The notes under the pieces are model-generated. The model did no database searches. It was not told the origin of the DNA and worked only from the letters and a program-made list of their open reading frames with translations. The translations under genes were made by a program, and so were the position numbers. Source: Smithellaceae bacterium (GTDB taxonomy: Bacteria > Desulfobacterota > Syntrophia > Syntrophales > Smithellaceae). From it: a stretch of 56,910 nucleotides of DNA. Of the stretch, positions 1 to 56,910 are shown one piece after another. The stretch is from assembly GCA_030690945.1 (NCBI GenBank), contig JAUYFM010000003.1:1-56910 (forward strand), given 5' to 3'. The first letter of the stretch is position 1. Every line of letters starts with the position of its first letter.

Positions 1-73
1 ACTCCGCCAACGGCAGCATATTCGCTCCCATGAAATCCGGACAGCCCCAGTGGATATTCGCCCACGAAGCCAT
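1..73 (-). CDS. possible 5' end of a gene running off the left edge
   Basis: On the minus strand an ATG at 71-73 opens a frame that stays open to the window edge (24 residues, beginning MASWANIHWGCPDFMGAN). The same frame is open upstream to about position 135, where a TAA closes it, so the true start could lie further upstream. No good Shine-Dalgarno sequence precedes the ATG. I do not recognise the product. It is too short to judge and may be a chance frame. Confidence 0.25.
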   Translation of the reverse strand, partial: MASWANIHWGCPDFMGANMLPLAE

Positions 74-187
74 GATTTCGACTCTGCCTGTGTCTCTTTG
101 TCTACAATCAGGGGGCGTTGATATGTTTCCTTAAAAATTTCTTGCGAAAGGCCAAAGCCCATTACCCCTGCCAAACCCTTTAATCAG

Positions 188-306
188 ATGTTATGCAAAG
201 GTCTCAATTCCTGGTTCCCGGTTAAAAGAGAAAAACCAGAAACAACAAACCAGAGACCAAATCATTATAGTAATCGGGCAGAAGGGGGTGTTATGCAATA
301 AAGGTC
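188..306. repeat. direct repeat, copy A (left of vapBC)
   Basis: About 100 bp beginning gatgttatgcaaaggtctca and continuing through a purine-rich stretch to gcagaaggggg(tg)ttatgcaa. It recurs at 1408-1513 in the same orientation, nearly identical except for a 7-bp insertion (agatcag) in the second copy. Inside each copy ggtctc...gagacc and ctggtt...aaccag can pair, so the unit may fold. The remaining bases of 1-425 hold no gene I can support apart from the edge ORF. Confidence 0.85.
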
Positions 307-425
307 TTGCTGATTAGGAAGAAATGTCATCCCACAGTTTCTGCAAATCATACCGCAGCCATTTCCGGCAGGGCAATCATAAACCGATAATAAAAGATCC
401 GGTTTATAATTGTCGAAAAGCTTAA

Positions 426-890
426 TTACCGGTTCTCAACAGGAGATTTGTAAGGCAGCGCCTCCATTTTCAGCAAACCTGTCAAGGCTTCAAACTCCGG
501 GTCTTTGTGGATAAGAATTGCGTCCTTACGGATTGCAAACGCAGCAATGATTGCGTCGGCAAATGAAACATGATGCCGAGCTTTCAACCTTGCTGCGGTT
601 AACACGGTCGCTTCATCCATGTCATACAGAATGTTCACCTTCAGCTGTTTTATCAAGGCAAAGCGCCTGTCCGCTTCTGACTGCCCTTCTTCCTGAAGTG
701 TGATGTAATACATCTCCAGCAATATCGGCCAAGGCACGATTGTTTCTTTTTGTTTCAAAGCCTGCTCGACACGATCCGCGCCCTCTTCGTCCTCAATGAA
801 AGAAAGCAATGCTGATGTATCAAGAAGATAGACGATTGAGACCGTCTTGTCCAATGAAGGCGGTTTCCCGGTTTCAGGGACGTGTTTCAC
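426..890 (-). CDS. vapC: VapC-type PIN-domain toxin
   Basis: 154-residue PIN-domain protein, probably the ribonuclease toxin of a type II toxin-antitoxin module. It carries YLLDTSALL with the first catalytic Asp at about residue 24, a conserved acidic residue in ILLEMYYI and the C-terminal SFADAIIAAFA with the further acidic residue; these form the Mg-binding pocket of PIN nucleases. It follows and overlaps the AbrB-type antitoxin gene (874-1110) by 17 bases, so the two are translationally coupled. The first ~17 residues precede the usual VapC start, so translation could begin a little later, but no better start codon is visible. Type assignment is by motif; the RNA target is unknown. Confidence 0.85.
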   Translation of the reverse strand: MKHVPETGKPPSLDKTVSIVYLLDTSALLSFIEDEEGADRVEQALKQKETIVPWPILLEMYYITLQEEGQSEADRRFALIKQLKVNILYDMDEATVLTAARLKARHHVSFADAIIAAFAIRKDAILIHKDPEFEALTGLLKMEALPYKSPVENR

Positions 891-1110
891 GATTGCGATC
901 CTTTCGACGTTCCAATAATAACCGTTCAGTCAGTTTTTTTCCTCTTCCCCGGCCCCGTAATGATTGCAGCGGGTCATCCGTTACAGGAACGACTCTTATT
1001 GTTTCTCCATCATCCAGCCAAACCAGGTGAGCGCCATTTGCTATCTGGTAACGCTTCCGAATGGCCGCTGGAATGACAGTTTGTCCTCTTTTTGTTACTG
1101 CTGTTTGCAT
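874..1110 (-). CDS. vapB: AbrB/MazE-fold antitoxin of the vapBC pair
   Basis: 78-residue DNA-binding antitoxin with a swapped-hairpin AbrB domain at the N terminus: VTKRGQTVIPAAIRKRY is the characteristic half-site, followed by a charged C-terminal tail that would bind the toxin. The start is fixed by GGGAGGTG six bases before the ATG. Antitoxins of this type repress their own promoter, and the likely promoter lies at 1131-1159. The overlap with vapC supports one transcript. The pair sits between two direct repeats, which suggests it arrived or moves as a cassette. Confidence 0.85.
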   Translation of the reverse strand: MQTAVTKRGQTVIPAAIRKRYQIANGAHLVWLDDGETIRVVPVTDDPLQSLRGRGRGKKLTERLLLERRKDRNRETRP

Positions 1111-1130
1111 AATTCACCTCCCTGTTTTGT

Positions 1131-1159
1131 ATTTTACAAGGCAATTTCAGCAAACGCAA
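1131..1159 (-). promoter_or_regulatory. candidate sigma70 promoter of vapBC
   Basis: Read on the minus strand: TTGCGT (1154-1159), 17 bases, TAAAAT (1131-1136), about 20 bases before the vapB start. The -10 is good (5 of 6) and the -35 weak, which is usual for an autoregulated promoter. Inference from sequence only. Confidence 0.35.
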
Positions 1160-1237
1160 GTTGTAAATTGGAGAGCGAATTGCCTCTAATAAAATGTTAC
1201 CCAAAGAGTGATTAAAAAGGTATCGTTGACTCATAAT

Positions 1238-1257
1238 TCGGTGTTACCAAACACCGA
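1238..1257. promoter_or_regulatory. perfect inverted repeat before a small ORF
   Basis: TCGGTGTT-acca-AACACCGA, two perfect 8-base arms with a 4-base loop. It lies 7 bases before an AAGGAGG ribosome-binding site (1264-1270). It could be an RNA hairpin in the leader or an operator. No T-run follows, so a terminator is unlikely. Confidence 0.4.
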
Positions 1258-1277
1258 CTTCAAAAGGAGGTTTGGAA

Positions 1278-1526
1278 ATGAGTCCACGGTCCAAAAGAGA
1301 GGACACTAATTATTTATCTCATTCCTGCAATGAGACCTTTGCAGAACATTCACTTTTGCTCAAGTTCGAGGAAGGCGATAATAAAGACTTAGGTTTTTGG
1401 TTTATAGTTCCTGGTTCCCGGTTAAAAGAGAAAAACCAGAAACAACAAACCAGAGATCAGAGACCAAATCATTATAGTAATCGGGCAGAAGGGGATGTTA
1501 TGCAAAGGTCTCACGGCATCCTGTAA
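1278..1526 (+). CDS. small ORF with a strong ribosome-binding site, possibly a truncated gene
   Basis: 82-residue frame starting MSPRSKREDTNY, preceded by AAGGAGG with 7-base spacing, an unusually good initiation site. Only the first ~45 residues are unique sequence; from about residue 46 on it reads through repeat copy B, and its last 16 bases overlap the 3' end of the ketoacyl synthase on the other strand. This looks like a gene whose 3' part was replaced when the repeat arrived. I do not recognise the N-terminal part. It may not be expressed. Confidence 0.35.
   Translation: MSPRSKREDTNYLSHSCNETFAEHSLLLKFEEGDNKDLGFWFIVPGSRLKEKNQKQQTRDQRPNHYSNRAEGDVMQRSHGIL
1408..1513. repeat. direct repeat, copy B (right of vapBC)
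   Basis: Second copy of the repeat at 188-306, same orientation, about 1.2 kb away. It ends ttatgcaaaggtctca, the same 16 bases that open copy A, and the stop codon of the ketoacyl synthase (1511-1513) is made of its final tca. The two copies bracket vapBC and the small ORF. Confidence 0.85.
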
Positions 1527-2572
1527 ACCATTGAGTTAATGTTCATGCCTGCTCCTACGGAAGCAAATACGACTATGTCTCCTGAATGGAGTTTATGGTT
1601 ATCCAGTTTTCCTCTCTGCAAAAGGTCAAACATCGTCGGCAGAGTCGCAACCGAACTGTTGCCAAGCCATGAAATCGTCATCGGCATTATGTCGCGGGGA
1701 ATATTTTTTATATGATATGATTTCAGCAATCTTTCCAATATCGCTTGATCCATTTTCTGATTTGCCTGATGCACCAGAACTTTCTTTACATCGGCCAACG
1801 TAAATCCAGCCTTATCAAGACTCTGTTTAACTACTAAGGGAACGGTCCTGACCGCATATTTATATATTTCGTGACCATTCATTTTAATAAACAGTTCATC
1901 GCCTGTATAATCGGGGTTGTATGACCTGCCTGTCTTCAACAGATATGCATTATCAATTGTATCGGATCTTGTTACGTGTGACAATATGCCGGCATTCCGG
2001 TTTGTTGCTTCCACCAGGGTCGCTCCGGCGCCGTCGGCAAATATCATGCAGTCAACATCATGAGGGTCCGTAGCCCTCGACAGTACCTCAGCCCCGATAA
2101 CAAGGATTTTCTTTGCATCACCTGACTTTATATAATAATCGGCCAGAATCATCCCGTGCAGCCAGCCAGGGCAGCCGAAGGGGATATCAAAGGCAACGGT
2201 ATAGGGGTTTTTAATTTTCAGCTTGTGTTTCACCCTGGCAGCTATAGTGGGCATCATATCGGATCTGTTGATATCCGCTCTAACATCACCAAAATTCTGA
2301 GCGACAATTATGTAATCAAGGTTTTCCCTGTCCGTATTTTCCAGCGCTCTGTCGGCGGCCATGAATGCGATATCGGAGGTATTCAGATTATCTGTTACAT
2401 ATCGCCTCTCATTTATACATGTTATCTCTTCAAGCTTGTTAATGATATCGATATTTGCTTTTTTGATTTTTATCCCGTCGGATCTGTAAAATTCATGCCC
2501 GAGAAAATGCCTGTTCGGTATCTTTGCTGTCGGTATATAACTACCCGTTCCGGTTATAATCGAATTCGGCAT
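1511..2572 (-). CDS. 3-oxoacyl-ACP synthase III (KAS III)-like
   Basis: 353-residue thiolase-fold condensing enzyme of the FabH family, which would join an acyl-CoA starter to malonyl-ACP or perform a related Claisen condensation in the cytoplasm. The full triad is visible: Cys134 in FGCPGW, His268 in LVHQAN and Asn305 in WLGNSS. The FADGAGATLVE segment is also typical. The Cys motif is not the AACAG form of housekeeping FabH, so it may serve a special lipid or secondary-metabolite route. No acyl-carrier or desaturase gene is next to it. GGGAGG lies 15 bases before the ATG, farther than usual, and an out-of-frame ATG lies between, so the start is somewhat uncertain. The stop codon falls on the end of the direct repeat. 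Confidence 0.85.
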   Translation of the reverse strand: MPNSIITGTGSYIPTAKIPNRHFLGHEFYRSDGIKIKKANIDIINKLEEITCINERRYVTDNLNTSDIAFMAADRALENTDRENLDYIIVAQNFGDVRADINRSDMMPTIAARVKHKLKIKNPYTVAFDIPFGCPGWLHGMILADYYIKSGDAKKILVIGAEVLSRATDPHDVDCMIFADGAGATLVEATNRNAGILSHVTRSDTIDNAYLLKTGRSYNPDYTGDELFIKMNGHEIYKYAVRTVPLVVKQSLDKAGFTLADVKKVLVHQANQKMDQAILERLLKSYHIKNIPRDIMPMTISWLGNSSVATLPTMFDLLQRGKLDNHKLHSGDIVVFASVGAGMNINSMVYRMP

Positions 2573-2654
2573 AATGAAATCTGCATACCTCCCTTGAACT
2601 TAAATTTAAAAGTTCTTCTCCCAGTCAGCAGTTCACTTGAACCCCTGCCGAAGG

Positions 2655-2668
2655 TCCGCCGCGGCGGA
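2655..2668. repeat. perfect 14-bp GC palindrome in an intergenic spacer
   Basis: TCCGCCGCGGCGGA between the DUF4124 gene and the ketoacyl synthase, both on the minus strand. It is surrounded by low-complexity text (cttgaaccc-type words). It may be part of a dispersed repeat or form a hairpin after the DUF4124 gene; no clear T-run follows on either strand. Confidence 0.35.
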
Positions 2669-2699
2669 AAATCCTTGACTCCTTGAACCCTTATTATCG

Positions 2700-3194
2700 T
2701 TACCGGTTTTTAAAGTATTCGTCCGGTGAATTTTTGAGCTTATCAAGCTGTTTTTCAATTTCTCCTATCCGGGCATTTTTAAGGTTCTGGCTGTACGCGC
2801 GGCTAGTCGGCCGTTTTTTTAAATCATCGATCTTTTCCTGGAGCTGCTTTCGCTCAGCCTCGATGCGCTCCTTCTTACGGGCGTCCTCACCGCGTTTTTC
2901 TTCAGAGACACGGTCTGCTCCGGCTTGTATGCGCTCCTGCTCGGTTAGCTGTTTTTCCTGCCTGATGTTTTCGATCATTTGATCGTATTCCGGACGGCTG
3001 TCTCCTGCAGGCGCCCCGAATTCAGACTGGTCAGGGGAAATTCTGATTGTATCATAATGTTTCACATCATCAGGCTGCCGGTCGCTGAAACGCTTTACAC
3101 CATTTTTATCGGTCCATGTGTATATGTTATCGTCTGCAAGGCACGGGCAAACCCAGAACATGACAACAAATACATATATGGTTGCTCTTTTCAT
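2700..3194 (-). CDS. secreted DUF4124-domain protein with coiled coil
   Basis: 164 residues. An N-terminal signal peptide (about residues 1-20, ending CLAD) is followed by the DUF4124 signature IYTWTDKNGVKRFSDRQP, seen in many small periplasmic proteins of proteobacteria with unknown role. Residues ~75-150 are Glu/Lys/Arg-rich and strongly predicted by eye to be coiled coil. The start lies at the first Met before the signal peptide. It is upstream of and on the same strand as the ketoacyl synthase but 127 bases away, so a shared transcript is uncertain. Confidence 0.75.
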   Translation of the reverse strand: MKRATIYVFVVMFWVCPCLADDNIYTWTDKNGVKRFSDRQPDDVKHYDTIRISPDQSEFGAPAGDSRPEYDQMIENIRQEKQLTEQERIQAGADRVSEEKRGEDARKKERIEAERKQLQEKIDDLKKRPTSRAYSQNLKNARIGEIEKQLDKLKNSPDEYFKNR

Positions 3195-3443
3195 AATGGA
3201 ACCTCAATCAAGTTTGACAGCTTTGCAATAAGTCATTTTGCAATTCATATAATATTCAGATTGTGTGTTCAAGATATAATAAGTGGTTCCTCGTTATTTC
3301 GTTTGAGCGCCTCCAGGTGCCCTTGGATGCAATTCGACAAACTCGGCGCTACAACAAAAACTTATCTGACTGGATTAACAGGATTAACAGGATGATTTGA
3401 TAGGGGTAGGAACGATACATTGGTTTGCATCGCCCCTCCCTCC

Positions 3444-3476
3444 GAACCGGACTGGCGGATTTCCCGCATCCGGCTC
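3444..3476 (-). ncRNA. group II intron domain V
   Basis: A 33-base hairpin beginning GAGCCGGATGCGG, capped by a GAAA tetraloop, then TCCGC, the two-base bulge and GTCCGGTTC. This is the catalytic core domain of group II ribozymes (AGC-type triad near the 5' side, GNRA loop). It lies 15 bases after the stop codon of the maturase gene, the normal order. Confidence 0.8.
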
Positions 3477-3490
3477 TCCAGTCGGTGGTT

Positions 3491-4834
3491 TTACCTCGTT
3501 GAGGACTGGAGTAATTTCATATGGGCGTCCACAAGACTGAAAAGCCCATGTTCTCGAAAGAATTTATTCGGCCAGCGTAAATGATCCATATTGCCACTGA
3601 TACCTTTGGAACCCTTGCTGCGTTTCCGCAGGATGCTGCGCAGGCGACGCCTGATCCATCCATCAAGTGCCGGAAACGTCCACTTATGGCTGTGTTTGAA
3701 ATACTCAAACCATCCCTTAAGCGTGCGATTCACGTTCACCGCAATGGCGGACAGACTTGTGCCGTTGCTGCGCCCGGTATGGGCTCGAATGGCGTCTTTG
3801 AGCTTCCGCAGACTCTTCTTGCGGGGCCACCGTGTGCCTCGCTCGAAGTGGTATCCAAGGAAGTCAAATCCCTGACCCGGAAGGGTGGCGTCTATCACGC
3901 GGGTCTTCTCAGGATGCAAGACCAGCCCCCTTTCCGCAATCAGTTGTTGCACCTGGTGCAGGGCATTGCTTGCTTCCGATTCGTCACGACACATAATGAC
4001 AAAATCATCGGCATATCGGATCATTTGAAAACCTGCCGCATCCATCGCCTCATCAACGGGATGAAGGTAGAGGTTGGCCAACAGGGGACTGATAACGGCG
4101 CCTTGGGGTGTTCCTGCTTCGGGCGTCCACCGGGAAAGCCCCTCCATGATGTCCTGACCGAGAAATCGTTCGATCAGCTCAAGCAGGCGGCCATCGGCAA
4201 TATACCGGCGAACTTCCTGCATCAGTTTATCATGGGGAATGCTGTCAAAGTACGCCTTCAGATCGGCATCCACTACACAGGTATAGCCGGCCTTCAGGAA
4301 CCGATCCACTTCCCGCAAGGCATCCTTGCTTCCTCTGTTTGGCCTGAAACCGTAGCTATGAGTGTTGAACTTCCTCTCGAAGATAGGCTCTATTGCCAGC
4401 CTTATCGCCGCCTGGACTACCCGATCCCGCACGGCAGGGATACCCAGGGGCCGCTTCTCTCTACTGCCAAGCTTGTCTATATAGACCCGCTTGATCGGTC
4501 GCGGTCGGTATGTTCCTGTGCGGAGTTCTTCTTCCAGTTTGGCGATGTTTTCCTCAAGCTTCTGCTCAAACCTCTCCACGCTTTCATGATCCGTCCCGGC
4601 ACTCCCGCTGTTCCTTCTGACCGCCTTCCAGGCGGCGTGAAGGGTCGTTGGCCGGTACACCTTATCAATCAGGCTGAACCAAACTTCTCCTTTCACCCCC
4701 TTTTCGAGGGCCTCCAGCATGCGCTCCGTCCATATGGAACGTTCCACCCAGTCATAATGCCGGGCTTCTCCCGCTTGTTTAGTCCCGCTGGTGCGGGACA
4801 CTGCCACGGGTACTGTTTCGCTCTGTATCAACAT
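3491..4834 (-). CDS. ltrA: group II intron reverse transcriptase/maturase
   Basis: 447-residue intron-encoded protein that helps the intron RNA splice and copies it into DNA at a new site. The reverse transcriptase domain (about residues 70-330) has RPLGIPAVRDRVVQ, the GTPQGAVISPLLANLYL block and the catalytic YADDFVIMC. The maturase X domain (about 350-440) has GWFEYFKHS and RWPNKFFREHGLFSLV. No HNH endonuclease domain follows, as in the shorter En-minus class. Start chosen at the ATG with AGGGAG ten bases upstream. The long plus-strand frame over this gene (3581-5371) is its shadow. Confidence 0.93.
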   Translation of the reverse strand: MLIQSETVPVAVSRTSGTKQAGEARHYDWVERSIWTERMLEALEKGVKGEVWFSLIDKVYRPTTLHAAWKAVRRNSGSAGTDHESVERFEQKLEENIAKLEEELRTGTYRPRPIKRVYIDKLGSREKRPLGIPAVRDRVVQAAIRLAIEPIFERKFNTHSYGFRPNRGSKDALREVDRFLKAGYTCVVDADLKAYFDSIPHDKLMQEVRRYIADGRLLELIERFLGQDIMEGLSRWTPEAGTPQGAVISPLLANLYLHPVDEAMDAAGFQMIRYADDFVIMCRDESEASNALHQVQQLIAERGLVLHPEKTRVIDATLPGQGFDFLGYHFERGTRWPRKKSLRKLKDAIRAHTGRSNGTSLSAIAVNVNRTLKGWFEYFKHSHKWTFPALDGWIRRRLRSILRKRSKGSKGISGNMDHLRWPNKFFREHGLFSLVDAHMKLLQSSTR

Positions 4835-5380
4835 CGCTCATCCATCTCCCTACGTCCCTTCGCTCCACGGCCATTACGCCGCTTCTCCGCTAATATGGAC
4901 GCTCTGACTCCTGACCGGCGGGCTCTTCGTACCCTTATCAGGGGCAATGAACTCCCGTCTTGCTCCGGTCAGGTCTCCCTGGTTAACACCGCACGACTTT
5001 CCATGCATTCCGTCACCAACCACCCAGTATGCTCTGACGTCGCTTTCTTGCTGCCCCTCCAGCGCGTCAAACGCCCATGTACATTTTACTCTGTCCACAG
5101 GTCAGGCTTCACCTTGAATGAGGAGGCTCGCCGCACCTCAAGGCCGAATCGTGTTCGTTATCCTACGGACTGCGTGTTCACCTCCGGTTGCTCCCCACCC
5201 CGCCTCACAGCGACGCAGTTACCTTCGGTTACCGAAATCGGGCATAATCTCGGAGGAGGATTTTCACCTCCTAAATCGCGCCTGCTCCCAGGCGCACTCA
5301 TTCCGGTGAAGACCGGAGTCCAGTATTTCTTTCTTCCCTCCCTGGAGGGGAGGGACCGCGGGAGGGTGTAATTCATCTTC

Positions 5381-5414
5381 GTCACTCCGGGCAAGTGAAA
5401 CGTAATCCGGCTTG
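5381..5414. repeat. REP-like element with AAGTGAAAC loop, copy 1
   Basis: gtcactccgggcaagtgaaacg then taatccgg: the words CTCCGG and a short complement bracket the nonamer AAGTGAAAC. A close relative is at 6371-6402 and the 5' exon of the group II intron (5298-5325) is a third hairpin of similar stem (ATTCCGGT/ACCGGAGT). Lies between the intron and the DinB gene. Confidence 0.6.
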
Positions 5415-5420
5415 CTGCCT

Positions 5421-5915
5421 TCATTTGCGCATTTGCGACCGCACATACTGAATAAAGCCCATGTGGGGAGGCGCAACATCCATTTGCCATAACAGCGCTA
5501 TAAGTTCTCCCCGGTGATGCGTTTCTTCCTGGAAAAGGTCGAGTAATAGATCCTCAACGGGCACAAGGAATGTCGAGCCGTCCTTTTGCTTTCTCTCAAT
5601 ATTTTTTGCCAGTTCTTCCGGCGTGACTTTGCTTAAGTAGGCGTTGGCTTTGGATTCTACCTGTTCCAGATATTTCGTGACTTTCTCGATGCTGTCGTAT
5701 TCGTTATAATTGACGCTCGGATAATTGGGATTGCCTTGCAGTATATAATTAATATAGGCATCCACCACAAAGACCATATGCAGGTAGATGTCTCTCAGGG
5801 ACGGGAAACTGGCGCCTCGATCCTTGACAACTTCCTCCCAGGGGAGTTTGCTTATGGTTTCCAGATATTTGTGCCTCAAAAATTGATTATAATCCAGCAG
5901 CTTTAAAGTCTTCAT
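5421..5915 (-). CDS. DinB/YfiT-fold four-helix protein
   Basis: 164 residues of the DinB superfamily, four-helix metalloproteins that often act as thiol transferases or hydrolases. The metal-binding histidines are present: His at YLHMVFVVDAYI (first His, about residue 46) and HHRGELIALLWQM near the C terminus. The sequence ends ...HMGFIQYVRSQMRK, matching the family's final helix. GAGGAGGAAACG precedes the ATG. It stands alone between the intron and a small membrane protein gene; substrate cannot be read from sequence. Confidence 0.8.
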   Translation of the reverse strand: MKTLKLLDYNQFLRHKYLETISKLPWEEVVKDRGASFPSLRDIYLHMVFVVDAYINYILQGNPNYPSVNYNEYDSIEKVTKYLEQVESKANAYLSKVTPEELAKNIERKQKDGSTFLVPVEDLLLDLFQEETHHRGELIALLWQMDVAPPHMGFIQYVRSQMRK

Positions 5916-5965
5916 CGTTTCCTCCTCACTAAAGATTTGATCCCGGTTTCAGTCTGACAGTAAGA

Positions 5966-6316
5966 CTATTTTTCTTCTTCAATCTTAACTACGTTTTCGT
6001 ACATAGAAAATATCGGGATTCTCCATCCGTATTTTTTAATCCTTACCATCTTGTTCCTGAGTTTGATGGCGTCGTTCTGAACCGTGCCGGAATTGAACTT
6101 TAACCGATATTTGGCATCGTAGTTCACAAAAGGTCGGTACTCCGTCGCGAGCATGAACCTTCCATCTACCTTCGTCATCTGTGCATCGGTTATCCTCGTC
6201 ACAATTGTGTCTGCAACGAAATAACTATACAGTACCAGCAGAATACAAGCAACGATTCCGATCAGTATTCCCCTGATCTTCATTCTTTTAAAAAAATCAG
6301 CCATATCATTCTCCAT
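5966..6316 (-). CDS. small membrane-anchored protein, DUF1523-like
   Basis: 116 residues. One transmembrane helix near the N terminus (about residues 14-33, IRGILIGIVACILLVLYSYF) is followed by a soluble, probably periplasmic beta-rich domain with VTRITDAQMTKVDG and a C-terminal VRIKKYGWRIPIFSMYENVV. The Trp-rich tail resembles DUF1523 proteins; function unknown. The true start may be the second Met (residue 5). It is upstream of the DinB gene on the same strand, 50 bases apart, so co-transcription is possible. Confidence 0.65.
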   Translation of the reverse strand: MENDMADFFKRMKIRGILIGIVACILLVLYSYFVADTIVTRITDAQMTKVDGRFMLATEYRPFVNYDAKYRLKFNSGTVQNDAIKLRNKMVRIKKYGWRIPIFSMYENVVKIEEEK

Positions 6317-6370
6317 ACATCAAGGAATCCAAAATTATGTTAACGCGGAAACCCGGAACGCTCCCCTTGT

Positions 6371-6402
6371 CATTCCGGGCAAGTGAAACGCGACCCGGAA
6401 TC
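6371..6402. repeat. REP-like hairpin with AAGTGAAAC loop, copy 2
   Basis: ATTCCGGG (6372-6379) and CCCGGAAT (6394-6401) form a perfect 8-base stem around caAGTGAAACgcga. It lies in the 188-base gap between the membrane protein and the restriction-modification gene. No T-run, so probably a dispersed repeat and not a terminator. Confidence 0.65.
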
Positions 6403-6504
6403 CAGTATTTACAAAAAGAATGAAAACTGCGACTGGTGAGGGATCGCGTGATTCGTCGACTGCAATTGTCAAGAAAAAATTTAACCACAGTTTCTCCAGA
6501 TGTT

Positions 6505-9249
6505 TCAGCAGCCGCTCTTCCGGCGTTTTTGTTTTTCAGGCGGAAACAGGCTGGTGTATTTCTGATACAATTCAAATAAAAATGCCACGCGCTGGGCTTC
6601 GGTTTGAAAATTGGTTTTGCCGTAAGCGGTATCCACCGTTTTGTCTAGATGCTTATGGGCCTTGTGCAAGACGGGCGGCATGGTGAGGGGATCGTAAAGA
6701 TCGGCCAAAGATGATCCGGGAAATTGCGTGCGTGCATCCAGCACGGCCTGTGCGGCGGATTCAATGGCTTGCTTTTGCTTTTCACTAGGATTTTCCGGCC
6801 AGGGAAAATTGTTGTAAACAATGCCTGCTGAATATCTGTAATCGTTCTTCAAACGCCCACATACAGTGCGCATCCAGGCATTGTGCATAGTGGAGGTTAA
6901 AATGCCGAAATGATAGAGCCCTGCACCGCAAATGGTAAACAATTCACTGGCCACGACAATGTCGCTGCTTAAAAAACCGATAGGGATGTAATACCTTTTT
7001 TCGGATGAAGTCTTGGGAATTGCCAGATAATTCTCTGTTGGCTGTCTGTCTTCAGCAAATAATGCGGGCGTCCCCGCATCTTTCCTTGTAGCTTCCTTTG
7101 TGCTGGATAACCGAAATTTTCTGACTTCGTTTATTCTTGCAATCACAGAAGGCATAAGTTTTAGTTTTTCCGGCGAACAATCCTTGAGCCAGAGACAATG
7201 GCGAGGTGCGTTATGAATAAAATCTTCGGCGCTGAGGTATGTTTTTATATAATCCTGCGCTACTGGCTCTCTGTTTATTAGATCATTCATTTCGTCTTCA
7301 GATAAAATAAGATTGCCACCATCTGTCGGTTTGCTGCCGAATAAAACTTCAGGAACATTACAAATCGGATGCCTTCTATTCTCTAAAATGATGTTCGCTG
7401 CATCCACCAAATAAGGATTAATTTGCTTTGCCTGACTGGCATGAGCCTCGCCCTTGATATGTTCATAATCAAACAGCCATTTAGTTTGAGTGTCGTGCAG
7501 GGCAAATCCAATAATCACGCAATGTACTGCCGCCTTACCTTTGGCTTCGTTATTCCATTGAAAAGTGCGATGAGCGAAATTGATATGAAGTCCCCTACTC
7601 ACAAGACCAGGCCATAGCATATAGACTTGTTCGCCTTGTGTAATAGAATTGGTGGAAACAAATGCCGCGCCAATAGATGGTTCGGTCTTCATATAATCAG
7701 CGGCCTTACGATACCAGGCTGTGACATAATCAAGGCTGCTTGCACTCTTCATTCCGGCGAAGACGTGTTCCATGTCAGTTTTTTGTTCACTGCTCTGAAA
7801 GTTTTTTCCCACAAACGGTGGATTGCCCATAATATAACTAACCTGCCAGGGGGGCACGACGGTTTTCCAGTCAATTTGCAGCGCGTTGCCGCAGACAATC
7901 GTGCTGCTTGTCTGTAAGGGAATGCGGACAAAGTAAAGGCCAAACTCTTCCGATACCAGCAAATTCATTTGGTGATCCATCAGCCACAGGGTCACCTGCG
8001 CAATCTGCGCGGGGAACTCTTCAATCTCGATGCCGAAAAACTGATCGACGTTCAAATGAAGCAATGAATGCACATCCAACTCACTCTGCGCATCGGCGCG
8101 AGATGCCCGCAATACCGCCAGCTCCAGTAAGCGTAATTCACGGTAAGCGATGACGAGAAAGTTGCCGCAACCACAGGCGGGGTCAAGAAAGTTCAGCCGC
8201 CGCAACTTTTTATGAAATTCAAACAATTTGTTCTTGTTGTGTTTGATTTTCTCAAACTCTTCCCACAGCGCATCCAGAAAGAGCGGCTTGATCAGCTTAA
8301 GAATGTTTTGTTCACTGGTATAATGTGCACCGAGATTGCGCCGCGCGGCTTTATCCATGATGGACTGGAAAAGCGAACCGAAAATTGCGGGCGATATCCT
8401 GCTCCAGTCCAGCCCGCAGCAATCCAGGAGCGCCTGCCGCATGGCGGTGTCAAAGCTTGCCGTCGGCAGCATCTCTTCAAACAGCTTGCCGTTGACATAA
8501 GGAAATGCGGCAAGTTGTTCATCGAGATTTGTCAGACGTTTTTCGCGCGGTGTGTTTAAAACCTGAAATAAAGTGCTGATATGATGGGCAAGATCGGAGC
8601 CGTCTTCACCGGTACGCTGTTCAATGTACTCCTGAAACTGCTGGCGCTCAAAAATGCCGGTGTCTTCGGCAAACAGGCAGAACAACAAACGCACCAGATA
8701 CAGTTCCAGCGGATGCCCGCTATAACCGACATCCTTCATCTGGTCATGCAGTTTGCCCATCTGCAAGGCAGCCTTGATGTTGACCGGGTCCTGCGCCTGA
8801 ATTTTGTGCGTTTGATAACCGGCAATAAAACCAAACAGGCGCACGTTCTTGTGCAATTCTTTCAGTTCAAACTCGTGTTGTTCGTTTTCTTCCAGATCAT
8901 AAAGACGAAAACGGGCAAAGTCCGATACCAGCACATATTTGGGCAAGTCGCGTTCGCGGATACCGTCAAAATAATCCAGCGCCTGCGTATAAGCCTTGTC
9001 GAGACTTTTACCGCGCGACTTGTGTTCGACAATCAGGATGCCCTTCCAGAACAGGTCGATAAAGCCCTGCTTGTCGCCCAGCTTTTTGACCGGTTCTTCA
9101 AAACTGGCGACGCGTTTGCGGGAAATGCCAAATACGTTGAAAAAACTATCCCAAAAGGATTTTGCTTCGGCATCCTCGGCGCTTTCCTCTTGCCATTCTT
9201 TGGAAAAGGCGAGTGAGCGTGTTTTAATTTCGTTCCAGCTTAGCGGCAT
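6505..9249 (-). CDS. MmeI-like (type IIL) restriction-modification enzyme
   Basis: 914 residues carrying nuclease, methyltransferase and specificity in one chain. N-terminal PD-(D/E)XK nuclease: Asp65 in FIDLFW, Glu75 and Lys77 in IVEHKSRG. A helical linker with GAHYTSEQNILKLI leads to an N6-adenine methyltransferase: SAM motif I FLDPACGCGNFL (354-365) and catalytic motif IV NPPF (476-479). The C-terminal third would hold the target-recognition domain (YYIPIGFLSSDIV, NDYRYSAGIVYNNFPWP). Such enzymes methylate one strand of a short asymmetric site and cut outside it; single-gene systems are complete without partners. No second R-M gene is adjacent. The DNA site cannot be predicted by reading. 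Confidence 0.9.
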   Translation of the reverse strand: MPLSWNEIKTRSLAFSKEWQEESAEDAEAKSFWDSFFNVFGISRKRVASFEEPVKKLGDKQGFIDLFWKGILIVEHKSRGKSLDKAYTQALDYFDGIRERDLPKYVLVSDFARFRLYDLEENEQHEFELKELHKNVRLFGFIAGYQTHKIQAQDPVNIKAALQMGKLHDQMKDVGYSGHPLELYLVRLLFCLFAEDTGIFERQQFQEYIEQRTGEDGSDLAHHISTLFQVLNTPREKRLTNLDEQLAAFPYVNGKLFEEMLPTASFDTAMRQALLDCCGLDWSRISPAIFGSLFQSIMDKAARRNLGAHYTSEQNILKLIKPLFLDALWEEFEKIKHNKNKLFEFHKKLRRLNFLDPACGCGNFLVIAYRELRLLELAVLRASRADAQSELDVHSLLHLNVDQFFGIEIEEFPAQIAQVTLWLMDHQMNLLVSEEFGLYFVRIPLQTSSTIVCGNALQIDWKTVVPPWQVSYIMGNPPFVGKNFQSSEQKTDMEHVFAGMKSASSLDYVTAWYRKAADYMKTEPSIGAAFVSTNSITQGEQVYMLWPGLVSRGLHINFAHRTFQWNNEAKGKAAVHCVIIGFALHDTQTKWLFDYEHIKGEAHASQAKQINPYLVDAANIILENRRHPICNVPEVLFGSKPTDGGNLILSEDEMNDLINREPVAQDYIKTYLSAEDFIHNAPRHCLWLKDCSPEKLKLMPSVIARINEVRKFRLSSTKEATRKDAGTPALFAEDRQPTENYLAIPKTSSEKRYYIPIGFLSSDIVVASELFTICGAGLYHFGILTSTMHNAWMRTVCGRLKNDYRYSAGIVYNNFPWPENPSEKQKQAIESAAQAVLDARTQFPGSSLADLYDPLTMPPVLHKAHKHLDKTVDTAYGKTNFQTEAQRVAFLFELYQKYTSLFPPEKQKRRKSGC

Positions 9250-9430
9250 CGACTCTCTTCACTCTTAATAGATTTGATATGAGTTTTTTTATTGAAGTTT
9301 CTATTTAAAATCTACCATTATCTTAATTTATATGGATTTTAATGTCAAGAAGCTTGCCTTTCCAGCGGTATTATGCAGAAAACTGCGGCATCCCACCTAT
9401 CATGCGATAGTCAGGCCGGTCAAGATACGC

Positions 9431-9459
9431 TTGACTTGCAAGTCCGATGTTCCTATACT
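9431..9459 (+). promoter_or_regulatory. sigma70 promoter of the CHAT lipoprotein with overlapping palindrome
   Basis: TTGACT (9431-9436), exactly 17 bases, TATACT (9454-9459): both boxes match 5 of 6. A perfect 12-bp palindrome GACTTGCAAGTC (9433-9444) overlaps the -35 and the spacer, a typical place for a repressor. The gene start is about 50 bases downstream. Confidence 0.6.
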
Positions 9460-9510
9460 TCCTTCCACGAAAAAGAAGGTCCTGTCAAATAACAGGGAAA
9501 GGCATTGCTT

Positions 9511-11793
9511 ATGGCATTGGGAAAGAAGATATGTTTCTTGTCTGCTGCAATCCTGGCGGCGCTGTTATTAACCGGTTGCGCCGCGTCGTTTAACAGCCGG
9601 GGATTGAACCTGGCCGCCGAGGCGAATTACACACAAATCGTCAAAGAATTTGAACCGCAGCAGGAAAAATACACCGGTCTGCCTTTTCAGGACTTGATCT
9701 ACCTTTGCTCGGCCTACGGCGAATTGAAAAATTACCGGAAACTCTTTCCCTGTCTGGAAGCGGCGCAGGCCAAGGTAAACACAGGCGATTTTACAGCCGA
9801 CGCGTGGAACCATTCGGCAACCCCGTCGAGATTAAAGGCCATTGCCCTGATTGAACTGGGACAGTACGATGAGGCGGTCCGGGCCGCCGAAATCGCCAAC
9901 AAAATAGTTGTCGATAAACAATTGACGCGATTTGAAGAAATCAAGATTCTGGAAGTCCTGGGCATTGCCTACGCCCTGGCCGGTAAAACGGATAAAGCCA
10001 ATGCCACAGCCGACCAGCTCAAGGGATTATATCTGGGTTATCCCTACATGCTGGTCACGGATGATCGCAACATTGCGCTGGCCAGAATTTACATCATCCT
10101 CAGGAAATACTCCGACGCCATCAATATCGTTTCCTACAAGTTTGATGACTCGAATGCCTTTCTGAAAACCATCAGCGGGTGGGACGTCTTCGTCAACAAT
10201 AAGCTTTCTTTTGAGTTTATGAAGAACAAGAGCCTTATGGAAGTGGGACGCACGTCCGAGGCCAAACAGGGCTACGACGCTCTTCTCGCGTATCCCTACA
10301 TGCAGGATCGCGGGGAAATGCACTGGATCATTCTCTTTGACCGGGGACGGATCGCCGAAAAAGAAGGCAACCGCAAAGAAGCGATCGGGTTTTACGAAAA
10401 AGCGGCTGAGGTCGTCGAACAGCAACGGTCCACCATCAATGTCGAGGCGAGCAAAATCGGATTTGTCGGGAATAAGCAGGCCGTTTATCACCGCCTGATC
10501 ACGTCGCTCTATGCCGACAAACAATACGGGAAAGCGTTCGAATATGTGGAGCGTTCCAAATCCCGCGCGCTGGTGGATCTCCTGGCCGGCAAGAAAAACT
10601 TTGCCGTAAAGACGACGGGAAATGTGGAACAGGTGCGCGATGTCCTGGTTGCCGCAGACAAATCGGAAGAAGATATTCTAGCCCTGGATAGCAAAATGGA
10701 CAAGTCCCGAAGCCGGAGCATTGTCGTCAAGGCGCGTCGGGATTTGCAACGCGAGGCTCCGGAGTTGGCCTCGCTGGTGACGGTTGCCTCCGCGCCCGTA
10801 TCCGACATCCAGTCTTATATTCCGCGGGGCGAGGCTCTGGTTGAATACTACTATAACGGCGATGATATGTTTGCTTTTGTCCTTTCCGAGCGTGGTTTGC
10901 AAAGCGTCAAGCTTCAGGCAGCCGGGCTTGCCGAAGACGTGGCCGCCTTTCGGAAGGCCCTGGAAAATCCCCGTTCGCAGACCACGTTGACGCCGTCAGG
11001 CAGGCTTTATTCCCGTTTATTCAAACCTCTGGAAGGTGCGCTCTATGGCCGCGACGTTATTATCGTCCCGCACGGTCTGCTGCACTACATTCCCATGAAT
11101 GCCCTGCATGATGGGAAACAGTATCTGATCGACCGGTATAAAATCCGGTTAATGCCCAGCGCCAGCGCCATGAAATATCTCGGAGAGAAAAAAGGAGGAA
11201 AACGAGGCGGCATCCTGGCCTTCGGCAATCCCGATCTCGGTGATCCCGGTCATGATCTTGCCTTTGCCCAGAAAGAGGCTGTGGACGTTGCAAAAATATG
11301 GCCGCGCTCAAAAGTCTATGTGCGCAAAGAAGCCACGGAAGATGCCCTGCGCAATCACGGGTCGGACTTTAACATCATTCACTTCGCCACACACGGCCGG
11401 TTTTCACCAGACAGCCCGTTGCAGTCCGCTCTTCTTTTATCGCCCGACGTCCGTTCCAACGGTCTTTTGACCGTGGACAAGCTTTATTCCATGCAGCTTG
11501 GCGCCAATCTGGTAACCCTGAGCGCCTGTGAAACAGGCTTGAGCAAAGTGGCCAACGGAGATGATCTGGTGGGACTGACGCGGGGATTTCTCTATGCCGG
11601 GGCAAGCTCCATTGTAGCCAGTCTCTGGAAAGTGGACGATCTGGCCACGGCCCACCTGATGATCCGGTTCTATCAGGGCATGCAGCAAACGGATAAGCTG
11701 AACGCCTTGCGGAACGCTCAACTGGAGACGCGCAAAAAATATCCGCATCCTTATTACTGGGCGTCCTTTCAGCTGACCGGGAGCGCCCGATAA
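9511..11793 (+). CDS. TPR/CHAT-domain lipoprotein, predicted caspase-like peptidase
   Basis: 760 residues. A lipoprotein signal peptide ends LLLTGC (Cys23), so the protein is anchored in the envelope. Residues ~100-370 are helical TPR-like repeats (for example AEKEGNRKEAIGFYEKAAEV). The C-terminal CHAT domain keeps the caspase-type dyad: His628 in HFATHG and Cys673 in LSACETG, and the typical RGFLYAGASSIVASLW. CHAT proteins are peptidases in several bacterial systems, mostly cytoplasmic; an exported copy is less usual. ATG at 9511 is chosen because AAAGG sits 8 bases before it; a TTG at 9505 is possible. It converges on the LPP20-like gene. No effector substrate or partner is visible nearby. 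Confidence 0.85.
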   Translation: MALGKKICFLSAAILAALLLTGCAASFNSRGLNLAAEANYTQIVKEFEPQQEKYTGLPFQDLIYLCSAYGELKNYRKLFPCLEAAQAKVNTGDFTADAWNHSATPSRLKAIALIELGQYDEAVRAAEIANKIVVDKQLTRFEEIKILEVLGIAYALAGKTDKANATADQLKGLYLGYPYMLVTDDRNIALARIYIILRKYSDAINIVSYKFDDSNAFLKTISGWDVFVNNKLSFEFMKNKSLMEVGRTSEAKQGYDALLAYPYMQDRGEMHWIILFDRGRIAEKEGNRKEAIGFYEKAAEVVEQQRSTINVEASKIGFVGNKQAVYHRLITSLYADKQYGKAFEYVERSKSRALVDLLAGKKNFAVKTTGNVEQVRDVLVAADKSEEDILALDSKMDKSRSRSIVVKARRDLQREAPELASLVTVASAPVSDIQSYIPRGEALVEYYYNGDDMFAFVLSERGLQSVKLQAAGLAEDVAAFRKALENPRSQTTLTPSGRLYSRLFKPLEGALYGRDVIIVPHGLLHYIPMNALHDGKQYLIDRYKIRLMPSASAMKYLGEKKGGKRGGILAFGNPDLGDPGHDLAFAQKEAVDVAKIWPRSKVYVRKEATEDALRNHGSDFNIIHFATHGRFSPDSPLQSALLLSPDVRSNGLLTVDKLYSMQLGANLVTLSACETGLSKVANGDDLVGLTRGFLYAGASSIVASLWKVDDLATAHLMIRFYQGMQQTDKLNALRNAQLETRKKYPHPYYWASFQLTGSAR

Positions 11794-11878
11794 CCGGAAA
11801 TAAATTAGTTTAATTCAACCACCTCGCGAGCTCGCTACGGAGAATGTCCGCGCGTCGATAGCGCAACTGATGATTGGA

Positions 11879-12790
11879 TCAGTCCAGAACAACCATGACC
11901 CGGCATTTCTGGAGGAAGGTCAGGTTTTCCTTCGCGGAGCGAATCTTGTTGGCGTCATCAGTGCTGATAATGAATTCCGACATGCCCCCGCCCTGTGCGC
12001 GGACAGCCTTGACGGTCAAGGGATTGCTGGTGACTCTGGCGTTACTTTGTGCGGCAGTCAGATCACGGGCATAACCGCAAATGCCCTGCTGGACGGCATA
12101 GTCTTTTTTCACAATCAGGGTTCCGTAAACTTCAGCGCCGTTTTCGTCAAAGATTTTGGGAGACATGGCCGGACGGCCCTGAAGGCCTCGGCCATCGATA
12201 ACCAGCCCGGTATAAACTTCATCCTTCGGCGCAGGCTTTTTGGAAAAAGGCACGGGTTTATGCTCCTTCATGTCTTCCTTTTTATCATCGGCAATGACCT
12301 GAGGAATAACCGCTTTGGCCACACCGGACAGGGGCATGCGCACGGTCACTTCCACTGTTCCATCCGACAGATATTCCTTTTTTACAATAGCCGCTCCCTT
12401 GACCATGCCGTTTATGGCGGTGTTGATCACATCGCTCTCCACAACAAAGTCTTTGACAGTTGTTTTAGAATCGATCTGGACACCCTGCACGGTTTCCAGC
12501 ATGTTTCTGTAGGCATCAACCTGGGCGGCCCGAAGCGCCATGGGGCGCGCCTGAGGTTTCCCGTAATATTGCTCCGGTGGCGCGCCTGTTCCAACGGCTT
12601 CTATATATCCATCCTGATAGTTCACCAGTCCCTTGTCGCCTACCTGATTCGTTACCTTTGATTCGATAATCTTCGCCCAATCCGTCATACCGACCTTGCC
12701 GTCTTTGTTCTCCTCTGCAAAGCCGACGCCGGCACACAGAAGAATGATACTGACAACGATTGAGATTCCCACTTTATACAGCGACTTCAT
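11879..12790 (-). CDS. secreted LPP20-like domain protein
   Basis: 303 residues with a signal peptide (about 1-25, ending GVGFAEE). The middle holds the LPP20/FlgT-like fold: RPMALRAAQVDAYRNMLE followed by GVQIDSKTTVKDF and a MVKGAAIVKKEYLSDGTVEVTVRMPL strand pair. A second C-terminal beta domain has YTGLVIDGRGLQGRPAMSPKI. Proteins of this kind are outer-membrane or periplasmic factors linked to flagellar or secretin assembly, but none of those genes is nearby. There is no lipobox Cys at the cleavage site, so it is probably soluble. GGAGGAGG precedes the ATG. Confidence 0.7.
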   Translation of the reverse strand: MKSLYKVGISIVVSIILLCAGVGFAEENKDGKVGMTDWAKIIESKVTNQVGDKGLVNYQDGYIEAVGTGAPPEQYYGKPQARPMALRAAQVDAYRNMLETVQGVQIDSKTTVKDFVVESDVINTAINGMVKGAAIVKKEYLSDGTVEVTVRMPLSGVAKAVIPQVIADDKKEDMKEHKPVPFSKKPAPKDEVYTGLVIDGRGLQGRPAMSPKIFDENGAEVYGTLIVKKDYAVQQGICGYARDLTAAQSNARVTSNPLTVKAVRAQGGGMSEFIISTDDANKIRSAKENLTFLQKCRVMVVLD

Positions 12791-13102
12791 AACAGGCCTC
12801 CTCCATTTTAAGAATACAAAATTTATTGCGTTGATATTGAAGGCTTTATATCATAATTTAAGCCAGATTCCGATCAGAAAATACCTGGAACAAATTATTA
12901 CCATTGGCACAATTATTGAAGCAATTATGAATCGTTTGCAGTAAAAGAATGAATTAAGCAAAGGCGCCTAAAGCCATAAGAAAGTAGTTTTACCGCAACC
13001 AATTAAATTAACTTGCTTTTTGTTAAGTAGGAAGAATTTTCTACCCGATGCAAGTCTTAAAATAAACCGATTTACGGCGTACAAATTTGTTCCATAAAAA
13101 CG
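12791..13102. other. intergenic region, no gene
   Basis: 312 bases, AT-rich, between the divergent LPP20-like gene and the KaiC/PPDK-type gene. It must carry both promoters, but I could not pick convincing -35/-10 pairs. A TGGCAC word at 12904 lacks the matching -12 GC of a sigma54 promoter. Confidence 0.5.
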
Positions 13103-15715
13103 ATGGATAAGGATAAAAATATTATGACACCCTACACCCGCGTCAGCACAGGAATGATCGGCTTGGATGAAATACTCAATTATCTGCAAATGGGCGACAA
13201 TGTCGTTTATCAGGTTGACGATATTGAAGACTACAAAAAGTTTGTCGCTCCTTATGTGGAAACCGCCCTGGCTCGTAATCAGCGTCTTGTCTATATGCGC
13301 TTTGCCAACCACCCTCCCCTTCTGGAACCAGACAAAAAAATTAAAGTTTATAAACTCAATGCGAATAAGGGCTTTGAATCATTTTCCACCCAGGTGCATA
13401 ACATCGTCCGGGATGAAGGACGGGATGTGTTTTATGTTTTTGACTGTCTGTCCGATCTGCTCATGGCCTGGGCGACGGATCTGATGATCGGCAATTTCTT
13501 TGTCATCACCTGCCCCTACCTGTTTGAATTAAACACGGTGGCCTACTTTGCGATTCTGCGCAGCCGCCACTCATTCAAGACCGTAGCGCGTATTCGCGAA
13601 ACCACACAGGTGCTGCTGGATGTATACAACAACAACGGCAAAATATGCGTCCATCCGCTCAAGGCCTGGAAACGCTACACACCGACAATGTATCTGCCGC
13701 ACGTCATGGAAGGTGATAAATTTGTCCCGATCTTAAACAGCGCGGATGCCGCAAGTATTCTGTCTTACCTGACGGACAAGAATGCCACCGGCGGCGTGCG
13801 CAATCTCGATTATTGGGACCGTATCTTCCTCAAAGCGACTACCATTCTGGAAGACCCGGATGCCGTGAAAGAACAGCAGGACATGGTGGAATCTCTCTCA
13901 CGCGTGCTGATCGGACGCGAGAAAAGGATGCTGTCGCTGGTGAAGGAATACTTCTCTCTGGAAGATCTGGTGGAGATCAAGAAACGCCTGATCGGCACGG
14001 GGTTTATCGGCGGCAAATCCGTGGGCATGCTACTGGCGCGCAACATCCTGCGCAAAGATGCGACCTTTGACTGGAACGCCGAACTGGAAATACACGATTC
14101 TTTTTACATCGGCTCGGATATTTTCTATTCCTACATGGTGCAAAACGGCTGGTGGAAACTGTTGATGGCGCAAAAAACAGACGAGGGCTATTTTGAAGTC
14201 GCCAAAGAGTTGAAAAGCAAAATGCTGCATGGCGTCTTCCCCGACGAAGTCAAGGAACAGTTCCTGCTCATGCTGGAATACTTCGGGCAATCGCCCATCA
14301 TTGTGCGCTCCAGTTCTCTTTTGGAAGACGCTTTCGGCAATGCCTTTGCCGGAAAATATGAAAGCTACTTCTGTCCCAACCAGGGATCACCGGAAGTCCG
14401 GTACCGGCATTTTGAAGAAGCCGTCCGCAAAATATTTGCCTCTACCATGAGCGAAGACGCTCTGACCTACCGCCAGCAGCGCGGCATGGCCCAGGAAGAC
14501 GAGCAAATGGCGCTTTTGGTTCAACGCGTCTCCGGCTCCCACCGTAACACCTATTTCTTCCCCGACCTGGCGGGTGTTGGTTTATCCTATAATACCTTTG
14601 TCTGGCAAAAAGGCATGGACCCCAAAGCCGGTATGCTGCGCATTGTCTTTGGTCTGGGGACCCGAGCGGTCAATCGCGTGGAAAATGATTATCCGCGCAT
14701 CGTCGCGCTCGACGCGCCGCTCACCAAGCCCTACGCCAAGCTGGAAGATGTGCAGCGATTTTCACAACATGAAGTGGATATCCTGAATTTGCAAGACAAT
14801 GACTTTCAAACGCTTCCGGCGGCGGATTTGCTTACGGATTCCATCGAAACGCATCTGGACCTGATCGCCACGCGCGACATGGCCGCATCCGCATATTTGC
14901 AATCACAGGGCAAAAACGCCAAAGACGCGTGGATCCTGACCTTCGACGAGTTGCTCGCCAGCACGCCATTTGCCGGGACGATGTCGAAAATGCTGAAAAA
15001 GCTGGAGCAGGTTTATCGCTATCCGGTTGATATTGAATTTACCGTTAACTTTAACACCCAGGGCAAAACACAGATTAATCTACTGCAATGCCGCCCCTTC
15101 CAGACCAAGGGCCATTACAGCCGGGTGGAATTGCCGGAAAAAATCAGCAAATCAAAAATTCTACTGCAACAGGAAGCCAATTTTATGGGCGGCAGTATCT
15201 ATCAAGCCATATCCCGTATCATCCATATTGATCCTCAGGGCTATGCCGGATTAAGTCTTTCTGAAAAGTATGAAGTTGCCAGACTTACGGGCAGGTTAAA
15301 TAAGCAGATCGGCAAACGCGATAAAATGCCGACCATTCTATTGGGACCGGGACGCTGGGGAACAACAACTCCGGCCATGGGCGTGCCTGTCCGGTTTTCG
15401 GAAATCAACAATATTACGGCTATTGGCGAAATAGCTTATCAGGATGGCTCGCTGATTCCTGATTTATCTTTTGGAACGCATTTTTTCCAGGACATGGTGG
15501 AAATGGATATTTTTTACGTGGCCATCTACCCCGAAAAAGACGGCGTCATTTTCAATACCGCCTGGATGAAAAAACAGCCGAACATTTTGACGGATCTGAT
15601 GCCGGACGATGAACGCTTCTTGGATGTGGTGCATGTGTATGATGTGCGGGCTAAGGATTTACGGCTCCTCTCGGATATCGTGACGCAGAAGATGATCTGC
15701 TTCTTTGGAAAGTAG
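13103..15715 (+). CDS. KaiC-like domain fused to PEP/pyruvate-binding (PPDK_N) domain
   Basis: 870 residues. Residues ~10-225 resemble a RecA/KaiC-type ATPase (STGMIGLDEIL opening, YVFDCLSDLL where Walker B would be), but the Walker A loop is gone: GDNVVYQVDDIEDYKKF has no GKT. Residues ~300-720 match the ATP-grasp PEP/pyruvate-binding domain of PPDK and PEP synthase (FIGGKSVGML with Lys305, VRSSSLLEDAFGNAFAGKYES, INLLQCRPFQ). The phosphohistidine and PEP-binding domains of real PPDK are absent, so it is not a complete dikinase. The last 130 residues (LGPGRWGTTTPAMG) are a conserved tail of this family. The role is unknown; an ATP-dependent phosphotransfer or regulatory role is inference. Start may be the ATG at 13124, which has AAGGA before it. 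Confidence 0.75.
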   Translation: MDKDKNIMTPYTRVSTGMIGLDEILNYLQMGDNVVYQVDDIEDYKKFVAPYVETALARNQRLVYMRFANHPPLLEPDKKIKVYKLNANKGFESFSTQVHNIVRDEGRDVFYVFDCLSDLLMAWATDLMIGNFFVITCPYLFELNTVAYFAILRSRHSFKTVARIRETTQVLLDVYNNNGKICVHPLKAWKRYTPTMYLPHVMEGDKFVPILNSADAASILSYLTDKNATGGVRNLDYWDRIFLKATTILEDPDAVKEQQDMVESLSRVLIGREKRMLSLVKEYFSLEDLVEIKKRLIGTGFIGGKSVGMLLARNILRKDATFDWNAELEIHDSFYIGSDIFYSYMVQNGWWKLLMAQKTDEGYFEVAKELKSKMLHGVFPDEVKEQFLLMLEYFGQSPIIVRSSSLLEDAFGNAFAGKYESYFCPNQGSPEVRYRHFEEAVRKIFASTMSEDALTYRQQRGMAQEDEQMALLVQRVSGSHRNTYFFPDLAGVGLSYNTFVWQKGMDPKAGMLRIVFGLGTRAVNRVENDYPRIVALDAPLTKPYAKLEDVQRFSQHEVDILNLQDNDFQTLPAADLLTDSIETHLDLIATRDMAASAYLQSQGKNAKDAWILTFDELLASTPFAGTMSKMLKKLEQVYRYPVDIEFTVNFNTQGKTQINLLQCRPFQTKGHYSRVELPEKISKSKILLQQEANFMGGSIYQAISRIIHIDPQGYAGLSLSEKYEVARLTGRLNKQIGKRDKMPTILLGPGRWGTTTPAMGVPVRFSEINNITAIGEIAYQDGSLIPDLSFGTHFFQDMVEMDIFYVAIYPEKDGVIFNTAWMKKQPNILTDLMPDDERFLDVVHVYDVRAKDLRLLSDIVTQKMICFFGK

Positions 15716-15721
15716 AGCTCG

Positions 15722-15763
15722 TTTTAAGTTTTAAGTTTTAAGATTTAAGATTTAAGATTTAAG
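15722..15763. repeat. heptanucleotide array, 6 units (TTTTAAG/ATTTAAG)
   Basis: Three TTTTAAG then three ATTTAAG in exact 7-base register, 6 bases after the stop of the KaiC/PPDK-type gene. Related units (CTTAAAA/CTTAAAT) occur at 22791-22818. Confidence 0.9.
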
Positions 15764-15764
15764 T

Positions 15765-15804
15765 AAAAAGAGCCGCGATCCGAAAAAGGATCGCGGCTCT
15801 TTTT
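15765..15804. terminator. bidirectional rho-independent terminator
   Basis: AAAAAGAGCCGCGATCC-gaaaaa-GGATCGCGGCTCTTTTT, a 17-base perfect stem with A-tract and T-tract, between the convergent KaiC/PPDK-type gene and gdhA. Works for either strand. Confidence 0.95.
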
Positions 15805-15814
15805 ATCCTTATAA

Positions 15815-15837
15815 CCTTCAGCCTTCAGCCTTCAGCC
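15815..15837. repeat. heptanucleotide array, 3 units (CCTTCAG)
   Basis: Three exact CCTTCAG units between the terminator and the gdhA stop codon. On the other strand the unit is CTGAAGG, in the same word family as the arrays at 20306-20333 and 52603-52665. Confidence 0.85.
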
Positions 15838-15843
15838 TATTTC

Positions 15844-17342
<1,499 letters not shown>

Positions 17343-17554
17343 ACACAAATTTGTATTTTTTCAATTTTTACGGTTCAATTTTGTATCTTTCAGATAAGCA
17401 CGAACTTGCTTTAAACATATTTTAAATAGAAATCCATTACGAATATTAAATATTTATTAGATATTGCCGGTGTTATTTTTCGGCTTGAGATAGATAATTA
17501 TATTGAAAAACGTTCTGCTTTAAATTACAGATAAACAAACATAAAGGGGCATCC

Positions 17555-18277
17555 ATGAATAAAAGAAATGTTATTGGGATAACGATCCGTTTTGCAGTCA
17601 TAACGCTCGCCGTTCTTTCTCTGATGGCCTGCGCTTCAAATCCCTCTGCCTCTAAAGTAAAAACCGCCACCCTCCTGTCGGCCGATAAAAACGTCGCGTC
17701 TGATATAAGCCAGGTTCTCCTGGTGATGGATGACCGTTTTCTTTTTTTCAATTCCAGAAAGGTTTACGCCCTGGAAAAGTCAGATGTCACCTGGCGGCAG
17801 GCCATGGCGCCCATGGATGCCGCCATTGGCCGAAACGGCTTCGCGAAGGTCGGCGAGAAACGGGAAGGAGACGGACGAACGCCCTCCGGGCTCTATCGGC
17901 TGGGAACGGCTTTTGGATATGCCGAATCAGCCGTCACGAAAATGCCCTACCGTCAGGCTCTGGCAGATGACCTGTGGATTGACGACCCGAACGCCCCGGA
18001 TTACAACCGCTGGGTCAAACAAGGCCAAACAGGAGCTCTCTCCTACGAAAAAATGAAGCGGGATGATGATCTTTATAAATACGGAATCGTCATCGAATAT
18101 AATACCGATCCGGTCATCAAAGGGTACGGCAGCGCGATTTTTTTTCATATCTGGGCAAGCACAAAGTCAACGACGGCAGGATGCGTAGCCGTGTCCGAAG
18201 AAGACATCCTGAATATTCTTGCCTGGCTGAATCCGGCGGCCAATCCCGTCATTCTCATCAACCCTGACCCCCTATAA
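17555..18277 (+). CDS. YkuD-family L,D-transpeptidase-like lipoprotein
   Basis: 240 residues. A lipoprotein signal peptide ends SLMAC (Cys26). The YkuD domain (about 55-238) carries GDGRTPSGLYRLG and the catalytic block FFHIWASTKSTTAGCVAVS with His198 and Cys210. Such enzymes form or trim 3-3 crosslinks in peptidoglycan or attach lipoproteins in the periplasm. AAGGGG precedes the ATG. It is the first gene of a compact operon with a VanX-type dipeptidase (18-base gap) and a symporter, which points to wall turnover. Confidence 0.85.
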   Translation: MNKRNVIGITIRFAVITLAVLSLMACASNPSASKVKTATLLSADKNVASDISQVLLVMDDRFLFFNSRKVYALEKSDVTWRQAMAPMDAAIGRNGFAKVGEKREGDGRTPSGLYRLGTAFGYAESAVTKMPYRQALADDLWIDDPNAPDYNRWVKQGQTGALSYEKMKRDDDLYKYGIVIEYNTDPVIKGYGSAIFFHIWASTKSTTAGCVAVSEEDILNILAWLNPAANPVILINPDPL

Positions 18278-18295
18278 AATAAGGAGGATTATTCC

Positions 18296-19063
18296 GTGAA
18301 ATTTAAACTGTCCCTTGCCGCGCTGCTGACGGCGACACTGCTCTTTGCGACTCTGCCTCCCGCATCGCATTCGGCCGATGCCCTGCCGGATACTTTTGTC
18401 GATATTGAAACTGTTATTCCTGATGCCCTTATGGATATCCGTTATTTCGGCGAGCATAATTTTTTAGGCGTTAGGGTGGATAGCTATCTGGCGCCGAAGT
18501 GCATCCTGACCCAGCCTGCGGCTCAGGCATTGGCCAAAGTACAAAAAGACCTGGCGCCATTTTCCCTGAGTCTGAAAATTTACGACTGCTACCGTCCGCA
18601 ACAGGCTGTTGATCACTTTGTACGCTGGGCCAAAGATATTGACGACACCAAAACAAAAAAAGAGTTTTATCCCACAGTGGACAAACGAAATCTTTTCCGC
18701 GACGGCTATATCGACAGCCGCTCCGGCCACAGCCGGGGCAGCACGGTGGATCTGACCATCGTACCGCTGCCGGCGCCTATTCAACCTTCCTATGTTGCAG
18801 GCGAACCGCTTTCGGAATGTTATCTGCCCGCAGGTGTTCGCTTCGCGGACAATTCTCTGGATATGGGCACGGGCTTTGACTGTTTCCATGAACTGTCGCA
18901 CCCGGAAAACAAAAACATCGGACCACAGCAAAGAAGCTACCGTCTGCTTTTAAAAACACTGATGGCAAAACACGGTTTCCGAAACTATGATAAAGAGTGG
19001 TGGCACTTCACTTTGAACAATGAACCACATCCCGACACTTATTTTAATTTCCCGGTGAAATGA
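18296..19063 (+). CDS. ddpX: VanX-type D-Ala-D-Ala dipeptidase, periplasmic
   Basis: 255 residues with an N-terminal signal peptide (about 1-26, ending SHSAD). The Zn-peptidase signature is complete: Arg100 in CYRPQ, His145 and Asp152 in SGHSRGSTVD, and Glu234 with His237 in EWWHF. It should split D-Ala-D-Ala or related dipeptides released from wall peptides. The start is GTG, fixed by AAGGAGGA eight bases before it. It overlaps the following symporter gene by four bases (ATGA). The exported location and neighbours favour nutrient recovery from peptidoglycan over vancomycin resistance; that is inference. Confidence 0.88.
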   Translation: MKFKLSLAALLTATLLFATLPPASHSADALPDTFVDIETVIPDALMDIRYFGEHNFLGVRVDSYLAPKCILTQPAAQALAKVQKDLAPFSLSLKIYDCYRPQQAVDHFVRWAKDIDDTKTKKEFYPTVDKRNLFRDGYIDSRSGHSRGSTVDLTIVPLPAPIQPSYVAGEPLSECYLPAGVRFADNSLDMGTGFDCFHELSHPENKNIGPQQRSYRLLLKTLMAKHGFRNYDKEWWHFTLNNEPHPDTYFNFPVK

Positions 19064-20298
19064 TCAATATGAAAAGCGATATGCCGCCATTTCTGAAGTC
19101 CTACGGATTTTCGATCCTTCTGATTATTTCCATCCTGATCGGCGCCAGTATCGGCATCATCTTAAAAAAAGACGCCGCCATGTTCAAACCGTTGGGCGAC
19201 ATCTTTTTAAACCTGCTTTTTACCGTGATTGTCCCGCTGGTTTTCTTTTCCATCTCTTCCACCGTGGCCTCCATGACCAACCTTAAGCGTCTGGGAAAAA
19301 TTCTCTCCGTGATGATTCTCATCTTTGTGATCACAGGCATTATCGCGTCAGCCGTCATGATTGCCGCCGTCATTTTCTATCCTCCCGCCGCCGGAGTGCA
19401 CATCCCCATGCCTACCGTGGCTGACCTGGAACGCCTGCGAACGTCCGATCAAATCGTTCGTGCCTTCACCGTTTCTGATTTTCCCCTGATTTTATCCAAA
19501 AACAACATGCTGGCATTGATTATCTTTTCGATTCTGACGGGGCTTGCCACCTCCGCCACAGGAGAAAAAGGAAAAGCGTTTGCCTCTTTTCTCGTTTCGG
19601 CCAACACCGTCATGATGAAGCTGATTTCTTTCATCATGTATTACGCGCCGATTGGTCTTTGTGCCTACTTTGCCTACCTGGTCGGCGTTTTCGGGCCGGA
19701 ACTGCTGGGCGGTTACGCGCGTGCGATGGCGCTGTATTATCCGATGGCCATTTTATATTTCTTTGTCGCCTTTACCTTCTATGCCTTTCTTGCCAACCCT
19801 TCTTGCGGCGTGAGAAAATTCTGGAGCAATATTATCCCGGCATCCCTCACAGCACTGGCCACCGGCAGCTCGATGGCGACGATTCCCGCCAATTTACAGG
19901 CAGCGGATAAAATCGGCGTGCCTAAAGACATCAGCGAAGTCGTCATACCCATCGGCGCAACCATCCACATGGAAGGGTCGTGCCTGGCCGCCGTATTGAA
20001 AATCGCTTTTCTGTTCGGCATTTTCCAGATACCCTTCACCGGCATCGATACGATTCTAACCGCACTGGGTATCGCCCTTCTTACCGGCGTGGTCGTCAGC
20101 GGCATTCCCGGCGGCGGCACCATCGGCGAGCTTCTGATTTTGTCACTGTATGGATTTCCTCCCGAAGCGTTTCCGCTCATCACTATGATCGGCACGCTGG
20201 TGGACGCACCCGCTACGATGGTGAACGCCGTTGGCGATAATGTTTCCAGTATGATGGTTGCCCGTGTGCTGGGAGGAAAAGAATGGATGGAAAATTAG
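19060..20298 (+). CDS. dicarboxylate/amino acid:cation symporter (DAACS family)
   Basis: 412-residue inner-membrane carrier with eight or more hydrophobic segments. Family signatures: LATGSSMATIPANLQ (serine-rich re-entrant loop), PIGATIHMEGSC (helix 7 motif) and SGIPGGGTIGELLIL. Homologues move glutamate, aspartate, serine or C4-dicarboxylates with Na+ or H+. Its start overlaps the stop of the VanX-type gene (ATGA), so translation is coupled. The operon context suggests uptake of an amino acid freed from wall peptides, such as D-alanine or D-glutamate; this has not been shown by sequence. Confidence 0.9.
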   Translation: MINMKSDMPPFLKSYGFSILLIISILIGASIGIILKKDAAMFKPLGDIFLNLLFTVIVPLVFFSISSTVASMTNLKRLGKILSVMILIFVITGIIASAVMIAAVIFYPPAAGVHIPMPTVADLERLRTSDQIVRAFTVSDFPLILSKNNMLALIIFSILTGLATSATGEKGKAFASFLVSANTVMMKLISFIMYYAPIGLCAYFAYLVGVFGPELLGGYARAMALYYPMAILYFFVAFTFYAFLANPSCGVRKFWSNIIPASLTALATGSSMATIPANLQAADKIGVPKDISEVVIPIGATIHMEGSCLAAVLKIAFLFGIFQIPFTGIDTILTALGIALLTGVVVSGIPGGGTIGELLILSLYGFPPEAFPLITMIGTLVDAPATMVNAVGDNVSSMMVARVLGGKEWMEN

Positions 20299-20305
20299 GG
20301 GATTA

Positions 20306-20333
20306 GGCTGTAGGCTGAAGACCGGAGGCTGAC
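20306..20333. repeat. heptanucleotide array, 4 units
   Basis: GGCTGTA GGCTGAA GACCGGA GGCTGAC in exact 7-base register, 8 bases after the symporter stop codon. Same vocabulary as 52603-52665. Confidence 0.75.
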
Positions 20334-20384
20334 CCCCTTTCCAAGGGGCGCGAGACGGTTCATCGTCAAGATATTGCAGGCCAT

Positions 20385-20551
20385 TTATTTCGTTTTACTT
20401 TTCCGCAGCACCAGGCGGATCGCGATATAAGGGAAGAGGAAAAAGACAAACGCGCTGATTTTTAATGTCGCCATACCGATGTAGAAAAACCAGTTTAAAT
20501 CATACCCGTCCAGATCAAACCAGCGTGAATGCAGATCGTAAAGAAATCCAC
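20385..20551 (-). pseudogene. remnant of a small membrane protein gene
   Basis: Read on the minus strand, a frame of about 55 codons runs from just after a TGA to a TAA at 20385-20387, ending ALRLVLRKSKTK-like (IAIRLVLRKSKTK). It encodes FLYDLHSRWFDLDGYDLNWFF followed by a hydrophobic helix (ISAFVFFLFPYIAI), which looks like real protein. It has no in-frame start; an ATG TGG ATT at its 5' end is in a different frame, so a single-base frameshift is likely. It directly follows lapA. Confidence 0.45.
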
Positions 20552-20566
20552 ATCAAACCTGACTCA

Positions 20567-20812
20567 TCATCTCTTTAAGCGCATATCGGCCTGAATGCCG
20601 GCCACTTCTTTTTTTATTTTTTGATACGCCAGAAAGCTGTGCAAAAACCAGCCGAGGACAAAACCTATCGCCAGTACAAAAAAAATCAGCAGAGCGAGGG
20701 ACAAGGATATTTCCCAGAAAAAAATACTGACCGTCACGACGGACGCATTTTGTATAATGAATACGACAGCAAGACAGGCAAGAATGATGAGCAGGAATAT
20801 CTTTAAATTCAT
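20567..20812 (-). CDS. lapA: LapA-domain (DUF1049) membrane protein
   Basis: 81 residues with two transmembrane helices (about 4-22 and 38-60) and the signature FIIQNASVVTVSIFFWEISLSLAL-type segment between them, followed by a short coiled cytoplasmic tail. In Escherichia coli LapA works with LapB in controlling LPS synthesis via FtsH/LpxC; here there is no LapB gene beside it. GGGAGGTTATAAG precedes the ATG. A broken small membrane protein gene lies directly downstream. Confidence 0.85.
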   Translation of the reverse strand: MNLKIFLLIILACLAVVFIIQNASVVTVSIFFWEISLSLALLIFFVLAIGFVLGWFLHSFLAYQKIKKEVAGIQADMRLKR

Positions 20813-20965
20813 CTTATAACCTCCCGGCGTATAGACTGATGCTGTTTCATAAAACGTTTAACCATCAAAAAGCAAGTTGATTTAATGGAAGTTATCCAAC
20901 AGATCACCGGACCACATCCTTCCACGGATTTGCTACCAGGCAAGTGCGCCCGGCCGGGCGCACAA

Positions 20966-21004
20966 TAAAAAAATCCCCGCAGGCGAAAATCCCGCGGGGA
21001 TTTG
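20966..21004 (-). terminator. rho-independent terminator after the porin
   Basis: On the minus strand AAATCCCCGCGGG-atttt-cgcctGCGGGGATTTTTTTATTG: a GC-rich stem followed by a run of T. It sits 25 bases past the porin stop codon. Confidence 0.85.
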
Positions 21005-21028
21005 AATGAACTGCGATCTGAAAACCCG

Positions 21029-22351
21029 CTAGAACGTCAGCGTCAACTTGTTGATAACCAAGAAATCGTTGCTCAGCTTATTGGGGTCAGCGGTGCCTTT
21101 ATAGTAGTCACCCGTGAAGAGGTAACCCGCACCCAGCATATAGGACAGGTTATTAGTGATTTTATACGTTGCAGTCAAGTCCACTTCATAACCATATGCG
21201 TTATACCAAAAGTTCGCTGGCTTCTTATCGGCGTTGGCATAGGAAACAGACGCCCTGATGTCCAGCGCAGCAATCGGTTTCACACCGCCTCTGATCTGGA
21301 AGAACCAGCCATTGGCCATGGCGGTATCCTGGTTAGCAAGAGCGTCGTGACCGATCAGGCTTCCTGCCCAGTTGGTTCGTTCGTAGTTCCACATAATCAG
21401 GCAAGGGCTCCAGTCACGGCCACCGTTGATCAGTCCGCCTTCCGTCTTATCGGTTGTACCGGGATCATCACCCGAAACATATGCGATGCTGCCGCCCGCA
21501 TAGAACATTCCGAAATCAGCCGTTGCATCGACCCAGCCCGAAATATTCTCGAGCTTCTTATCGGCAGTGGTTGAAGGCGCTTCATACTTCTGATCGCCTG
21601 TGAGGTAGTTGATTTCCGCCTGCAGGGCCACCGGGCCAATTTTGGCCGTCGCGTAAGGCGTCAGCAGAAAATAGGTTCTTTTATAGTTGGTGGCCGGAGT
21701 ACGCGTATTGGCATAATCGTAATAGTTGACTTGAAAACCTGCGCTGCCGCCTTTCCATTTGAAAACCGCTTCGGCACCGTATTTATCGTTGTCGGCAGCG
21801 GCGGTATTGCCGGCATAAATAGCTGTGTTGCCGGCCTCTTTGACTTTGGTATAGGCCAAGTTGATCGTTACCGGAGCAAAGGTGTATGAATACTTGATCC
21901 GTCCGGCAGGAGCATAACTGTTGCCAAAGATGGTTCCCGTGGCGCCGTCATTCATGTAACCGACATCAAAAACACCGATGGGTGATTTATAATTGATGTA
22001 TGCCCAATCAAAGGCGATGTTTTCATTTTCCGCGACCGTTCCGGCAGAGTCGAGAGCCAGGGTTGTGCCGGGTGCGCTTCTGGTTGCACCCCAGGCTCGC
22101 TCCATCGCATCAAAACGGGTAATCAAAGTCAGCCCCGGCGCCACGGTGAAGTCTGTTCTAACTCTTAATCTCTGATAATAAAATGCGGTCGAAGGACCGT
22201 CGCTGGCGGTATCTTTCTTGACCGTGGTGCGGTCCAGATACATGCCTGCCGCATAGAATTCGCCGCTGAACTTGACATCCAGAGCAAAAACCGTTGTGCT
22301 GAAGGCCGCGATCAGCCCCAGCGCTAACAAAATAACCCAAAATCTCTTCAT
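21029..22351 (-). CDS. outer-membrane porin
   Basis: 440 residues. A signal peptide (1-23, ending TVFA) is followed by alternating beta-strands rich in aromatic residues, as in 16-18-strand porins, and the chain ends LVINKLTLTF with the C-terminal Phe needed for BAM-dependent insertion. Strand text such as RVRTDFTVAPGLTLITRFD is typical. The substrate is unknown. AGGAGG precedes the ATG. It has a single-gene transcript with a clear terminator and a long 5' region that holds an FNR-like palindrome. Confidence 0.85.
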   Translation of the reverse strand: MKRFWVILLALGLIAAFSTTVFALDVKFSGEFYAAGMYLDRTTVKKDTASDGPSTAFYYQRLRVRTDFTVAPGLTLITRFDAMERAWGATRSAPGTTLALDSAGTVAENENIAFDWAYINYKSPIGVFDVGYMNDGATGTIFGNSYAPAGRIKYSYTFAPVTINLAYTKVKEAGNTAIYAGNTAAADNDKYGAEAVFKWKGGSAGFQVNYYDYANTRTPATNYKRTYFLLTPYATAKIGPVALQAEINYLTGDQKYEAPSTTADKKLENISGWVDATADFGMFYAGGSIAYVSGDDPGTTDKTEGGLINGGRDWSPCLIMWNYERTNWAGSLIGHDALANQDTAMANGWFFQIRGGVKPIAALDIRASVSYANADKKPANFWYNAYGYEVDLTATYKITNNLSYMLGAGYLFTGDYYKGTADPNKLSNDFLVINKLTLTF

Positions 22352-22400
22352 CTTATCCTCCTAAATCATGTTTAATATGACCCGAACATTTGGTTTTTTA

Positions 22401-22414
22401 TTGATCATGATCAT
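22401..22414. promoter_or_regulatory. candidate CRP/FNR-family site upstream of the porin
   Basis: TTGATCATGATCAT matches the FNR/DNR pattern TTGAT-N4-ATCAA in 9 of 10 positions and contains an exact 12-bp palindrome (22402-22413). It is 50 bases before the porin start codon. A second exact palindrome GTCATCGATGAC lies at 22441-22452. The rest of 22415-22720 shows no gene. Confidence 0.45.
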
Positions 22415-22720
22415 TTTTCAATTGCAGGCACAATATACAGGTCATCGATGACAAAATGATGACGGAATGATTAAAATATTAATAAAATCGTTCCGCATAT
22501 ATGGATATCCTCCATAATGCCTTTAACGCAATACCCTACATTAGATTTGACCGGCGGCATAAATAGCATTTTCGGAAGTTTTTGTAAATGAAATATTATG
22601 ATTTTTTGTAATATTTAGCAATAATAAGAAATAATAACGGCATTTAAGTGATGTTTATTAGTAACTAAAACCGAGCATACCCATCTCCGTCAGACCAAGC
22701 GCATGGCACCGAACAAGATG

Positions 22721-22779
22721 AAAAAAAAGAGAACGGCCTTGCCACCCGCATAGGTGGTCGTGACCGTTCTCTTCTTTTT
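22721..22779. terminator. terminator after the acyl-CoA carboxylase gene
   Basis: AAGAGAACGG (22727-22736) pairs with CCGTTCTCTT (22764-22773), with an inner CCACC/GGTGG helix; A-tract on the left, T-tract on the right. It lies about 45 bases downstream of the acyl-CoA carboxylase stop codon on the minus strand. Confidence 0.85.
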
Positions 22780-22790
22780 AAATTTTAGCC

Positions 22791-22818
22791 CTTAAAACTT
22801 AAATCTTAAATCTTAAAA
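22791..22818. repeat. heptanucleotide array, 4 units (CTTAAAA/CTTAAAT)
   Basis: CTTAAAA CTTAAAT CTTAAAT CTTAAAA in register, between the carboxylase stop codon and its terminator. Complementary in sequence to the TTTTAAG array at 15722-15763. Confidence 0.85.
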
Positions 22819-22823
22819 CTTCC

Positions 22824-24395
22824 CTAAAGCGGTATATTATTATGCTTCTTTTCCAGGCGCGCTTCTTTCTTATCTTTCATTGCGTCGAGCACTGCGATAA
22901 TACGTTTGCGCGTTTCCCGAGGAAGGATGATTTCTTCAATAGCACCCAGCGAGGCCGCGAAATACGGGTTATTAAATTTTGCTTCATAGCCCGCGATCAG
23001 TTCCGTGCGTTTGGCCGCCGGATCGGCTGCGTCGGCGATTTCACTGCGGTAAATGATGTTGCAGGCGCCTTCCGCGCCCATCACGGCGATTTCCGCCGTC
23101 GGCCAGGCCATGACATAATCCGCCCCTAACTGCTTGCAGCACATGCCGATATAAGATCCACCGTAATCTTTACGGGTCACAACGGTAATTTTCGGGACGG
23201 TGGCCTCGGAATAAGCGTGCAGCAGTTTCGCGCCGTGGCGGATGATGCCCGCCCATTCCTGATCCGTGCCGGGCATGTAACCGGGAACGTCGGCAAAGGT
23301 CAAAAGCGGAATATTGAAGGCGTCACAGAAACGGATGAAGCGCGCCGCTTTATCCGAGGCATTGACATTGAGCACGCCCGCGTAAAACATGGGATTGTTG
23401 GCAATGACACCGACCGGCTTGCCCATGACGCGAATCAGCGCGACGATGATGTTTTGCGCCCATTGCTCGTGCAGTTCAAACATTTCGTTATGATCGGCAA
23501 CGGCTTTAATAACATTTTTCATATTGTAGGCGCGGGTTGCCTTATCCGGAATGGCTTTATCCAGTTCCGGACATTCCCGGTCGGGTTTGTCGGTTGACAG
23601 AGCCGCAGGCAGTGGCAAATTGCAACTGTCGGGTAAATATGAAAGCAGAATTTTTATCTGGTCGATGCAGTCTTTATCGTTTTCCGTCACAACATGGCAA
23701 ACGCCGCTTTTGGACGCATGCGCGACTGCGCCGCCCAACTGTTCCTGCGTTACTTCTTCGCCAATCACCGCCTTGATCACTTCCGGGCCGGTGATGTACA
23801 TGTAGGATGTATTTTTCACCATGAATATCCAATCAGTAAGCGCGGGCGAATAAACCGCACCGCCCGCCGTCGGTCCCATAATAGCCGTAATTTGAGGAAT
23901 GTAACCGGAAGCGATGGTATTGCGGTAAAAGATGCCGCCATAGCCTTCCAAGGAGGGAACGCCTTCCTGAATCCGTGCGCCGCCGGAGTCATTGATGGCG
24001 ATAAACGGCTTTTGCGCGGCAATGGCCATGTCCATCACTTTCCAGATTTTCTTGGCGTGCATTTCGCCCAGCGTGCCGCCCGCACTGGTAAAGTCCTGGG
24101 AGGCGGCAAAAACGGTGCGTCCGTTAACTTTGCCAAAACCCGTGATGACGCCGTCGGCCGGAATGTTCTTTTTATCCATGCCAAACAGGGTCGAATGGTG
24201 CTGCACAAAAAGCTGAACTTCCTGAAAGGTTCCCTGATCGAATAAATGATCCAGACGTTCACGGGCCGTCAGCTTCCCGCCGTCATGTTGTTTTTTTATC
24301 TGCTTTTCGCCGCCCATCTGCATCAGGGCCCCAACTTTTTCTTCAAATATTTTGATTTTCCCCTGGGTGGTCGCTTTTTGTAAATCGTCACTCAT
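22824..24395 (-). CDS. acyl-CoA carboxylase carboxyltransferase (PccB/MmdA type)
   Basis: 523-residue carboxyltransferase that moves a carboxyl group between biotin and propionyl-CoA or a similar acyl-CoA. Signatures: KLTARERLDHLFD at the start, GGTLGEMHAKKIWKVMD, NDSGGARIQEGV, GPTAGGAVYSPALTD and GYMPGTDQEW-type loop; oxyanion-forming Gly-Gly pairs are kept. ATG at 24395 follows AAGGAGACC; an upstream extension has no ribosome-binding site. No biotin carrier, biotin carboxylase or decarboxylase membrane subunit is adjacent, so I cannot tell propionyl-CoA carboxylase from the alpha subunit of methylmalonyl-CoA decarboxylase. In syntrophic propionate users either would be central. Confidence 0.9.
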   Translation of the reverse strand: MSDDLQKATTQGKIKIFEEKVGALMQMGGEKQIKKQHDGGKLTARERLDHLFDQGTFQEVQLFVQHHSTLFGMDKKNIPADGVITGFGKVNGRTVFAASQDFTSAGGTLGEMHAKKIWKVMDMAIAAQKPFIAINDSGGARIQEGVPSLEGYGGIFYRNTIASGYIPQITAIMGPTAGGAVYSPALTDWIFMVKNTSYMYITGPEVIKAVIGEEVTQEQLGGAVAHASKSGVCHVVTENDKDCIDQIKILLSYLPDSCNLPLPAALSTDKPDRECPELDKAIPDKATRAYNMKNVIKAVADHNEMFELHEQWAQNIIVALIRVMGKPVGVIANNPMFYAGVLNVNASDKAARFIRFCDAFNIPLLTFADVPGYMPGTDQEWAGIIRHGAKLLHAYSEATVPKITVVTRKDYGGSYIGMCCKQLGADYVMAWPTAEIAVMGAEGACNIIYRSEIADAADPAAKRTELIAGYEAKFNNPYFAASLGAIEEIILPRETRKRIIAVLDAMKDKKEARLEKKHNNIPL

Positions 24396-24557
24396 AAATG
24401 GTCTCCTTGATGTTGAGTTTTTTGTCTTGACCCGGTTTTGGGCGTCAGTTACTATCACGAGTGATAAAACATTGCCTTGAGAAGGCCATGGATTGAAGTC
24501 CATTGATTTTATGCTTAACCTTTTTGGAAAAAACTGGCAAGTACGATTAATTAAGAT

Positions 24558-25295
24558 ATGCGTAACTTTAAAATTATTATAGAATATGACGGTGCGGCGT
24601 ACGTCGGCTGGCAGAGACAGAAAAACGGCGTTTCGATTCAGCAGCTACTGGAAGAAGCCTTTGGCGTGATCACCGCCGGCAAGGTCACTTTGGTCGGCTC
24701 AGGCCGGACAGATGCCGGTGTGCATGCCATCAATCAGGTTGCCAATTTCAGGAGTCCCACGATGCTACCGGTTGAAAGACTATTCCGGGGCGTCAACAGT
24801 ATTTTACCTCAGGATATCGTGGTGAAGAAGCTCGAAGAGGTTCCTATCGATTTTCACGCCCAACACGACGTCAAAAGCAAGGTGTATGTTTACCGGATCT
24901 GCAATCAGAATTTAAGACAGGTTTTGGGGCGCGAATACTTCTGGTTCATCCGCTATCCGCTGGATCTGGAAAAGATGCGGAAAGCAGCGCAATACCTGAC
25001 GGGCACCCATGATTTTTCCTGTTTTTGCGCCACCGGCACGGATGTTAAGGACCGCGTGCGGACGCTCACCGCTGTTGCCATTGAAACCGGCCCCGATGGT
25101 TTGATTGAAATTACAGTGGAAGCAAGGGGATTTTTGAAGTATATGGTGCGTAATATCGTCGGGACGCTTACGGAAGTCGCCCGCGGCAAAAGACGACCGG
25201 AAGAAATGAAGGAAATTATTGATTCGCGCAACCGCAACATCGCCGGGGCAACCGCACCCGCCTGCGGTCTCTTTTTGAAAGAGGTCAAATACTGA
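24558..25295 (+). CDS. truA: tRNA pseudouridine(38-40) synthase
   Basis: 245 residues of the TruA family, which isomerises uridines 38-40 of the tRNA anticodon arm. The catalytic Asp52 is in GSGRTDAGVHA, and the N-terminal IEYDGAAYVGWQRQ and C-terminal RFLKYMVRNIVGTL-type segments are in place. Its stop codon (TGA) is followed by TTGATG, so the start of rmlD is three bases after it. Heads a plus-strand run with rmlD. Confidence 0.96.
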   Translation: MRNFKIIIEYDGAAYVGWQRQKNGVSIQQLLEEAFGVITAGKVTLVGSGRTDAGVHAINQVANFRSPTMLPVERLFRGVNSILPQDIVVKKLEEVPIDFHAQHDVKSKVYVYRICNQNLRQVLGREYFWFIRYPLDLEKMRKAAQYLTGTHDFSCFCATGTDVKDRVRTLTAVAIETGPDGLIEITVEARGFLKYMVRNIVGTLTEVARGKRRPEEMKEIIDSRNRNIAGATAPACGLFLKEVKY

Positions 25296-25298
25296 TTG

Positions 25299-26162
25299 AT
25301 GAAAATATTATTATTGGGACATAAAGGCATGCTGGGCAACGATTTGGCTGCACAGTTTCGTTATCGGCATGACGTGGTCGGCATGGATATGGGCGACATC
25401 GACATCACCCGCGAGGATGAATGCCAAAAAGCGATTCGGGAAACCAAACCACAGATCGTGCTGAACGCCGCCGGCTATACCAACGTGGACGGCTGCGAAA
25501 CGGCCAAAGAAGAATGCTTTGCTGTAAATGCCGAGGCGGTAAAGAATATCGCCCACGCCTGCCGCGGCCAGAATATTACCATCGTTCATTTCAGCACGGA
25601 CTATGTGTTTGACGGAACCGGCAACCACCCCTATGTGGAAGAGGATGTCTGCAATCCGATCAATGTATATGGGGCATCCAAACTGGCCGGTGAGAATCAT
25701 CTGCGGACGATTACCGACAACTATATTCTGATCCGCACGGCCTGGCTTTATGGCGCGAAGGGGAAAAACTTTGTGCAGGCCATTCTGGATCGGGCGAAGG
25801 CGACGGGCAAGCTAACCGTGGTGGATGATCAGACGGGTTCGCCCACTTGCACGCGGGATCTGGCCGCCGCGACGGAGTTACTGCTCGATAAAAATGCCCG
25901 GGGCGTCTTTCATCTTACCAACCGCGGGAATTGCACCTGGTATGAATTCGCAAAAAAAATATTAAAAGAGGCGCACATGGACCATGTCGAAATCTCTCCC
26001 ATCAAAACCGCCGAGGCGCAAAGGGCAGCCCTGAGACCGGCCTACAGCGTTCTCGGCATGCAAAAGTTCATTACCGTAACAGGGAAGACCATGCAGCCCT
26101 GGCAGTTGGCTTTTCAGGACTATTATCAGCATCTGACCAGCCGGACGTGCTGCAGTGCTTGA
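25299..26162 (+). CDS. rfbD: dTDP-4-dehydrorhamnose reductase
   Basis: 287-residue short-chain dehydrogenase of the RmlD/RfbD family, last step of dTDP-L-rhamnose synthesis for surface polysaccharide. Seen: N-terminal LLLGHKGMLGNDL (Rossmann loop), FSTDYVFDGTG with the catalytic Thr/Ser region, and YGASKLAGE with Tyr and Lys. ATG at 25299 is preferred over the TTG at 25296. The other rml genes (A, B, C) are not in the window. Tightly linked to truA. Confidence 0.92.
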   Translation: MKILLLGHKGMLGNDLAAQFRYRHDVVGMDMGDIDITREDECQKAIRETKPQIVLNAAGYTNVDGCETAKEECFAVNAEAVKNIAHACRGQNITIVHFSTDYVFDGTGNHPYVEEDVCNPINVYGASKLAGENHLRTITDNYILIRTAWLYGAKGKNFVQAILDRAKATGKLTVVDDQTGSPTCTRDLAAATELLLDKNARGVFHLTNRGNCTWYEFAKKILKEAHMDHVEISPIKTAEAQRAALRPAYSVLGMQKFITVTGKTMQPWQLAFQDYYQHLTSRTCCSA

Positions 26163-26260
26163 GATTTATATACGCGAGTGAAAAGAAGTGAAAAAAACGT
26201 ATTCAGGCAGGATGTCGTTTGTGTTAATTAATTTCTCCGCATAAATATGGAGGACCAATC

Positions 26261-29008
26261 ATGAGCAAAAAAATGAAGCAACTGTTGTCTTTCTTGATCA
26301 TTCCGGCCGTTATTTCTCTGCAGAGCTGCCTGGTCTCCACGCCATCCACCCTCATCACACCCGAAATCCAATCCTTGTATGGAGGGGAATATAAAGTCGA
26401 TCCCTACATGAAAAAGCATATTCCCCTCTCGGTTGCCGTTTTGCCTTTTGTTGATTTATCCGGAAGCAAAGAAGGGGCAACCGCCATGCGGCTGGGATTC
26501 TATAACCATTTCAGCTCCGTTCCCTTCAAAGACATGGAACTCTATAAGGTGGATGATTTACTGACCAAAGCGGGGCTCACCGATCCGGACATGATTCGTA
26601 AAACATCGCCGCAAAAATTGGGCGGCATTCTGGGTGTTGACGCGGTTATTTTGGGAGAGGTATCCGACTTCGATAAATATTTTTTAGTTCTCTATTCACA
26701 GGTTGCCGTGGGCGCAGAGGTCAAAATGTACGATACAAAAACCGGCAATTTTCTCTGGAGCGGCAAGCACAAAGTGCGCAAACACGAAGGCGGTATCTCC
26801 ACCAATCCGGTTGGCCTTATCGCCACGGTGATTGCGACGGCGTTAAATGTCCGCGACATTCAACTGCTGCGCGCCAACGATGACCTGTTTCGCGATATGG
26901 TCAAAACCATTCCAGCGCCAACGCTGGCCCAGGCCAAACGCCCGCCGACCATTGCGCTTTTAACCCAGGATACCAAAGGGCAGCCCAAAAAAGCAGGCGA
27001 TGAAATCAAGGTTGTTATTCAGGGAGCGCCAAATATGCAGGCCTCGTTTGACATTGGTCAATACCGGAAGCGAATTGAAATGCAGGAGGTCGAACCGGGC
27101 GGTTATTATGGCGTCTATAAAGTTGTGCCGGGGGACAATGTTGAAAAAGCCATCGTGACCGGTTACCTGACGGACGATTCCGGAAATACCACCCAATGGG
27201 TGGATGCGATAGGGTCCGTCACGCTCGATACCACCGCACCGGAAAAACCGGAGCACATCACCTGCATCGGTCGCAATCAGATCGTCGGGCTTCGCTGGGA
27301 TAAATCCGTTGCGACGGATCTGTCCGGTTATATCATTTACCGTTCCGACTCACCGCTCTCCGGCCACATCCGGATCGGTAAAACGGAATTTAACGAATTT
27401 AGCGACACGGATAAAAATCTGGTTAACGCCAAGATGTATTATTACCGCGTGACGGCCATGGATTTTGCCGGGAATGAAAGCCAGATGGCACAAGCGCAAG
27501 GCATGCCGATTGCCCCGGGACCAACGCCTGTCTCCGGCGTCATCGAAACAGATACCGTCTGGTATTCCGGCGCCAGCCCATACATCATTACTGCTGACGT
27601 GATTGTGAAAGACAAGGCGCTTTTGACCATCGAACCGGGAACGGAAATCAAATCCAAGAATGGCGGTTTGATCATTGAAGGACGCATTGCGGCGCAGGGA
27701 GACAATGATCACATTATCAGCTTTGATGCGCTGGAAGACGACAAATTGTGGTCGGGAATTACATTTTCGGGCGTCAAAGACCGGGAAAACAAAATGATGT
27801 TTGTCCGGGTGAAGGGTGCACGGACAGCCGTCAACTGCCAGGCGTCCTCGCCGCTCATTGAAAATTCCGAGTTTGCGGGCAATGCCGACGCGCTGAAAAT
27901 TTCGGGCGCGTTTTCCAAACCGCTCATCAGCAAGAATGCCATTTATAAAAACAAGGGCATTGCCATATCCGTAAGCGACGGGGCATCGCCCAGAATCGTG
28001 GGAAATTCCATCTACGATAATAGCGGCGCCGGTCTGACCGCGCAATCCGCCACACCGGAGATTGTCCAAAATACCATCACGCGAAACAGAAATAGCGGAA
28101 TTGAAGTTCGGGGCGCGCAGGCTATTATTCGCCAAAACAATCTGTCCGATAATTCTCCGTATAATATGACCAGCGCGATGAACGGCACCTCCGTCAAAGC
28201 ACAAGACAACTGGTGGGGCAGCGCGAAAGCTTCGGATATCCTTGCGGGCCTTTCCGGACGTGTCGATATTCGTTTTGTGCTTGATGCGCCCTGGCCGCAG
28301 GGAAAGCCCCTGGCCGTGCCTGTCCTGGACAAACATCTCGGCGGCATGATCAAGACGGATTCCTATTTGATTCTATCCAACAGTCCATACCGGATTACGA
28401 AGGATGTGGTGATTGACGGCGGGGCAACGCTTTACATCGAGCCGGGTGTTGTTCTGGAATTTGAGCAGAAATCGACGTTTGTAACGCAAAACGGAGGCAT
28501 CATCGCGCGGGGAACCAAAGAAAGACCCATTATATTCACAGCCGCTTCTGCGTCGCCCGCACCCGGTTTTTATGCCAGTGTCGTGCAATTTGTCGAACCA
28601 ACACGGGTCAACAGCTCCTTTTCGTATTGCATCGTGAAATATGCCGCAACCGCGTTTGATATTTACGCGGGGTCGCCGGAAATTTCGCACAGCTACATCG
28701 CGCATTCTTCTCAAAGCGCCATATACTGCCGCAAAGAAGCGACGCCTGTCATTTCCTTTAACACCTTCGCAACAAATGCGGGTGAAGGCGCGATTGTGTG
28801 CTTCGGAAGAGCCAATCCTAAAATATTTCAGAATAATTTTATCGGCAATGTCTGGGCTATTCAGAGCGTTTCATCAATCTACATCGACGCTCGTCATAAC
28901 TGGTGGGGCGCGTCGCCTCCCGATTCCAAAGTGATTTGGGGAGAAAACATCAACATTAAACCCTGGTTGACAAAAGAAAACCCCGACGCTTTCAAGACAA
29001 GTCATTGA
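26261..29008 (+). CDS. large mosaic lipoprotein: GNA1162-like domain, FN3 and parallel beta-helix
   Basis: 915 residues. Lipobox SLQSC (Cys23). Residues ~30-215 resemble the GNA1162/DUF799 lipoprotein family (VAVLPFVDLSGSKEG, VDAVILGEVSDF). A middle region has an FN3-like domain (~330-425: VGLRWDKSVATDLSGYIIYR). From ~430 on, two blocks of right-handed beta-helix (PbH1-type) repeats follow, each closed by an NWWG motif (DNWWGSA and HNWWGASP) and each preceded by a YIITADVIVKDKALLTIEPG-like or YRITKDVVIDGGATLYIEPG cap. The duplicated cap shows internal duplication. Likely an outer-membrane surface or periplasmic structural protein; substrate binding is possible. GGAGG precedes the ATG. Confidence 0.75.
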   Translation: MSKKMKQLLSFLIIPAVISLQSCLVSTPSTLITPEIQSLYGGEYKVDPYMKKHIPLSVAVLPFVDLSGSKEGATAMRLGFYNHFSSVPFKDMELYKVDDLLTKAGLTDPDMIRKTSPQKLGGILGVDAVILGEVSDFDKYFLVLYSQVAVGAEVKMYDTKTGNFLWSGKHKVRKHEGGISTNPVGLIATVIATALNVRDIQLLRANDDLFRDMVKTIPAPTLAQAKRPPTIALLTQDTKGQPKKAGDEIKVVIQGAPNMQASFDIGQYRKRIEMQEVEPGGYYGVYKVVPGDNVEKAIVTGYLTDDSGNTTQWVDAIGSVTLDTTAPEKPEHITCIGRNQIVGLRWDKSVATDLSGYIIYRSDSPLSGHIRIGKTEFNEFSDTDKNLVNAKMYYYRVTAMDFAGNESQMAQAQGMPIAPGPTPVSGVIETDTVWYSGASPYIITADVIVKDKALLTIEPGTEIKSKNGGLIIEGRIAAQGDNDHIISFDALEDDKLWSGITFSGVKDRENKMMFVRVKGARTAVNCQASSPLIENSEFAGNADALKISGAFSKPLISKNAIYKNKGIAISVSDGASPRIVGNSIYDNSGAGLTAQSATPEIVQNTITRNRNSGIEVRGAQAIIRQNNLSDNSPYNMTSAMNGTSVKAQDNWWGSAKASDILAGLSGRVDIRFVLDAPWPQGKPLAVPVLDKHLGGMIKTDSYLILSNSPYRITKDVVIDGGATLYIEPGVVLEFEQKSTFVTQNGGIIARGTKERPIIFTAASASPAPGFYASVVQFVEPTRVNSSFSYCIVKYAATAFDIYAGSPEISHSYIAHSSQSAIYCRKEATPVISFNTFATNAGEGAIVCFGRANPKIFQNNFIGNVWAIQSVSSIYIDARHNWWGASPPDSKVIWGENINIKPWLTKENPDAFKTSH

Positions 29009-29060
29009 CATCGATATTTAATTTTCCTATTGTCCCGCTGATTTGAAACAGGAGCAGTCC

Positions 29061-31019
29061 GTGATCTATTTCCGCAATGTCAGTTTGTCTTTTTTAGATA
29101 AACAGTTATTTGATAAAATCAACTGGACGATTTATCCGAAAGGCCGCATCGGCCTGGTCGGTGATAACGGCACCGGCAAAACCACGCTCTTTCGGGCCAT
29201 CCTCGATCAGGCGCATCTCGATGCGGGTTTTATAGACATACCCGACCGGAAACAAAAAAAAATCGGCTACCTGCCGCAGGATCTGGTCGAACTCGAAGCG
29301 ACAGGCCTGATCGAGTATCTCCGGAAGAAAAGCGGCATTACCGACCTGGAGGAATCCATCAGGGAACTGGAACAAAAAATTTCGCACGTTAAACCCAACA
29401 CCCATGAATACAGCGAACTCACCCGCCACTATGCCGACGCAACGGCTGAATTTTCGGCCCGCGACGGTTATGCTTTTGAAGCGCGGGCCAAGCAAATCCT
29501 CAAGGGGTTCGGCTTCCGCGAAAGTGATTTTGCCAAAACCTGCGATTTGTTCTCCGGTGGATGGAAAATGCGGATTCTCTTGACCGCCATCCTGCTTGAA
29601 CAACCGGACATCATGCTCTTGGACGAACCGACCAACCACCTGGACACGGAAAGTATGGAGTGGCTGGAAAGCTACCTTAAGGATTATCCCGGAACCATCC
29701 TGGTGGTGTCCCACGATCATTTTTTTCTCGATAAAATCGCCACGCAAATCGCGGAACTGGCCACCTGCCGCATCCACATCTACAAAGGTAACTATACCTA
29801 TTACCTGTCCGAAAAAGACCGGCGGATGGAGGCGCTCAAGAAGGAAATGGAGCTGCAAAAAGCACAAATTAAAAAAATTGAGGAATTCGTGGAACGTTTC
29901 CGCTACAAGGCAAGCAAAGCCGCCCAGGTGCAAAGCCGGGTCAAGATGCTGGAGAAATTTAAGGACATTAAACTGGAGGGCAATGCCCGCAGCGTCGTTA
30001 TGAGATTCCCGGAAGGTAAAAAAAGCGTGAAGGAAGTCGTCAAGGTTGTTGATCTTGGGCACTCCTATGGCGATCTAACGGTCTTCTCCGGACTGAATTT
30101 TTCGCTTTTCCGCGGCGACAAGGTCGCCTTCGTGGGTGTGAACGGATCGGGCAAATCAACACTGTCGCGGCTTTTGAGCCTCTCGGAACAGCCCGCCGCA
30201 GGCGTCGTAAAATACGGCGACGGGGTCAACATGGCGTTCTTTTCGCAGGAAAGCTCGCAAAACCTCAACTACGCAAACACGATCTGGGAAGAAATCAATT
30301 CTGTGCCGACGACAGCCTGCGACCAGACCAAGCGCAATCTGCTGGGCGCGTTTCTCTTCTCCGGCGATGACATTTTCAAATCCGTCGGCATTTTGTCAGG
30401 CGGCGAAAAATCGCGTCTGGCTCTTTTAAAAATCATGCTCCTGGACACCAACTTCCTGGTTTTGGATGAACCCACCAACCATCTGGACATCAAGACCAAA
30501 GATATTTTTCAAAACGCGCTGATCAATTATTCCGGTACGGTAGCCATTGTCTCCCATGACCGTTACTTTCTGGATCATCTGGTTAACAAAGTGTTTGAGC
30601 TTAAAGATGGCAAGATTTTTGATTATCCGGGCAATTATTCCTACTTCATTGAAAAGCGCTCACAAAATGCGGCTGACACGACAGCAAAAAATAATCGCGG
30701 CGAGACCGCTCTCGACAAAACATTAACGTTGAAAGATAAAAAAAGGATTGAAGCAGAAGAACGCAATCGACTCTCGAAGATCAGAAGCACGTTGAAAAAA
30801 GAACTGGTCGCCGTGGAGGGAAAAATCGCAACCCTGGAAGCCCGAAAAGCCGCCCATGAAAAATCCCTGTGCGATCCTGAGACACACAGGAACTCGGTTA
30901 AAATCAAGGAACTCCAGATCGATTTCAAAACCGTTGAAAACGATCTGGAAAACGCCTACCATATCTGGACGGAACTCACCTGCAAGCTGGAAGAGACCGA
31001 CCCGGCAGGCGCCGCCTGA
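29061..31019 (+). CDS. ABC-F family ATPase (Uup/YdiF-like)
   Basis: 652-residue cytosolic protein with two ABC ATPase domains and no membrane segments. First domain: Walker A GDNGTGKTT, signature FSGGWKMR, Walker B LLDEPTNHLD; second: GVNGSGKST, LSGGEKSRL, LVLDEPTNHLD. A basic linker with coiled coil (about 240-310) lies between them, and a C-terminal coiled-coil tail follows, as in Uup. ABC-F proteins act on the ribosome; Uup/YdiF members help with stalled or early translation. GTG at 29061 with AGGAG seven bases before it is taken as the start; a TTG at 29043 is an alternative. Confidence 0.92.
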   Translation: MIYFRNVSLSFLDKQLFDKINWTIYPKGRIGLVGDNGTGKTTLFRAILDQAHLDAGFIDIPDRKQKKIGYLPQDLVELEATGLIEYLRKKSGITDLEESIRELEQKISHVKPNTHEYSELTRHYADATAEFSARDGYAFEARAKQILKGFGFRESDFAKTCDLFSGGWKMRILLTAILLEQPDIMLLDEPTNHLDTESMEWLESYLKDYPGTILVVSHDHFFLDKIATQIAELATCRIHIYKGNYTYYLSEKDRRMEALKKEMELQKAQIKKIEEFVERFRYKASKAAQVQSRVKMLEKFKDIKLEGNARSVVMRFPEGKKSVKEVVKVVDLGHSYGDLTVFSGLNFSLFRGDKVAFVGVNGSGKSTLSRLLSLSEQPAAGVVKYGDGVNMAFFSQESSQNLNYANTIWEEINSVPTTACDQTKRNLLGAFLFSGDDIFKSVGILSGGEKSRLALLKIMLLDTNFLVLDEPTNHLDIKTKDIFQNALINYSGTVAIVSHDRYFLDHLVNKVFELKDGKIFDYPGNYSYFIEKRSQNAADTTAKNNRGETALDKTLTLKDKKRIEAEERNRLSKIRSTLKKELVAVEGKIATLEARKAAHEKSLCDPETHRNSVKIKELQIDFKTVENDLENAYHIWTELTCKLEETDPAGAA

Positions 31020-31039
31020 CCGGCCAACTTCCTGATTAT

Positions 31040-31558
31040 TTACGCCCCGTCCAATCCCGATTTTTCCACATGCTGATACCAGGTGGCCGGATCGGCCAGA
31101 AATTCTCCCGTATCCTTAAGCGACAGCAGATGCTCGCGCTCGACTGCGGCTAGCATATTGAAAAACGCTATCTCTTTCGGGTCCGTGCATTGTTTTCCCA
31201 GTTTGGTATATAGCGCGACGCCGCGCGCTTCAAAATCAATGGCCGTGCGGATGGCTTTGAGTTCATCCTCCGTGCCGGTAATACGGGCAGACTTTTTACC
31301 GGACATGGATTTTAAGATGGTCCCTGCTAGTGATTTCTTCACTTTCAGGGGAACGGTGGCTGGCCATTTCTTCTGCTCGTCCCATTTATCATGGAGTTTT
31401 TTCAGCATTTCGTGATGTTCTTTTTCCTCATCGGCAATCTGCTTGAACATGTTTTTGCCCGCCATATTCTTTGTTTTCCGGGCCTGGCCCAGGTAAAACT
31501 CGCGCTCTTTTTCTTCATTTTCCAGAGCAAAAGCCAATGCGTTCATTCTTCTATCCAT
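31040..31558 (-). CDS. ferritin-like di-iron protein
   Basis: 172 residues of the rubrerythrin/ferritin-like superfamily without a rubredoxin tail. Di-iron ligands are suggested by ENEEKEREFY, ADEEKEHHEML and, in the second half, DFEARGVALY and VEREHLLSL. The start is the ATG at 31558 with GGGGG upstream; longer frames have no support. It is the last gene of a minus-strand set with a Na/Pi-type transporter and rubrerythrin, which suggests peroxide or iron handling. Confidence 0.8.
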   Translation of the reverse strand: MDRRMNALAFALENEEKEREFYLGQARKTKNMAGKNMFKQIADEEKEHHEMLKKLHDKWDEQKKWPATVPLKVKKSLAGTILKSMSGKKSARITGTEDELKAIRTAIDFEARGVALYTKLGKQCTDPKEIAFFNMLAAVEREHLLSLKDTGEFLADPATWYQHVEKSGLDGA

Positions 31559-31650
31559 GAATAGTACCCCCTTTGGCGGATGATCATATTTGTGCGGCAT
31601 TATAGAAGATATTATCAATTCGGGCAATACGTTTTTCAAACGACATGCCG

Positions 31651-33243
31651 CTACTGAATATCCCGCACATATTCTGCTATATTGTTGCAAAGATCGGATA
31701 TGCGTTCCAGATGACCCAGCATTTCAACAAAGATGGGACCGGCTTCCGGGCTGCATTCGCGCTGATGGAATCTTTTCAGATGATTATCCAGCGATTCCTT
31801 AACCCTGATATCGATATCCTCCTCACGGCGGATGACGTCCTTCACTGTTTCAGCGTTGAAAATTTCCGTCAAAATCGAGGCATCACGAAGATTGCACTCC
31901 ACCAGTGAAAGAATGTCCTGAAACTCTCTTTCACCGCAATCGCTGAACTTTATCTTGCGCGAAGCCCGCTCTCCGGCCAGAGCGCTGATCGACTGGATAT
32001 GGTTGCCGATGCTTTTAATATCTCCGGCCATAGACGTGTAAGCAAAGACTCTCCTGGAAAGCTGCGCGGACAATTGGCGGCCCGATACCTTCAAGAGAAA
32101 CTTAACAATCTGCCTACGCAAATTGTTAACCACCATCTCCGCATAGGAAATATCATTACGCCTCCCCTCTTCATAGTGGGACATTAGCTTGACGGTTCTG
32201 AGAAACATGATTTGTACAAGTTTTGTCTGCCGTTGCAGCTCCTTGTGCACATGGTCCAATGATTTGACCGGATTGGTTAAATCTTTACGGTCAAGATATT
32301 CCGGCCAGATGGGCAGAGCGTCGTCTTCACCGGGCAGGACTTTGTTTATCAGCGCTGCATAGGGTCGCAGGAAAAAAATAAAAACGACGACAATCAACAG
32401 GTTCAGTAAAAAATGGGCCCAAACGATCTGTTGGGCGACACTGCTGGACATACTTTTCAGAATGTCGAGGAAAAACGGGAAGCCGATGAGACAAATCAAC
32501 ACACCTACGCATTTGAAGATCAGATGTGACACGGCGGTTCTTTTACCGCTGACATTAGCAACGCTTCCGGCCAACAGAGCCGTCACCGTCGTACCGATAT
32601 TGGCGCCCAGAATAACAGGCACGGCATTTTCCAACTCGATCAGATCCTGTTGCGCCAGGACAGCCAGAATACTGATCGGTATCGCGGAGGCGCGGACAAC
32701 GGATGTAACCACCATCCCCACCCCAATTCCGAATAGCGGATTTTTGATCTGAGTAAAATAATTAATAAAAACGGGTGATTGCTTGAGGGGCGCCGCCGTC
32801 TGACTGATGATCTCCAGACCAAAGAAGATCAGGCCGAAATAAAAAATCATTTCACCGGCGGTTTTCCAGCCACCCCGGCGTGAAAGCCACAAAAGTCCGC
32901 CGATGGAAATGAAAAAAGGAGAAAATTCCGTAAAACGCCAGATGACAAACTGCACGGTCAGGGTTGTACCGATGTCCGCACCCAGAATGATGGCCAGGGA
33001 ACTGTAAAAGCTGATCAGACCGGCGCTGACCAAACCAATCGTGAGCGCGGTTGACGCCGAAGAGCTCTGAAAGACGATCGCGGAGACGATACCGGTAACC
33101 AACCCATAGAGTGGTTTCTCCACGGCATACTTGATCAATTCTTTTATTCTGGCGTCCATCATACAACGGACGGCGGCAGAAAGGCGAATCATGCCGACCA
33201 GAAAAAATATGATGCCGCTTGCGGCGATCAAAGCTTCTTTCAT
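31651..33243 (-). CDS. Na+/Pi-cotransporter family protein with PhoU-like tail
   Basis: 530 residues. The N-terminal ~330 residues hold eight or more membrane helices with the first signature QSSSAST (59-65) and the repeated GADIGTT and GANIGTT. The second QSSSA motif expected for this family is replaced by VVRASAIP, so Na/phosphate coupling may be altered. The last ~190 residues are helical and PhoU-like (DGHLERISDLCNNIAEYV-type end). It lies between rubrerythrin and the ferritin-like gene on the same strand (24-base and 92-base gaps). Phosphate or another anion is the inferred substrate. Confidence 0.85.
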   Translation of the reverse strand: MKEALIAASGIIFFLVGMIRLSAAVRCMMDARIKELIKYAVEKPLYGLVTGIVSAIVFQSSSASTALTIGLVSAGLISFYSSLAIILGADIGTTLTVQFVIWRFTEFSPFFISIGGLLWLSRRGGWKTAGEMIFYFGLIFFGLEIISQTAAPLKQSPVFINYFTQIKNPLFGIGVGMVVTSVVRASAIPISILAVLAQQDLIELENAVPVILGANIGTTVTALLAGSVANVSGKRTAVSHLIFKCVGVLICLIGFPFFLDILKSMSSSVAQQIVWAHFLLNLLIVVVFIFFLRPYAALINKVLPGEDDALPIWPEYLDRKDLTNPVKSLDHVHKELQRQTKLVQIMFLRTVKLMSHYEEGRRNDISYAEMVVNNLRRQIVKFLLKVSGRQLSAQLSRRVFAYTSMAGDIKSIGNHIQSISALAGERASRKIKFSDCGEREFQDILSLVECNLRDASILTEIFNAETVKDVIRREEDIDIRVKESLDNHLKRFHQRECSPEAGPIFVEMLGHLERISDLCNNIAEYVRDIQ

Positions 33244-33267
33244 TTATTTAGCAAATCAATTTCAGTA

Positions 33268-33765
33268 TCAATCAACTTTTTTGAACATCTTGCCTTTGGC
33301 GCCGCAGACAGGGCATGTTTCCGGCGCTTCTCTTTCCGCGGTAAAACCGCAGACAGGACAAACATAGTAGTTGCAGGCGTCTTTCGCGGCATCCGGGGAA
33401 TCGAGCATTTGCTGATAAAGCCTGGCATGAATTTTTTCCACTTCATTGGCAAAATTGAATGAACGCTCGGCTTCTTTATGCCCTTCGGCTTTGGCGCTCT
33501 CAATCATCGCCGGATACATGCTCTTGAACTCGTGTGTTTCACCGGCGACCGCTTCCCGCAAGTTCTCTTGAGTGGAACGAATGCCTTTCATTGCCCGCAA
33601 GTGGGCGTGGGCATGAACCGTCTCCGCTTCCGCCGCCGCGCGAAAAAGCCTGGCGGCCTGGGAAAATCCCTCCGCGTCCGCCTTGGCGGCAAACGCCAAA
33701 TATTTACGGTTGGCCTGTGACTCACCGGCAAAGGCTTCTTTTAAAGCATCTTCTGTTTTCGACAT
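33268..33765 (-). CDS. rbr: rubrerythrin
   Basis: 165 residues. An N-terminal di-iron four-helix domain (SQANRKYLAFAAKA, AEAETVHAHAHL, AGETHEFKSMYPAM, NEVEKIHARLY supply the Glu/His ligands) is joined to a C-terminal rubredoxin domain with two CPVCG pairs. It reduces hydrogen peroxide in anaerobes. The start at 33765 has AAGGAG six bases before it, and is better than the ATG at 33771 that abuts the ribosome-binding site. First gene of the set with the transporter and the ferritin-like protein. Confidence 0.95.
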   Translation of the reverse strand: MSKTEDALKEAFAGESQANRKYLAFAAKADAEGFSQAARLFRAAAEAETVHAHAHLRAMKGIRSTQENLREAVAGETHEFKSMYPAMIESAKAEGHKEAERSFNFANEVEKIHARLYQQMLDSPDAAKDACNYYVCPVCGFTAEREAPETCPVCGAKGKMFKKVD

Positions 33766-33786
33766 GGTCATCTCCTTTTCTTGGTC

Positions 33787-34527
33787 TTATTGCAATTTCA
33801 TATTAAAGGTGGATATTCTGCCCGTATCCAGTTCCTTGATTTGCAAACGCAGGACTTTTGCCGTCTTCGCCTCTCCGGGATAAAAAATAAAACCATGGGC
33901 CAGTTCTCCCGGTTTGACCGCGCGGTATTGCAAAGATCTGGTCTGCAAATCCTGCTTAATTTTAGACTGCACATCGGTCTGGTCGATAGCGGCCTGGCCG
34001 CCGCCGGAAACCACTCCCGCCGCGGCGCCGATGGCTGCGCCTTTTCCGGCTGCAGCACCCACATTGGTTCCGGTGACGATGCCGATCGCCGCTCCGATCA
34101 CTGCTCCCGCGGCGCCAAAAAGCAATCCTCTCTTTGCAGCTTCGGGAACTACCCTTCCCAGTTCAGTCTCTCTCGCCAGGCGATCATAGGCAAGATTTTG
34201 CTCCAGTATCGGCCAGACATTACCCTCCGCATCGATCAAAAATGTTTGCTCCGCAATAATCATCAACGGATGATTACTTTTGTTATCAAAAGCCACCTGC
34301 ACCGGAAGAATGCCCGCCTGCCGGATATCAAAACCAAAGGCTGCTTTGGCTTCCTCGGCATTGATAAAACTTCTGGCGGCAATGACTGCGCCGTCAATAT
34401 AGACCGCATTGGGGCTGCTCTGAGGCGTTTTAAAAGGCACAACTTGCCTTTCATAGCTTGCGCAACCCGTAAAGAGTAAAAAGCAAAAAAAGAAGCTTAC
34501 AAAACAGTCCTTTTTCTGGAAAATCAT
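33787..34527 (-). CDS. lipoprotein with glycine-zipper segment
   Basis: 246 residues. Signal peptide ends LLFTGC, a clear lipobox. After ~130 residues of soluble domain there is a long Gly/Ala-rich hydrophobic stretch (GLLFGAAGAVIGAAIGIV ... GAAAGKGAAIGAAAGVV) of the glycine-zipper kind, as in outer-membrane SmpA/OmpA-type or RcnB-like lipoproteins. A final beta domain has HGFIFYPGEAKTAKVL. The ATG at 34527 is preceded by GAGGGG. It is 21 bases upstream of rubrerythrin on the same strand but looks functionally separate. Confidence 0.75.
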   Translation of the reverse strand: MIFQKKDCFVSFFFCFLLFTGCASYERQVVPFKTPQSSPNAVYIDGAVIAARSFINAEEAKAAFGFDIRQAGILPVQVAFDNKSNHPLMIIAEQTFLIDAEGNVWPILEQNLAYDRLARETELGRVVPEAAKRGLLFGAAGAVIGAAIGIVTGTNVGAAAGKGAAIGAAAGVVSGGGQAAIDQTDVQSKIKQDLQTRSLQYRAVKPGELAHGFIFYPGEAKTAKVLRLQIKELDTGRISTFNMKLQ

Positions 34528-34634
34528 ATTTTCCCCTCTCAAATCATCGTGGAATTGCTTTTATCATGACAAATTTATTGTGAAACCACAAGCGCAATGA
34601 TTGCAGCGTAATTAATAATATTATCATTTTGCCA

Positions 34635-34664
34635 TTGACAATTGTTTCCGGATTCAGTTATAAA
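34635..34664 (+). promoter_or_regulatory. sigma70 promoter of the PilZ-kinase operon
   Basis: TTGACA (34635-34640, perfect), 18-base spacer, TATAAA (34659-34664, 5 of 6), 49 bases before the start of the PilZ-type gene. Confidence 0.6.
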
Positions 34665-34713
34665 ACACGGCATCGATCTATGCCCAGTTGAGTTTCATTA
34701 TCATTAACGGATT

Positions 34714-36813
34714 ATGATAAAGAAAAGGAGCGGTTTGAAGAAAGACTGTAAAACATTGGCAAATGACTTATCCCATAATCACTCAGCGTCTCGATCGCCT
34801 CGGCCCTTGCAGAATAAAGAACTTCTAACAACGACCGGCACTGAAAAAGCATTTCCCCTCAACAAGCTCATCAACAAGCTCAATCATCTGAATTTCACCG
34901 ACGGTGCCATCTCGATTATTTTTCGCCACAAGCAAAACCAGCAGGACATTTTAATCAAAGCCTACCCGCAACCCTGCATGAAAAACCAATTAACCTGCCG
35001 TCTGGCTCTTGACGACACTGTACCGGACCTCTCGGACTATCTACCTCACTTTCTGATGATCGACGACGGACTGTCCACCATGGTTGCGCCCGTTCAGTTG
35101 TTGAGTCTGCACGAGCAAATGCTGACGGTGAAACTTCCCGAGGAAGGCCTGATAAAAACCAATCGGGCAACCAAGCGCCACTATTGCCGCGATATTATCT
35201 GTGAAATTATTCAGGATGACATCAAGCAAGGCGGCACATTAGTCGATTTCACCCCCAATGCCTTCTGCATACGATTGACGGAGCGTGAGGATGGAAAGGC
35301 ATTTGCCCATCCTGAGACAGCTATCATTACCCTATTACAAAACAATACTAAATGTTTTTCCGGCTCCTGCCGATTGGTCCGTAACAGCATGTCTATGCCG
35401 AACGACATCGTGGTTTACGCGCCAGCCGATGAAGAAAAACAACTTTTCCCCAAAAGGAAAATCAGGAATCCGCGTGAACACAATGCTGCATCTTTCAGTG
35501 TGAAGTTTCATCATCCTTTTTATCAAGAACACATCGAAAGAGACATTTTCGATGTTTCCACTTCGGGATTCTCGATCAAGGTCAATTCTGACGAACAAAC
35601 CTTGATGACGGGCATGATCATTCCTGAACTGACCATTATCTATGCGGGGGTCGCGGAAATGAAATGTTCGGCACAGGTGGTTTATCGCAGTGAAAACAGG
35701 GAGAGTCATGTTGTGCAAAACGGCTTGGCCATCACGGATATGGATATCCGCTCCTACAGTCGGCTCAACCACCTCGTCGGGACACATTTAGACGCCAATG
35801 CCCATATCTCCACGACGGTGGATATGGAAACCCTCTGGGAATTCTTTTTTGACACAGGATTCATTTACGGTGAAAAATATCAGCATCTCTACCCACACCG
35901 GAATGCTTTTAAGGAAACCTACCGGAAACTATACCAGGATAATCCCGATATTGCCCGGCACTTCACCTATGAAAAAAACGGCAAGCTCTATGGCCATATT
36001 GCCATGGTTCACGCCTATGAACCCGCATGGGTGATTCATCATTATTCCGCAAAGCCTCTCGAAAGCAGGGTCCCCGGCTTTCTGATTCTGAGGCAAATTA
36101 TTCATTTTTTGAATGGTTGTTATCGCTTCCGTTCATTTGGAATAGAATATGTCATGACTTATTACCGGCCGGACAACCGAGTTGTGGATAAAGTCTTCGG
36201 CGGTTTTGCCCGTGAATTAAACAACCCCAAGGGCAGTTCCCTTGATTTGTTTTCTTATCTTCATTTTGACAAGTCATCCTCCCATCGGATACTTCCCGCC
36301 GGATTCATGTTACGCCAGTGCTTACCCGGCGATTTTGAAATATTGAAAGCCTTCTATGAAAAATCTTCAGGAGGGCTACTTTTCGATTCGTTCAGACTTG
36401 ATCTTCCGATGGAACCATTGGAAGACACATTTCACCATGCCGGTTTTAAAAGAAGCTGCCAGACATACTGTTTGTGCCATAACGATCGACATCTGGCTTT
36501 TTTTATCGTCAATCAATCCGATATCGGTTTGAATCTTTCCGACTTGTTAAACAGCATTACGATACTTATTATGGATGAAAAAGAATTAAAATGGGATACT
36601 CTTTCGTCAGCGATTAAGATGCTGGATCATTTCTACGAGACCGAGCATATTCCTCTGCTGGTCTATCCCGCCCACTATCTAAACGGGCAAGGAATTGACA
36701 TCGACAAGCATTACCAGCTCTGGATAGTGAAAAACGATCCCTATTCCGAACAATACACGGATTATATGGTACGTAAATTCAGAATGAAATACTCGAGTGT
36801 AACCAAAATATGA
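34714..36813 (+). CDS. PilZ-domain protein with C-terminal acyltransferase-like region
   Basis: 699 residues. About residues 145-360 hold two PilZ-like beta-barrel halves (RATKRHYCRDIICEI then ERDIFDVSTSGFSIKV, with the DxSxxG signature), the usual fold for c-di-GMP binding or YcgR-type flagellar brakes. The RxxxR half of the c-di-GMP site is only partly visible. The C-terminal ~330 residues (YEKNGKLYGHIAMVHAYEPAW, MTYYRPDNRVVDKVFGGFARE) look like an N-acetyltransferase-type (GNAT) fold; that call is weak. It overlaps the next gene by four bases (ATGA), so the two work together. Start may be the TTG at 34735, which has AAGGAG before it. Confidence 0.7.
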   Translation: MIKKRSGLKKDCKTLANDLSHNHSASRSPRPLQNKELLTTTGTEKAFPLNKLINKLNHLNFTDGAISIIFRHKQNQQDILIKAYPQPCMKNQLTCRLALDDTVPDLSDYLPHFLMIDDGLSTMVAPVQLLSLHEQMLTVKLPEEGLIKTNRATKRHYCRDIICEIIQDDIKQGGTLVDFTPNAFCIRLTEREDGKAFAHPETAIITLLQNNTKCFSGSCRLVRNSMSMPNDIVVYAPADEEKQLFPKRKIRNPREHNAASFSVKFHHPFYQEHIERDIFDVSTSGFSIKVNSDEQTLMTGMIIPELTIIYAGVAEMKCSAQVVYRSENRESHVVQNGLAITDMDIRSYSRLNHLVGTHLDANAHISTTVDMETLWEFFFDTGFIYGEKYQHLYPHRNAFKETYRKLYQDNPDIARHFTYEKNGKLYGHIAMVHAYEPAWVIHHYSAKPLESRVPGFLILRQIIHFLNGCYRFRSFGIEYVMTYYRPDNRVVDKVFGGFARELNNPKGSSLDLFSYLHFDKSSSHRILPAGFMLRQCLPGDFEILKAFYEKSSGGLLFDSFRLDLPMEPLEDTFHHAGFKRSCQTYCLCHNDRHLAFFIVNQSDIGLNLSDLLNSITILIMDEKELKWDTLSSAIKMLDHFYETEHIPLLVYPAHYLNGQGIDIDKHYQLWIVKNDPYSEQYTDYMVRKFRMKYSSVTKI

Positions 36814-39707
36814 ACGATGTGCCATTATACAGCAGTATTATTATTAAGACCTATCTGGAATACTTAAAAAACGACTATCCGGATCTGAATTTCAAGGAAT
36901 TGCTGAAATATGCAGGAATCGCCAATTATGAAATTGCAGACCGGGGGCACTGGCTGACCCAGGCACAGGTCAGTCGTTTTCAGGAATATGTCCTTCACGC
37001 CACCGCTAATCCTGATGTTGCCAAGCAGGCGGGCAGATACATGGCCTCACCCAAGTCTTACATCTCAAGTATTATGCGCCAATCCGTGGCCAGATTCCTT
37101 TCACCGGCCATGGCCTACTGGGCCGCTGAAAAGATAGGTTCGAATCTGAGCCGTCATATTTCCATTAAAAGCAAGAAACTGGCAGATAATATAATTGAAC
37201 TTGCTGTCACCCCCAATCCTGGTGTAAAAGAAGAACCCTACCAGTGCCAGAACCGCCTGGGCATGTTTGAAGCGATCGCTGAAATATTCACTGGCAAATA
37301 TGCATCTATTGAACATCCCGAATGCCTGCACCGTGGCGATCAGCAATGCCGATACATCATTTCATGGCAGTTAACGCGATCCATGATCTGGAAAAGAATC
37401 GGCTACTCTGTTCTGGCCATTTCGGCGCTGGCCTCTTTCCTGATGTTCTTCTTATTACCCGCAAGCCAATGGCTAATGGCAACATTAGCCACGTTATTAG
37501 TATCAACAATTATTTTACTGTTCGGTTCAAACTTGCGCAACCGGGAAATGGCCACAAACCTCAAACAACAGGGGCAAACGACTGATGAAGTTGTTGCACA
37601 GATTAATCTCCGATACAATGAATCCCTCTTGATTCGAGAAATCAGCGAAGCGGCATCCAGTATTCTGGATCCCCAGGAGCTGTTAAATTTCATCACGGAT
37701 TCTCTTCATAAAAGGTTGCACTTCAACCGCAGCATGGTGATGCTGGCTAACCCGGAAAAAACAAAACTCGTTTACAGCGCCGGTCACGGTTATACACCGC
37801 AGGAAGCAGCCTTATTGCAAAATATGAGCTTTAGTCTCACGAATCCTCGTTCCGAAGGCTACTTCTATCAGGCCTTTGTGAATCAAAAACCATTCCTTGT
37901 AGACAGTACGGATAAATCTGAAGCAACCCTTTCAGGAAAAAGTTACAAACTGGTCAGAGATCTGGGCATTAAATCATTCATCTGTGTACCGATTGTCTTC
38001 AAGGGAAAAACTGAAGGTATTCTTGCTGTCGATATTGGTGATGCCGGTTCCAATCCCACGCAAAGTAACGTCAGCCTGCTTATCGGCATTGCACAGCAGA
38101 TCGGCATCAGCCTGAATAATGCAATATCTCATAAAAAACTTAAGGAAAGTGAAGAACGTTTCCGCAATCTGAGCGACAGTTCTCCTGATATCATCTATCA
38201 ACTGGATCATGAAGGACGGATTAAATATATAAATCCCGCCTGGGAAGAGATCCTGGGGCAGGATAAAAATGACCTCGAGGGCAAACATATTTCCGATTTT
38301 ATACGCCAGGAAGACCATCAAGCGCTTACCGAAACATTGCAAAGCATTCTTACCGATAAATTGAGAGTCAGAGATAAATATTTTACCATTTTCAATTCAA
38401 AAGGCTTGCCACATTACATCACCCTGACCGGCGCGCCTGATTATGATGCAGAAGGCAATGTCATCGGAATCGTCGGAACGATTAAAGACATCTCTAAATT
38501 ACGCAGTATGGAAGCACAGCTTCTGCAGGCCTCCAAGATGGAAGCCGTAGGTACTTTAACCAGCGGCATCGCTCATGATTTTAACAACATCATTCAGGCG
38601 ATTATGGGTTACAATCAATTAATGATTTCCGGCAGGCTCGGCAACGAAACGGATATGCCTTACCTCACCAGCATCGGAGAACTCCTCACGCGGTCCAGCG
38701 AACTTGTCCGGCAACTGCTTCTTTTCAGCAGAAAGGTCGAACCCATCGCTAAAGTGATCAACATCAATGAAGAGATCAAAAGCATCCACAGCCTGCTCGA
38801 TAAATCGATTTCCAAAATGATCGAGATTAAAACCGATCTTAGCGAAGACATTTCCCTGATTAACGCAGATGCAAATCAGATCGGACAGATCATCATGAAT
38901 CTGGTCATCAATGCCCGCGATGCAATGGGTGACAGCGGTATCATTATGATCAGGACCGCAAATCTGGTTTTACATGAAAAAAACATGATTGACGGCTTTC
39001 GCATCGATCCCGGCACTTATGTTCAATTGTCTATTGCGGACACGGGCTGCGGGATGGATCCGGAAATGACGAAACGCATCTTTGAACCTTTTTTCACCAC
39101 CAAGAAACCGGGCAAAGGCACCGGCCTGGGACTGGCGGTCGTTTACGGCATTGTAAAAAACCACGACGGTTTTATTTACTGTGAAAGCGAACCGGATAAA
39201 GGCACAATCTTTTCCGTTATTCTTCCCGCTTCAGCGGCGGGAAGGGAACCGCAAAAGGTTCAAGAAAAGCCAAAGCAAAACGCTTACGGCACGGAAAAAA
39301 TACTTTTGGCTGATGATGAAAAAAGCATCCTGGAAACGGTTAAAGACACTTTAAAGTTATTTGGCTACCAGGTTGTAACGGCGGAAAACGGCGAGGAGGC
39401 GCTGGAGATTTATCGCCACAAGAAAGATGAAATCGATCTGGTGATTCTTGACCTGATCATGCCGGGCGGCGGCGGCAAAAAATGTTTGCACGATTTGCTG
39501 GAAATCAATCACAACGTTAAAGTACTGATGACCAGTGGCTATTCCAGTAACCAGCAAATAGCAGATTTAAAACTCGCCGGCGCAGCCGGGTTTATTCATA
39601 AGCCATACCGACCCGAAGATTTACTGTTCACGATTCGGGAAATTATTGATACGCAAAATCATTCTGATGACGGTCGGATTCCCTTGCATAACAATAATGG
39701 CGTGTAG
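36810..39707 (+). CDS. hybrid sensor histidine kinase with V4R-like, GAF, PAS and receiver domains
   Basis: 965 residues. Order: N-terminal ~180 residues resembling a V4R/small-ligand sensor (ends [16 protein letters not shown], two Cys), two transmembrane helices (~193-240), GAF (~270-445), PAS (~450-560), HisKA with His589 in SGIAHDFNN, HATPase_c ([31 protein letters not shown]) and a C-terminal receiver with Asp881 in [11 protein letters not shown] membrane-bound, signal-integrating kinase that can phosphorylate its own receiver. Its output partner is not adjacent; the co-translated PilZ-type protein is the likely effector or modulator (inference). The last 49 bases overlap the convergent methyltransferase gene. 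Confidence 0.88.
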
Positions 39708-40504
39708 GTAAAACGCCTGGGATCCACGAGGTATTTCTCAAGGTCGACATAAAACTGCTGATGACCACCTGGATATTCCTCAATCCAGTCTCCTGATTTT
39801 TTTGCCGCGATTTCCAGTTTTTTAGTCCAGTTATACTTATCTTTTTCTCTGATTTCGCCAAAAATTAAGTTGTGTGCCATCAGTTCCACGTCAATATTTT
39901 GAAACCCGCTGTCATACAGGAAGGAATAAAGCTTACGCCCGACAAACGTATCAAAGTTATACTGTTCATCAAGCGTTTTCATGATCTTGTCAAGCACCAC
40001 CGAAAGGGACGCTGGCATGTCATAGTGCGTAAGACAATTGTAGTCCAGGTCGATCAGACACAGAGTGCCGCCGGGCTTCAGACAATTTTTGAGATTTCTT
40101 ACAATATCCAATGCTTCCTTCCGGAAATACTCCAGAACAAACCGAACCCAGATCAGATCGAATTCACCCAGCGTATCCATCGGCTCACACAAGTTCTGAA
40201 GGCTAAATGTAATTCCTTTTTTACCACCGTAATGTCCCTGAGCGTATGATATTCGCTGTTCGGAAAAATCAATACCCACAATACTGCCTTGAGGTTGAAT
40301 CATGTCATAGAGCAGCGATGTGGTTCTTCCCGGTCCACAGCAGCAATCTAAAATCCTCATGCCCGGCTTGACGCCGCACCAGGCGGCCTGCCTGCGTAAT
40401 GCATCAGCGTCCGTTTTAATATCGAGGCGAATGGCCTCCTCTTCGCTTTCCATGAGATAATCGCTTACTGCATTGTATTTATTAACTAATAATTTGTTTT
40501 GCAT
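39659..40504 (-). CDS. class I SAM-dependent methyltransferase
   Basis: 281 residues. SAM motif I is MRILDCCCGPGRTTSL (about 49-64), with the acidic loop VGIDFSEQRISYA following and DLIWVRFVLEYF as the motif IV region. The C-terminal ~90 residues are a helical cap. Small-molecule substrate likely; none is indicated. It is convergent with the hybrid kinase and their 3' ends overlap by 49 bases, so both C termini are encoded by the same DNA. Confidence 0.85.
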   Translation of the reverse strand: MQNKLLVNKYNAVSDYLMESEEEAIRLDIKTDADALRRQAAWCGVKPGMRILDCCCGPGRTTSLLYDMIQPQGSIVGIDFSEQRISYAQGHYGGKKGITFSLQNLCEPMDTLGEFDLIWVRFVLEYFRKEALDIVRNLKNCLKPGGTLCLIDLDYNCLTHYDMPASLSVVLDKIMKTLDEQYNFDTFVGRKLYSFLYDSGFQNIDVELMAHNLIFGEIREKDKYNWTKKLEIAAKKSGDWIEEYPGGHQQFYVDLEKYLVDPRRFTYTPLLLCKGIRPSSE

Positions 40505-40733
40505 GATCCGTCCCTAGAGAAGAATTGAGGCATCCATTGCGGATGACTGTTAAAAACCGTTGTCCGCAGCAATCCATTGCCACCTTATCTGCATGACGTT
40601 TTTAACAGATCTGTAACATTCACGCAAGAAAATTGAATTGCCGGTTCCCAATAGCTAAAGACTCTGTAATGATTTTTGTTTCATATCAGGATAACAATCT
40701 CTCTCTTCTTCTGACAATTCTGATTTACTTACC

Positions 40734-40770
40734 AAGTTATGAGATAGGTTGAAAAAAGTGGACACCAATG
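40734..40770. mobile_element. likely left terminal inverted repeat of an IS3-type element
   Basis: aagttatgagataggttgaaaaaagtggacacca: the word TGTCCACTTTTTTCAACC on the minus strand resembles the tips of several IS3-family members. It precedes an intact start of a transposase OrfA by ~35 bases. The other end was not found. The other ~230 bases between the methyltransferase gene and here show nothing I can name. Confidence 0.45.
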
Positions 40771-40801
40771 TTTAGGTAAAAACTAAGACGGAGGTGTGAG
40801 A

Positions 40802-41155
40802 ATGGCAAGGATACCGAACGGGCGATACACGAAAGAGTTTCGCGAGGAAGCAGTAAAGATGGTAGCTGACGGAGGCTTGTCAGTTGTGGAGATATCCAAG
40901 CGATTATCATTGCCAAAGTCAACACTAGAGAGCTGGGTAAGGGTTTCAAAAACGGGGAATCTTGGTAAAATCGGCAGAGGCCAGCGTCCACTAACGGAAT
41001 TGGAGAGGGAATTAGCAAACGTCAAGCGGGAGCTGGCATTGACGAAGATGGAACGCGACATCTTAAAAAAGCGGCCGCGTACTTTGCCAAGGAGTCGCTG
41101 TAAGGTGCGCGGTGATCAAGGCGTTGCGACTTACCTATACGGTTTTAAGGGTTAA
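40802..41155 (+). pseudogene. IS3-family transposase OrfA, element truncated
   Basis: About 95 residues of an IS3 OrfA: an HTH_Tnp_1 domain (YTKEFREEAVKMV, SVVEISKRLSLPKSTLESWV) and the leucine-zipper region (ELANVKRELALTKMERDILKK). A run of six A (TTAAAAAAGCGG) then shifts the frame: in the -1 frame the usual AAAYFAKESL end and stop codon appear, while the 0 frame continues with unrelated sequence to 41155. So it is either the normal IS3 A6G slip site or a one-base deletion. The OrfB integrase is absent; the element is dead on its own. Start chosen at the ATG after GGAGG. Confidence 0.75.
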
Positions 41156-41228
41156 GTAAAAAACTTCTGATTTCACACTAATCTCTAAAAATGTACCCTC
41201 GAAACTTAATTACTTAAACCTTCTATTT

Positions 41229-42800
41229 TCAGTCCTCTCCTGCCCTTTTGGGATAGCCGGTGATGTCGCGGATTTCCTCATAGAGGGGCTTTAACCTCTT
41301 ATACATTTGTTTGTAAACACGTTTATAGAGCTGATTGTATATCCTGTGTGTATTGAGGTCCGGTTCAAAGTATCGCCCGATGTGCGTCATTTCCGCAACC
41401 GCTTTCTTGAAGTTCCGGTGCAGCTTCAAGCCGACCGCCGCGTCGATGGCCGCACCCAGTCCCGATGTTTCATAAATATGTGAGCGTGCTGTCGGCATGC
41501 CGAAAATATCCGCGGTGAGTTGCATGGCTGCGTCACTTTGCGATCCGCCTCCGGAAACTCGCAGCTCAGTAATATCCACGCCACTGCGCTTTTCCTGACG
41601 CTCCTTGCCTTCCCGCAGGGCATAGGCCAGACCTTCCAGCATGGCACGGTAAAGGTGCGCCCTGTTATGCACATCGCCAAAGCCGATCACGGCGCCCTTG
41701 GCCTCCGGCCCCGGCACTTTAATGCCCGGCGACCAGTAGGGCTGGAGAATCAGCCCCATGGAACCCGGCGGCACTTGATGTAAGAGATCTTCAATAAGCG
41801 TTTCGACTTCAACACCCCGTTCCTCGGCAATCTGCTGCTCCAACTGCGCAAACTGCTCCGTAAACCAGCTGACCATCCAGTAGCCCCGGTAAATCATTAT
41901 TTCCAGACTGTAGGCATCCGGCACTGCCGAGGGATAAGGAGGAATCAGCGGAATGGCCTCAATATATTTATAGTGCGTCGTATTGATGGTGGCGGTTGTG
42001 CCGTAACTCAGGCAGCCGATATGCGGTTCAAGACATCCGGCGCCGATCACTTCACAGGCCTTATCCGCGGCGGCGGCGATCACCGGCAATCCTTCCGGGA
42101 TGCCGGTATCCTCGGAAGCCTGCCTTGTAATCTGTCCCAGCACGCCCGAAGGCTCGATCAAATCCGGCAGCATGTGAGGCTCAACCTGCGTAACCTCCCA
42201 TTTCCAGTTCCACGAAGATGCCCAGGCCTTCTTTTTATAATCGAAGGGTACATAGCCGACCTGACATCCGACGGAATCAACAAACCGGCCGGTCAAACAA
42301 TAGGTCAGATAGCCGGAAAGAAATAAAAACTTATGCGTCTTCTTCCAGATGTCCGGCTGATAACGTTTAATCCAGTTGCTCTCCGCTTCCGACTGAATAT
42401 ATGCCACGGTTTCACTCATGCCTGACAATTTAAAGGCCATCCCCCACAATCCACCTATCGGTTTCAAACCGCTGGTGCGTCTCTGATCCAGCCAGACCAT
42501 GGCCGGACGCAACGGTTTACCGTTTCGATCGACATTAATCATCGTGGCGCGCTGAGTGGTCAGCGTGACGCCCGCAATCGCATCCTTCGGCACAGTCGTT
42601 TCACGCCAAAGCATTTGGCAGACCTGACAAAGCGATTTCCAGTAATAGTCGACATCCTGTTCCGCCCAACCCGGTTCGCGTGAGACATACGGCTGCATCG
42701 GAACTCGTTTTTTATAAATCAGGTTGCCCTTTAAATCAAAAATAAGAGCCCTGACGGACTGTGTGCCGTTGTCGATACTGAGAATTAAGTCTCTGGTCAT
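41229..42800 (-). CDS. FGGY-family carbohydrate kinase
   Basis: 523-residue sugar or polyol kinase of the xylulokinase/glycerol kinase class. Conserved: N-terminal [16 protein letters not shown] (phosphate loop), [24 protein letters not shown] with the catalytic Asp, [10 protein letters not shown], and [23 protein letters not shown] near the C-terminal adenosine site. GAGGTG precedes the ATG. The sugar is not identified and no transporter or isomerase is adjacent, so it may act in salvage. Terminates before the histone-like gene in the same orientation. Confidence 0.88.
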
Positions 42801-42997
42801 GAATCACCTCTATAATGCGAAACGCAGATGCAAGATTCACTCGTCATAAGAAAACGTCATCATTCCGAAGTGAATAAAAGTTGGATATTCATAGCACTGA
42901 ATTCTTTTTTTTAAAACATGGTTTATTTTTCACATTAGTGAATACAATGGATAGGTAAGAAATTGCCGGACAAGAGCGAAAGGAATGTCGTTGAAAC

Positions 42998-43035
42998 TTA
43001 AAGAGCAGGACAACGCAAGTTGCCTGCTCTTTAAA
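42998..43035 (-). terminator. rho-independent terminator after the histone-like gene
   Basis: TTTAAAGAGCAGGCAACTTGCG-ttgt-CCTGCTCTTTAA on the minus strand: a 10-base stem with AT-rich flank, 20 bases past the histone-like stop codon. Confidence 0.8.
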
Positions 43036-43054
43036 TGATCATTGTTCATGGATG

Positions 43055-43237
43055 TTACTTTTTAGCTGCTGCCTTCTTGACAACTTTTTTGGCAACAACT
43101 TTCTTCACAACCTTCTTCGCTACTGCCTTCTTGACAACTTTCTTGGCGACAACTTTCTTCACAACTTTCTTGGCTACCACTTTTTTTGCGGCGGGCTTTG
43201 CAGCCTTCTTTGCTACTTTCTTTGCTGTTGCTGTCAT
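43055..43237 (-). CDS. histone H1-like lysine/alanine-rich DNA-binding protein
   Basis: 60 residues made almost wholly of Ala, Lys and Val in an AKKVVKK-type repeat (VAKKVVKK, KKVVAKKVV and variants), like bacterial HctB/H1-like proteins. Such proteins bind DNA through lysine charges and compact it. AAGGAGG is nine bases before the ATG, and a terminator follows, so it is a real gene despite its low complexity. The DNA repeat makes its length prone to change. The plus-strand frames over it are artefacts of the repeat. Confidence 0.85.
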   Translation of the reverse strand: MTATAKKVAKKAAKPAAKKVVAKKVVKKVVAKKVVKKAVAKKVVKKVVAKKVVKKAAAKK

Positions 43238-43429
43238 TGGGTCTAGCCTCCTTTTATTGAGTTTACTTCCTGGTTACAGAATTAGTAACCTTTCATATGT
43301 TGGTTAATTTTACTTTATTTTTTCCCTCCGGTCAACAAAAACTACCAAAAATTATTATATTTTTTTATTTTTAATTCCGACAAGAAAAAATAATTTTTAT
43401 CAATGAAACACAAACCGAAAATTCGCAGT

Positions 43430-43453
43430 CAATGATTTGCGTGTAAATCATTT
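43430..43453. repeat. perfect 8-bp inverted repeat in a spacer
   Basis: AATGATTT-gcgtgt-AAATCATT between the NlpC/P60 gene and the histone-like gene. It may be an operator for the histone-like gene (its upstream side) or a weak terminator for neither; no T-run. The remaining bases of 43238-43611 are AT-rich and hold no gene I can see. Confidence 0.35.
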
Positions 43454-43611
43454 TACGATCCTCATGAAATCCAGTGCCGGCAAGTGTTTCCGGCTTTCAC
43501 CATCATCCTGCAAATATAATTTCTTCGAACGGATAGCCTAAAGACAATCTCAAACAGTGCCGGAAGGATTGATATCGCATCCACCGTGCGTCAGTGCCGC
43601 GAGCATGACGA

Positions 43612-44403
43612 TCACAGATAATTTTTTGCTCCGACATAATGTTTGGCGAAGTATTCATCGGATAAAGAGTTGATACGGATCCTTTTGCCGCGAGACGGCG
43701 CATGAATAAACCGACCATCGCCGATATAGATGCCCACATGCGACACTTTCCCGCGACCTTTCATCAAAAAAAAGACCAGATCGCCTTTTTGTAAATCGTT
43801 TTGGTCAATCGCATCGCCTGCGTCATACTGTGTCCTTGAATGCCGCGGCAGATCCAGACCATTTAACTGATAAACCGTCATCGTGAGACCGCTGCAATCA
43901 AATCCCGTCTCGGCGGACGATCCGCCCCACAGATAAGGTACCCCGATAAAGTCCCGGGCGCTTTTCACCAGCGACTCTCTTAAATAATCCGTACCATATT
44001 GCTTTCGCTTTGCCGCCGCGGAATCTTCCGGCAGCACGACATAGAACTCTTCGATCACGCCCGCGCTTTGCAGTGATTGAGCTCGCAACTTAGCCTGATC
44101 TTTGGATGAGAAGTTGCCGAAACGAACTTTAAAAAAACCATCGGCTGCTTTGAAATAAGTAGCGTCCAGGCCCTGGCTTTTGAGCTTTTCCGTCAGACGC
44201 ACCGCGTTTTCCGCCTGCGCGAATGCTCCCGCCTGAATCGTGGTTCCCATGATCGCCAGCGGTCTCTTTTGCGGCCGGGGTGACACAGCGTTAACTTTCT
44301 CTCCACGGCTCGCGCAGGCCTGCAGCAACATTACAAGAATCAGAAACAACGCAATACTCAGGCTAATTTTTTTTATTTTTTCCACGCTGTTTTTATCCTG
44401 CAT
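43612..44403 (-). CDS. SPOR-NlpC/P60 lipoprotein, peptidoglycan endopeptidase
   Basis: 263 residues. Lipobox MLLQAC (Cys30). A SPOR-like domain follows (TIQAGAFAQAENAVRLTEKL, FFKVRFGNFSSKDQA), which would bind denuded septal glycan. The C-terminal NlpC/P60 domain (~145-263) has the catalytic Cys170 in FDCSG, His222 in SHVGIY and His234 in IHAPS. It cuts stem peptides in the periplasm. Last gene of the thiN-thiD-thiC-cca run, 9 bases after the cca gene, though its job is unrelated to thiamine. Confidence 0.9.
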   Translation of the reverse strand: MQDKNSVEKIKKISLSIALFLILVMLLQACASRGEKVNAVSPRPQKRPLAIMGTTIQAGAFAQAENAVRLTEKLKSQGLDATYFKAADGFFKVRFGNFSSKDQAKLRAQSLQSAGVIEEFYVVLPEDSAAAKRKQYGTDYLRESLVKSARDFIGVPYLWGGSSAETGFDCSGLTMTVYQLNGLDLPRHSRTQYDAGDAIDQNDLQKGDLVFFLMKGRGKVSHVGIYIGDGRFIHAPSRGKRIRINSLSDEYFAKHYVGAKNYL

Positions 44404-44412
44404 AAAGCCATA

Positions 44413-45762
44413 TCATAATTTCCAGCGGGTTTGCACAAAGGCCGCCGCTTCTTCACTATTATGTATTCTGTTTTCCAGTTGCTCTTCTTCCAGCGTCCGC
44501 AAGACTTCCCCGATAAGCTTCCCGGGTGTAAATCCCATCGCCATTAAGTCATGGCCGTTCAAAAGACGCGGCGGATGCAGCGCTTCATGTTCCAGATTCT
44601 GCAGCTGATGGCGGCAAAAATCGTAATGGTCCAGCATCCCGTGACTGGCCAGGCAATCCAGGCGATGCAATTGCAGATGCAGATGAAAATCCGGCATCCG
44701 CAAAAATCGCTTTAACCGGGCGGGCCGCATTTTCTGTACGTTCATAAAGGCCATGTGATGATGGATCAGGCTCAGCACTGTATCCTTTTGCGCGCGTGAG
44801 AATCTCAACCGCTGGAGAACGCCTTCGGCTATAGCCTCCCCCAATTTCACATGTCCGTGAAAATGGACGCCGTCATCATCCTCCGTGCGCGACACGGGCT
44901 TGCCGACATCGTGTAAAAGCGCTCCCCAGGCCAGCGCCGGGGCTATTAGCGGGCTGGTTTCGCCAGATAACATCTCCAGCATAATCATCGTATGCTGCCA
45001 GACATCGCCTTCGGGATGAAAACGAGGCGGCTGCGACACACCGCGCATCCTGTCCACTTCCGGTAGTATCTGCTGCAAGATTCCTGTGTCAGCCATTAAT
45101 TCGAAACCCCGGCGCGCGCCGCCGTGTGTCAGAATCTTTTGAAGCTCTTCGGCAATTCGTTCGGCGCTGATTCCCTTGATATTTGCAGCATTGGCTTGAA
45201 TGGCGCTTTGCGTTGCCGGATCCATTGCATAATCCAGATTGGCGGCAAAGCGGATCGCGCGCAGCATCCTTAAATAGTCTTCATTGAAACGAACGGCAGG
45301 ATCACCGATGGTCCGGAGAACTTTCCGGTCAATATCCGCAAGGCCGTCCACATAATCGATGATTTGATGGGTTTCGGGATCCATCAACAAACCGTTGATG
45401 GTAAAATCGCGCCTGAAGACATCTTCCCTGGCCGATGAAAAGTGAACACTCGTAGGCCTTCTGCCGTCTTCATAGACGTCGTCACTGCGAAAAGTTGCGA
45501 CCTCATAGGGATGACCATCCGCCATCACCATGATCACGCCGAATTTCGCACCGACAGCCAGCGTCCTCTCAAATAGTGCCGTGACCTGATCAGGTAGAGC
45601 GGATGTTGCGATATCATAATCGCCGGGCGTAACGCCGCGCACAAAATCACGCACACAGCCGCCGACAAAATAGGCTTCAAACCCTGCTTGCTTGAGACGG
45701 CGTACTATAGACATAGCGGTGCTTCGTCTGGTCTCGCTGTTTTTTGCTCCCGATGGGGTCAA
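44413..45762 (-). CDS. cca: CCA-adding tRNA nucleotidyltransferase / poly(A) polymerase with HD domain
   Basis: 449 residues. Class II nucleotidyltransferase head with GGCVRDFVRG and GDYDIATSALPDQV (catalytic Asp-X-Asp), RRDFTINGLL and EDYLRMLRAIRFAANL, followed by a C-terminal HD domain (WGALLHDVGKP and HGHVKLGE). It adds or repairs the 3' CCA end of tRNA; poly(A) activity cannot be excluded by sequence. The start is TTG, with GAGGAG six bases before it. It begins 24 bases after thiC ends, so it is likely co-transcribed under the TPP riboswitch. Confidence 0.88.
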   Translation of the reverse strand: MTPSGAKNSETRRSTAMSIVRRLKQAGFEAYFVGGCVRDFVRGVTPGDYDIATSALPDQVTALFERTLAVGAKFGVIMVMADGHPYEVATFRSDDVYEDGRRPTSVHFSSAREDVFRRDFTINGLLMDPETHQIIDYVDGLADIDRKVLRTIGDPAVRFNEDYLRMLRAIRFAANLDYAMDPATQSAIQANAANIKGISAERIAEELQKILTHGGARRGFELMADTGILQQILPEVDRMRGVSQPPRFHPEGDVWQHTMIMLEMLSGETSPLIAPALAWGALLHDVGKPVSRTEDDDGVHFHGHVKLGEAIAEGVLQRLRFSRAQKDTVLSLIHHHMAFMNVQKMRPARLKRFLRMPDFHLHLQLHRLDCLASHGMLDHYDFCRHQLQNLEHEALHPPRLLNGHDLMAMGFTPGKLIGEVLRTLEEEQLENRIHNSEEAAAFVQTRWKL

Positions 45763-45786
45763 TACCTACTCCTCGTGTCACTTCTT

Positions 45787-47058
45787 TTACCGCTTTCCCA
45801 ATTTGATCGCGCAGAATTCACCGCACATCGTGCAGCCTTCATCCTGGGCGCTCTTGCTTTTCTCCAGGAGCGCGACGGTTCTTTCCGGGTCAATGGATAA
45901 ATCCACCTGCCCCTGCCAGTCAAAGTTTTTCCGACATTGCGACATTTTCCGGTTTCGCTCCCTGGCTCCGTGAACACCTTTGGCGATGTCCGCAATGTGA
46001 GCGGCAATCCGCGCGGCAATGACGCCGTCGCGTACATCGGCCAACGTCGGCAGACGCAAATGTTCAGCCGGGGTGACATAACAAAGGAAATCAGCCCCGG
46101 CGGCTCCGGCAATCGCGCCGCCAATCGCGGAGGTAATATGGTCGTAACCGGGCGCTATGTCCGTCGGCAGCGGCCCTAAAACATAAAATGGAGCACCCTG
46201 GCATATTTTTTTCTGTAGTTTGATATTGGCTTCCACTTCGGTAATCGGTACATGGCCGGGCCCTTCAATCATCACCTGCACGCCTGCGGCACGGGCGCGG
46301 GTGTTCAGCTGCCCTAAAATAATTAACTCCTGCAATTGCCCCTGGTCGGTCGCATCATTGATAGCGCCGGGACGCAAACCGTCACCTAAACTCAATACCA
46401 TGTCGTAGCGATGCGCGATTTCCAAGAGTCTGTCGTATTCTTCATAAAGGGGATTTTCCCGATTGTTGCAGTACATCCAGTTGGCCGTCATAGAGCCACC
46501 CCGGCTGACAATGCCCAAAACTCTTCCCTGCGACTCCACAGCAGCCACACTCAGGCGATTGACGCCGCAGTGCACCGTGATGAAATCGACGCCATCGCGG
46601 CCGTTTTCTTCAATCACGGCAAACATATCATCCGGGGTCATTTCCGAGATCGCTTTTTTCTCGTCCAGAATTTTTACCGCCGCCTGATAAATCGGCACTG
46701 TCCCGATAGCCACGGTGGATTGTTCCATCACCGCCTTGCGGATTTGAGCCAGATCGCCGCCGGTGGAAAGATCCATCACCGCATCGGCGCCCGCGTCTGT
46801 GGCGATTTTTAATTTTTCCAATTCCAAAGCCAAATTATTATTGTCTCTGGATGTGCCAATGTTGGCGTTGACTTTCGTACGCAATCCAAGGCCTATGGCG
46901 AGCGGCTTGATTGTCTGATGGTTCACATTACGGCAAATCACGATAGTTCCATCGACCATGCCCTGCTTGATAAATTCCGCCTCAACACCTTCCTGTACCG
47001 CGCAGATTTTCATCTCTTCCGAAATGATCCCTTTGCGGGCTTTTTCTAATTGTGTCAT
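45787..47058 (-). CDS. thiC: phosphomethylpyrimidine synthase (radical SAM-like)
   Basis: 423-residue ThiC of the short anaerobe type, which rearranges aminoimidazole ribotide into the thiamine pyrimidine HMP-P. Seen: CRNVNHQTIKPLAIGLG, GADAVMDLSTGGDL, FITVHCGVNR, EGPGHVPITEVE and the C-terminal cluster site CTMCGEFC, which binds the 4Fe-4S used for SAM cleavage. ATG at 47058 is preceded by GGAGG. Third gene after the TPP riboswitch. Confidence 0.95.
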   Translation of the reverse strand: MTQLEKARKGIISEEMKICAVQEGVEAEFIKQGMVDGTIVICRNVNHQTIKPLAIGLGLRTKVNANIGTSRDNNNLALELEKLKIATDAGADAVMDLSTGGDLAQIRKAVMEQSTVAIGTVPIYQAAVKILDEKKAISEMTPDDMFAVIEENGRDGVDFITVHCGVNRLSVAAVESQGRVLGIVSRGGSMTANWMYCNNRENPLYEEYDRLLEIAHRYDMVLSLGDGLRPGAINDATDQGQLQELIILGQLNTRARAAGVQVMIEGPGHVPITEVEANIKLQKKICQGAPFYVLGPLPTDIAPGYDHITSAIGGAIAGAAGADFLCYVTPAEHLRLPTLADVRDGVIAARIAAHIADIAKGVHGARERNRKMSQCRKNFDWQGQVDLSIDPERTVALLEKSKSAQDEGCTMCGEFCAIKLGKR

Positions 47059-47082
47059 TATTGCCTCCAAACTTTTTTAATA

Positions 47083-47880
47083 TCATTTACCCAAAATGTT
47101 CACCGGCCCATGACCTTTTCCCAGGGACAATGAATTTTTAATTGCTTCAGTTACCATCCTTTTCGCCTGTTCGACAGCCGGATGCATACTTTTCCCTTGC
47201 GCAAGATTTGCTGCCAGCACCGAGGCAAATGTGCAGCCGGTGCCATGTGTGTCTTTTGTTTTGATCCAATCTTCTGAAAACTCGTAATACTGATTCCCGT
47301 CATAGAGGATATCAATGCTGCCGTAATTCCTTTTCCCGGGCAAATGCCCTCCCTTAATAACAACATTTTCTACTCCCAGATCGACAATGGCAGCAGCAGC
47401 TTTCTTCATCGCCGCAACCGACCGGATTTTCATCTGCGTCAGAGATTCCGCTTCCGGAATATTCGGTGTGAGAACTCTGGTCAGCGGCAGCAGCTTTTTG
47501 ACCAGCGCCTGCCGCGCCGCTTCCTGCATCATCGTCCGGCCTCCCTTGGCAACCATCACCGGATCGACAACGACATTTTTTATTCTGTATTGCTCAATCT
47601 TCCTGACCACTGTATTGACCGCACCCGCCGTCAGCATCATGCCGGTTTTTAAAGCATCCGCGCCAATATCGCTCAAGACGGCATCCAGTTGCGCAGCGAT
47701 AAATTTTGGCGGCACGGGAAAAATATCCTGAACCCCGCGGGTATTCTGAGCCGTGAGCGCTGCAATCACCGTCAGGCCATAGCAGCCGCAGGCGTGAACG
47801 GCCTTCAGATCCGCCTGAATGCCTGCCCCGCCACCGGAGTCGGAACCACCAACACATAAGACTTTGAACAGCTTGTTCAT
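47083..47880 (-). CDS. thiD: hydroxymethylpyrimidine/phosphomethylpyrimidine kinase
   Basis: 265-residue ribokinase-like enzyme that phosphorylates HMP and HMP-P for thiamine synthesis. N-terminal GGSDSGGGAGIQADLKA, DPVMVAKGG and the C-terminal anion hole DTHGTGCTFA with the catalytic Asp-X-X-Gly pattern are present. Its ATG follows directly on the TGA of thiN, so translation is coupled. No thiE, thiG or thiO is in the window. Confidence 0.95.
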   Translation of the reverse strand: MNKLFKVLCVGGSDSGGGAGIQADLKAVHACGCYGLTVIAALTAQNTRGVQDIFPVPPKFIAAQLDAVLSDIGADALKTGMMLTAGAVNTVVRKIEQYRIKNVVVDPVMVAKGGRTMMQEAARQALVKKLLPLTRVLTPNIPEAESLTQMKIRSVAAMKKAAAAIVDLGVENVVIKGGHLPGKRNYGSIDILYDGNQYYEFSEDWIKTKDTHGTGCTFASVLAANLAQGKSMHPAVEQAKRMVTEAIKNSLSLGKGHGPVNILGK

Positions 47881-48564
47881 TCAGCCCGCCTCCGGAAAAA
47901 CATCTTTTTGCCAGTACCGGATCACCAGCAGATTTCCCGACTGGATACGGATGACGGCTGGATTACCGGAAATAATATTACTGACACCCCGCGATTCAGA
48001 CATCATCAATGCCTCGTCGCTGAGGGGATAGAGAAATCCCCGAAGGGTAACGCCCTCAACTCTGGGACAAAGCGCGATAAGAGAGACCAGACAACCGGCG
48101 GCGTCTGTAAATAGGACTTCGCCGTCCGGCACAAAAGCTTCGCAGTATTCATCCACCAGGCAGGTTTTAATTCCCGCTTCCCTGCCTTTAATCAGCAAAA
48201 ATAGATTGGCCAGCGCGTGATCCATTCTTCCGCCTTGCGCGCCCCAGATCTCAATGGTTTCCGGATGCTGCAATAGCGCGTAATCCAGAGCCAGAGCCGT
48301 ATCGGTAAAATCCTTCCTGGCCGGATGCTTAATGATCTTTACTCCCGAACGTTCGTAATGCGCCAGTTGCGACGGCTCAATGGAGTCCATGTCACCCACC
48401 AGCACATCCGGCGTCAGCGAGGCTGCTGCCAGGTGGCGCGTGCCGCCGTCACAGCCGATCAACGCGCGGTTGCCCGTTTGAGCCATTCTCTTCCGGAAAA
48501 AATCCGGATTCCCCAGGCGACCGCCACTGACAATGATAATGTTTTGATGCATAATAAACCCCAA
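47881..48564 (-). CDS. thiN: thiamine diphosphokinase
   Basis: 227 residues of the TPK family, which converts thiamine to thiamine diphosphate. GCDGGTRHLAAASLTPDVLVGDMDS-like block (in parts: IGCDGGTRHL, VLVGDMDSI), the DFTDTALALDYAL metal/phosphate loop, WGAQGGRMDHALANL, and a C-terminal S-rich segment (GFLYPLSDEALMM, GVSNII). First gene after the riboswitch. Combined with thiD and thiC it suggests salvage plus HMP synthesis with the thiazole branch elsewhere. Confidence 0.88.
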   Translation of the reverse strand: MGFIMHQNIIIVSGGRLGNPDFFRKRMAQTGNRALIGCDGGTRHLAAASLTPDVLVGDMDSIEPSQLAHYERSGVKIIKHPARKDFTDTALALDYALLQHPETIEIWGAQGGRMDHALANLFLLIKGREAGIKTCLVDEYCEAFVPDGEVLFTDAAGCLVSLIALCPRVEGVTLRGFLYPLSDEALMMSESRGVSNIISGNPAVIRIQSGNLLVIRYWQKDVFPEAG

Positions 48565-48618
48565 GCCACGGGCATTCTGCCCTCCGCTTTGCGGGATTGA
48601 TTCGTTTCACTAACAAAT

Positions 48619-48655
48619 AAGCCATACCCTTGCACCTGAAGAAGGATATGGCTTA
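48619..48655 (-). terminator. candidate expression-platform hairpin of the TPP riboswitch
   Basis: On the minus strand AAGCCATATCCTT-cttcaggtgc-AAGGGTATGGCTTATTTG: stem of about 12 pairs, 18 bases after the aptamer and 55 before the thiN start. The U-run is weak (ATTTG), so it might act on translation or be a partial terminator. Confidence 0.55.
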
Positions 48656-48673
48656 GATTGGTTTAGAATGATC

Positions 48674-48760
48674 GCCACTCCCTACGCCGGCATTACCCGG
48701 GTCAGGTTCAAAGGGTATAATCTCAGCCGTCCATTCCACGGATTGAACGGCACCCCGCGA
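48674..48760 (-). promoter_or_regulatory. TPP riboswitch (THI element)
   Basis: Minus-strand sequence contains the conserved blocks GGGGTGC, GGCTGAGA, ACCCTTTGAACCTGA and CCGGGTAATGCCGGCGTAGGGAG, in order. This is the thiamine pyrophosphate aptamer, here controlling thiN-thiD-thiC and probably the downstream genes. It lies 110 bases before the thiN start. Confidence 0.97.
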
Positions 48761-48890
48761 ACAAAAATTAATACATTAACTTTCAAAAAGCAATCTCAAT
48801 TTCACAATCGTTCGGATCTCAGGCAATACTGCATATGCCGTTACCCGGCTGCTGAATAACTTCAAGTTTTCCTGCTTCATTGTAGAAGAT

Positions 48891-50231
48891 TTATTTCATC
48901 CCGGCCAATTTTCGTTGCAACTGGCGAAGTGTAATGCCAAGAATCCGGGCGGTCTCGCGGCGGTTGCCGCCGGTGGAATTTAAAACAAACATCATGTGGG
49001 CCGTATCATTTTCTTTGAGTGTGCAAAGACTGCGGCTCGATAAGGAAGGCGGAGCCTCGGGCGCTCCATTCCCACCCAAATGCACAGGCAGGATCACCGA
49101 CCCGCAGGCCAGCAAAACGGCATTTTCGACCATCTGTGACAATTCACGGATGTTTCCGGGATAATCTTTATGCGTAAGCAGATTCATGGCTTCGGGGCTG
49201 ATTCCATCAATACTTTTTTTATGACGCAGACAAGCCTTTTGCAAAAAGTGGGCGGCCAGAAGCGCGATATCCCCTCTTCTCTCTCTGAGCGGCGGCAGGC
49301 AGACATGAGCGGACTTGAGCCGGTACATCAGATCGATACGAAATTTTCCTTCCTGACAGGCCGCTTCCAGATTGGTATTGGTCGCTGAAATAAGCCGGAT
49401 ATCCACACGTACGGGACTTTTCGCGCCGAGTGGCGTGAAGGTCTTGTCTTCCAGAACGCGCAGGAGCTTGGATTGTAATCCAATCGGCAGTTCGCCGATT
49501 TCATCCAGAAAAAGTGTGCCACTGTCCGCCTGTTCAAAAAATCCCGCGTGAGCGCTCTCGGCACCGGTGAACGCCCCTCTGGCGTGCCCGAAAAACTGGC
49601 TTTCAAACATCGTTGCAGGTATGGCGGATACATTGACGGCCACAAAAGGGCAGGCCGGCGCCGGTCCCGCCCGGTGAATGCCCCGCGCCATCAGTTCCTT
49701 TCCTGTTCCCGACTCGCCGGTGATCAGAATCGGATTGCCGCTGCGCGCCATCACCTGAGCGTAGGATATCAGGGCCTTCACCTGTTTATCATGCGTAATC
49801 GTGTCGGCAAACGCCGTCGGAATGTCAACCGCCTCACAACTGGCGTTGATGGAAAGACCGGCCAGCAGCCCTTTTCTTTCATAGGCTCTTTCGATGGATA
49901 AGAAAAGCAATTCATTGTCTACGGGTTTGACCAGATAATCATAAGCACCCTGGCGCATGGCCCGCACGGTGGTCTGAATATCATCAACGGCGGTCAGAAT
50001 GATAAATTCCGTCCCCGGACAAAAAGGCTTGGTGGATTCGAGCACCTGCATCCCGTCAATATCAGGCATCAGCAGATCCAGAAGAACAATGTCAAAGTTT
50101 TCCTGTCGAATCCTCTTAATCGCTTCCCTGCCGTTATCGCAGGCCTCGGCGTTCTTAATGCCGCGCCACTTGAGAATTCTCTTTACCGAGGAAAGAGACA
50201 CCTCTTCATCATCGACAATCAATATTTTCAT
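48891..50231 (-). CDS. sigma54-dependent response regulator (NtrC/AtoC type)
   Basis: 446 residues. Receiver with acidic pocket IVDDEE and phospho-Asp52 in VLLDLLMPDIDG; AAA+ domain (~145-370) with Walker A GESGTGKE (172-179), the sigma54 contact GAFTGA (219-224) and Walker B LFLDEIGELP; C-terminal Fis-type HTH (NRRETARILGITLRQLQRKL). It activates sigma54 promoters when phosphorylated. The ATG overlaps the stop of the upstream kinase by four bases, so the two form a two-component pair. Confidence 0.95.
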   Translation of the reverse strand: MKILIVDDEEVSLSSVKRILKWRGIKNAEACDNGREAIKRIRQENFDIVLLDLLMPDIDGMQVLESTKPFCPGTEFIILTAVDDIQTTVRAMRQGAYDYLVKPVDNELLFLSIERAYERKGLLAGLSINASCEAVDIPTAFADTITHDKQVKALISYAQVMARSGNPILITGESGTGKELMARGIHRAGPAPACPFVAVNVSAIPATMFESQFFGHARGAFTGAESAHAGFFEQADSGTLFLDEIGELPIGLQSKLLRVLEDKTFTPLGAKSPVRVDIRLISATNTNLEAACQEGKFRIDLMYRLKSAHVCLPPLRERRGDIALLAAHFLQKACLRHKKSIDGISPEAMNLLTHKDYPGNIRELSQMVENAVLLACGSVILPVHLGGNGAPEAPPSLSSRSLCTLKENDTAHMMFVLNSTGGNRRETARILGITLRQLQRKLAGMK

Positions 50232-52450
50232 AGCTGTTGTCTCCCCAAGTCATGGATGATCTTTTGAAGCTGATCGATGTTAAACGGTTTGTGCAGCGTG
50301 TGGTCAGGCACCATCTTGATCTGAGCAGGCGGCTTGAGCGCCTTGCGGTCGGTAGTGTACAGTATGACAGGAAGGAGCGGAAATTTCGCGCGGATTTTTT
50401 CCAGCAGATACCAGCCGTCAAACCCCTTGAGGCGTATTTCCGATACGACGATATCCACCTCCGGATTCTCCGCCAGGAAATTGAGAATGTCTTCTGGTTT
50501 GTCCTCGGCTTCCGAACGCCAGATCACGGCATCCACGAAATTGGCTTTCAGCTCTTTGAGATATTTAACATTGTGGTCCACGCATAAAATAGCCGGATAA
50601 AAGCTGATATCGGTCTCGCCGTCCACAGGGAGATAAATGGAAAAACGGCTGCCCTTGCCCGGACGCGATAAAACGCTGATCAGCCCATGGTGTTCCTTGA
50701 TCAGACCATAGGAAATGGAAAGCCCCAGCCCCGTGCCTTCACGCTCCCGTCTGGTTGTAAAAAAGGGGTCGAAAATCTGCTTCATAATTTTGCGTTCAAT
50801 CCCCTTCCCGTTGTCTTCAATATCTACCACAACGGCTTTTAAACGTTCGATATGACGGCAGCGAATCCGAATCAGACCTTTTTGCCCCGCCGGAATCGCC
50901 TGATGGGCGTTAATCAGCAGATTGGCAATGACCTGCTCGATCTTCTGAAAATGCCCGGAGATGGGAGGAATGTTTTCGGAAATTTCCTGATCGATTTTGG
51001 ATACGGTTCTTCTGACCTGCGCACCCACAATCATCAGGGCGCCCGCGATCACCTCCGGCACGGCCACCAGTTTCTTCTGCGCAGTCTCATCGGAGCGCGA
51101 AAATTCCTTCAAGCTGGTGATGACCCGGCTGATCCGGTTAGCTCCGATTTTAAACGCCTGGATAATCTCCTGCATGTTATGGCAGACTTCTTCATAGGAC
51201 AAGCCGCGTTTTTCCCAATCGGGATGATGGGCGCTCGAGCGGGAGAGAATGGTTTCCACCGTGTTCCAGATTTCTTCCAGAATCGGAACATTATAGGCAA
51301 TAAAGCTGACGGGGTTATTGATTTCGTGCGCAACGCCGGCCACCACCTCGCCCAGTGCGGTCAGCTTGTGCGTTTGAATCATCTGCTGGAGCCGCAGCTC
51401 TCCTTCCTGACGGATTCTCTTGTCCTCCGTCACATCCTGCCAGGCGCCGACAATGTAACTGGTGGAACCGGCCGGATGCTGAACAATCCGCCAGTAATCG
51501 GAAAACCAGCGGTAGGAATCATCCATTACCCGGAAACGGTAACTATAACGGTGAAACCCCTTGGCGCGTTCGTTTTGCAAATCGGCAAGGATGCGTTCCT
51601 GATCGTCCGGATGAATATGCTCTCTCCAGAAGCTCTCGTCATCGACAAAACACGGCGCGGGATAGCCGGTAATCTCCTCAATCGTGTTACTGACAAAAGT
51701 CAGCGCGCAATTCCCATCGGCCTTGCGGGTATAGGACACAATCGGCAGGGATTCCAGAAGAAGGGAAAGATGATCCGTGGTCTGTTTGAGGGCTTTTTGT
51801 GTCCGGTGACGCTCCATCAGTTCATTGAGCAGCGCCTCGTTGGCCTGGGCCAGTTCCGCCGTTCTGGCCTGAACATGTTCTTCCAGCTCTTCCTGCGCCT
51901 TCAGTAACGCTTCCTTCGCTTTCTTACGTCGGGTAATATCTTCCAGCGTTTCGATCGCGCCGATCAGTTCACCAGCCGCGTTGCGAACAATGGCTGCCGT
52001 AAATCGCAGCCATTTGCCCTGATTGCCCAACTCCGGAAAAAAATCTATGGCTTCATAGGCTTCATCCAGCAGTTTGGACTTGGTATATTTGCCGGCATAC
52101 CATCTGGAGATATGATCCTGTTCACGGCTCACCAGGAGATCCGCCATGCAGGGGCGCTTCTTGCTGTAAAATGCCCGCCATTGCTGGGACGTACCGATGA
52201 CGTCTTCGGCCTTGATTTTGGTGAGTTCCTCGAGGGCTTTATTCCAGTATAGGATGCGGTGATCTTTGCCGATTACAAACGCGGGAATAGGTGAACCGCC
52301 AATGACGCTCTTCAGACGCTGCTCGCTTTCTTTCAGCTCCTCTTCCGCGCGTTTTCTTTTGATTTCCGATTGCCGGAGCTCTTTGAGTTGACGTCGTAGT
52401 GTCTGAATTTCCTGGATAGGATAGTCGTCGCTGTCTGGTCTGTCCGTCAT
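50228..52450 (-). CDS. PAS-domain sensor histidine kinase with degenerate receiver
   Basis: 740 residues. A coiled-coil start, two PAS domains (~43-170 and ~225-345), a long coiled linker, HisKA with His375 in GVAHEINNP, HATPase_c (NLLINAHQAI, DNGKGIERK, GTGLGLSISYG) and a C-terminal receiver-like domain (618-740). No transmembrane helix, so it is cytosolic. In the receiver the phospho-Asp position holds Glu671 (VVSEIRLKG), and the usual Asp-Asp pair reads DH (ILCVDHN); the conserved Lys721 is kept. It is thus probably locked, or signals without phosphorylation. Partner: the adjacent NtrC-type regulator. Confidence 0.9.
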   Translation of the reverse strand: MTDRPDSDDYPIQEIQTLRRQLKELRQSEIKRKRAEEELKESEQRLKSVIGGSPIPAFVIGKDHRILYWNKALEELTKIKAEDVIGTSQQWRAFYSKKRPCMADLLVSREQDHISRWYAGKYTKSKLLDEAYEAIDFFPELGNQGKWLRFTAAIVRNAAGELIGAIETLEDITRRKKAKEALLKAQEELEEHVQARTAELAQANEALLNELMERHRTQKALKQTTDHLSLLLESLPIVSYTRKADGNCALTFVSNTIEEITGYPAPCFVDDESFWREHIHPDDQERILADLQNERAKGFHRYSYRFRVMDDSYRWFSDYWRIVQHPAGSTSYIVGAWQDVTEDKRIRQEGELRLQQMIQTHKLTALGEVVAGVAHEINNPVSFIAYNVPILEEIWNTVETILSRSSAHHPDWEKRGLSYEEVCHNMQEIIQAFKIGANRISRVITSLKEFSRSDETAQKKLVAVPEVIAGALMIVGAQVRRTVSKIDQEISENIPPISGHFQKIEQVIANLLINAHQAIPAGQKGLIRIRCRHIERLKAVVVDIEDNGKGIERKIMKQIFDPFFTTRREREGTGLGLSISYGLIKEHHGLISVLSRPGKGSRFSIYLPVDGETDISFYPAILCVDHNVKYLKELKANFVDAVIWRSEAEDKPEDILNFLAENPEVDIVVSEIRLKGFDGWYLLEKIRAKFPLLPVILYTTDRKALKPPAQIKMVPDHTLHKPFNIDQLQKIIHDLGRQQL

Positions 52451-52602
52451 GATTCCGCCCCTTTACCTGAAGTTGAGAGCTAACATGAATCTAATGGTTT
52501 TAGATCCCGGTGACACCGCGATGAAGAAACTGTTTAAAATAATGCCTATGGAAAATAATTATATTGGCTTTGCTACAGAAGTCAAACACTTCTTTGGGAA
52601 CA

Positions 52603-52665
52603 GGCTAAAGACCAAAGACCGAAGACTGAAGGCTGAAGGTTCACGGTTCACGGTTCACGGTTCCA
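52603..52665. repeat. heptanucleotide array, 9 units
   Basis: GGCTAAA GACCAAA GACCGAA GACTGAA GGCTGAA GGTTCAC GGTTCAC GGTTCAC GGTTCCA, nine units in unbroken 7-base register, between the PAS kinase start and the isochorismatase-like stop codon. The longest array in the window. Confidence 0.9.
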
Positions 52666-52680
52666 AATCAGACGCGGTTG

Positions 52681-53334
52681 CTAAAATTTAATCATGTCAA
52701 TCTTTGTCAGCACCGACTGATTCGAGACACGCGGGGCATTCACCATATTCCATGCAACATACTGCTCAGCGTAGGTACTTTCAGCAGACATGCCGTCCAC
52801 GGGCACGATAACCTGCATTCCCCGAAATGCCGCCTCGCTGGCGGTATACAGAACTGCCCCGTGTGCCGCCGTTCCCGTTACAATAACGGTTTTTATACCT
52901 CTTTCCTTAAGGATATTCTCCAGATCTGTCCCGAGGAATTTATCGGGCCCCGATGTCACTACAGGCTCCCGCCCGAGAGGCGCCAGCTCCTTTGCAATAT
53001 CGGCAACCGTTGCACCGGGGGAGAGGCTGTACACCACGAAGACACCTTTCGAGCGTGCCTCCGTAAGAAGCTTTTGAACCTTCGGAATAGAAGCAATACA
53101 GCGGGGGCGTTTTTCTGCATTACAGGTCTGCTTGTTAAAATCGAGCAGCAGGAGCGCTGTCACCTTCGGATCTACCATCACAGATTTTAATTCCGGTGCA
53201 GAAGGAACTTTCACAGTGTTCCATTCTTCAATGATATTCTGTGCTGACACAGGGTAGCAAAATAGAACCATTGCACAAAAGCAACAAATTAAAAGCGCAG
53301 CTTGCCGACATGCAGTTTTTTGTATCATCTTCAT
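52681..53334 (-). CDS. exported isochorismatase-like protein lacking the catalytic Cys
   Basis: 217 residues with a signal peptide (about 1-31, ending YPVSAQ). The isochorismatase fold has Asp65 (LLLLDFNKQT) and Lys132 (PDKFLGTDL) of the usual triad, but the third residue, Cys in most amidohydrolases, is Ala160 (VTGTAAHGAVLYTA). A Cys-less active site means classical amidase activity is unlikely; it could bind a ligand or use another nucleophile. The next gene on the same strand (53393-54172) ends 58 bases before its start. Confidence 0.75.
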   Translation of the reverse strand: MKMIQKTACRQAALLICCFCAMVLFCYPVSAQNIIEEWNTVKVPSAPELKSVMVDPKVTALLLLDFNKQTCNAEKRPRCIASIPKVQKLLTEARSKGVFVVYSLSPGATVADIAKELAPLGREPVVTSGPDKFLGTDLENILKERGIKTVIVTGTAAHGAVLYTASEAAFRGMQVIVPVDGMSAESTYAEQYVAWNMVNAPRVSNQSVLTKIDMIKF

Positions 53335-53392
53335 TTTACTCTCCTTTTCAAATAGTATTACAAAAAATATTGTTTAGGGATCAACGGGTGCT

Positions 53393-54172
53393 TCACTTAT
53401 CGACTTGCATCAGTGATTGAGGTAGCGCCACGTTTGTCTTCCCGCCCTTCTTGAAACGGAAATCGCATTTTTCGCGACCTTCGGCGAGGGTCATGGTCCG
53501 GCTGAGCCCCCAGCCCATCATGTCACTTACGGCCTTGTCCATGGTGCACAGATACGGTGCCAACTCCAAAGCGTTTTGCGCGCGAAGGAATTTGCAACTC
53601 GCGCATTCGGTGTAATCGATGCCAAAGTCGAAGTCCCGGCCATTGCCTTCTACATAGGTAATGATATACCCGCCGGGATACTTGCGTTCCTGAAATTCTG
53701 CCGCCCGCTTTTTCAGACGTCCCGAGAACCATCGGGAAAACATAAGATAACCAATCATACGGCGCACAAACCACGGGATCGCTTTCAACTCCGCGCCATT
53801 GATCGCATGGATCAGTTGCCCGGTATCTTCAAGAGTCCGGCCATTTGCTTGCATGGCCCGGTATATCGCCAGATATCGACTCGCAGGAAAGAGAAAAATC
53901 AGGAAAGGATTGTTGCCGCCGATATAGGGAATCTGAGGAATCAAGGCTTCATATTCCCGGCGCGACGCCATGATCAGTGCCTTGGTTTGCTCTTCACCGA
54001 TGCGTGCCATAAGCATTGGACCAACGCGGGCAACCGATTTGTCAAAGTTCTTCAAAAGCTTTGATTTCCGTGAAACGTAGTTTTCGGAAGCCAACAGTTC
54101 CTCCCGTCTGAAATTCAAGGATAGAGACTTATAAGGCCTTGATCTGCATTTTGCAATAATATTGTTCTTCAT
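53393..54172 (-). CDS. L-2-amino-thiazoline-4-carboxylate (ATC) hydrolase-like protein
   Basis: 259 residues resembling the ATC hydrolase family common in anaerobic bacteria, which in the type enzymes opens a thiazoline ring to make S-carbamoylcysteine. The second half carries the conserved set: YTECASCKFL, YLCTMDKAVSDMMGW, LSRTMTLAEGREKCDFRF with Cys and Asp that probably form the site. No signal peptide. No partner (N-carbamoyl-cysteine amidohydrolase) is adjacent except the isochorismatase-like gene downstream, whose fold relates to amidohydrolases; a shared role is only a suggestion. The true substrate is unknown. Confidence 0.75.
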   Translation of the reverse strand: MKNNIIAKCRSRPYKSLSLNFRREELLASENYVSRKSKLLKNFDKSVARVGPMLMARIGEEQTKALIMASRREYEALIPQIPYIGGNNPFLIFLFPASRYLAIYRAMQANGRTLEDTGQLIHAINGAELKAIPWFVRRMIGYLMFSRWFSGRLKKRAAEFQERKYPGGYIITYVEGNGRDFDFGIDYTECASCKFLRAQNALELAPYLCTMDKAVSDMMGWGLSRTMTLAEGREKCDFRFKKGGKTNVALPQSLMQVDK

Positions 54173-54442
54173 CTATTCATCACATCATTATTAAAAGGCT
54201 TGAAATATCTGGCGATATTTTATTCAACGATTACATCTTGACACGCCTGCCCCGTTACCTTATAAAACCCATCGTCCGGTAACCGGAAACAAAGCTCGTT
54301 TTCCTGCGATTCTTTCTGGCGTTGCGCATTCAGGATGATACCATACGGCAAGGAGAAAGGCGGCAATATTTCGCCCATGCAGGCTTATGACACGGGATAT
54401 CAAATCAGTACTGCCGGGAGACTGTGTCGTAATTATAACAAT

Positions 54443-54523
54443 TGTCATTCCGAACGTATGTGAGGAATCTTAATACCTTGAATTTATTAAAAACAAGATT
54501 TCTCGCTTTGCTTCGAAATGACA
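54443..54523. mobile_element. MITE-like palindromic element
   Basis: Starts TGTCATTCCGA and ends TCGAAATGACA (10 of 11 positions complementary), with a second inner pair GAGGAATCTT/AAGATTTCTC (9 of 10). The whole 81 bp folds into a long imperfect hairpin. No ORF. The other bases of 54173-54568 hold nothing I can name; the element lies 45 bases before the acyl-CoA synthetase start. Confidence 0.65.
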
Positions 54524-54568
54524 TGAAAATGAATTGCGACAAAGTCTCCGGGCGAAAGGAGTAATCTG

Positions 54569-56656
54569 ATGATGGAAAAATTCTTCAACCCCCGCAGTAT
54601 TGTCGTCTTCGGCGCTTCCGCCACCAAAATGAATCTGGGACAAATCGTTCTGCTCAACAACAAACAAGTCGGTTATGAGGGAAACCTCTACGGCGTCGGC
54701 TCTCAGGAAGGAGACGTGGGCGGCGTTCATATCTATACAAGCGTTGCCGATCTGCCCGAAACACCGGATGTGGCCATTTTTCTGACACCCGCCAAAACCG
54801 TGCCCGGTCTGATGGAGGAATGCGGCAAAAAAGGCATCACACATATTGTGATTGAATCGGGTGGTTTCAGCGAATATTCGCACGGCGACCATACGCTGGA
54901 AGAAGACGTGCTGGCCGTTGCTGATAAATACGGCATGAAAGTCATCGGCCCGAATTGCGTGGGCACCGTCAATTTTGATTTAAAAATGATGATGCCGTTT
55001 GCCTTCTTCAAGGATATTCCCATCGGCGGCAGGCTGGGACTCATTTCGCAAAGTGGCGGCGTGGGTGGTTCCTATCTGCGCGCGGTGTCAGGTTACGGAA
55101 TCAAACCCGGAAAATTCGTGGCCACAGGCAATAAACTCCAGCTCGATGAAGTGGACTTTCTGGATTACTTCATGCAGGACGGCAAAACCGATATCATTGC
55201 TCTGTATCTGGAAGGTTTTAAAAGGGGCAGGGCCTTTTTCGACCTGGCCCGCAAATCGCAAAAGCCGATTGTCATCCAAAAGTCAAACCGCTCGCCGATC
55301 AGTGCGAAAATCGCGCAGTCCCATACGACGGCGCTGTCCAGCGACGATACCGTGGTCGATGGCGCGCTCAAGCAGGCTGCGGCCATTCGTGTGGATGACG
55401 AACTGGCGTTCATCAACGCCATCAAGATCGTTCGCCTGCCGCTCATGAAAGGGCGGCGTGTTGCAGTCCTTTCGCGCTCGGGAGGCCATGCGGTGCTGTC
55501 CGCCGACGCCTGCGCGAAATTTGGCTTTGAGATGGTTCCCTTTCCCCCGTCTTATATCGAACAGCTCAAAACGATTTACCACACGCGGGTCATCGCGCAC
55601 CAGAACCCCCTGGATCTGGGTGAAATCTTCGATTACACGATATTTATCAAGATTCTGGAAGAAGCGCTGAAACTGGACACCTACGACGGCGTACTCTTCA
55701 ATCATCTGTATTCATCGGATTTTGAAGGAGCGATGTCGCGAACATTTCTGGCGGGCGTGGAAAAGCTGGTTGCCAAATATGCCAAACCGGTCTGCCTCAC
55801 CATGATTTCTGACCGGGAAGAAATTCTAAAAGTGCAGCAGAGTCAACCCTTTCCCATTTTCACTTCCCCGCTGGAGGCTGCCGCCGCGTTGAATGTCTCT
55901 CTGACCTATTATGAACAAAAAGCGGCGCGGGACAACCGGGGCAAAACGCCAAACCATAAAATGGATCTGCGCACCGTGGAAACCATCCGGGAACGTTGCG
56001 CACGTGAAAAAAGAATCCCTTTAACGGATGAGGCTCTCACCATCTGCGCCGCAGCCGGTTTGACACCGATCCCCCATCTGGTCATCCGCAACGAAAAAGA
56101 GTTGAAAAAAATGCCCCTGCATTACCCCTTGGCCGTGAAACTGATTTCGCGCGACGCGTCGCATAAATCCGACGTGGGCGGCGTGCTCTTGAATATCGGT
56201 TCGAAAAAGGAATTGTTGTCCGCCATCTCCGACATTCAAAAGGCGGTGCGTCAGGCAAAATCGCGTCCCGCCATCGACGGTTTCCTGCTTCAGGAAATGT
56301 CGCCCGAAGGCGTCGAATGCTTTGTCGGCGGACGGCGCGACCCGGCCTTTGGCCCGATGATCATGGTCGGCCTGGGAGGCGTATTTATTGAAATATTCAA
56401 GGACACGGCGCTGAGGCTCGCGCCTGTAACAAAAAAAGAAGCCGAAGGCATGCTCAAAGAGTTGAGGGCGTATCCGCTGCTCACCGGCGCCAGAGGCAGA
56501 AAACCGGCGGACGTTAAATCGCTTGTGGATGTCGTTTGCCGGGTGTCCGCTCTGCTTGCCGCCTGCCCGGCAATCAGCGAGATTGACCTTAATCCGGTTA
56601 TTGTTCACCCCAAAGGACAAGGTGTGTCGCTGGTCGATGCGCGCGTTTTTTTCTGA
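54569..56656 (+). CDS. acyl-CoA/acetate-CoA ligase, ADP-forming
   Basis: 695-residue single-chain NDP-forming acyl-CoA synthetase. Order: CoA-binding Rossmann domain (IVVFGASATKMNLGQI, IGPNCVGTVNF), succinyl-CoA-synthetase-like domain (SQSGGVGGSY, phosphorylated His252 in SHTTALSSDD), then an ATP-grasp domain (~470-695: PLAVKLISRDASHKSDVGGV, GPMIMVGLGGVFIE, ISEIDLNPV). It makes ATP while releasing acetate or another acid from its CoA ester, a substrate-level phosphorylation step suited to fermenting or syntrophic anaerobes. AAGGAG precedes ATGATG, either of which may be used. Single gene. Confidence 0.9.
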   Translation: MMEKFFNPRSIVVFGASATKMNLGQIVLLNNKQVGYEGNLYGVGSQEGDVGGVHIYTSVADLPETPDVAIFLTPAKTVPGLMEECGKKGITHIVIESGGFSEYSHGDHTLEEDVLAVADKYGMKVIGPNCVGTVNFDLKMMMPFAFFKDIPIGGRLGLISQSGGVGGSYLRAVSGYGIKPGKFVATGNKLQLDEVDFLDYFMQDGKTDIIALYLEGFKRGRAFFDLARKSQKPIVIQKSNRSPISAKIAQSHTTALSSDDTVVDGALKQAAAIRVDDELAFINAIKIVRLPLMKGRRVAVLSRSGGHAVLSADACAKFGFEMVPFPPSYIEQLKTIYHTRVIAHQNPLDLGEIFDYTIFIKILEEALKLDTYDGVLFNHLYSSDFEGAMSRTFLAGVEKLVAKYAKPVCLTMISDREEILKVQQSQPFPIFTSPLEAAAALNVSLTYYEQKAARDNRGKTPNHKMDLRTVETIRERCAREKRIPLTDEALTICAAAGLTPIPHLVIRNEKELKKMPLHYPLAVKLISRDASHKSDVGGVLLNIGSKKELLSAISDIQKAVRQAKSRPAIDGFLLQEMSPEGVECFVGGRRDPAFGPMIMVGLGGVFIEIFKDTALRLAPVTKKEAEGMLKELRAYPLLTGARGRKPADVKSLVDVVCRVSALLAACPAISEIDLNPVIVHPKGQGVSLVDARVFF

Positions 56657-56684
56657 AAAGAATCACGGGTATGAATCCCCCTTT

Positions 56685-56714
56685 GCGGGATAAGTGAAAC
56701 TAATCAATTCCCGC
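56685..56714. repeat. REP-like hairpin with AAGTGAAAC loop, copy 3
   Basis: GCGGGA (56685-56690) and TCCCGC (56709-56714) bracket taAGTGAAACtaatcaat. The loop nonamer is the same as at 5391 and 6381. A related inverted form (GCGGGAttgattcGTTTCAC) is at 48590-48610. Confidence 0.5.
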
Positions 56715-56778
56715 TTGTAGCTTTTAGGTGTCCCGACCTGTACTTGACTTAACAGACAGTGCCCAATTAAGTTTTGCC

Positions 56779-56841
56779 TTGACACTCATAACACCTACCT
56801 ATACGTAACATAATCATAATTCCCTATTTATATTGTTACGT
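56779..56841. promoter_or_regulatory. possible promoter/operator of a gene beyond the right edge
   Basis: A perfect TTGACA (56779-56784) is followed at 56803-56810 by ACGTAACA and at 56834-56841 by its exact complement TGTTACGT, with 23 bases between. No -10 at the best spacing is convincing. The arms look like a two-site operator. Nothing else is seen in 56657-56910 apart from the REP-like hairpin. Confidence 0.35.
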
Positions 56842-56910
56842 TACATGGTCTTTTCAATATCCGTAATTTCTAAATTCGTCAAGTTTATTTTTTTTGCCAG
56901 TTCTGTACAA

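What the first reader, a model, noticed from the sequence alone, without database searches (positions are those of the whole stretch)
13103..15715. KaiC-like domain without Walker A fused to a PPDK-type ATP-grasp domain
The RecA/KaiC-like part cannot bind ATP in the usual way, while the PPDK_N part keeps its key Lys and Arg. The missing phosphohistidine domain means it must act with another protein or on another acceptor. Role is undescribed as far as I know.
Basis: partly seen in the sequence, partly recalled or inferred. Interest (0 to 1): 0.5.

Follow-up and report, generated by a model that had tools for sequence, protein, structure and literature searches.

The report
Phosphotransferase linked to ammonium assimilation
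The gene encodes an unstudied bacterial protein, a sensor-like domain that has lost its ATP loop joined to an ATP-driven phosphate-transfer machine, whose relatives in several phyla often sit next to the genes for taking up and fixing ammonium, so it is probably a missing piece of nitrogen control.

Summary
The 870-aa ORF at 13103-15715 has an N-terminal KaiC/RecA fold without Walker A (P-loop in 0 of 37 family sequences) and a PPDK-type ATP-grasp domain whose ATP-site residues are almost invariant in 174 relatives. The claim that the phosphohistidine domain is missing is probably wrong. The unannotated C-terminal 190 residues form a domain with a His (H793) invariant in 174 of 174. Its predicted fold best matches swivelling domains, among them the PPDK and rifampin-phosphotransferase His domains, but weakly (Z about 5) and without sequence similarity.

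The neighbourhood gives a role. In 57 further loci glutamate dehydrogenase lies within 1.6 kb in 47, and some ammonium-assimilation gene nearby in 51, against 0 of 20 loci of other PPDK_N-type genes. The link spans several architectures, two GDH subfamilies and three phyla; it is weaker in my first loci and fails for Firmicutes proteins of this architecture (1 of 14). A palindrome at the start codon has one other exact copy in the genome, upstream of amtB.

Best reading: a sensor-gated, ATP-driven phosphohistidine transferase serving ammonium assimilation. The nitrogen link is well supported; the phospho-relay and its target are inferred. Ten searches of the held library found no description.

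The parts
13103..15715 (+). Whole ORF, 870 aa: pseudo-KaiC / PPDK_N ATP-grasp / C-terminal His-bearing domain
13124..13780 (+). KaiC/RecA-like domain, residues 8-226, without Walker A
   Evidence: VIA-align Z about 20 to KaiC CII; P-loop in 0 of 37 family sequences
13214..13234 (+). Residues 38-44, the loop after strand 33-38 where a Walker A loop would lie (position inferred from the model's secondary structure)
   Evidence: inference
13442..13444 (+). Asp114, Walker-B-like, invariant in 37 of 37
13781..14002 (+). Mostly helical linker, residues 227-300
   Evidence: secondary structure of the model
14006..15142 (+). PPDK_N ATP-grasp domain, residues 302-680
   Evidence: Pfam PF01326 E 4.4e-53; VIA Z 22.8 to the ATP domain of RPH, 285 aligned, rmsd 3.2
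14015..14017 (+). Lys305 (counterpart of RPH/PPDK Lys22)
   Evidence: K in 173 of 174, one gap
14306..14308 (+). Arg402 (counterpart of RPH Arg117)
   Evidence: R in 173 of 174
15035..15094 (+). Glu645, Gln662, Arg664: end of the ATP site
   Evidence: 173, 172 and 174 of 174
15140..15712 (+). C-terminal domain, residues 680-870, no Pfam family; probable divergent swivelling domain
   Evidence: model pLDDT 92.9; VIA best rows Z 5.0-5.8; Pfam none with E below 0.16
15344..15361 (+). GPGRWG motif, residues 748-753; Arg751 invariant
   Evidence: R751 174 of 174
15479..15481 (+). His793 in S-x-G-T-H-F-F, proposed phosphate carrier
   Evidence: 174 of 174 across architectures; 40 of 40
13079..13092 (.). 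Palindrome GTACAAATTTGTTC just before the start, proposed operator shared with amtB
   Evidence: conserved island upstream; only one other exact place of the pattern in the 3.15-Mb genome, upstream of amtB
12905..12920 (+). sigma54-like element TGGCAC-N5-TTGA with an imperfect -12 part; tentative
   Evidence: loci were chosen among those scoring
15844..17202 (-). Glutamate dehydrogenase, convergent neighbour
   Evidence: Pfam PF00208 E 6e-89, PF02812 E 2.6e-50

Best explanation
A sensor-gated, ATP-driven phosphotransfer protein of ammonium assimilation. The ATP-grasp domain uses ATP in the dikinase way (to AMP and phosphate) to phosphorylate His793 on the C-terminal swivelling domain; the phosphate then passes to another molecule, most likely a partner protein of nitrogen assimilation such as glutamate dehydrogenase, because no third, substrate-binding domain is recognised. 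The Walker-A-less KaiC domain would be a former ATPase kept as a sensor or assembly module, in the place that a receiver domain takes in other members. Shown by computation: the KaiC fold without a P-loop, the intact ATP site, the invariant His, the neighbourhood link and the palindrome shared with amtB. Inferred: that the C-terminal domain is a phosphohistidine domain, that phosphate moves through it, what accepts it, and what the N-terminal domain senses.
For: GDH within 1.6 kb in 47 of 57 loci and any ammonium-assimilation gene in the stretch in 51 of 57, against 0 of 20 loci of other PPDK_N-type genes. The link holds for architectures A (31 of 37), B/C (8 of 11) and D (8 of 9), for two GDH subfamilies and four gene arrangements, with at least 13 changes of arrangement on the tree. 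Neighbours by Pfam: GDH, AmtB, PII, NrpR, glutamine synthetase III, glutamate synthase, sigma54 activator. Omnitrophota: 16 of 20 loci with such a gene, one with full gltB and gltD genes directly upstream. Bacteroidota: GDH beside the gene in 2 of 3 records. The palindrome before the start has one other exact place in the genome, upstream of amtB. ATP-site residues and H793, R751, E776, S789 conserved in 172-174 of 174. The C-terminal model matches swivelling domains including PPDK 385-511 and RPH 761-866; the whole model aligns to the PEPS chain 2ols up to residue 467 (Z 23.9, 357 aligned; I recall that stretch to hold its His domain). Other modules on the same core: a receiver domain in four D proteins scanned, over Pfam's cut-off in three, and a nucleotidyltransferase domain behind the core in two type C proteins.
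Against: The swivel-domain match is weak (Z at most 5.8, below the level at which a match stands out; Foldseek found none with E <= 0.001) and profile-profile comparison with canonical His domains found nothing. The spacing of the conserved S and G before H793 differs from the canonical T/SxxGGxxxH (motif from PMC12167813). The 174 sequences were chosen by an alignment that reaches past H793, so relatives that had lost the domain would not be counted. Firmicutes proteins of this architecture lack the link (1 of 14 with GDH, the other 13 with no nitrogen gene). In the first loci the figures are lower: GDH in 14 of 48 named (38 of 48 some nitrogen gene; many contigs are short) and 21 of 38 unnamed (23 of 38 some nitrogen gene). 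The 57 and the 20 were picked by hand from search lists, though before their neighbours were seen. No evidence bears on the phosphate acceptor or the ligand.
Confidence: 0.5

Rival explanations
1. A small-molecule dikinase of nitrogen or carbon metabolism: same ATP to His793 chemistry, but the acceptor is a metabolite bound by the N-terminal or C-terminal domain.
For: Among the nearest solved relatives of the ATP domain are small-molecule dikinases (RPH, HpeI), beside PEP synthase. HpeHI shows that the domains can be rearranged (PMC12167813, passages).
Against: No domain is recognised besides the pseudo-KaiC part and the two core domains; that N-terminal part is replaced by other modules in other architectures while the GDH link stays, so it can hardly hold the acceptor site.
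Confidence: 0.2
2. One reading: only an ATP-grasp half, with no phosphohistidine of its own; the C-terminal domain has another function and the phosphate goes to another protein's His or another acceptor.
For: PF00391 not detected; no sequence similarity to His domains; weak fold match. A protein that I read as PTS enzyme I could offer a His domain.
Against: An invariant His at the start of a helix in a domain whose best fold matches are swivelling domains; the other two PF00391 proteins of the genome carry PPDK_N of their own.
Confidence: 0.2
3. A catalytically dead, ATP-binding scaffold or energy sensor that regulates GDH by binding only.
For: The N-terminal domain has lost its own ATP loop; PII-type nitrogen control works by nucleotide binding (recalled).
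Against: The counterparts of residues whose mutation destroys RPH function (Lys22, Arg117; PMC4844700, passages) are kept in 173 of 174 and H793 in 174 of 174, which plain binding would hardly demand.
Confidence: 0.1

Closest known systems
Phosphoenolpyruvate synthase / pyruvate phosphate dikinase (PF01326 + PF00391 + PF02896)
   Same: ATP-grasp domain and its ATP-site residues; a His-bearing domain after it, of similar predicted fold
   Different: No recognisable PF00391 sequence, no PEP/pyruvate barrel, N-terminal extra module; scores far below the cut-off of every PEPS and PPDK model listed
Rifampin phosphotransferase and HpeHI-type small-molecule dikinases
   Same: Among the closest solved ATP-grasp structures (Z 18-26); in RPH the swivel His domain is at the C-terminus (PMC4844700, passages), as here
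   Different: No drug- or phenol-binding domain recognised; link to ammonium assimilation
KaiC / RecA-family ATPases (PF06745)
   Same: Fold of residues 8-226 (Z about 20); Walker-B-like Asp kept
   Different: No Walker A; no Pfam match for this protein; single domain fused to a phosphotransferase
[quoted passage not shown] annotated as PEP/pyruvate-binding domain-containing protein
   Same: I take these to be the D architecture met here: same ATP-grasp and C-terminal core, GDH next door in 8 of 9
   Different: Receiver (and weak DUF5752 matches) instead of pseudo-KaiC in front
Nitrogen phosphotransferase system (EI-Ntr/NPr)
   Same: Would work alike: phosphate through a swivel-domain His to a nitrogen-control target (analogy, recalled)
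   Different: Would be driven by ATP rather than PEP; only a weak fold match to the EI-Ntr N-terminal domain (5t1o, Z 4.1)

Membership tests
KaiC/RecA-like ATPase | RecA/KaiC core fold | tested here: met
   Z about 20, rmsd about 3.0 over about 200 residues to KaiC CII
KaiC/RecA-like ATPase | Walker A P-loop | tested here: not met
   0 of 37 family sequences
KaiC/RecA-like ATPase | Pfam KaiC (PF06745) match | tested here: not met
   no match for P0001 or its N part; weak, below cut-off, in two of three stand-alone relatives scanned
PEPS/PPDK dikinase | PPDK_N ATP-grasp domain | tested here: met
   PF01326 E 4.4e-53
PEPS/PPDK dikinase | ATP-site residues (Lys, Arg, Glu, Gln, Arg) | tested here: met
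   172-174 of 174
PEPS/PPDK dikinase | PF00391 phosphohistidine domain with its GGxTSH sequence | tested here: not met
   no Pfam match; hhalign probability 0.9% against 12 canonical His domains
PEPS/PPDK dikinase | swivelling beta/beta/alpha fold of the His domain | tested here: inconclusive
   best VIA rows include PPDK and RPH His domains at Z 5.0-5.3; Foldseek none at E <= 0.001
PEPS/PPDK dikinase | conserved carrier His | tested here: inconclusive
   H793 invariant in 174 of 174 at the start of a helix; superposition on PPDK's His could not be made (no coordinates)
PEPS/PPDK dikinase | PEP/pyruvate-binding barrel PF02896 | tested here: not met
   no match; no residues left for it
Rifampin phosphotransferase | NCBIfam equivalog cut-off | tested here: not met
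   35.4 bits against a cut-off of 999
Ammonium-assimilation gene set | neighbourhood with GDH, GOGAT, GS, AmtB or PII beyond control | tested here: met
   51 of 57 against 0 of 20; not in Firmicutes type A (1 of 14)
Phosphotransfer regulator | phosphorylated His and a protein acceptor | not testable with these tools
   needs biochemistry

The most novel reading that the evidence does not exclude
A new class of signal-transducing histidine phosphotransferase, built from dikinase parts and not from the histidine-kinase fold: interchangeable sensor (pseudo-KaiC, receiver, others), ATP-grasp kinase, and a divergent swivelling phosphohistidine domain, that controls glutamate dehydrogenase and ammonium uptake by phosphotransfer in several bacterial phyla, an ATP-driven counterpart of the nitrogen PTS.
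Probability: 0.3. Interest if true: 0.85.

Novelty: new variant of a known kind. Interest (0 to 1): 0.64.

Why it matters
The family is common in its phylum and reaches Omnitrophota, Firmicutes and Bacteroidota, yet the one annotated member seen carries only the name 'PEP/pyruvate-binding domain-containing protein'. The neighbourhood result gives it a process to be tested in. If the phosphate relay is real, it is a form of nitrogen control built on dikinase chemistry, and an example of an ATPase domain kept without its ATP loop in front of another ATP-using machine. Even if the relay is wrong, the GDH link in 47 of 57 loci is a usable lead for a protein with no known role.

Tried and rejected
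Naming: NCBIfam hits of this protein are to PEPS, PPDK, RPH and PigC/RedH-type models far below cut-off. Defence: PADLOC none. RNA element in 11000-18000: none in Rfam at gathering score. C-terminal domain as a sequence relative of canonical His domains: rejected at sequence level (hhalign; HMM search of PDB sequences with the C-terminal profile, best E 0.26, unrelated). The model of that domain gave no Foldseek match at E <= 0.001. Pseudo-KaiC as a nitrogen-specific module: not supported; stand-alone relatives (about 435 aa) have a nitrogen gene in the stretch in only 4 of 20 loci, two of them weak or distant matches.

Sigma54 promoter: one search used a pattern with a wrong spacing and found nothing, so it says nothing. 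One search, with the right spacing, finds amtB promoters (19 of 21 at the two higher thresholds, shuffles below 0.4), but upstream of this gene 29 of 124 at the lowest threshold (shuffles 6.3, other strand 14), 9 of 124 at the middle one (2.1; 5) and 2 of 124 at the highest (0.6; 5); for GDH 5 of 61 at the lowest (2.8; 3). The loci were chosen among those that scored, so that element's conservation there is not independent; the palindrome was not part of that choice. I rate the sigma54 site possible only. Sigma70 and terminator scans: no excess over shuffles. The palindrome: in 20 genomes of the genus it stands before this gene in 11, upstream of amtB in at least 3, near what I read as aspS in 3, and elsewhere; some places were not read.

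Self-comparison of A2 was of no use. That H793 takes the place of the PPDK His rests on the order of strands and helices, PPDK's being recalled; no superposition was possible. That the other top VIA rows (chaperonin apical, LD-carboxypeptidase) share the swivelling fold is recalled from structural classification. The phylum name Desulfobacterota for the window's group is recalled; the named relatives are titled Deltaproteobacteria, Syntrophaceae or Smithella.

Rows dropped and labels: of 60 stretches fetched for the 57-locus test three were left out (L187, L194, L195: second views of, or flanks to, loci already seen). Fragments in the list were not fetched. Six of the 57 have no nitrogen gene, four of them with the gene within 1.5 kb of the end of the stretch held. 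L091 and L093 (stand-alone KaiC-like genes) were left out of the 38 unnamed loci. L050-L068 were left out of counts as repeats of named loci. Three of the Firmicutes stretches (L241, L257, L258) are second views of L047, L042 and L044 and are in the 14 quoted. Species overlap between named and unnamed sets was not otherwise excluded. The 20 controls were chosen as weak PPDK_N-type matches; afterwards 9 of 20 showed the canonical GG-x-T-C-H motif and 0 of 20 the family's GTHFF; they were not scanned with Pfam. Labels A, B/C and D come from alignment start and score thresholds. The 174 loci and the 174 sequences are different sets.
Full report
WHAT IS THERE. The ORF at 13103-15715 (+) encodes 870 aa. 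Pfam finds only PPDK_N at residues 302-680 (E 4.4e-53). Many homologous ORFs start at the counterpart of Met8. The genome holds one copy. The nearest named relatives are metagenome-assembled genomes titled Deltaproteobacteria, Syntrophaceae or Smithella.

N-TERMINAL DOMAIN. An AlphaFold2 model from a 37-sequence alignment of window and locus proteins (A1) has pLDDT 85.8 and pTM 0.86. Residues 8-226 align to the CII domain of KaiC with Z about 20 and rmsd about 3 over about 200 residues; FlaH and other RecA-superfamily chains follow. A P-loop pattern is absent from the N part of all 37 sequences. The Walker-B-like Asp (D114) is invariant, and G31, N33, Y44, F113 and R191 are among the other invariant residues. 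So the fold is KaiC-like, the ATP loop is gone in the sampled family, and the rest is under constraint. The same domain, also without a P-loop in the one member tested, occurs in stand-alone proteins with an HTH; two of the three scanned also have a cupin.

ATP-GRASP DOMAIN. Residues 265-667 match the ATP domains of rifampin phosphotransferase and PEP synthase (Z 21-26). The counterparts of RPH Lys22 and Arg117 (named in passages of PMC4844700) are K305 and R402. In 174 family sequences, chosen by an alignment that runs from the start of this domain past H793, K305 is kept in 173 (one gap), R402 in 173, E645 in 173, Q662 in 172 and R664 in 174.

C-TERMINAL DOMAIN. Residues 680-870 match no Pfam family. 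Forty sequences from several architectures, down to 22% identity, share twelve invariant residues, among them G-x-G-R-W-G and S-x-G-x-H-F-F. In the larger set H793, R751, E776, S789 and G791 are invariant in 174 of 174. A model of this domain alone has pLDDT 92.9. H793 begins the helix between two strands. VIA-align's best rows (Z 5.0-5.8) include the swivel domains of PPDK (1dik 385-511, Z 5.3) and of RPH (5hv3 761-866, 103 aligned, Z 5.0; the carrier is His825 in PMC4844700) and the C-terminal part of a pyruvate kinase; the others are chaperonin and LD-carboxypeptidase domains, which I recall as the same fold class. In the full-length model the alignment to PEP synthase 2ols runs to its residue 467, a stretch that I recall to hold its His domain. 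Against this: Foldseek found nothing at E <= 0.001, Z is below the level that stands out, and a profile comparison with 12 canonical His domains failed. I read the domain as a divergent swivelling phosphohistidine domain, probability about 0.7.

ARCHITECTURES. The ATP-grasp plus C-terminal core occurs with at least four surroundings: A, pseudo-KaiC (this protein); B, about 160-190 other residues in front; C, about 300 residues in front and, in two of three scanned, a nucleotidyltransferase domain (PF01909) behind; D, about 430 residues or more with a receiver domain, over Pfam's cut-off in three of four scanned and just under it in the fourth, and weak DUF5752 matches. The combination of a receiver with PPDK has been noted in print as 'Bacteroides-like' (PMC5847659, passages); I take it to be D.

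NEIGHBOURHOOD. In the window the next gene, convergent, is a glutamate dehydrogenase (15844-17202). In the first loci I saw GDH, AmtB, PII, NrpR, glutamine synthetase III, glutamate synthase and a sigma54 activator again and again. To test this I picked 57 further loci by hand from the phylum listing, before seeing their neighbours, and searched them with ten reference proteins. GDH lay within 1.6 kb in 47 of 57 and at least one nitrogen-assimilation gene in the stretch in 51 of 57; twenty loci of other PPDK_N-type genes (732-899 aa, 9 of 20 with the canonical His motif, none with this family's), taken from genomes of the same searches, gave 0 of 20. By architecture: A 31 of 37, B/C 8 of 11, D 8 of 9. 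In the earlier sets the figures are lower: GDH 14 of 48 and any nitrogen gene 38 of 48 in the named loci, 21 of 38 and 23 of 38 in the unnamed. Over 174 loci with enough sequence, 89 have GDH within 1.7 kb, in four arrangements and with two GDH subfamilies. On a FastTree tree of 173 sequences the presence of GDH changes at least 32 times and its arrangement, among 88 loci with it, at least 13 times, so the pairing was kept or rebuilt through many rearrangements. Outside the phylum: Omnitrophota (phylum of L036), a nitrogen gene in 16 of 20 and GDH in 5 of 20, one locus with full gltB and gltD genes just upstream; Firmicutes, type A 1 of 14 and C-like 4 of 4; Bacteroidota, GDH beside the gene in two of three records.

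REGULATION. The upstream region of 14 chosen loci is poorly conserved (mean 42%) save two islands: TGGCAC-N5-TTGA about 200 bp before the start (the loci had been chosen for it) and a palindrome G[TA]ACAA[AT]TTTGT[TA]C at 13079-13092. In the 3.15-Mb genome the pattern GNACAAWTTTGTNC has two exact places: here and upstream of an amtB gene. In the genus it stands before this gene in 11 of 20 genomes searched, and upstream of amtB in at least 3, this genome included. This ties the gene to ammonium uptake independently of gene order.

HOW IT MOST LIKELY WORKS. ATP is split in the ATP-grasp domain in the dikinase way, H793 takes the phosphate, the C-terminal domain swings away and hands it on. With no third substrate domain recognised and with exchangeable N-terminal modules, I favour a regulatory phosphotransfer to a protein of ammonium assimilation, GDH first, gated by the N-terminal module. 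Shown by computation: the KaiC and ATP-grasp folds, the conservation, the neighbourhood and the shared palindrome. Inferred: the swivel identity, the phosphate path, the acceptor and the signal.

COMPARISON AND NOVELTY. It may work like a dikinase but is not a member of PEPS/PPDK: it lacks PF00391 and the barrel. It has the KaiC fold but is not a KaiC ATPase. Ten literature searches in the held open-access library gave no paper on this protein's function or its GDH link in the listings I saw; most subscription papers are not in that library. I call it a new variant of a known kind.

Noticed in passing
L089:4574-5878, L091, L093, L259-L278: A widespread family of about 435 aa with the same KaiC-like domain (no P-loop in the one checked) followed by an HTH and, in two of three scanned, a cupin; not tied to nitrogen genes (4 of 20).
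   Followed up: partly
L011:8627-12307, also directly after the gene in other Smithella-type loci: A gene of about 1230 aa with SIS and glutamine-amidotransferase domains that often follows this gene.
   Followed up: partly
window 9505-11793 +: Lipoprotein-like protein with weak TPR matches and a CHAT domain (Pfam E 1.6e-68).
   Followed up: partly
window 6505-9249 -: MmeI-type combined restriction-modification protein, 914 aa, five MmeI domains matched.
   Followed up: partly
window 3491-4834 -: Group II intron reverse transcriptase with maturase domain.
   Followed up: partly
L287, L288, L292: The same palindrome also stands near what I read as aspS (aspartyl-tRNA synthetase) in three genomes of the genus.
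   Followed up: no
L253, L078: Type C relatives carry a nucleotidyltransferase domain behind the core and sit beside GDH; such domains occur in the nitrogen regulators GlnD and GlnE (recalled).
   Followed up: no
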